The position numbers and the translations under genes were made by a program. A DNA stretch of 29,323 bases from a virus, in IMG/VR virus record IMGVR_UViG_3300027708_000238, positions 1-29,323 of that record. The stretch is one strand, 5' to 3'. This document shows, in pieces, positions 1-29,323 of the stretch (its first letter is position 1; each line of letters starts with the position of its first letter). The notes beneath the pieces are model-generated. The model worked only from the letters and a program-made list of their open reading frames with translations. It was not told the origin of the DNA and did no database searches.

Positions 1-739
1 TGGTGGTAAGTGATTGTGCCTTAAAATTATGAGCTTCATCACCAATAACATAATCAAACTGTTCAAAATATTCTTTTGGCATTTTATATAAAGATTGCCA
101 AGTGGATATTGTCAACGGTTTATCTGTATTTTTATCTTTGCCTTGATAAATACGGTGTATGTGTTCTTCCATACTATCATTGTTGTAATCACCAAAGTCA
201 GAAAATAATTGTTCCACCAAAGAAGTGGTTGGAACAATTACAAGTCCTTTTAGTTCTTGGTACTGCCAGAGTTGTCTAAAGATAAGGTAGATGATGAGTG
301 ATTTGCCTGAAGCTGTTGGAGATAAGAGTAATGATCTACGCTTCTGCATTGCATGAATGTAAGCGGCAATTTGGTATTCTCTAACCTCAATTGGTTCTCC
401 ACGAGCATGCGGATTAAGTTGTGTGATAAATTTCTTTGCATGATATTCTGAGTACTCATCTTGTAGTTCCAATCCATTTTCATATTCAATGGTATAATCT
501 CGTTCTTCACAGAACAGTTCAATATATGGAAGTAAACCAAGATAGATTTGTTGTGTTTGTAAATTTAAGAGACGAATTTTTCCGTCCCAAATTCTATTAC
601 GATAAGCTGGAACAAAAGTATAACCAGGAACAAAGAATGTAAAATATTCGGATAGTTCTTGTAGTATATGCCGTTCACAAGTTACCTTGGCATATACTTC
701 ATTTTTTTTCGATATACTTAGGTTTGAGATTTTTTCCAT
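1..739 (-). CDS. uvsW: UvsW-like DEAH-box helicase, N-terminal part (runs off window edge)
   Basis: ATP-dependent superfamily 2 helicase that in T4 branch-migrates recombination intermediates and unwinds R-loops at origins during late infection. I translated the minus strand from ATG at 739; the frame stays open for 246 codons to the window edge, so the C-terminal helicase domain is missing. Visible are an N-terminal domain with WDGKIRLL near residues 40-50 (T4 UvsW has WDGRIRLL), a Walker A-type SPTASGKS, a motif Ia VPTTSL, and a DEAH-box GDEAH near the edge. The start overlaps the preceding small gene by 41 nt and has only a weak ribosome binding site. An in-frame ATG about 30 nt further upstream is the alternative start. 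Family assignment is firm, the exact start is not. The neighbouring uvsY supports the call. Confidence 0.92.
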   Translation of the reverse strand, partial: MEKISNLSISKKNEVYAKVTCERHILQELSEYFTFFVPGYTFVPAYRNRIWDGKIRLLNLQTQQIYLGLLPYIELFCEERDYTIEYENGLELQDEYSEYHAKKFITQLNPHARGEPIEVREYQIAAYIHAMQKRRSLLLSPTASGKSLIIYLIFRQLWQYQELKGLVIVPTTSLVEQLFSDFGDYNNDSMEEHIHRIYQGKDKNTDKPLTISTWQSLYKMPKEYFEQFDYVIGDEAHNFKAQSLTT

Positions 740-911
740 TATAATTATTTCTGTATTCCATTTCTTCATTAAACCAAATTCGCATACCTTTGTCGTCATA
801 GTTTACTGAAGCCCATTCAATATACCAATCTGGCAATTCTTTAATAAATATTCCTTTAAATTTACCCCAAGGCATTTTGGTATTTTGTCTTGAAATATGG
901 TCTTTGTTCAT
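699..911 (-). CDS. Small DUF3820-like protein between uvsY and uvsW
   Basis: A 70-residue protein. The start is ATG at 911, which overlaps the uvsY stop codon in a TAATG arrangement and has a perfect GGAGGA Shine-Dalgarno 5 nt upstream (917-922). The longer reading frame starting at 962 has no such support. Residues about 13-30 read MPWGKFKGIFIKELPDWYIE, the hallmark of the DUF3820 (putative quorum-sensing-regulated virulence factor) family, small proteins common in phages whose biochemical role is unknown to me. T4 also carries small genes of unknown function between uvsY and uvsW, so the position suggests a role connected with recombination or replication, but this is inference. The downstream uvsW start lies inside its last 41 nt. 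Confidence 0.8.
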   Translation of the reverse strand: MNKDHISRQNTKMPWGKFKGIFIKELPDWYIEWASVNYDDKGMRIWFNEEMEYRNNYNGKNLKPKYIEKK

Positions 912-1345
912 TATTGTCCTCCGATGAATTTTTCCCATCCAATAAAGTCTCTTAGCTGCCAAGTTCTTTGTTTTAATTCATTCATAACAGATTCTACCAC
1001 AGAAACACATTCTTCGTGGTATACTTTTTTTTCTAACATCTTAATTAAATCATTATCACCTTCTAAGTAGGCATTGATATCCGATTTCAATACAAAGGCA
1101 AAAGGCTCCCATCCATGAGATTGTAATTCTTCTTGGCCCATTCTACCTGAGTAGTATTCAATCTTTAGTTTTCTTCCACGCAAATAATCAAAGTGTGCTT
1201 TTTTGGAAGCAATTTTATGCTTGGTGAGAATAGAGAGATATTTGTTGTGTAGTTTAGGAATCTTTAGCAGTTCTTTACCAGGCTCGGTCTGGTCAATATC
1301 TGCATCTGTTTCCCAATACTTTAAGATTTGTTCTAAGTTTTCCAT
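911..1345 (-). CDS. uvsY: UvsY-like recombination mediator protein
   Basis: A 144-residue protein, close to the 137 residues of T4 UvsY. UvsY binds single-stranded DNA, displaces gp32 and loads the UvsX recombinase for strand exchange and recombination-dependent replication. The sequence is charged and helical: an acidic N-terminus (about 1-30), a basic central segment (KIASKKAHFDYLRGRKLKIE, about 43-62) consistent with DNA contact, and a C-terminal helix ending in WQLRDFIGWEKFIGGQ. It is followed by the DUF3820-like gene and uvsW, the same functional neighbourhood as in T4. There is no good Shine-Dalgarno before ATG 1345. A sigma70-like promoter with an overlapping palindrome lies just upstream, which suggests its own, probably non-late, expression. 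Confidence 0.85.
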   Translation of the reverse strand: MENLEQILKYWETDADIDQTEPGKELLKIPKLHNKYLSILTKHKIASKKAHFDYLRGRKLKIEYYSGRMGQEELQSHGWEPFAFVLKSDINAYLEGDNDLIKMLEKKVYHEECVSVVESVMNELKQRTWQLRDFIGWEKFIGGQ

Positions 1346-1360
1346 AATATTTTCAAGAGT

Positions 1361-1384
1361 TTAACATGCTATTCAACATGTTAA
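1361..1384. repeat. 8-bp perfect inverted repeat over the uvsY promoter -10
   Basis: Arms TTAACATG (1361-1368) and CATGTTAA (1377-1384) flank an 8-nt spacer. The right arm covers the proposed -10 hexamer, the arrangement expected of an operator. It could instead be an RNA hairpin in the 5' leader of uvsY. No T-run follows on the minus strand, so it is not a rho-independent terminator. Confidence 0.5.
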
Positions 1385-1406
1385 CACAAACTAAATTAAA
1401 AGTCAA
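1378..1406 (-). promoter_or_regulatory. Sigma70-like promoter for uvsY
   Basis: On the minus strand, -35 TTGACT (1406-1401) and -10 TAACAT (1383-1378) are separated by exactly 17 nt. They lie in the short gap after the gp3 stop and about 33 nt before the uvsY start. The -35 matches 5 of 6 consensus bases and the -10 matches 4 of 6. No TATAAATA late box occurs in this gap, so early or middle transcription by host RNA polymerase is the inference. Confidence 0.5.
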
Positions 1407-1412
1407 TACTTT

Positions 1413-1946
1413 TTAGGTAATATTTACAAAGTTAAAATAATCAAACATGAATAAACCATCAGCAGAAATAACATCATCTGCCGATTGTGTAGAATCAAAA
1501 ATGATATCGGAAAGAGTAATTGGGAACATATTAATAAATTGCACTCGTAAAATAGGATTATTCAAAGAAGATAATATGGTCAAAGTGGCATCTGAATATG
1601 CTGATGGTCTTTTGGTTTGCAATTTTGTTTGTAAACCAGATAACCTTTTTCTTTCATCATAACTTTCAGGTGAGGCAATAGAACGGTACCAATTGTGTAA
1701 TTCACGCCAGCCCGTCAAAGTTTCATCCACCAAAAAACGAATGTTAAATGGGTTATATGATATCTTGTTACCTGGTGCAAAAACATCCAACGTTGGAGTA
1801 TTTAATTGAGCTTGACCCAAGTTAATTCCTGGTATGTTTGCTGATTGACAAAAAAACTGAACCGTTGGTATTCTATCAAAAGTTAATAGGTACTTGGTTG
1901 GTTGCAGTAAATTTGTATTTTTAGGAGTTCTAGTTAGTGCGTTCAT
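1413..1946 (-). CDS. gp3: gp3-like tail completion / tail tube terminator protein
   Basis: A 177-residue protein, matching the size of T4 gp3 (176 residues), which caps the finished tail tube and helps hold the sheath. The N-terminal half has the pattern seen in cyanophage proteins annotated gp3: a YLLTFDRIPTVQFFCQSA strand region, then IPGINLGQAQ, then a segment around NPFNIRFLVDETLTGWRELH. The same fold class includes tail tube proteins such as gp19, which is the main alternative. A separate clear gp19 exists at 8364-8906, and the position between gp23 and uvsY is where marine T4-like phages keep gp3. It is isolated from gp23 by a terminator and has its own late box. There is no Shine-Dalgarno; see the promoter entry. 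Confidence 0.72.
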   Translation of the reverse strand: MNALTRTPKNTNLLQPTKYLLTFDRIPTVQFFCQSANIPGINLGQAQLNTPTLDVFAPGNKISYNPFNIRFLVDETLTGWRELHNWYRSIASPESYDERKRLSGLQTKLQTKRPSAYSDATLTILSSLNNPILRVQFINMFPITLSDIIFDSTQSADDVISADGLFMFDYFNFVNIT

Positions 1947-1951
1947 ATTAG

Positions 1952-1959
1952 TATTTATA
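1952..1959 (-). promoter_or_regulatory. Late promoter box for gp3 (leaderless transcript predicted)
   Basis: Exact TATAAATA on the minus strand, the T4 late promoter consensus. Only 5 nt separate it from the gp3 ATG at 1946. In T4 late promoters the start site lies about this distance from the box, so transcription would begin at or next to the A of ATG. The absence of a Shine-Dalgarno fits a leaderless message. It follows directly after the gp23 terminator. Confidence 0.7.
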
Positions 1960-1964
1960 AGACC

Positions 1965-1992
1965 AAAAAAAGACCACCCGAAGGTGGTCTTT
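1965..1992 (-). terminator. Rho-independent terminator after gp23
   Basis: On the minus strand, a perfect 10-bp stem with arms AAAGACCACC and GGTGGTCTTT closes on a TTCG tetraloop (the stable cUUCGg type). The 3' arm runs into a tract of seven T (1965-1971). It begins 39 nt after the gp23 coding end and precedes the gp3 late box, so it separates the very high capsid expression from gp3. Confidence 0.93.
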
Positions 1993-2030
1993 CAAAATAT
2001 CACTCTAAGGTGATTTATTTAATGTTACTA

Positions 2031-3377
2031 TTACATCAAGTTTTGAACCTTGAAAATACGATAGTAAACGTTGCTGCGTGGGTTGATTTGGTTAGAACCA
2101 GCGCCATTGGTGTAATCACCTTTAGCAAACGGGTTAGCAACCATACCGTAACGAGTTTTGAAACCAATCTTAGGTTGGAATGTAAACTGGTCAACAGCAC
2201 GAACCATTTGTAGCGGAACGTATGGGCAATAGAACAAACCAGCGTCATAAGGTGAAGAACCTTTGTAACCGATTGTAACGAGTTCTTGATTGCTTGTGTA
2301 TCCACCAAAATACGGGTCGATATAAACCTTGATACGACCATGCAACAAACCAGCAAATGTATTGCCTGTATCGTCAACTTGGAGGTCAGTTTGCAAAGCA
2401 GGAGTATATTGCAATACACCAGCCATTGCCATTGCTGAAGCAACGTCAGAAGAAACGATCAGAACATTACCTTTGCCTCTACGAGTTTGCTTGGCAATCA
2501 CGTTGGCATCACGTTCAATTTGGAAAATTAGACCTTTGAAACGCTCAACTGACCAACGGCCGTTAGAGTCTGTATCTAAGTCAAATGTACCAGCGTTAGT
2601 TGTACCAAACTGAGCACCAGGAACGGCAGTCATGTAGATAGTACGAATAACTTCACGGTTGATTTCAGCTAGGATTTCTGTAGACAGAATGTTTGACAAT
2701 TCTGTTTCAGCATCAAGACCATGAATTGCTTTCAAGTCTTGTGCAAGTTCTAAAGAATACTCGGCTTTCAGAGCACGTGACTGAGCAGTTACAGTAACTT
2801 TCTCAATGCTGAATGCCATTTGCTGAAATACATCAGTTGTGTTATTGATACCTAACGTTTCTGCGTGAGCAGTCGTCATGCCAATACCAGTTGTAAATGC
2901 GTTAGCAGTCAATGAAGCAACAGGGTTTGTACCAATATCGCTTGTTGGATCTACTGTACCACGGAAACCGTATGGGTTTGTAGCAGAAGAAGAACCAGAG
3001 AAAATGGTATTTGCTTCGTTGAAGAAAGCTTCTGTACCAGATTGGTCAGCGTAACGAGCACGCATTGCAAAAATCAAACCGGTAGGACCAGTCATTGGCT
3101 GAACACCAGCAACGTCATAAGCGATTAAATTTGGCAAAGAACGGCGTACCAAGGAAATCAAAATTGGATCAAAATTAGAAACACCACTACCAACGTTAGT
3201 TGGACCAGCAGAGTAATCTGTTTCGTTCAAAGCTTGACGGTCTTGAGCCATAGCTTGTTGTTGGTTTTCCAAAACAAGAGCTGTAACAGCTTTCTTGTAT
3301 GGGTCTTTAATAGCTTCGAGTTCTGGATGTTCCAGAACAGGTTGCCATTTCTTACTTAATTCTTCGGTCATATACAT
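2031..3377 (-). CDS. gp23: Major capsid protein gp23
   Basis: A 448-residue HK97-fold major head protein, the hexamer-forming subunit of the T4-like capsid (T4 gp23 has 521 residues; shorter forms are usual in marine relatives). Diagnostic stretches match T4: LVRRSLPNLIAYDVAGVQPM with TGPTGLIFAMRARY near residues 78-112, AEYSLELAQDLKAIHGLDAE near the middle, ILAEINREV, and GFKTRYGMVANPFA near the C-terminus. The N-terminal about 52 residues look like a cleaved delta region: L50-N51-E52 fits the (L/I)xE rule of the gp21 protease. Start ATG 3377 has AAGGAAAA upstream; a second in-frame ATG lies two codons later. It follows gp22 by 32 nt and is closed by a strong terminator. No TATAAATA box was seen immediately upstream. 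Confidence 0.98.
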   Translation of the reverse strand: MYMTEELSKKWQPVLEHPELEAIKDPYKKAVTALVLENQQQAMAQDRQALNETDYSAGPTNVGSGVSNFDPILISLVRRSLPNLIAYDVAGVQPMTGPTGLIFAMRARYADQSGTEAFFNEANTIFSGSSSATNPYGFRGTVDPTSDIGTNPVASLTANAFTTGIGMTTAHAETLGINNTTDVFQQMAFSIEKVTVTAQSRALKAEYSLELAQDLKAIHGLDAETELSNILSTEILAEINREVIRTIYMTAVPGAQFGTTNAGTFDLDTDSNGRWSVERFKGLIFQIERDANVIAKQTRRGKGNVLIVSSDVASAMAMAGVLQYTPALQTDLQVDDTGNTFAGLLHGRIKVYIDPYFGGYTSNQELVTIGYKGSSPYDAGLFYCPYVPLQMVRAVDQFTFQPKIGFKTRYGMVANPFAKGDYTNGAGSNQINPRSNVYYRIFKVQNLM

Positions 3378-3409
3378 TTTTAGTTTTCCTTATGTTGTAT
3401 ATTAATGGC

Positions 3410-4588
3410 TTATTTGGCCATTGATTGAGAAATTGCATTTGCATAAATGTTCATTGAAGGATCTGTAGAAACGGATTTCTTTTCTTCTTCAACTAATACT
3501 TCATCTAAAGCAGAATTATCCGCAACTTTAACATCAGCTTTGAAATATGATTCTTTCAACGTGCTTAGTTTGGTAACAAATTCTTCCTCAGTAGTAAAAT
3601 CCACACCCTCTGCGAGTGATTTTAATTTTTCTACTTGAGTCTGCGTTAGGCCTTCACACGCTGTGTAGATAGCCTCAATTTTTTTCTGTTCGTTTAACTC
3701 TTTGCTGAGTTCAACACCATGGTTGATTTGTTCATTAAGAGCAGATTCGAGCTCTTCAACTTTGCTTGTCAACTCTTCAACAACGTCCACTTTGTCAGCA
3801 GGAATGTCGATATAATGTTCAACAAACAAGTTACGCAAACCACCAATAAAGTCTTCCACGATTTCTGCACGGAGACCTTTTTCGATTGCGATTTCATTGT
3901 CTTTGATCCACTCTTCAACCATGTAGTTAAGATAGTCATCAACCTTAGCAGCCAAATCTTCTTTAACTTCCTCAACAGCAGCTTCAAACTGTTCTGTAAG
4001 TTGAGATTCAACATCAGCAATAACTTCTTCTGCACGAGCAATAACAGCAGCTTCAAAAATTGTAGAAGCTTTGGTTACAAACTCTTCTGAAAGGTTTTCA
4101 CCAGACAGTAATGCATCCATATCTTCTTTCATTTTAGCCTTACTCATCATTTTTTTAATCATTGCTTTATCTTGTTTTTCATCTTCGTGGCCTTCTTCTT
4201 TTTCTTCGGACACAACATCATCTTCAGATTCGGTTTCTTCACCATAAGATTGGAAAGTAGCGCCAGGATTTTTAGCCATCATTTGTTTGCCGGCTTTGCC
4301 TTCGGGTTGCTCTACAGAACCAGATTGAGCTGGTTGGCTTTTGAGTTTCTTCATTGGCTCAGAACCTACAGGAGGCGTTGCGCCAGGAGCAGTAGCTGAT
4401 GGTACGCCGTCACAATAGTCAGGATTTGCATCGGTTGTTTTTAAAGGTGTATGGCCAACGTCTACTTCTTTTGTGCCGTAAGCAACATCACCACTTAGTT
4501 TTGCTGGTTTATCTTGACCACTTTTCTTTGATGCAACAGAGGCACCAAGAATTTCTTTAGCGGCTTCGGACAGATTAAATTTTCCCAT
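3410..4588 (-). CDS. gp22: Prohead scaffold protein gp22
   Basis: A 392-residue protein that forms the major internal scaffold around which gp23 assembles and which gp21 then digests. Residues about 1-110 are low-complexity and rich in K, G, P and S. Residues about 115-160 are strongly acidic and charged. Residues about 165-320 are alanine, glutamate and valine rich and predicted helical or coiled-coil, as expected for a scaffolding core. It is clearly longer than T4 gp22 (269 residues), mostly through the N-terminal extension; similar long forms occur in marine T4-like phages. ATG 4588 is preceded by an AAGGAGAT Shine-Dalgarno. A TATAAATA box lies 29 nt upstream. Position between gp21 and gp23 fixes the identity. 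Confidence 0.9.
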   Translation of the reverse strand: MGKFNLSEAAKEILGASVASKKSGQDKPAKLSGDVAYGTKEVDVGHTPLKTTDANPDYCDGVPSATAPGATPPVGSEPMKKLKSQPAQSGSVEQPEGKAGKQMMAKNPGATFQSYGEETESEDDVVSEEKEEGHEDEKQDKAMIKKMMSKAKMKEDMDALLSGENLSEEFVTKASTIFEAAVIARAEEVIADVESQLTEQFEAAVEEVKEDLAAKVDDYLNYMVEEWIKDNEIAIEKGLRAEIVEDFIGGLRNLFVEHYIDIPADKVDVVEELTSKVEELESALNEQINHGVELSKELNEQKKIEAIYTACEGLTQTQVEKLKSLAEGVDFTTEEEFVTKLSTLKESYFKADVKVADNSALDEVLVEEEKKSVSTDPSMNIYANAISQSMAK

Positions 4589-4616
4589 TTTGAAAATCTC
4601 CTTGATTTATTGGATA

Positions 4617-4624
4617 TATTTATA
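4617..4624 (-). promoter_or_regulatory. Late promoter box for gp22-gp23
   Basis: Exact TATAAATA on the minus strand, one nucleotide past the gp21 stop codon (4628-4626). The predicted leader is about 23 nt and contains the gp22 Shine-Dalgarno. It probably drives both scaffold and capsid genes, ending at the terminator at 1965-1992. Confidence 0.75.
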
Positions 4625-4625
4625 T

Positions 4626-5270
4626 TTAAAGTTTTTTGAAGAAGTTCTCAAAAATGCGTAGACTTACTTCCTCAATCTCTTTTCGTGAAGCTTGGCGAAT
4701 TTCTTGAATTGCCTGAGAGTGATCCTGTTCGGTCCAAACACCGTTGACTAACATCCATTCTTTACCCTCCATGATACCTTGTACAAAGGCACCAGGTGCG
4801 GAAGGGTCTGCTACAATATCTGCCGCTGTGGCTAGATAAAAATCGGGCTGAACAACGTTAACACCATTGACATTCTTCAAAGAGCCCATTCCTCTTGAAG
4901 ATACACCTAATTGAGCACCGCCTTCAATAAGACTTCTGGCGATATTACCCATTGGAGTATCTAAAACCTTTGCTTTTCCGATCCATTGCGTACCATCTTC
5001 TTTTAAAGATTTGATTAGAATTGCAACACGGTCCAAATTAATTGATGGTGATTCTGGATGACCAAGTTCACCAAATGCACGGTTTTTATTAATATAATCT
5101 TCTGTGTAACGATACACTTCTTTTTTCATTGTATTGAATTCATACAAACGGCCGTTACGGTTTTTCTTTTCTGCAACCAAAAAAGGACCTTCGATGTGCA
5201 ATTCCTTCTTGCCATCAGCATCTTCGGTAATATAATTTACCGTTTCGTTAATTTCTTTTATGAGCTTCAT
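4626..5270 (-). CDS. gp21: Prohead core protease gp21
   Basis: A 214-residue serine protease (T4 gp21 has 212 residues) of the herpesvirus-assemblin-like prohead protease group. It assembles inside the prohead as a zymogen, then cleaves the scaffold, the core proteins and the N-terminus of gp23 at (L/I)xE sites. Visible active-site motifs are GHPE with His71 and LGVSSRG with Ser124/Ser125, followed by the conserved DIVADPSAPGA at 151-161. The N-terminal GPFLVAEKKNRNGRLY is also typical. The start overlaps the gp68 stop by 4 nt (ATGA), implying translational coupling. The gp22 late box follows immediately after its stop. Confidence 0.95.
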   Translation of the reverse strand: MKLIKEINETVNYITEDADGKKELHIEGPFLVAEKKNRNGRLYEFNTMKKEVYRYTEDYINKNRAFGELGHPESPSINLDRVAILIKSLKEDGTQWIGKAKVLDTPMGNIARSLIEGGAQLGVSSRGMGSLKNVNGVNVVQPDFYLATAADIVADPSAPGAFVQGIMEGKEWMLVNGVWTEQDHSQAIQEIRQASRKEIEEVSLRIFENFFKKL

Positions 5271-5662
5271 AATCCTAATGCCCTTCTTTTTCTTAAAGAT
5301 GTTCTTCTTTTTCTTAATGATACATTTAACTTGGATCTACGCTTAAACTTTGATCGCCTAGATGCCACCTTGCGATTTCTAAGTTCCGTAGGCATCATTC
5401 TTGTTAACTTACCACCACGAATGGTATAACCTTTTACAGCCGAAAACTTTTTACGGCGTTGAACCTTACCTTTTCTGACCCTAACACGAATCAGCTTGGT
5501 TCTACCCATTTTTAAAACATTACCTTCGCCTAACAACTCATCCGTTAAGCGAACTTTAATCTGGTTGACTTTTTCTTCAACCAGATTTTTGATCTTTTTG
5601 TCTAATTCATTCCTTGCTTCTACAAGTTCATTAGATAGAAGTTTTGAAATAAAAGAGAACAT
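5267..5662 (-). CDS. gp68: Prohead core protein gp68-like
   Basis: A 131-residue protein, like T4 gp68 (141 residues), a minor component of the prohead inner core that affects head shape. Residues 1-50 form an amphipathic, charged helix. From about 52 onward it is extremely basic, with MGRTKLIRVRVRKGKVQRRK, then GGKLTRMMPTE, then repeated RRSKFKRRSK-type runs. This basic tail would suit contact with acidic core proteins or DNA. The start shares the TAATG junction with the preceding gene stop, and the end overlaps gp21 by 4 nt. The order gp67-gp68-gp21-gp22-gp23 is the T4 order. Confidence 0.82.
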   Translation of the reverse strand: MFSFISKLLSNELVEARNELDKKIKNLVEEKVNQIKVRLTDELLGEGNVLKMGRTKLIRVRVRKGKVQRRKKFSAVKGYTIRGGKLTRMMPTELRNRKVASRRSKFKRRSKLNVSLRKRRTSLRKRRALGL

Positions 5663-6204
5663 TACGGTTTAAGACTATAGTTTCCGTAGTTAAATGCAGC
5701 CGGATCATTAAATTGACCACGCTGGTAGTGTTCGTTATCTTTTCGTATTTCAACTATAATAGTATAACTTGCATTGGCTTGTTGGCCTCTGGTTCTAACA
5801 GCAATATCACCATTGTTATTTGCTGTAACTGTTGGGTTTTTAATTGTAATCCAATTTCCATTGCCATCATATTCACCATTACCTTGCATGAATATAATAG
5901 GAGTTCCATCTCCTGCATCATTGCTTGCAGTATTTCTCCAAAACAATTGAACATCACCAACAGATGTATCAACATCGTACCATAATCTATTGATGGTTAA
6001 TCCGTAATATGGTTTTGCTGTGTTGCTTTGACTTAAAGATGAACGCAAAGGAACATTATTTGCATCTAAAGCACCATATAATGAATTTGCTGAAATTCTA
6101 GATACATTATTTTCTTGGCCAGAACCATCAAATTCAGCAGTTAATTTAATAACTGCGTGTTGTGTATCATCTTTTAAAACTTGATATGAAAATATATTCG
6201 CCAT
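5662..6204 (-). CDS. Unknown protein in the prohead core cluster, possible virion protein
   Basis: A 180-residue protein I cannot name. Composition is rich in N, G, T, S and aromatic residues, with alternating strand-like segments (residues 70-160), no transmembrane segment and no signal peptide, which suggests a compact beta-sandwich. Readable landmarks are NRLWYDVDTSVGDVQLFW near 72-89 and GQFNDPAAFNYGNYSLKP at the C-terminus. T4 has no counterpart between gp67 and gp68, but similar proteins occur at this place in marine T4-like phages, as far as I recall. Co-expression with core and capsid genes suggests a head-associated or head-decorating role (inference). GGAAT precedes ATG 6204, and the end overlaps gp68 by 1 nt. 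Confidence 0.75.
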   Translation of the reverse strand: MANIFSYQVLKDDTQHAVIKLTAEFDGSGQENNVSRISANSLYGALDANNVPLRSSLSQSNTAKPYYGLTINRLWYDVDTSVGDVQLFWRNTASNDAGDGTPIIFMQGNGEYDGNGNWITIKNPTVTANNNGDIAVRTRGQQANASYTIIVEIRKDNEHYQRGQFNDPAAFNYGNYSLKP

Positions 6205-6213
6205 TTTTTATTC

Positions 6214-6432
6214 CTATTTAAATTCTGATGGTACCGATGATGACCATTGCATCGATTCGTAAGGTACGGTTACATATTTATTAATCTTATCCACATAATA
6301 TAATGCCACTCTCTGACCATTAGGAAACTGTCTAACAGATTTACGTTTCATAATCAAAACGGCAGGAGGATCCATAGTTTTGGATTCTTCCAATTTATGG
6401 TTTTCTGCCATGAATTGTTTAAGAGTTTTCAA
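6214..6432 (-). CDS. Small prohead-cluster protein with TTG start
   Basis: A 72-residue protein starting at TTG 6432, inside the end of gp67 (14-nt overlap). The TTG has GAGG six nt upstream. The internal ATG at 6411 has no ribosome binding site, and starting there would remove the N-terminal MKTLKQF, a motif of the kind that opens several small head proteins in T4-like phages. The body has a basic stretch (IMKRKSVRQFPNGQRVALYY) and a short C-terminal strand-rich part. No family is recognised. The position among core proteins suggests a minor core or head component. Confidence 0.65.
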   Translation of the reverse strand: MKTLKQFMAENHKLEESKTMDPPAVLIMKRKSVRQFPNGQRVALYYVDKINKYVTVPYESMQWSSSVPSEFK

Positions 6433-6604
6433 CAGAATCCTCTTCGCCAGTATCTTCTTCGGGTTGCATTAAGTTTTGTGCAACCGCTTGTTTTGCAGCT
6501 TCAATGTGAGCTGTCACTTTATCGTGAATGGTGGAATAGAGTGCATTTCTGAACTCAACACCATTGTTATCTTGTGCGTAATCTACAATTTTTCTAGTAT
6601 CCAT
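6419..6604 (-). CDS. gp67: Prohead core protein gp67-like
   Basis: A 61-residue protein resembling T4 gp67 (80 residues), an internal core protein needed for correct prohead shape and degraded by gp21. It has an N-terminal helical region, then a motif AAKQAVAQNLMQPEED where T4 has a comparable IAIARN segment before its acidic tail, and ends in a short acidic tail (EEDTGEEDSVE). The acidic tail is shorter than in T4. ATG 6604 is preceded by GAGGAGAG, and a TATAAATA box lies 16 nt upstream. Placement directly after portal gp20 matches T4. Confidence 0.75.
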   Translation of the reverse strand: MDTRKIVDYAQDNNGVEFRNALYSTIHDKVTAHIEAAKQAVAQNLMQPEEDTGEEDSVENS

Positions 6605-6619
6605 AATTCTCTCCTCAAA

Positions 6620-6627
6620 TATTTATA
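6620..6627 (-). promoter_or_regulatory. Late promoter box for gp67 cluster, overlapping gp20 stop
   Basis: Exact TATAAATA on the minus strand. The gp20 stop codon TAA (6625-6623) is part of the box. The predicted transcript starts near 6614 and would carry the GGAG of the gp67 Shine-Dalgarno at its very 5' end, giving a leader of only about 10 nt. Confidence 0.7.
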
Positions 6628-8293
6628 ATATACGTTTTAATTTTACCAACGTAGATTCGTTAGCAGCTTTGGTATCTTGTTGTAACTGTTGCTTTTGCAT
6701 CTGTTGTTCGTGCTCTTGGTCATCTGGATGGTCTGGTTGTTGTGGTACCTGTGACATCATTTGTTGTTGTGCCACATCGTTCATTACACCAACTGGTAAT
6801 CCTAAACCATCTTTTTTCTCATCTTCCATTTCTTTTTGCATTGATTCAATCTCATCGTCAGTTAAACGCAATACATTTTGTTGAATCCATTTTTGTGAGA
6901 AATAACGACCAGTATATGGGTCAACTGCACCCAACAAACTTAATCTTTCTTTCATCAATTCTGCATCTCTAAGTTCAGTAAAGTTATTGTCTTTAATGAA
7001 ATCGTAGTGAATGTATTCTTTAAATTCTGCCCAATCTTCTGCTGTACAAATACCTTTAAAAATACACTGTACACGAAGAGCTTGGTCAAACAAATCTGAA
7101 AACTTATTACGCAATCTGTCTACAAATTTAGAAAACTTAACCTCATCTCTGGTAATTTCTGTGCTTCTACCTAAAGAGAATCCTGAACTTTCTGGATTCA
7201 AACGTGAAACTGGAACATTCAAAGCTTTGTATAGTTTCTTTTCAAAATACTTAACATCTTCTAACTCACCTAGGTTTTGACCACCAGGTAATGTTGCAAT
7301 TTCTGTACCTTTTCCACCTTCACGGCGAGGTAACCAAAAATCTTCTAACATTGAAAGGTGTTTACGGTCATCACGGACTTCACCGGTGGCGGAATCATAT
7401 ACAAGTTTGTTCTTGTATTTGACCATAATATCACGGAGATACTGTTCTGCCTTTAGTTTTGGCAAATTACCCACATCAATGTAAAAAATACGGCGCTCAG
7501 GGGCACGGCTAATACGATAGATAACCGTTGCATCTTCAATCATTCTTAACTGATTAAGTGGTTTGATTGCTTTGTGTAGGTATGATAATACCACAGCACG
7601 GCGTGAATCCATCAAGCCAGACACTACCGATACAATAGAATCAGTAGTAATGCGAACCCCAATAGGTCCAAAATTGGCGGAGGACCCTGTGGTGACTTTA
7701 TCGTTAAAGATGTAATACTCATTGATGACATTTACTGTATCAACACCTGTACGCTCATCTTTTTGCTTCTTAACTTCACGAACCTTACGCAATTTACGTG
7801 GGTCGATATATCTTAATTCTTTGATACCTTGTTCTGGATGTTCACGGTCAATAATCATGTGATAAAATAATCTACCATCCACATAGTATCTACGGAAAAT
7901 ATCTTGTGCCATACTCTTATAATTGAGCAAACGAGATATAGTTTCAAACTCAGCTAAGATGGCATTTTTAATTTTTTCTGGTTGCTTTAGATCATCCAGT
8001 ACCAATTTAATGATTTTACCATCATCATCTTGGCAAATGGCTTCACCAACAATATCATCAATTGCTGATTCAATTTCTGGTTGCATTGCCATTTCACGAT
8101 AACGAGAAATGAGTTCTACATCATTTTTGGCCGTGCCGTCTAGGTCAACATAAGTACCATAATATGCGGCAGAAGTAATAGTAAGCGCACCGTCATCGTT
8201 TGACGGGGGCGTAAAGGATTGTTGTACGGTTTGGTCTTCCTGACTTTTATCCCGTGCAATCGTAAATCCAAAGAGTGAAAATTTATTTGCCAT
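6623..8293 (-). CDS. gp20: Portal vertex protein gp20
   Basis: A 556-residue portal protein (T4 gp20 has 524). It forms the dodecameric ring at one head vertex that nucleates prohead assembly, docks the gp17 packaging motor and later joins the neck. Characteristic regions are YREMAMQPEIESAIDDIVGE near 65-84, LRYIDPRKLRKVREV near 160-174, then RIFYIDVGNLPKLKAEQYL and the segment FWLPRREGGKGTEI with LPGGQNLGELEDVKYF around 317-345, all strongly conserved across T4-like phages. The C-terminal about 60 residues are Q- and E-rich and variable. A hairpin lies between gp19 and this gene. The stop codon doubles as part of the next late promoter. Confidence 0.97.
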   Translation of the reverse strand: MANKFSLFGFTIARDKSQEDQTVQQSFTPPSNDDGALTITSAAYYGTYVDLDGTAKNDVELISRYREMAMQPEIESAIDDIVGEAICQDDDGKIIKLVLDDLKQPEKIKNAILAEFETISRLLNYKSMAQDIFRRYYVDGRLFYHMIIDREHPEQGIKELRYIDPRKLRKVREVKKQKDERTGVDTVNVINEYYIFNDKVTTGSSANFGPIGVRITTDSIVSVVSGLMDSRRAVVLSYLHKAIKPLNQLRMIEDATVIYRISRAPERRIFYIDVGNLPKLKAEQYLRDIMVKYKNKLVYDSATGEVRDDRKHLSMLEDFWLPRREGGKGTEIATLPGGQNLGELEDVKYFEKKLYKALNVPVSRLNPESSGFSLGRSTEITRDEVKFSKFVDRLRNKFSDLFDQALRVQCIFKGICTAEDWAEFKEYIHYDFIKDNNFTELRDAELMKERLSLLGAVDPYTGRYFSQKWIQQNVLRLTDDEIESMQKEMEDEKKDGLGLPVGVMNDVAQQQMMSQVPQQPDHPDDQEHEQQMQKQQLQQDTKAANESTLVKLKRIL

Positions 8294-8313
8294 AGTATTT
8301 GTTATTCCAATTC

Positions 8314-8348
8314 AAAAAAACATGATGAGAGAGTCCGTAGACCCTCTC
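8314..8348 (-). terminator. Probable terminator or attenuator hairpin between gp19 and gp20
   Basis: On the minus strand, arms GAGAGGGTC (8348-8340) and GACTCTCTC (8335-8327) form a 9-bp stem with one G-U pair and a TACG (UNCG-type) tetraloop. A run of seven T follows at 8320-8314, but six nt (ATCATG) separate stem and T-run, so termination may be partial, allowing reduced gp20 expression relative to gp19. Confidence 0.6.
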
Positions 8349-8363
8349 TTATAATAATATATA

Positions 8364-8906
8364 TTAACTTGTCGTAATAGCTTCCCACCATTGATACGCA
8401 AATGTTACTGAGTATTCTTCAATAGTGTCATTTGATCCCCAATCTAAATCAATTGGTGCCAAATCAAGTGGAAATAATCCAACAAACTTATACGTTTTCA
8501 ATACATCGCCAGTTTTACCAAATTGTGTAACTACTGCATCAACTGAATATCCTAAAGGACCTTTTGCATTAGCATTACGGACATTGCTAGAGTGTGAGTT
8601 GATTGCGTTCATCCACGATTCCATAGAATTGCGAATTGTAAAATCTTCATCATTAATAATTTGTAAAGTCCAATCAGTAAAGGTTCTGTTACCAGCAAAC
8701 TTTAGTTCACGACCAAAGTAATAAACTGGAACGGTACCTACTGTTGATCCTGGTAACTGAGCGGTCTTTGCCATAAATGTGGCTTTTTGACCAGAGATTG
8801 CACCATTATCAGCAACTGTTGGAAAGTTTAAAGAGACCTGAAATAGATTGGGACGGGCACCGTCACCAATCATATTTGCTCTAAATTCTGCTACATTGAA
8901 TGCCAT
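8364..8906 (-). CDS. gp19: Tail tube protein gp19
   Basis: A 180-residue tail tube subunit (T4 gp19 has 163), which stacks as hexamer rings inside the sheath to form the DNA conduit. Typical landmarks are FRANMIGDGARPNLFQVSLNF near 8-28, TAQLPGSTVGTVPVYYFGRE near 69-88, the DWTLQIINDEDFTIRNSMESW segment near 98-118, and a C-terminal SVTFAYQWWEAI. It follows the sheath gene with 29 nt of spacer, has a TAGGAGAAA Shine-Dalgarno and a late-like box overlapping the gp18 stop. A hairpin after its end may limit read-through into gp20. Confidence 0.96.
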   Translation of the reverse strand: MAFNVAEFRANMIGDGARPNLFQVSLNFPTVADNGAISGQKATFMAKTAQLPGSTVGTVPVYYFGRELKFAGNRTFTDWTLQIINDEDFTIRNSMESWMNAINSHSSNVRNANAKGPLGYSVDAVVTQFGKTGDVLKTYKFVGLFPLDLAPIDLDWGSNDTIEEYSVTFAYQWWEAITTS

Positions 8907-8929
8907 TATTTTCTCCTATATCGTTGTAT

Positions 8930-8937
8930 TATTTATT
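8930..8937 (-). promoter_or_regulatory. Late-like promoter box for gp19, overlapping gp18 stop
   Basis: AATAAATA on the minus strand, one base from TATAAATA. It overlaps the gp18 stop codon TAA (8938-8936). The predicted start near 8924 leaves an 18-nt leader containing the gp19 Shine-Dalgarno. Confidence 0.5.
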
Positions 8938-10627
8938 AGAACTTACCAACGACTTCTGTGAAATCGACACCAGTTCTTACTGCAACAAAATTCAACTGGA
9001 TAAAGTTGATGGAACGAGCAGGTTTAATATAGATGTCACCAATAAACTGATTAGCATCAACAACTTCTGCGGTATTGTTTGTAGTATCGCAAACAACTTT
9101 AAAGTCATAGATACCACGGCGGCCTTGAATATCACGCAAGAATGGTGTTACAAGAGCAACAAATTGGCCTCTTGAAAACTCATCATTGAATTCAAACAAT
9201 GAATATCTAGAAGCAGTAGAAATTGCTTTTTCAAGAACAATAAACAACCTACGAACATTGATACGGTCAAATGCAGAAGGCTTAGTTTGTAGTGTTTTAT
9301 CACCATAAAGAACGGTGCCTTGACCTGGGAATGTTGCAACAGGATTTACACCTGCAGAATAAATTGTATCTCTTTGTGTTTTGTTTGGATTCCAAGATAA
9401 CTTAACAACATTCTTTAAATTACCACGGTTAAATCCAGCAGGTGAGAACCATGGATCACGAACTGTATCTGTGTATACGCAAAGACCAGCAATATCACCG
9501 TTTAATGGTACCCAACGGTAGATGTTGTTGTATTTGTCGAACATATATTTCCAACCAGAATCAGCAACTGCATAAGAACTTGAACGAGCTAACTCTGATG
9601 TCCAAGCAACAACTGAAACTGTTTCATTGCCTAAATTATTAACCACAGCGGTAGATGGAGGAGAAATAAAGGTTACACAATCTTTTCGTGCTGATGAAAT
9701 GTTATCAATTGCATATTGTTGTGTTGAAATAGAAGCTGCACCAGTAATAACCAAAGAAATATCAATTTCATCACCATTAGTAAATAATGAATATGCTCTC
9801 TGATAATCACCATCTGTTGCTGCTGCACTTGTACCATTTACAAGAGTTGCAGTTTTTGCTGTTGATAGTGTTGCAAAAGTTGTTCCAGAATTTAATCCCC
9901 AAGTTGAAACTGTACTGGAATAATCTACTGGATCAGTTGCATAAACATATTTGGATTGTTTGAATATAATGTTTTTGTAGTAATTTGAATTGCCTAAAGA
10001 ATTTACGGCATCATTAGCTTTAGATACAAAAGCAAAAGTTTCTAAAACTGCATTTTTTGAACCAGTAAATAAACCACCAGCATCAAGAACAATAATATGA
10101 ATTTCATCATTTAAACCACCAGCTTCAATGGCTTGTGCTGATGTTCCTGGAGCGGTACTAAAATATGCTTTGTAATCCCAAGCAGAAAAACTTGGATTAT
10201 CGCAAACAGAAACTTTTAATGAATTACCTAAAGCCCCTGGGTATCGAGCAATAAATGCACCCAAACTATTGTTATTGTTTGAATATAGATAAGTGGCTTC
10301 AAAAACATCTTCATTAGAAACTTGCACAGAAGCTGCAGATGAGTTGGCTGTAGCATTAAATGATGATGTGTTGGCCGCACGAACTACAGATAAATTATTT
10401 CCATAAGCTAAAAAACTAGCTGCTGTAAAAAAGTCTGAAGATGATGTGCTACTTGGTTGACCGAATCTTTTGACTAGTGTAATTTCACTATCAATTAAAA
10501 TACGCTTATTTACTGGACCCCATGAAAAAGATCCCGCAAAAGCACCGGCTGTAGTTAGGACTGAAGGTACGACTGTAGTGAGGTCGACTTCGGAAACTAA
10601 TACGCCTGGAGACAATTGAAATGCCAT
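8936..10627 (-). CDS. gp18: Tail sheath protein gp18
   Basis: A 563-residue contractile sheath subunit (T4 gp18 has 659; marine forms are often shorter). The N-terminus MAFQLSPGVLVSEVDLTTVV is the classical sheath start that threads to neighbouring subunits. The middle (about 120-340) is a variable, S/T/N-rich protruding domain. The C-terminal conserved domain carries DPWFSPAGFNRG near 390-401, then RINVRRLFIVLEKAI, and a strand near YDFKVVCDTTNNT. It lies 69 nt after gp17, with AAGGAGAAA before ATG 10627 and an exact TATAAATA box at the gp17 end. Confidence 0.97.
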   Translation of the reverse strand: MAFQLSPGVLVSEVDLTTVVPSVLTTAGAFAGSFSWGPVNKRILIDSEITLVKRFGQPSSTSSSDFFTAASFLAYGNNLSVVRAANTSSFNATANSSAASVQVSNEDVFEATYLYSNNNNSLGAFIARYPGALGNSLKVSVCDNPSFSAWDYKAYFSTAPGTSAQAIEAGGLNDEIHIIVLDAGGLFTGSKNAVLETFAFVSKANDAVNSLGNSNYYKNIIFKQSKYVYATDPVDYSSTVSTWGLNSGTTFATLSTAKTATLVNGTSAAATDGDYQRAYSLFTNGDEIDISLVITGAASISTQQYAIDNISSARKDCVTFISPPSTAVVNNLGNETVSVVAWTSELARSSSYAVADSGWKYMFDKYNNIYRWVPLNGDIAGLCVYTDTVRDPWFSPAGFNRGNLKNVVKLSWNPNKTQRDTIYSAGVNPVATFPGQGTVLYGDKTLQTKPSAFDRINVRRLFIVLEKAISTASRYSLFEFNDEFSRGQFVALVTPFLRDIQGRRGIYDFKVVCDTTNNTAEVVDANQFIGDIYIKPARSINFIQLNFVAVRTGVDFTEVVGKF

Positions 10628-10679
10628 TTTTTTCTCCTTGAAAATTATGATTTATTTGGCAGTTATGATACCATACGGA

Positions 10680-10703
10680 TATTTATGTAAGGCCATATTT
10701 ATA
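10680..10703 (-). promoter_or_regulatory. Late promoter boxes for gp18, first overlapping gp17 stop
   Basis: Exact TATAAATA at 10703-10696 contains the gp17 stop TAA (10701-10699). A second near-match CATAAATA lies at 10687-10680. Both point toward gp18. Two tandem late boxes would fit the high demand for sheath subunits. Confidence 0.6.
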
Positions 10704-12387
10704 GATTCCGCATCATATCTTTCATAAAACCGGAATATACTTCTCCACCATCGGCCACTTCCCATACATCACCATCATAAACCTCTAATCCTGGTCTATC
10801 CACACCAGTTTCGATGATAGGTGCTGGTAAAACTTCTTCATCATATTGATTCATATCTTGCAATTGAATCTGTTTTCTCAAGTCATGGTTAACAATTTCT
10901 CTAAAATATTTCTGTGTGGCAGCCCACGCAAATATAACTAAAGTCATGGCCATGTCATCATTGGCACCTTCTGCGGCCGCAAATGACGTTTTGTGTTGTT
11001 CAAATGTGGTTAATTCAGAGTAAGTATCAAAGTCATTAATTAAAAGTTTATCACCTTCAATCAAAGTTTTAAGGTTTGAACAACCAACTTGCTTTACTTG
11101 AGTGGACATTTTTAGTCCCATTTGAATACCACGAGCAAAACCAGCCGATAATTGTTGTGGTTTTTTGTTACCCGTAAATACTTTTAATAGATTTTCGTAT
11201 TCTAAATCTTCATGAATGAAATCTGCTACCTGTGGATTGTTGTTAATTTCTACCAAAATATAGGCATTATTATAATACCTAGCTGCATTAACAATCACGG
11301 TTGGAAATAGAATTGGTGATATAGAAGAACTGTTATAGGTTGCAACTTGCCTATATGGAGTGGTTGATATATCAAATATTGAGAAAGCGGAAGAATCTAA
11401 ATTCTTACCTTCCGATACATCCACCGTCATTGCATATAAATGGTCTGTTTTTGAATCTTCATTTTCTTTGACAGGATGTTCATAAATCTTCATCATGTCG
11501 TGGTTATCAATAGGATCTATGTATCTTAATTGTTGCAACTTGTAACCAGAAATTAACGTATTTGATGATCCTAAGAATTCGGTTTCAAACTCTTGTGCAA
11601 ACTGACGCTGAGAAGTATTTCGAATTGTTTCTTCTTTCCAAGCCTCATCACGACCTGGTACCATAGACCAATGAATTTGAAAACTCTTATAATTATTTCG
11701 TTTCTCTAATGAATCCATCCATAACTTATAGAATAAATTCATACCATTTGGTGTAGAAACAATAATAATTTTGGAAGTTTTACCAGAAGAAATTACAGGA
11801 TAAACTGAGTTGAAGAATTCGTGTGCAATATTATTTGGTACGAAAGCAAATTCATCTAAAAATACAATGTTAAATGAACCTCCTCGAACCGCACTTGATG
11901 ATGTAGATGCTGCGATAACCTTAGATCCATTTTCAAGTTCTACGTTACCTTTATTCCAAGTAACAACACCTTGTTGTAACCAATGCGGTAAGTTTTCATA
12001 AGCAAGTTGATACTTGGATAAAATATCTCTTGCTAATGAACCTTTATTGGCAAGAACAGCCACATTCTGTTGTTCTGTAAAAATGGTTGCCCATAATAGA
12101 TAACCAACTGTAGTAGTTGTTTTACCAACTTGTCGTGGACATTTTGTAATAACAAAACGATTATCTTTAAAAAGATTTAACATCTCTTTTTGAAAATCCC
12201 ACATATTAAAATTCATCAAACCTTCATCTACGTTGACAATTTTAATATAATTTACACAAAAATAAACTGGATCTTCTGCACATTTAATGTATTCTTTAAC
12301 TTGTTCTTCGGTAAAATTTACCTGAACGCCTACTTTTTTAAGTAAAGGATTATCACGGTAAGAATCAACGTTTTTTTGAACGGACAC
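10699..12387 (-). CDS. gp17: Large terminase subunit gp17
   Basis: A 562-residue packaging motor ATPase and nuclease (T4 gp17 has 610). The ATPase domain shows Walker A CPRQVGKTT at 83-91, Walker B with catalytic Glu in NIVFLDEF at 173-180, and the coupling motif STPNG at 211-215. The RNase H-like nuclease domain shows Asp323 in TVDVSEG, Glu380 in the LVEI strand, and Asp477/Asp478 in GANDDMAMT, so both domains look intact. It starts at GTG 12387, which shares a base with the gp16 TAG stop (TAGTG), implying translational coupling with the small subunit. It acts at the gp20 portal. Confidence 0.98.
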   Translation of the reverse strand: MSVQKNVDSYRDNPLLKKVGVQVNFTEEQVKEYIKCAEDPVYFCVNYIKIVNVDEGLMNFNMWDFQKEMLNLFKDNRFVITKCPRQVGKTTTTVGYLLWATIFTEQQNVAVLANKGSLARDILSKYQLAYENLPHWLQQGVVTWNKGNVELENGSKVIAASTSSSAVRGGSFNIVFLDEFAFVPNNIAHEFFNSVYPVISSGKTSKIIIVSTPNGMNLFYKLWMDSLEKRNNYKSFQIHWSMVPGRDEAWKEETIRNTSQRQFAQEFETEFLGSSNTLISGYKLQQLRYIDPIDNHDMMKIYEHPVKENEDSKTDHLYAMTVDVSEGKNLDSSAFSIFDISTTPYRQVATYNSSSISPILFPTVIVNAARYYNNAYILVEINNNPQVADFIHEDLEYENLLKVFTGNKKPQQLSAGFARGIQMGLKMSTQVKQVGCSNLKTLIEGDKLLINDFDTYSELTTFEQHKTSFAAAEGANDDMAMTLVIFAWAATQKYFREIVNHDLRKQIQLQDMNQYDEEVLPAPIIETGVDRPGLEVYDGDVWEVADGGEVYSGFMKDMMRNL

Positions 12388-12803
12388 TATTCTTTACCTT
12401 TGATTAACTTATTCAATTCAGCAGTAGAACCCACAAAAATGGCTTTATCGATATTGGTGTTAGTTGTTTCTCTTTTAACACCATCCATCTCACGCATTTG
12501 TTTTTGAATGTTTAAAAGTTCTTTATTGGCATCTACCATGTTTTTAAGTATACCACCATACACCTCAAATGCTCTTGGATGTTGACCTGCTTTGGCAACT
12601 TGTAATATCTCTTCCATGGCTTCTTTACCTTGGTCAATAATACCTTGTAAGTTTTCTTTCGACTGTTGATACGCATCAGTCAAATCTTGTTTTAATTCTG
12701 GTTCATTATATTTGGCAGACACCACAGGAAGATTTTCTTTCTTTTTCTCTGGCGCAGGTACTACGTCAAATATTTCTTCCATTTTTTTATCAAAGTTGTT
12801 CAT
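12387..12803 (-). CDS. gp16: Small terminase subunit gp16-like
   Basis: A 138-residue protein (T4 gp16 has 164) that recognises viral DNA and stimulates the gp17 ATPase. The central part (about 35-105) is a helical, coiled-coil-prone segment (LKQDLTDAYQQSKENLQGII, continuing with AMEEILQVA and NKELLNIQKQMREM), flanked by a charged N-terminus and a short C-terminal tail. The assignment rests on size, helical core and direct coupling to gp17. It follows the collagen-like gene by 15 nt and has no clear Shine-Dalgarno. Confidence 0.85.
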   Translation of the reverse strand: MNNFDKKMEEIFDVVPAPEKKKENLPVVSAKYNEPELKQDLTDAYQQSKENLQGIIDQGKEAMEEILQVAKAGQHPRAFEVYGGILKNMVDANKELLNIQKQMREMDGVKRETTNTNIDKAIFVGSTAELNKLIKGKE

Positions 12804-12818
12804 AGTTATTTTTATTCA

Positions 12819-14222
12819 TTAAGATAGTTTAACGTAACCCCAATATACTGTCTGTGATGATCCGGTACTATTACTAATTCCAAATCTAAACACATTGTTT
12901 GTTGTGCCTGATACAGTAGCAGTTGATATTGCACCTACTGTTCCCACAATTTGATCCGGTATACTTGTGATTGCAATTGGACTTCCACCACCCGTATAAT
13001 TCCAAGCATATTGATTACCCAATACCGGCACATTAGTATTGGTAACAGAAACAGTAGCAATATATGTTATGATTCCATCGGGAATGTTTCCTCTAACCCA
13101 CAATTGGTAAGCTGCATTTGCTGGAACTGTAAATTCGTAAGTGTTTGTACCAGCAGTAATGGTCCAACTACCTGAAGTGAGATTTGCTCCGCTAGCGCCT
13201 TGAACACCAGTAGCACCATTGGTGCCAGAAGGACCGGTTGCACCACTAACGCCAGTAGCACCATTAGTACCTGCTGAACCGGTGGCACCATTAATGCCTG
13301 TACCTGTAGCACCATTAATGCCAGCAGAACCTGTGGCACCAGTAACACCTGAAGCACCCGATACTCCACTAGCACCATTTGTACCATTTGTACCAAAAGG
13401 ACTTAAATCGGTTACATAGATGGCATACTGAGTACCGTTAGTGGCGTATACTGGTAAAACTATAGCATCGTTGGTATTAATTACCCAAGTAGGATGGCCT
13501 GGATCGTCACCTAATGACACATTAGATTGAGGAGTATTCATTAATTTTGTAACAGTATTGGCAGGATCACCAACAGGTACAAAAGTCCAATTTGTATTTC
13601 CAAGACCAATTATTTCATTTATGTAAGCATCTACTACTGAGCCATCTTTTCTAACAGTAAAACCATTTCCATAAGAATTAAGATTAAATTCTCCTAGTGC
13701 TACTGTATAACTGCCTGTAAAACTATCTAGTAATAATAAATTACCAGCACCAATAGTACCTTGTGGTCCAGTAGCACCAGAAACACCAGTTGCGCCTTGT
13801 GTACCTACACCAGTTGCACCATCAATACCTGTAGCACCATTAGTACCCGCTGAGCCTGTGGCGCCATTGGTACCGGCAGAACCTGTAGCGCCATTAACAC
13901 CGGTAGCGCCATTAACACCTGAAGCACCTTGAATACCTGTAGCACCATTAGTACCGGCGGAACCTGTAGCACCAGAAATACCAGTAGCGCCTTGGCCACC
14001 AGTAACACCACTAGCACCTTGAGCACCTGTAGCACCTTGATTACCTTGAATACCAACATGGTCAACATAATATTTTGAAGCCATTGCATGACCGCCACGG
14101 GTTACACCATCATGGATTGTTATTGTGTGGTTTGTTGAATCGATAATAAATTCACCATTAGCTCCAGTAGTATTAGCAACTACCGTATTGGCAAATCTTT
14201 TAAATTGTAATGTTCTTGGCAT
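12819..14222 (-). CDS. Collagen-like fibre protein with Mtd-N-type head domain
   Basis: A 467-residue protein. Residues 1-50 (with [20 protein letters not shown]) resemble the N-terminal domain of tropism-determinant and short-fibre proteins, a small trimeric virion-attachment module. Two collagen-like tracts of G-X-T/A/N triplets follow, at about 58-158 and 277-347, each with one break in the triplet register (GVGTQG; GTGING). A beta-rich domain lies between them (159-276) and another closes the protein (348-467, ending [12 protein letters not shown]). A trimeric fibre or whisker exposed on the virion is the inference. It sits between gp15 and gp16, where T4 has no gene; T4 wac whiskers map just before gp13 instead. 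The start follows the gp15 stop by 1 nt. Confidence 0.85.
13182..13394 (-). repeat. Collagen-like triplet tract 2
   Basis: About 70 residues of the same G-X-Y type as tract 1, with a one-residue break in GTGING. The close sequence similarity to tract 1 suggests slippage or recombination between the two. Confidence 0.9.
13749..14051 (-). repeat. Collagen-like triplet tract 1
   Basis: About 100 residues of G-X-Y triplets, mostly GAT, GTN, GSA and GVN combinations, read as nearly identical 9-nt units (gtagcacca and relatives on the plus strand). One register break occurs in GVGTQG. Confidence 0.9.
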
Positions 14223-14223
14223 T

Positions 14224-15321
14224 TTAAGATCCTAAATCTATTTGGTTTTCTAATTCGACATGCAAATCGTCTATACCAAATACGTTTGTGTTTAAATCAA
14301 CAACTAAAGTATTCAATGATGAAAAAACTGTATCATCAATATTTGGTATTTCTGTTGTAGTCGTGGTATATGTATAGTCAGATGCAGCATTAGCATTAAG
14401 AGGATTTGGTTTAACATCAATATGTACCAAATTTTGTGGTTGAACTTGATAATTTTCGAACACATAATTTGAATTTGATACAACACCAACAATGGGTTCA
14501 GAAGAAACAAAATTACCATTAATGTTTGTTAAATGTAAATTATTGTTGTGCCAATATACAACTTTGGCTGACGCTGTTGAAGTACCGGCAGAATATCCTT
14601 GATATACTATTTCTCCTGTTTGGTATGTTCCTTTTCCACTAGGTACCATATTAAACACAACAGTATCATTTTCAGAAATATTATTTAATATATTAGTAAT
14701 TGAATGTTTAACTAATCCTACATCTGAAATTTTACCAAATACAAATCCTTTAACTGTAAAGTTTAATGTCCAAATAACCATTCTTGTTTCTATATTTGCA
14801 GCTTCACCTTCATATTCAATTTCATGAACGGCAGAATTTAAAATAACAGGAATTTCTTTAACAATACCCATTTCAGGTATCATGTTTAATTTAATTGTAT
14901 AATCTGGTGCAAAAAATGGTAAAATGTGTTCTATAATTTGGCTACCATCTTCAATGTTTCTTACATAGATGTATAAATTAAAATCAAAATTATATGGAAC
15001 AGGATTGTATTGTGCTACTGAGCCTCTTGTGGTTTGTGCAAAAGCTTTTGTATTTGTATTTTGTTTTCTTGTTGCATCATATGTCATACCGGACATTTCA
15101 AAAGACATTCTAGGTAAAGTAGTTTGAACTTTTTTATCTAAATTTGGATCACCTTCTAAACGCCTAACATACATTTCTTTTGTTGCATATACAAGTGGCA
15201 CTAAAAATCTTTGTGCTTCGGTCAAATCTGGATTGTAACGAACCAAGGTAATATCTTTAAATAAATTACCAAAACCAACTACAAGTTTTCTAATGGCACG
15301 GTTATATGTTGGTAAAGACAT
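14224..15321 (-). CDS. gp15: gp15-like tail sheath stabilizer / tail terminator
   Basis: A 365-residue protein; T4 gp15 has 272 residues and forms the hexameric ring that caps the sheath and joins tail to head. Residues about 1-205 follow the T4 pattern: [34 protein letters not shown], a [16 protein letters not shown] region, [20 protein letters not shown] and the [13 protein letters not shown] segment. The C-terminal about 160 residues are additional. They include a module (about 231-291, nt 14631-14449) with the pattern GEIVYQG, then [10 protein letters not shown], that also occurs in gp14, followed by a low-complexity T-rich linker. It overlaps the gp14 stop by 1 nt (TAATG). Confidence 0.9.
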
Positions 15322-16202
15322 TATATTGTTCCAAATGGATTTATTTCGGAGAAATCGGTAATGGCATCAGCGCTTTCTGCAATATGTTTATTATCATAGG
15401 TTTCAGAAAAAGAATTATCTAATAGAGGATCAAATGTCGCCAACATATATTGTGCTTTGCCTTGAGAACCATAAATGAGTTGATTGTTAATAAATTCACC
15501 AGCAATATTAGTTACCGTCAACGTGTTGTTCATTGGCATCCAAGATTGTACTACAGCCACACACGTTGCATTTGCTTCGGTGGTATCTGCTGATTGATAT
15601 ACTATTTCTTTATTAACAAATGCTCCAACGCCGGCACCAATATTTAAATCTAAAGAATAAGCATTATTAGTAACAACAAGATCAATTTCACTAACACCAG
15701 TATTAATAATTTCTTGTGAATACTTAAATTTCTCCAAACTGAGCTCATAAAAATATGGTTGTTTTCTTGCTAATGTATGAAAATCTTTATCTTGATCGGC
15801 AAAAGTAATTTCGTATAATTCACCCGTACCATTTAAAAATGGAACGTAAATTAAATCACCTTCTCTTGGTCGGTTAAAATCTACTTGTGGTACCCTTTGT
15901 TGAAAAGTTCTTCGAGAAATAATAACTTTAACATTGTTTTTAATTTCTAAACCAAATTTAGAAAAGAATTCTTTTTGACCAAGGTAGTCCATAGAATCAG
16001 ACAAATACAATTCAATTGGAAATGCCGATTCAAATCGTTTAACCGGATCTTCACCATATAATAAATCTCGGGCTTGATTATTTTCATTAATTAAATAATA
16101 AGCTTCAAAACCCATAATTTTTATGGATTCAACTAACAAATCTTCATAAAGTCTTTGTTCTGGTTTTGAACCGTAGTTATTAAAATGTGATGATACTGGC
16201 AT
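15321..16202 (-). CDS. gp14: Neck protein gp14-like
   Basis: A 293-residue neck protein (T4 gp14 has 256); gp14 joins gp13 and gp15 to complete the head-tail connector. Recognisable features are the N-terminal SSHFNNYGSKPEQRLYEDLL with IKIMGFEAYY, then FFSKFGLEIKNNVKVIISRR near 79-98, and REGDLIYVPFLNGTGELYEI near 113-132. Residues about 185-260 (nt 15650-15423) form an inserted module with NKEIVYQS and LTVTNIAGEFINNQLIYG, closely parallel to one in gp15. The C-terminal SEINPFGTI is typical. Start ATG 16202 follows gp13 by 1 nt. Confidence 0.9.
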   Translation of the reverse strand: MPVSSHFNNYGSKPEQRLYEDLLVESIKIMGFEAYYLINENNQARDLLYGEDPVKRFESAFPIELYLSDSMDYLGQKEFFSKFGLEIKNNVKVIISRRTFQQRVPQVDFNRPREGDLIYVPFLNGTGELYEITFADQDKDFHTLARKQPYFYELSLEKFKYSQEIINTGVSEIDLVVTNNAYSLDLNIGAGVGAFVNKEIVYQSADTTEANATCVAVVQSWMPMNNTLTVTNIAGEFINNQLIYGSQGKAQYMLATFDPLLDNSFSETYDNKHIAESADAITDFSEINPFGTI

Positions 16203-16203
16203 A

Positions 16204-16977
16204 TTAGTTTAACATCCATTCTAATGGTGCACCATATTCGTTCTGCATTTGCTCTTCTAAAGCTTTAATTTCTGCAAAAGATTCATCATATATTTTATCG
16301 CCATTTAATGTTACACCACCTGGCAATTGTAAATTATTAAACTTTTTAAGATTGGATCCCCAATTGCGTTTAATTAAAGCTGTAGTATATTCTTTTAACC
16401 AACGGTCATTCCATACTTTATCATAATAAGCTGGATCAATATTGGCATAGGCTTCGGCAACCACTACTTGACCTGCAGGAGAGCTATTACTACCCCAAGA
16501 CCAATCAATATACAACCTTTGAGTGTGTCTTTGGAATCGAATAGGAACTTCTCCTGTAAACAATAATTCTAGTGAACGTAGGTGTTGTGATGTTAAAGTA
16601 TAATTAATGTATGATGCAGAAGTAAAATCGTAAAGTTCATTTAATCTAAGTTGATATCTTAAGTCAAACATATTGACGTTGGCCTGTGAATCTTGAATAG
16701 GAAAGATTCTGGTAATACCAATAATTTCTAATGGATTACCATCAGCATCTTGAGTTGCGGAAAGGTCAATATATTTTTGATCAATATCAGCTTGTTGAAT
16801 TGCTTTAATATAATAAACTTTTTGCATACCATCAAAATGATAGTCCTGCCAGTATTGTAAAGCGTCATCGATACGGTCTTCCACTTGATCATCATCTACG
16901 TTGATATCGATAACGGGAAAACCTAGTCTACGGAGGCAGTAATTTTTAAAGTCCGTTCTATTAGTAATTGTTGCCAT
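16204..16977 (-). CDS. gp13: Neck protein gp13-like
   Basis: A 257-residue head-completion protein (T4 gp13 has 309). It attaches to the portal after packaging and, with gp14, makes the neck. Landmarks are FKNYCLRRLGFPVIDINVDD near 10-29, then DQVEDRIDDALQYWQDYHFDG near 30-50 (with DYHF strongly conserved), IEDWSWG-type SWGSN near 181-185, and KVWNDRWLKEYTTALIKRNW near 205-224 with GSNLKKF and LPGGVTLNGDKI. The Shine-Dalgarno GAGGA lies 5 nt before ATG 16977. It begins a run of tightly joined virion genes after the glycosyltransferase cluster. Confidence 0.93.
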   Translation of the reverse strand: MATITNRTDFKNYCLRRLGFPVIDINVDDDQVEDRIDDALQYWQDYHFDGMQKVYYIKAIQQADIDQKYIDLSATQDADGNPLEIIGITRIFPIQDSQANVNMFDLRYQLRLNELYDFTSASYINYTLTSQHLRSLELLFTGEVPIRFQRHTQRLYIDWSWGSNSSPAGQVVVAEAYANIDPAYYDKVWNDRWLKEYTTALIKRNWGSNLKKFNNLQLPGGVTLNGDKIYDESFAEIKALEEQMQNEYGAPLEWMLN

Positions 16978-17006
16978 GTTATCCTCAGATATAAGAATTT
17001 ATTGGA

Positions 17007-17014
17007 TATTTAGG
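17007..17014 (-). promoter_or_regulatory. Possible late promoter box for gp13
   Basis: CCTAAATA on the minus strand, two mismatches from TATAAATA, in the 40-nt gap between the last glycosyltransferase gene and gp13. Several other AT-rich partial matches lie nearby, so this is weak. Confidence 0.3.
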
Positions 17015-17017
17015 CAT

Positions 17018-17794
17018 TTATTTGGTGTACTGTCCCCACCATGTAGTCCAATCGATATATGGATCCATCTGAGTATCAAATTGCATATGTAATGCCAAAC
17101 TTTGAATTGGACTAAACCGTAACGCATGGTTTTTCCAAATTTGACAGATAGTATTACCCTCATGGGTATGTTCTTCTGGTGTACTATAGTCAGGATTGTA
17201 TTCCGTGGCAAGTTTTTCAAATACAGGCCAATGGTCAACGAGTACCTGTGGTCGTAACATGAAAGTATTGGTTGTCCAGACACCAGATTTCCAATGCCTT
17301 TTCGAACCATGAACCACAAAACATGGTTCCATGTGTGGTGGATAGTAATCATCCGGCATATCAAACGGATAAATTACAATTTCCTGACCAGATTTATCTT
17401 TAAATAATTGATAAGAATCTAACATTTCCACCAAAGCAGTATTACAATGTAGGTAATCATCTTCTACCGAATATACTAAATCCGCTTCGGAATCACGGCA
17501 AAATTCAAACTGTTTTAATGCTGAATAGTTATAACCAGGTTCTGCCATGTTATAAATTTCATGTGGCCATTTAGATTTTTCAAACAAAGCATAGATACCT
17601 TGTTTTAATGTATCGGTACTATGGTCGTCCAGAATTTTAAAATTAACTTCATGGCTTTCTACCATGTTGGCCGCATTAATGAGTGATGATAAACAACCTA
17701 AAATTAAAGTTGTTTTTTCCATACCGCAATATCTTTCACGGTCCAAGTGTACATTACCTAAGTCGTGTGTTCTTAAAATGATTTCTAATTTCAT
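17018..17794 (-). CDS. GT-A-type glycosyltransferase, paralogue 1
   Basis: A 258-residue putative sugar transferase of the GT-A fold. It opens with MKLEIILRTHD, has an acidic DDH at 56-58 and the metal/nucleotide-sugar-type motif VEDDYLH at 110-116, then a KRHWKSG segment and a C-terminal SPIQSLALHMQF with DPYIDWTTWW. The same four landmarks occur in the two genes just upstream, so the three are tandem paralogues. It overlaps the preceding gene by 4 nt (ATGA). Substrate and product cannot be inferred; candidates are virion fibre proteins or a host-surface glycan. No signal peptide or membrane segment is visible, so it should act in the cytoplasm. Confidence 0.75.
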   Translation of the reverse strand: MKLEIILRTHDLGNVHLDRERYCGMEKTTLILGCLSSLINAANMVESHEVNFKILDDHSTDTLKQGIYALFEKSKWPHEIYNMAEPGYNYSALKQFEFCRDSEADLVYSVEDDYLHCNTALVEMLDSYQLFKDKSGQEIVIYPFDMPDDYYPPHMEPCFVVHGSKRHWKSGVWTTNTFMLRPQVLVDHWPVFEKLATEYNPDYSTPEEHTHEGNTICQIWKNHALRFSPIQSLALHMQFDTQMDPYIDWTTWWGQYTK

Positions 17795-18591
17795 GTTATC
17801 CTATCCCATAAATCTCTCCACCCTAAATGAGTGGTTCTTATTGTTGCCGGTTCATTAAATGAAAGATGATACGCCACAGATGGTATTGGACTAAACACCT
17901 TTACATGACCTGTACCTTCTTCATAGTTCTCATATAACTTGTTTATAAACTGATCTTCTGCCGCATCAGGAAAGGTCAAAGCCAATCCTTTAAATACTTC
18001 AAAATTATCTTTAAAGAAACTTTGATGTGCAAATATGGTATTGGCGGTGTGACGAACTTGCCTCCAATACCTAACACCATCATATAAAAGAACAGTAAGA
18101 TACTCTCTATCTATATCATATCTAAATGCACAGTCATAAGGATATAAAGCAATTGTATTTGGATATTTTTGTGTTAAATAATTATAAGCAACCAACATAC
18201 TGTTTAAAGCATTTTCTTCGTGCAAATAATCATCTTCTACCGAATATACCATATCTTTGGACTCAGCACACATTTCAAATTGCTTGAGTGCCGATTGTTT
18301 AAATCCTTTAGTTTCTAAACTGATCAACTCAACTTCTTTATTACACTTACTCAACACTTCTCTTAAATCTACCAAGAAAGATTCGATACTATTATCATCC
18401 AATACGGTTAATTTAATATCTTCAACGACCACACAGTTATTAATGGCATTAACCAAAGACTTGGCACACTTTAGGACCATACCTTTCCTGTCATCGCCAC
18501 ATATTCTTGGTAACTGTTTTACTGTTGGTTGATTAGTGCCTTGTTTAGGTACTTCTTTCTCACAAGTTCTTAGTATAACATGAAGCTTCAT
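17791..18591 (-). CDS. GT-A-type glycosyltransferase, paralogue 2
   Basis: A 266-residue paralogue of its neighbours. It shares the N-terminal MKLHVILRT, the acidic DDN at 65-67 (Asn where the others have His), VEDDYLH at 118-124, the RYWRQVRHTANT segment, and a C-terminal FSPIPSVAYHLSF. The final DPYIDW motif of the other two is replaced by a diverged GWRDLW. A 23-nt stretch over the YSVEDDY coding region is identical to that in the next gene (18227-18249 and 17454-17476). It overlaps both neighbours by 4 nt (ATGA junctions), so the cluster is translationally coupled. Confidence 0.75.
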   Translation of the reverse strand: MKLHVILRTCEKEVPKQGTNQPTVKQLPRICGDDRKGMVLKCAKSLVNAINNCVVVEDIKLTVLDDNSIESFLVDLREVLSKCNKEVELISLETKGFKQSALKQFEMCAESKDMVYSVEDDYLHEENALNSMLVAYNYLTQKYPNTIALYPYDCAFRYDIDREYLTVLLYDGVRYWRQVRHTANTIFAHQSFFKDNFEVFKGLALTFPDAAEDQFINKLYENYEEGTGHVKVFSPIPSVAYHLSFNEPATIRTTHLGWRDLWDRIT

Positions 18592-20009
18592 GCAATAATC
18601 AATTCTGGATCACACATGGCGTCTAACGGAGGTTCTCCTTTGAATAGTATTGCCACCACTTCACCATCTTCCGATTTAACCTGAGCATCAAAACCTAAAG
18701 CATTTAATATCTGTGTCATAGAATGTTTGGTGAATCCAGTTTTGTGTAACATGCCTTCACCCCAAGCTTCTGTAAACTCACGATGGCCATAAATCATATC
18801 GATAACGGCAACAGGACCAGCTGAACTTTCATATACAATATCAAGTAATCCATCTTCAATTTTATCTGCAATAGAACCAATATCTGGTACTCTGATAACG
18901 GCAAAGCCACCTTCTTTTAATACTCTTACCATACTACTAAAGATTTTTGGTAGGTCATGGAAGTAATTATGTTCTACTACATGAGAAGCCCAAATTGCAT
19001 CCACAGATTCGTTGGGTATACCTTCAAAATCAATGATAGAAGATTTCATGTGTGCTGTATCATTTTCATAAGCATCAACACGAATCTCTTTCCAATCTAA
19101 AAAATATTTTGATTGATCCTCAAGTTTTGTTTTACCACAACCAATGTTAACCACAATTTTTTTATCTGTTGTAAAGAGGTCTTGGTTATCATTTCGTGCA
19201 AAACTGGTAACATCATCAGCATGTTTATCCCACCAAGATTTCCAATCGATATACGGATCTTTTTCATTCTCACCTTGAAAATGTAATGCTAAAGATGGTA
19301 TTGGCGACATTACCACATAATCTCTTTCTTGCCATAATCTATTTACCGATTCATCTTCCAGTTTCGGGTCATGAGGATCACCTGTAGAAATCTTGTCAAA
19401 CAGGTCCCATTCGTTCACCATGACTTCGTGAGTTGTCATAAAGGTGCAAGGTACCTGATAAGTTTGCCGCCAATGGCGATCTGGTCCTTGAACAATACGA
19501 ACCGGTACCACATTATGATCCCAATACCGATATGGATCATTGTATGGTAACAATGAAAGTGGCTTTGGAAACTTGGGTTGATATTGTTGCCATTGTAATA
19601 CTAATTGGTAAAAACATTCTTCATCAAAAAGGTAATCATCTTGTGCCTGAAACACCAAATCTTTACCATCATCACGCATATTTTCATAACACTCACGCAA
19701 TGATGCCATCAAACCAAAACCTTCAATGTGTTTTAGATTGGTTGTAAAATTAGCCAATGAAAGATTATCTTTTAGTATTTGAATACCGTTTTCATCAGAA
19801 TGGTCATCAAATACATTCAGTTTAAATTTCCAAGTTGGTAATTTATCTTGAGCGTAGTTGATTGATTTAATTAAAGACCGAGTGCAACGTTTTACGACTT
19901 CTGTTTTATCGTTACACCCGTATCGTTCAAATTTAAATCCTTCGTATGGCACATAAGTATCTTGACTATTTGATTTATTATGTGTTTGTAAAGCAATCAA
20001 AAATTCCAT
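18588..20009 (-). CDS. Glycosyltransferase-methyltransferase fusion
   Basis: A 473-residue two-domain protein. Residues about 1-265 match the two following GT-A paralogues: DDH at 68-70, QDDY at 123-126 (Gln replacing Glu), DRHWRQTYQVP near 177-187, and SPIPSLALHFQ with DPYIDWKSWW at the end. Residues about 280-460 are a SAM-dependent class I methyltransferase with motif I VVNIGCGK (286-293), an acidic strand-2 residue in RVDAYE, then IWASHVVEH (339-347) and LKEGGFAVIRVPD. Together they could transfer and then methylate one sugar. The start lies 2 nt after the upstream gene stop. The substrate is unknown. Confidence 0.8.
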   Translation of the reverse strand: MEFLIALQTHNKSNSQDTYVPYEGFKFERYGCNDKTEVVKRCTRSLIKSINYAQDKLPTWKFKLNVFDDHSDENGIQILKDNLSLANFTTNLKHIEGFGLMASLRECYENMRDDGKDLVFQAQDDYLFDEECFYQLVLQWQQYQPKFPKPLSLLPYNDPYRYWDHNVVPVRIVQGPDRHWRQTYQVPCTFMTTHEVMVNEWDLFDKISTGDPHDPKLEDESVNRLWQERDYVVMSPIPSLALHFQGENEKDPYIDWKSWWDKHADDVTSFARNDNQDLFTTDKKIVVNIGCGKTKLEDQSKYFLDWKEIRVDAYENDTAHMKSSIIDFEGIPNESVDAIWASHVVEHNYFHDLPKIFSSMVRVLKEGGFAVIRVPDIGSIADKIEDGLLDIVYESSAGPVAVIDMIYGHREFTEAWGEGMLHKTGFTKHSMTQILNALGFDAQVKSEDGEVVAILFKGEPPLDAMCDPELIIA

Positions 20010-20011
20010 TA

Positions 20012-21787
20012 TTAACTCTTTTCAGATTTAGGTGCTGTTAAAGCTGCCTTTCGTTTATCATCACGGAGTTTAATGGTATTTTTAAGCTCTTGAACTGTGT
20101 AACGTGGAGGCTTGTGAACTTGTAACAACATGATGGTTGCTTCTGCCACATTAGATTGTGTGTGTAAAGCAAACTCTAATTGTTCTTCGGTGATTTCTTT
20201 TGCTTTTAACATTTCTATCCACTTACCAACATAGGTATACTTAACATCACACACATCAATATCAATACCCAATTCAATTGCCAAGGTACTGTCTGATCGG
20301 CCAATCTCCATACCATCAATTAAACTCTTTTGATTAAACAAAGCAAATGTTCCAGGAGTTAATGGACGCTTGTGTGTTGGATCATCCCATGCATGGTCTG
20401 AACGATGGTGTGGGAATTGTACTTCCCATACAGCACCATTCTCTGATACACGATACATTTCTTTAATAATATCTACAATTGAGTGTGTATCATTACCTAA
20501 ATGTTCTAAAATATCTTTAGCAACAATGTGTTGGAACTCATCATCTTGGAATGGCCATGGTACTGCCTGTAGGTCCACAATTTGATCTGGTTCAACATTT
20601 TCTGAAGCATCCACATTAAGGAAACCATCCATCTTAAAGAAGCCACAACCCATATTCATCTTCTTAGGTTCTTTATCGTGACTTGGATGTTGAATTGGTT
20701 TTAATTTAAATTTCTTTTCAAAATCTTTGTAGAGTTTTTGAAATGTTCCGTTCCATGTTTTGGCTTCTTGTTGACGATATAGTGTAACACAATCATAGTA
20801 AGGAGATTTGGTACTCTGTGGTGCACCAAATGTCCATGTATGATATGGTAAAATTGGTGTAAGGATCCAAGTTTCTTTACCGAGTGCTGCAGCCGCATGA
20901 GCAATACTGGTACAAGAAGTAACAACAATATCAAGATTCTCCATTGCACCTAATGTATCTTCCCAAGAAACTAATTGATGTTGTAGATCAATAATGTTCT
21001 CTGGTAAATCAATAATGTTTTGATCACGCTGTAATGAATACAACTGAACTTCATCATACTTACCAAGTTCTGTTAAGAAGCCAGGAGGGAATCTACGGAA
21101 CTGTTGATGTTCAAATTTAGGATTACCAGCCCAACGAATACCAACTTTAAGTTTATCAGATTTAATAATATCTTTCCACTCTTCAATTTTTTCTGGTAAA
21201 GCATGTAGATATTTTTTATTAGGAAAATCTTTGAATGTATTACCTGATACCCAGCCTGCTGAGAAACCTGGTACCCAATAATCATGAGCAACTAAATGGC
21301 TTTGATTTCGTAGAATAACACCATCACATCCTTCAATACGTTCAAATACTGATACCACTTCAGGCGAAGCAGCCAAATAAACTTTATCTGCACCTAGTTT
21401 TTTGAATGATTGTACAAAACGTGCATGAATAATTTCGTCACCAAATCCACCCTCTAAAGAAATGATAATAGATTTACCTTTAATATCATCTTTATCTGGA
21501 TTAAAAATGGGAGCATTTGTTTTGAGTGGAGGAGAACCGTAAACATTAATGAATCGTCCTGATTCCAACATTTGGCAACCTTCTTTATAATTGCCATCTT
21601 GTAACATGAACCAGCCACGATTGAATGTGTGTCGTGTCCACATTTCAGGATTACCTAATTCACCTTTGGTGTCTGGTATGCCTTCTGGTCCTAATTTCTG
21701 TAACTTATCAGATATTTGGCGAGCTTTAACAAACTCACCTTTTAACATCAATTGTAATTCACTATCAATATCATGCATCGAATTCAT
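20012..21787 (-). CDS. Heptosyltransferase-like glycosyltransferase fused to methyltransferase
   Basis: A 591-residue protein of three parts. Residues about 1-95 are helical and TPR-like (a MLQDGNYKEGCQMLESGRF segment). Residues about 105-330 resemble a GT-B, glycosyltransferase-family-9-type domain: ISLEGGFGDEIIHARFVQSF, VGIRWAGNPKFEHQQFRRFP near 215-234, and VVTSCTSIAHAAAALGKETW near 288-307. Residues about 376-500 are a SAM methyltransferase with NMGCGFFKMDGFLNVD (378-393), VPWPFQDDEFQHIVAKDILE (409-428) and FPHHRSDHAWDDPTHKRPL. The fusion order matches the neighbouring gene in principle but the sugar-transfer domain is of a different fold. AGGAG lies before ATG 21787, 58 nt after the giant RCC1 gene; that spacer holds a TATAAT-like hexamer (21825-21820) without a -35. 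Confidence 0.8.
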   Translation of the reverse strand: MNSMHDIDSELQLMLKGEFVKARQISDKLQKLGPEGIPDTKGELGNPEMWTRHTFNRGWFMLQDGNYKEGCQMLESGRFINVYGSPPLKTNAPIFNPDKDDIKGKSIIISLEGGFGDEIIHARFVQSFKKLGADKVYLAASPEVVSVFERIEGCDGVILRNQSHLVAHDYWVPGFSAGWVSGNTFKDFPNKKYLHALPEKIEEWKDIIKSDKLKVGIRWAGNPKFEHQQFRRFPPGFLTELGKYDEVQLYSLQRDQNIIDLPENIIDLQHQLVSWEDTLGAMENLDIVVTSCTSIAHAAAALGKETWILTPILPYHTWTFGAPQSTKSPYYDCVTLYRQQEAKTWNGTFQKLYKDFEKKFKLKPIQHPSHDKEPKKMNMGCGFFKMDGFLNVDASENVEPDQIVDLQAVPWPFQDDEFQHIVAKDILEHLGNDTHSIVDIIKEMYRVSENGAVWEVQFPHHRSDHAWDDPTHKRPLTPGTFALFNQKSLIDGMEIGRSDSTLAIELGIDIDVCDVKYTYVGKWIEMLKAKEITEEQLEFALHTQSNVAEATIMLLQVHKPPRYTVQELKNTIKLRDDKRKAALTAPKSEKS

Positions 21788-21845
21788 TCAAATCTCCTAT
21801 AATTAAATCATGTTATACTATTATATATGCTCGTTGTTTTACGAC

Positions 21846-24800
21846 TTATCTTCTAAAGTTACTTCCAGCACCACCAGAGAATAAGTTGGCGGTATAACCT
21901 GTGGCTAACTGTGTTACTAATACCGGACTAGATCGTGTAACAGTTGTACCATCGCCATATTGACCTACAGCATTATTACCCCAAGCATACAGATAATTAT
22001 TAGTTTCATTATCGGTAGTGATGGCAATCGTGGTGTTATTACCTAATGCAACATCAATAATATTTAAATTGGATAATGCTATATTTACAATATCTGGTGT
22101 GGATCTATTTCCGTAGGCATTAAAACCAAAAGCATTATTGGTATTTGTGCCCCATGCGTATAAAGAATCTTCAGAATTGATGCCAAAGTATATGCCATTG
22201 AGTAAATTAAAATCTTTCCATCCGGTAGCTTTTGCATTTTTAATATTTGTTAAATATCCTCCAACTTGTACCGGTGATGATCTATTAATTTTTGTACCAT
22301 CACCCACAGCACCATAAGTGGTATTATAACCCCATCCATACAAATCACCAACAGAATTAATTGCTAATACATTTTCATCAGCACTTACTGCTGACCATGA
22401 ACTTGTACCAATTTTAACCGGTGAATATTTATCAATTGTAGTACCATCACCAAATGAGCCCCAAAAATTATAACCCCACGCATACAAAGCTCCGCTAGCA
22501 TCAATGGCTAATGTAGGATAAATACTAATACTTACCGTTGACCATGAAGATGTACCAATTTGTACCGGTGAAGATTTATCAATTTTTGTTCCATCACCTA
22601 AGTTGCCTGATGCACCATAACCCCATGTATATAAAGCACCGCTAGCATCAATGGCGGCATTCATGTTGTAATAAGAACTTATTATTGACCAAGAGCTTGT
22701 ACCAATTTTTAATGTTGTTGATCTATTGGTTGTAGTGCCATCACCCAATTGCCCGTTAATATTTTGACCCCATGTATATAAAGCACCAGCAGTAGTAATA
22801 GCGGCAGTATGAGAAACACCCGCTGATATAAATGTCCACGAAGAATAATTAAATGCACCAGTTAATGTTAATCCTAATTGTGTAGGAGAAGATCTGCTGT
22901 TGCCATCTGGAATGCCCAATTGACCATAACCGCCACTCGCATCACCTCCACCAAATGCAAATAAATTGCCATCAATTTGAAGAGCTAATGTATGATAACC
23001 GCCCGAAGCAACATTTGTCCATGAGTTGGATCCAATTTTTACTGGTGATGATCTATTAAATGTAGTACTATCACCAGTAGCTTGGCCATAAGCATTATAA
23101 CCCCATCCATATAATTCACCAGTAGCAGTGATAGCATTTGTACGGTAAGTACCTGTTGAACTTATTTTAGACCATGAACTTGTACCAATTTTAACCGGTG
23201 AAGATTTATCAATTGTAGTACCATCACCTAATTGGCCAGAATTATTATAACCCCATGTATATAAAGCACCAGTAGAATCAATAGCAGCACCACCAGCATT
23301 CATACCTGCGCTTACCGTTGTCCATGATCCTGTACCAAGTTTGACTGGAGAAGATTTATTAATTGTAGTACCATCACCAAGAGCACCATTACTATTAGAA
23401 CCCCAAGCATACAAAGCACCTGTGGTATCAATAGCGGCCATGTATACGTTGCCAGCACTCACTAAGGACCATGACTTTGATCCAATTTTAACTGGTGATG
23501 ATTTATTAATTGTAGTGCCATCACCTAATGAACCGGTACCATTATAACCCCATGCATACAAAGCACCATTAATATCAATAGCCGCAGCAATAAATCTACC
23601 AACTGAAACTTTTGTCCATAAAGATGTACCAATTTGTACCGGTGATGATTTGGAAACTACTGTACCATCACCTAATTGACCATAATCATTTCGACCCCAT
23701 GTAAACAATCGGCCAGTAATATCAATAGCCGAAGTGATGTTATAACCTGAACTCACAAATAACCATGAACTGTTACCAATTTTTGTTGGTGTGCGTCCAG
23801 AAACGGTGGTACCATCACCTAATTCGCCATCAGCATTATAACCCCATGTGTATAAACCTCCATCATTTGAAATTGCTGCTGAATTATAATCATTTGCCGA
23901 AATAAGAGACCAAGAAGCATAAGTTCTAGCAACAACTTGTACAGGAGATGATTTGTTAACTGTTGTATTATCACCTAATTGGCCGGTAGCATTACCACCC
24001 CAAGCATACAAAGCACCTGTAGAATCAATAGCAACGGTATGATAATCACCAGCTGCAACTTTTGACCATGAGCTTGTACCAATTTTTACTGGAGAAGAAG
24101 TTGAAACTGTAGTGCCATCACCTAATTGACCATATACATTACCACCCCATGCGTATAATGATCCATCAGATTTAATAGCCATTGTTCGATTAAGCCTGTT
24201 AGATACATTTTTCCATAATGAACCAATTAAAAATTGTGGCCAAGTCTTATCAATTGTAGTACCATCACCTAATTGGCCTAGTGCATTATAACCCCATGTC
24301 CAAAGTGAATTATCATCACTAATAGCAAATGATGCATAACGTGATCCAGCAGAAATTGATTTCCAAGAAGTGAATTTTCTAGAATTAGTAACAATTACTG
24401 GTGTTAATCTATTGCTAGCGGTAAATCCATCGGTGCCAGTAATAAGTGCGGTGTTATCATTTAAAATTATTGATGTTGTAACACCTTTAGCTATCACTTT
24501 GTTAATATTATAACCATATGCACTTCCACCAACATCAATTAATACTGGTGAGATACTACTAGATCCATTATTATTACCTAATTGTCCTGATGCACCATAA
24601 CCCCATGTATACAATGTATTTGCAGTAGTAATACCAGCAGTATGAGAACCACCAGCACTTACTGTTGACCACGAGCTTGAACCAATTTGTATTGGTGATA
24701 TTTTAGAAACTGCTGTACCATCACCTAATTGACCTAAAGTACCAAAACCCCATGCATACAAAGCACCGGCGGTAGTAATAGCGGCAGTATGTGAATCACC

Positions 24801-27800
24801 AGCAGATACAATTGACCATGAAGAATAAATGTTTAATGCTTCGTTTGCTGCAGCAACCAATACCGGAGAAGATTTAGAAACTACTGTAATATCACCTAGT
24901 TGACCTGATGTACCAAGGCCCCAAACATATGCGTTGTTGGCAGTAGTTATACCAGCAGTGTGTGAACCACCAGCAGATACGGCTGTCCATGAAGAATAAA
25001 TTAGTGAACTTTTATATGGTCCAAATCTAAATGCTGTGGATTTATTAACTGTTGTACCATCACCTAATTGGCCAGTAGAATTACCACCCCATGTGTATAA
25101 AACACCAGTAGTGTCAATAGCAGCCATATGTGAACCACCAGCTGATAAGGATGTCCAAGAAATGATTGGTGCAATTGAATTTGATACCCAAACAAATACA
25201 GGAGAAGATTTAGAAACTGTTGTACCATCACCTATTGAACCGCTATTTCCAATGCCCCATGCATATAAATCTCCATTACTAAGAATACCTCCCGAATTTA
25301 AACCAGCACCAACACCAATTGCTGACCATGAAGAAGTACCAATTTGTATTGGTGAAGATTTATTAATTGTAGTACCATCACCAAGAGCACCATTACTATT
25401 AGAACCCCAAGCATACAAAGCACCGGCGGTAGTAATAGCGGCCATATAAAAGTTATTAGTGGCTATTTTTGTCCATGAACTTGATCCAATTTTAACTGGT
25501 GAAGATTTATCAACTGTAGTACCATCACCTATAAAGCCATAAACATTATTGAATCCCCATGTGTATAAAGCACCAGTGCTGTCAATAGCTCCTGCACTAC
25601 CTCGATCTCCAATGTTTATCATTAACCATGAAGAAGATCCAATTTTAACTGGCGAGGATTTATCAATTGTAGTACCATCACCTAATAAGCCAGCAGTACC
25701 TTGACCCCATACGTAAAGAGCACCAGTTGTGGTAATACCTGCTGAATTAAAATATCCACATCCAACTGTAGTCCATGAACTTGTACCAATTTTAACTGGC
25801 GAGGATTTATTAATTGTTGTACCATCACCTAATTGTCCTTGACTATTATAACCCCATGTATATAAAGCACCAGTAATATCAATAGCGGTTGCATGGTTAG
25901 TACCATTAGTGGATACAAACAACCAAGAAGAAGAACCAATTTTAACTGGTGATGATTTATTAATTGTGGTACCATCACCTAATCCACCATATGGATTCCA
26001 GCCCCATGTATACAAAGCACCAGTAATATCAATGCCTGCGGCGGAGTTTTGACCAGCACTTATTTTAGACCATGAGCTTGTACCAATTTTTACTGGTGAT
26101 GATTTATTAACTGTAGTACCATCACCTAATTGGCCAATTTGATTCCTACCCCATGCGTAAAGAGCTCCAGTAGAATCAATAGCTACCACATATGTATCAC
26201 CAACACTTATTTGTGTCCATGATCCTATTGGTGCAGTAACAACAGTTTGTACAGGAGTAGATTTATTAATTGTAGTACCATCACCTAATTGACCAGAAGC
26301 ATTACCACCCCAAGCATATAAAGCACCAGTAGTTAAAACACCAGCAGTATGAGAAGCACCAGCTGATACGGCTGTCCATGAAGAATAAATTGGTGTTTCT
26401 TGTACTAATACTTGCACTGATGAAGATTTATTAACCGTAGTACCATCACCTAATTGGCCTTTAGAATTATCACCCCATGTGTATAAAAAGTTATTACTAT
26501 CAATAGCTACAACATTTGATTGATTAGCAATTACTACTGTCCATGAACTTGAACCAATTTTACTTGGTACTAATTTATTAATTGTAGTACCATCACCCAG
26601 TCGGCCGGCAGAATTAACACCCCATGTATACAAATCACCAGTAGAAGTGATAGCTGCTGCAAATGACCAACCTACGGATACGGATGTCCAAGATAATCCA
26701 GATGAAATATTAACCGGTGTTGATTTATCAATTGTAGTACCATCACCTAATTGACCAAAAACATTTTGGCCCCATGCATATAAAACACCGGTATTAGTAA
26801 TACCAGTTACAACTGGATTACCGTGACATACAAATGTCCATGAAAGTGAACCAATTTTAACTGGTGAAGATTTAGCAATTGTAGTACCATCACCTAATTG
26901 ACCCTTATTATTATAACCCCACACATATAGAGCACCAGTAATATCAATGGCTGCTGTACCAAATGTACCAGCAGCCACTTTTGACCAAGAAGAAGTTCCA
27001 ATTTTAACTGGTGAAGATTTAGCAATTGTAGTACCATCACCTAATCCACCAAAAGTATTATAACCCCATGTATATAAAGCACCTGTAGTATCGATAGCCG
27101 CATTATGTAGATAACCAACACTCAATACACTCCATGAATTTGTACCAATTTTAACAGGAGAAGATTTATCAATTGTAGTACCATCACCAATTTGTCCGTT
27201 AGCATTATAACCCCATGTATATAAAGCACCTGTAGTATCAATACCTCCTGACGCAGTGGAAGCGGTTCCAACTATACTCCATGAATTCGTACCAATTTTA
27301 ACAGGAGAAGATTTATCAATTGTAGTACCATCACCTAGTTGACCTTCATTACCTCGACCCCATGTATATAAAGAAAAATCAGTTAATTTAATAGCTGCTC
27401 CATGCAAACCGTTTCCGGCAGCCGAAACTTGTTTCCATTGGTTTATTAATGCACTAAAAATAGTTGGTGGTACAGGAGTAGACCTATTAATTGTAGCGCC
27501 GTCACCAATTTGATTAGTAGCATTACCACCCCAAGCATATAAAGCACGAGTAGTTAAAACACCAGCAGTATGAGAAAGACCGGCTGATACGGCTGTCCAT
27601 GAAGAATACGTATTTAAATCTGAATTAATAATTGCGGGTAATATTGTTGGAACAGATCTTGAGCCAGATGAACCGGTTATATTAAGACCTAAAGCACCAT
27701 AATATGTATTGTCACCCATTACATATACATTACCATCAATTCCAAGAGCTAATGAATGAAAACCTGCTGTTCCAACAGCTGACCATGAAGAAGATCCAAT

Positions 27801-29323
27801 TTTTACTGGTGATGATTTATTAACTGTTGTACCATCACCTAATTGACCATATTGATTATAACCCCATGCATATAACGCACCTGTGGAATCAATTGCAACC
27901 ACTTGAGAAAGACCCGAACTTATTTTGGACCATGAACTTGAACCAATTTTAACGGGTGATGATTTGTTAACTGTTGTATTATCACCTAATTGGCCAACAT
28001 TATTTTGACCCCATGTATATAAAGCACCAGTAGAAGTAATTCCCATTGCATTTGAACATGCACTAGTTACAAATGACCATGAAGAGGATCCAATTTTGAC
28101 TGGTGATGATTTATCAATTGTAGTGCCATCACCTAGTGCGCCACCAGAATTGCCACCCCATGCATATAAAGCACCAGTATTATCAATACCAAATGCTGCG
28201 TTAAATCCTGCACGATCTATACTTACCATGTTCCAAGATTTGGTACCAATTTTTACTGGTGATGATTTATTAACTGTAGTACCATCACCTAATTGACCTA
28301 AAGAATTATTACCCCATGCATACAAAGCACCAATATTATCAATGGCTAAGGTACAAGCAAATCCAGATGCAATTTTTGTCCATAATTTAGTACCAATTTG
28401 AATTGGTGAATTTTTATTAACTGTAGTACCATCACCTAATTGGCCTTGAACATTCCTACCCCATGCCCATAATTGGCCAACAGAATCAATAGCAGTAGTT
28501 TGAGCGTAACCCATAGTTACAATTGACCATGATTTATTTCCAATTTTAGTTGGTGCAGACTTAGTAGAATTTGTGCCATCACCTAATGGGCCAAAAGAAT
28601 TTTCACCCCATGTGTATAAAGTTCCTGTGGTTGAAATGATTGCTGATTGATAATCGTAAGAACCATTAACAAAAGCCCAAGAAGTATTTGGACCTAACAA
28701 TGATGCAACTTGAACCGGTGATGATTTATTAATCGTTGTACCATCACCTAATTGGCTAGATGTATTGAGACCCCATGCATACAAAGCACCAGTAGTATCA
28801 ATAGCAGTTGTGTGTGTTGCACCAGCTGATACGGATGTCCATGAATTTGTACCAATTTTAACAGGTGAAGATTTAGAAGTTGCTGTACCATCACCCAATT
28901 GACCAAAATCATTTCTACCCCACGCATATAAACCACCATTAATATCAATAGCAGCTACATGTGAATTACCAGCTGATATGGATGTCCATGAACTTGATCC
29001 AATTTTTACTGGTATTGATTTGCTAGTTGATGTATTATCACCCAATTGATATGAAGTACCTCGACCCCATGTATACAAAGCACCGGTAGTGGTAATACCA
29101 GCAGTCATTGTACCGTCAGCACTAGCTACAATTTGTTTAAAAGAATAATAACCACCTACAAGAGGAATTTGTGTTGGTGTACTATAATATTCTAGGCCGG
29201 TAACATATCCAACTTGACCATATAGATTATAACCCCATGCATATAAAACACCATCTGTTGTAGTGCCTGTTGTATGAAATGTACCGGCACTTATTGATGT
29301 CCACGATGATGAACCAATTTTAA
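21846..29323 (-). CDS. Giant RCC1-repeat protein, probable fibre or adhesin (5' end outside window)
   Basis: At least 2,490 codons. The frame is open past ATG 29108 to the window edge and the extra part also encodes RCC1 repeats, so that ATG is internal and the true start lies outside. Nearly the whole protein is about 48 units of about 51 residues with the pattern SSWTxVSAG, then GALYAWGxNxxGQLGDGTT, then INKSSPVKIG. RCC1 repeats build seven-bladed beta-propellers. Long divergent linkers recur at eight-unit spacing (see findings). One unit (about 24373-24505) has lost the WG core, and the last three (21846-22260) diverge, ending GGAGSNFRR. No membrane segment is seen in the visible part. The position before gp13, where T4-like phages keep fibre genes, suggests a host-contact fibre; this is inference. 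Confidence 0.88.
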   Translation of the reverse strand, partial: KIGSSSWTSISAGTFHTTGTTTDGVLYAWGYNLYGQVGYVTGLEYYSTPTQIPLVGGYYSFKQIVASADGTMTAGITTTGALYTWGRGTSYQLGDNTSTSKSIPVKIGSSSWTSISAGNSHVAAIDINGGLYAWGRNDFGQLGDGTATSKSSPVKIGTNSWTSVSAGATHTTAIDTTGALYAWGLNTSSQLGDGTTINKSSPVQVASLLGPNTSWAFVNGSYDYQSAIISTTGTLYTWGENSFGPLGDGTNSTKSAPTKIGNKSWSIVTMGYAQTTAIDSVGQLWAWGRNVQGQLGDGTTVNKNSPIQIGTKLWTKIASGFACTLAIDNIGALYAWGNNSLGQLGDGTTVNKSSPVKIGTKSWNMVSIDRAGFNAAFGIDNTGALYAWGGNSGGALGDGTTIDKSSPVKIGSSSWSFVTSACSNAMGITSTGALYTWGQNNVGQLGDNTTVNKSSPVKIGSSSWSKISSGLSQVVAIDSTGALYAWGYNQYGQLGDGTTVNKSSPVKIGSSSWSAVGTAGFHSLALGIDGNVYVMGDNTYYGALGLNITGSSGSRSVPTILPAIINSDLNTYSSWTAVSAGLSHTAGVLTTRALYAWGGNATNQIGDGATINRSTPVPPTIFSALINQWKQVSAAGNGLHGAAIKLTDFSLYTWGRGNEGQLGDGTTIDKSSPVKIGTNSWSIVGTASTASGGIDTTGALYTWGYNANGQIGDGTTIDKSSPVKIGTNSWSVLSVGYLHNAAIDTTGALYTWGYNTFGGLGDGTTIAKSSPVKIGTSSWSKVAAGTFGTAAIDITGALYVWGYNNKGQLGDGTTIAKSSPVKIGSLSWTFVCHGNPVVTGITNTGVLYAWGQNVFGQLGDGTTIDKSTPVNISSGLSWTSVSVGWSFAAAITSTGDLYTWGVNSAGRLGDGTTINKLVPSKIGSSSWTVVIANQSNVVAIDSNNFLYTWGDNSKGQLGDGTTVNKSSSVQVLVQETPIYSSWTAVSAGASHTAGVLTTGALYAWGGNASGQLGDGTTINKSTPVQTVVTAPIGSWTQISVGDTYVVAIDSTGALYAWGRNQIGQLGDGTTVNKSSPVKIGTSSWSKISAGQNSAAGIDITGALYTWGWNPYGGLGDGTTINKSSPVKIGSSSWLFVSTNGTNHATAIDITGALYTWGYNSQGQLGDGTTINKSSPVKIGTSSWTTVGCGYFNSAGITTTGALYVWGQGTAGLLGDGTTIDKSSPVKIGSSSWLMINIGDRGSAGAIDSTGALYTWGFNNVYGFIGDGTTVDKSSPVKIGSSSWTKIATNNFYMAAITTAGALYAWGSNSNGALGDGTTINKSSPIQIGTSSWSAIGVGAGLNSGGILSNGDLYAWGIGNSGSIGDGTTVSKSSPVFVWVSNSIAPIISWTSLSAGGSHMAAIDTTGVLYTWGGNSTGQLGDGTTVNKSTAFRFGPYKSSLIYSSWTAVSAGGSHTAGITTANNAYVWGLGTSGQLGDITVVSKSSPVLVAAANEALNIYSSWSIVSAGDSHTAAITTAGALYAWGFGTLGQLGDGTAVSKISPIQIGSSSWSTVSAGGSHTAGITTANTLYTWGYGASGQLGNNNGSSSISPVLIDVGGSAYGYNINKVIAKGVTTSIILNDNTALITGTDGFTASNRLTPVIVTNSRKFTSWKSISAGSRYASFAISDDNSLWTWGYNALGQLGDGTTIDKTWPQFLIGSLWKNVSNRLNRTMAIKSDGSLYAWGGNVYGQLGDGTTVSTSSPVKIGTSSWSKVAAGDYHTVAIDSTGALYAWGGNATGQLGDNTTVNKSSPVQVVARTYASWSLISANDYNSAAISNDGGLYTWGYNADGELGDGTTVSGRTPTKIGNSSWLFVSSGYNITSAIDITGRLFTWGRNDYGQLGDGTVVSKSSPVQIGTSLWTKVSVGRFIAAAIDINGALYAWGYNGTGSLGDGTTINKSSPVKIGSKSWSLVSAGNVYMAAIDTTGALYAWGSNSNGALGDGTTINKSSPVKLGTGSWTTVSAGMNAGGAAIDSTGALYTWGYNNSGQLGDGTTIDKSSPVKIGTSSWSKISSTGTYRTNAITATGELYGWGYNAYGQATGDSTTFNRSSPVKIGSNSWTNVASGGYHTLALQIDGNLFAFGGGDASGGYGQLGIPDGNSRSSPTQLGLTLTGAFNYSSWTFISAGVSHTAAITTAGALYTWGQNINGQLGDGTTTNRSTTLKIGTSSWSIISSYYNMNAAIDASGALYTWGYGASGNLGDGTKIDKSSPVQIGTSSWSTVSISIYPTLAIDASGALYAWGYNFWGSFGDGTTIDKYSPVKIGTSSWSAVSADENVLAINSVGDLYGWGYNTTYGAVGDGTKINRSSPVQVGGYLTNIKNAKATGWKDFNLLNGIYFGINSEDSLYAWGTNTNNAFGFNAYGNRSTPDIVNIALSNLNIIDVALGNNTTIAITTDNETNNYLYAWGNNAVGQYGDGTTVTRSSPVLVTQLATGYTANLFSGGAGSNFRR
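23350..23420 (-). repeat. 71-nt identical direct repeat (second copy 25354-25424)
   Basis: Both copies encode the same LYAWGSNSNGALGDGTTINK blade core and are identical over 71 nt including synonymous positions, 2,004 nt (about 13 units) apart. Recent duplication or gene conversion inside the array is the simplest explanation. Confidence 0.9.
26301..26387 (-). repeat. 87-nt near-identical direct repeat (second copy 27522-27608)
   Basis: The two stretches align without gaps over 87 nt with 4 mismatches, offset by 1,221 nt (407 codons, eight RCC1 units). Both encode the same unit type, preceded by the long linker ending in YSSWTAVSAG and carrying SHTAGVLTT, which marks the super-repeat. Confidence 0.85.

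Follow-up and report, generated by a model that had tools for sequence, protein, structure and literature searches.

What a T4-type phage could do with a very long protein built almost wholly of RCC1 repeats is the question raised by the window, a stretch of 29,323 nucleotides from the IMG/VR virus record IMGVR_UViG_3300027708_000238. A single open frame of 2,491 codons (21846..29321, minus strand) occupies one end of it and runs past the window end, so that 2,491 aa of the product are visible and the true start lies outside. Using Pfam, this frame gave 41 passing stretches of RCC1 (PF00415) with 1216.6 bits against a cut-off of 21.7, which places it in the RCC1 family; WD40_RLD matched with E = 0, and the best PHROG of the protein is phrog_4219. 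RCC1 units fill nearly the entire visible protein, and no other Pfam domain was accepted. A weak pP_pnuc_2 match below the Pfam cut-off was treated as chance. Bacterial sequences that match the array are scattered across many phyla, at 24-38% identity.

The genomic setting is that of a T4-type phage. By Pfam the window encodes UvsY, prohead protease, neck protein and tail sheath stabiliser, PHROGs assigns a head-tail adaptor, and the capsid protein is nearest to those of T4-like phages of Methylophilales, Pelagibacter and Synechococcus (62-64% identity). The head-tail adaptor, neck protein and tail sheath stabiliser genes lie at 14224..16977 (minus strand; Pfam and PHROGs). The array sits upstream of the neck genes, with a four-gene cassette intervening (17018..21787, minus strand), and its far side is outside the window. 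Two genes of the cassette have methyltransferase matches, namely a significant domain in 18588-20009 and a PHROG match, weak in Pfam, in 20012-21787; the other cassette genes received no assignment. The immediate neighbours of the RCC1 gene in the window are methyltransferase-type genes, with no fibre gene directly adjoining. A collagen-like fibre protein is encoded at 12819-14222 (minus strand), between the tail sheath stabiliser gene and the gene preceding a terminase-like frame (10699-12387).

Using the 20012-21787 gene as the query against viral contigs, we found a single near relative, IMGVR_UViG_3300027969_000063 (105.5 kb), which is 96% identical in that gene. It carries a complete RCC1 ortholog of 2,701 aa at the same place as the window array and, directly upstream of it, a second RCC1 gene of 4,228 aa (L100 1201-13893, minus strand), with two Laminin_G_3-type (LamG lectin) domains inserted between blades. 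pP_pnuc_2 scored above the cut-off in the 2,701-aa ortholog (32.8 vs 25 bits), over a stretch of RCC1 units. A further giant array, at least 3,260 aa long, is present in a third contig, L105.

The units were parsed with a cyclic blade profile seeded with 75 regular units (consensus WSKVSAGNSHTAAIDTTGALYAWGYNTSGQLGDGTTVNKSSPVKIG). The 2,491-aa frame yielded 48 RCC1 units on the minus strand, in agreement with the giant array described by an earlier sequence-only reading, whose unit numbers are raised by one here. Linker length was taken as the distance between the conserved proline and the tryptophan that follows it, a regular linker having 8 residues and a long one 11 or more; both the 11-residue cut-off and the leaving out of LamG stretches were our choices. 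Long linkers follow units 4, 11, 12, 19, 20, 27, 28, 29, 31, 32, 35, 42, 46 and 47, and an earlier linker list also counted unit 1, which is followed by a degenerate linker at the N-terminal end. The sequence-only reading had named nine long linkers (after units 4, 12, 20 and 28, and after 11, 19, 27, 35 and 42), every one of which is present, and its blocks 5-11, 13-19, 21-27 and 36-42 each comprise seven units. All on the minus strand, the first block, units 5-11 (27600..28679), is flanked by the long linkers after units 4 and 11, and boundary unit 12 (27438..27599) has a long linker on each side and 82% identity to unit 20. Block 2 (units 13-19, 26379..27437) and block 3 (units 21-27, 25158..26219), defined by linker positions and the blade parse, are followed by boundary units 20 (26220..26378) and 28 (24990..25157), whose places are kept in the ortholog as units 13 and 21, respectively. 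Units 29-35 (23913..24989) also number seven and are irregular, with extra long linkers after units 29, 31 and 32 and a degenerate unit 32. Linker positions and the blade parse give a further seven-unit block, units 36-42 (22839..23912), and the blade parse gives the C-terminal units 43-48 with the tail SGGAGSNFRR (21846..22838).

The long linkers had been taken to follow a period of eight units. This period is clean for units 4-28 only, and five long linkers (after units 29, 31, 32, 46 and 47) had been missed. Because these additional linkers exist, the region 28-35 is irregular and the two eight-step series are a selection. With all long linkers counted, the window protein has 6 linker pairs at lag 8, which is not significant (P 0.12, earlier linker list with unit 1 counted), and no lag stands out as a super-period in the autocorrelation of unit similarity. 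Duplication of eight-unit blocks was considered as the source of the period and rejected, as units eight apart (58% identity) resemble each other no more than units at other lags do. Recent block duplication is also opposed by the exact DNA repeats, of which the longest in the array has 71 nt and lies between units 13 apart. As a rule of the family the eight-unit period fails, since the ortholog retains only the 20-27-28-29 landmarks (13-20-21-22 there).

The spacing that recurs is seven. In the window protein, the ortholog and the 4,228-aa protein together, a gap of 7 between successive long linkers was observed 8 times vs 1.4 expected under random placement (P 5e-5); a gap of 8 was never seen in these three giant proteins, and no spacing other than 7 was enriched. 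As a spacing of seven was suggested by the window protein, the figure for the two relatives alone is the fairer test (4 vs 0.96 expected, P 0.009). Four consecutive gaps of exactly seven occur in the window protein (P 1e-4, earlier linker list with unit 1 counted). The 4,228-aa protein also shows linker spacings other than seven, and the ortholog has 52 units, no multiple of seven. From the sequence evidence, the array is likely to form a series of seven-blade rings, with one extra unit between some of them. The sequence-only reading had proposed a string of propellers with single boundary blades; seven as the quantum is supported by linker spacing, relatives and the boundary subclass described below, and the single boundary blades are restricted to units 12, 20 and 28. 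Among the other giant RCC1 arrays, L075 has irregular (long or shortened) units at a spacing of four, and L105 has large insertions, with long or shortened units at other spacings.

The same linkers could instead be read as marking eight-bladed rings, each made of seven full blades and a hybrid of one boundary unit's C-D half and the next one's A-B half. Each boundary unit would then close one ring and open the next, with no spare blade. This arrangement accounts for both linker series in units 4-28 without remainder, and the ends of single-ring phage relatives suggest closure by C-D plus A-B halves. Most of their open reading frames start with a C-D half and finish with an A-B half, the pattern that a last blade stitched together from the two ends would leave. 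However, complete single-ring phage RCC1 frames mostly have seven units (several have six, including L087 and L090), the later array is spaced 7-7 (28, 35, 42), and between successive long linkers of the three giant proteins gap eight is absent and seven is enriched; we therefore regard eight-bladed rings as unlikely. The two-ring relatives L078 and BUCT-ZZ01 have fourteen units, and the L082 array is the same as that of L078 by length and unit pattern.

The units at the block boundaries resemble one another more than regular units do. The A-B halves of units 12, 20, 28, 29, 30 and 43 are 65% alike vs 41% for regular units, a value reached in 0 of 20,000 draws, and units 4, 12, 20, 28 and 35 are 67% alike vs 56% (P 0.0009); these groups were picked after inspection, so both P values are optimistic. 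Units 20, 27, 28 and 29 have their best match at the colinear place in the ortholog (rank first of 52), whereas for units 21-26 the colinear place is not the best match (rank 4-24). It follows from this difference that boundary units are conserved and interior blades turn over. Taken together, the comparisons support the view that the boundary units form a sequence subclass of their own.

A further explanation is that the spacing is loose, with rings of mixed size or a continuous ribbon of blades in which long linkers would be neutral insertions. Such an arrangement would suit the irregular region 28-35, the other spacings in L075 and the 4,228-aa protein, and an AlphaFold model that took about nine units as one body. 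It sits poorly with the enrichment of gap 7 alone and with a conserved subclass of boundary units, and we consider it quite improbable.

Two AlphaFold models were obtained. Model 1 (units 12-29, 7 alignment rows) was poor, with a pLDDT of 47, and was set aside. Model 2 (units 20 to 29, that is, nine units plus an A-B half, with 21 aligned sequences) reached a pLDDT of 85 and a pTM of 0.72. Its best structural matches are RCC1-family chains (Z up to 30), with BLIP-II among the matches; it differs from seven-bladed RCC1 structures by an rmsd of about 5 Å over about 320 residues, and in Foldseek the TM score by query was 0.41-0.51 for RCC1 chains down to rank 45. We tentatively read model 2 as a ring larger than seven blades, because residues from both model ends align to single rings. 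The sequence-only reading had looked to structure prediction for closed seven-blade rings; model 2 is not one, and its ring size may follow the construct length. With repeat proteins there is a risk that every unit of a construct is closed into one body, and this prediction probably did so; by itself it lends no support to the seven-blade reading.

Turning to the blades, variation is concentrated in the loops. Among 29 ungapped units, variability is highest in columns 8, 28, 10, 27, 3 and 25, five of which lie in the A-B and C-D loops. By the general meander topology of propeller blades, these two loops lie on one face of the propeller. At scaffold positions such as G29, T35 and P42 the protein hardly varies, and the variation there is mainly at synonymous sites.

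The array also diverges faster than its neighbouring genes, as looked for in a tail fibre or receptor-binding protein. The flanking DNA, 8.5 kb downstream, is ~86% identical between the window and the near relative, and identity between the array protein and its ortholog is about 39-74% per 100 columns, mostly ~50-60%. The C-terminal ~100 aa of the array (21846..22148, minus strand) are 93% identical to the ortholog; usual tail fibres differ in this respect, as the conserved end of the window array is the C-terminus. The abrupt step in identity at 21846-22148 (minus strand), from 93% to about 50-60%, resembles a recombination edge.

In some relatives the RCC1 genes lie beside fibre genes. The gene order is tail fibre, fibre assembly, RCC1 in L082, and baseplate wedge, tail fibre, fibre assembly, RCC1 in cyanophage BUCT-ZZ01, so that in both the fibre and fibre-assembly genes are directly upstream, as in a tail-fibre region. 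In S-SRM01, the RCC1 gene comes directly after a gene annotated as the long tail fibre distal subunit. Pseudomonas phage PollyC has its RCC1 repeats in the second gene before the holin, after an internal virion protein, and this RCC1 protein has a T7-type tail-fibre N-terminal domain (E 6.7e-5, slightly below the Pfam cut-off). In the 2,701-aa ortholog no recognised virion-attachment domain was found by Pfam, and the N-terminus of the window protein is outside the window.

We propose that the gene product would be a very long tail-associated adhesin. It would string together about six or more RCC1-type beta-propellers, mostly of seven blades, connected by longer linkers and at three places by one extra unit. 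Its blades would combine a fixed scaffold with strongly varying A-B and C-D loop residues on the same face, and the chain could thereby offer many different binding faces and make many contacts with host surface molecules. We think it probable that the protein is such a tail adhesin, a chain of mostly seven-blade RCC1 propellers with variable binding faces. More tentatively, with slightly less than even confidence, it may be a modular, multivalent receptor-binding chain in which each propeller has its own variable face, interior blades turn over and boundary units stay fixed. The near relative's version, held with the same reserve, would comprise about 20 kb of tandem RCC1 genes (2,701 and 4,228 aa), with some 120 or more blades and two LamG domains.

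A rival proposal, made in jumbo-phage papers from the parallel with eukaryotic RCC1, is that phage RCC1 proteins condense DNA or put it in order within the capsid; the binding of RCC1 to nucleosomes or Ran is a eukaryotic function. phAPEC6 encodes eleven RCC1-like proteins, which were suggested to order DNA, and several proteins annotated for DNA condensation are in its virions (PMC7247149). Mass spectrometry found three phrog_4219 proteins in virions of coliphage W70, with a similar suggestion (PMC11370258), and Cronobacter phage GAP32 has a virion RCC1 protein (PMC5259590). The virion RCC1 proteins of these three phages are about 30-43 kDa each, and the authors suggest DNA condensing or ordering (PMC11370258, PMC7247149, PMC5259590). 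W70 and phAPEC6 have several copies, and those of W70 share phrog_4219 with the window protein; by analogy with these W70 members, the window protein may also be part of the virion. Against a condensing role, the RCC1 genes of relatives come after fibre and fibre-assembly genes, PollyC joins RCC1 to a T7-type fibre N-terminal domain (below the Pfam cut-off), LamG domains are present in the near relative's 4,228-aa protein, and the arrays of near relatives vary strongly. Because of the gene order in relatives, the variability and the LamG domains, we judge a tail adhesin likelier than DNA ordering for the window protein, and DNA condensation improbable.

The window array has the same repeat, blade motif and length as the seven-bladed RCC1, UVR8 and HERC RCC1-like domains (PF00415, PF25390); these form single or few separate rings, whereas the window array has 48 visible units in one chain. 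S-SRM01, BUCT-ZZ01 and the IMG/VR relatives have the same repeat, near fibre genes in L082, BUCT-ZZ01 and S-SRM01, but with one or two rings per gene and often several nearby genes rather than a fused giant chain. Pseudomonas phages PollyC and Littlefix have RCC1 repeats in a tail protein; these repeats are divergent, the phages belong to other viral families and PollyC has the T7-type N-terminal domain. BLIP-II is an RCC1-like propeller that binds its protein target tightly, but it is a single small bacterial inhibitor. RCC1 proteins of >1,000 residues from uncultured phages are present in BFVD. RCC1 in phage virions and tail proteins is already known, and the sequence-only reading's statement that no described phage fibre has such a design has to be narrowed accordingly (PollyC, Littlefix, W70, phAPEC6), but no paper on a multi-propeller chain this large was found. 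The literature searched gave no papers on RCC1 chains in phage fibres, and within that scope three things are new: the quantum of seven units, the conservation of the boundary units, and how large the giant chains are and how they are arranged in tandem. Phage RCC1 proteins are currently annotated as 'regulator of chromosome condensation', with DNA packing as the guess, and the evidence here points instead to tail-borne host binding. If this is true, the present name is wrong for a large class of phage proteins, and modular, fast-changing adhesins would reach an extreme in the giant chains.

Genes for sulfotransferase, APS-kinase-like, FkbM methyltransferase, TPR, 2OG-Fe(II) oxygenase and glycosyltransferase proteins occur in relatives beside the RCC1 genes or between RCC1 and the neck gene (L075 6155-9771, L084 7307-9769, L087 4280-5713 and L090 7629-17507). 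They are possibly a cassette that modifies fibre or host glycans.
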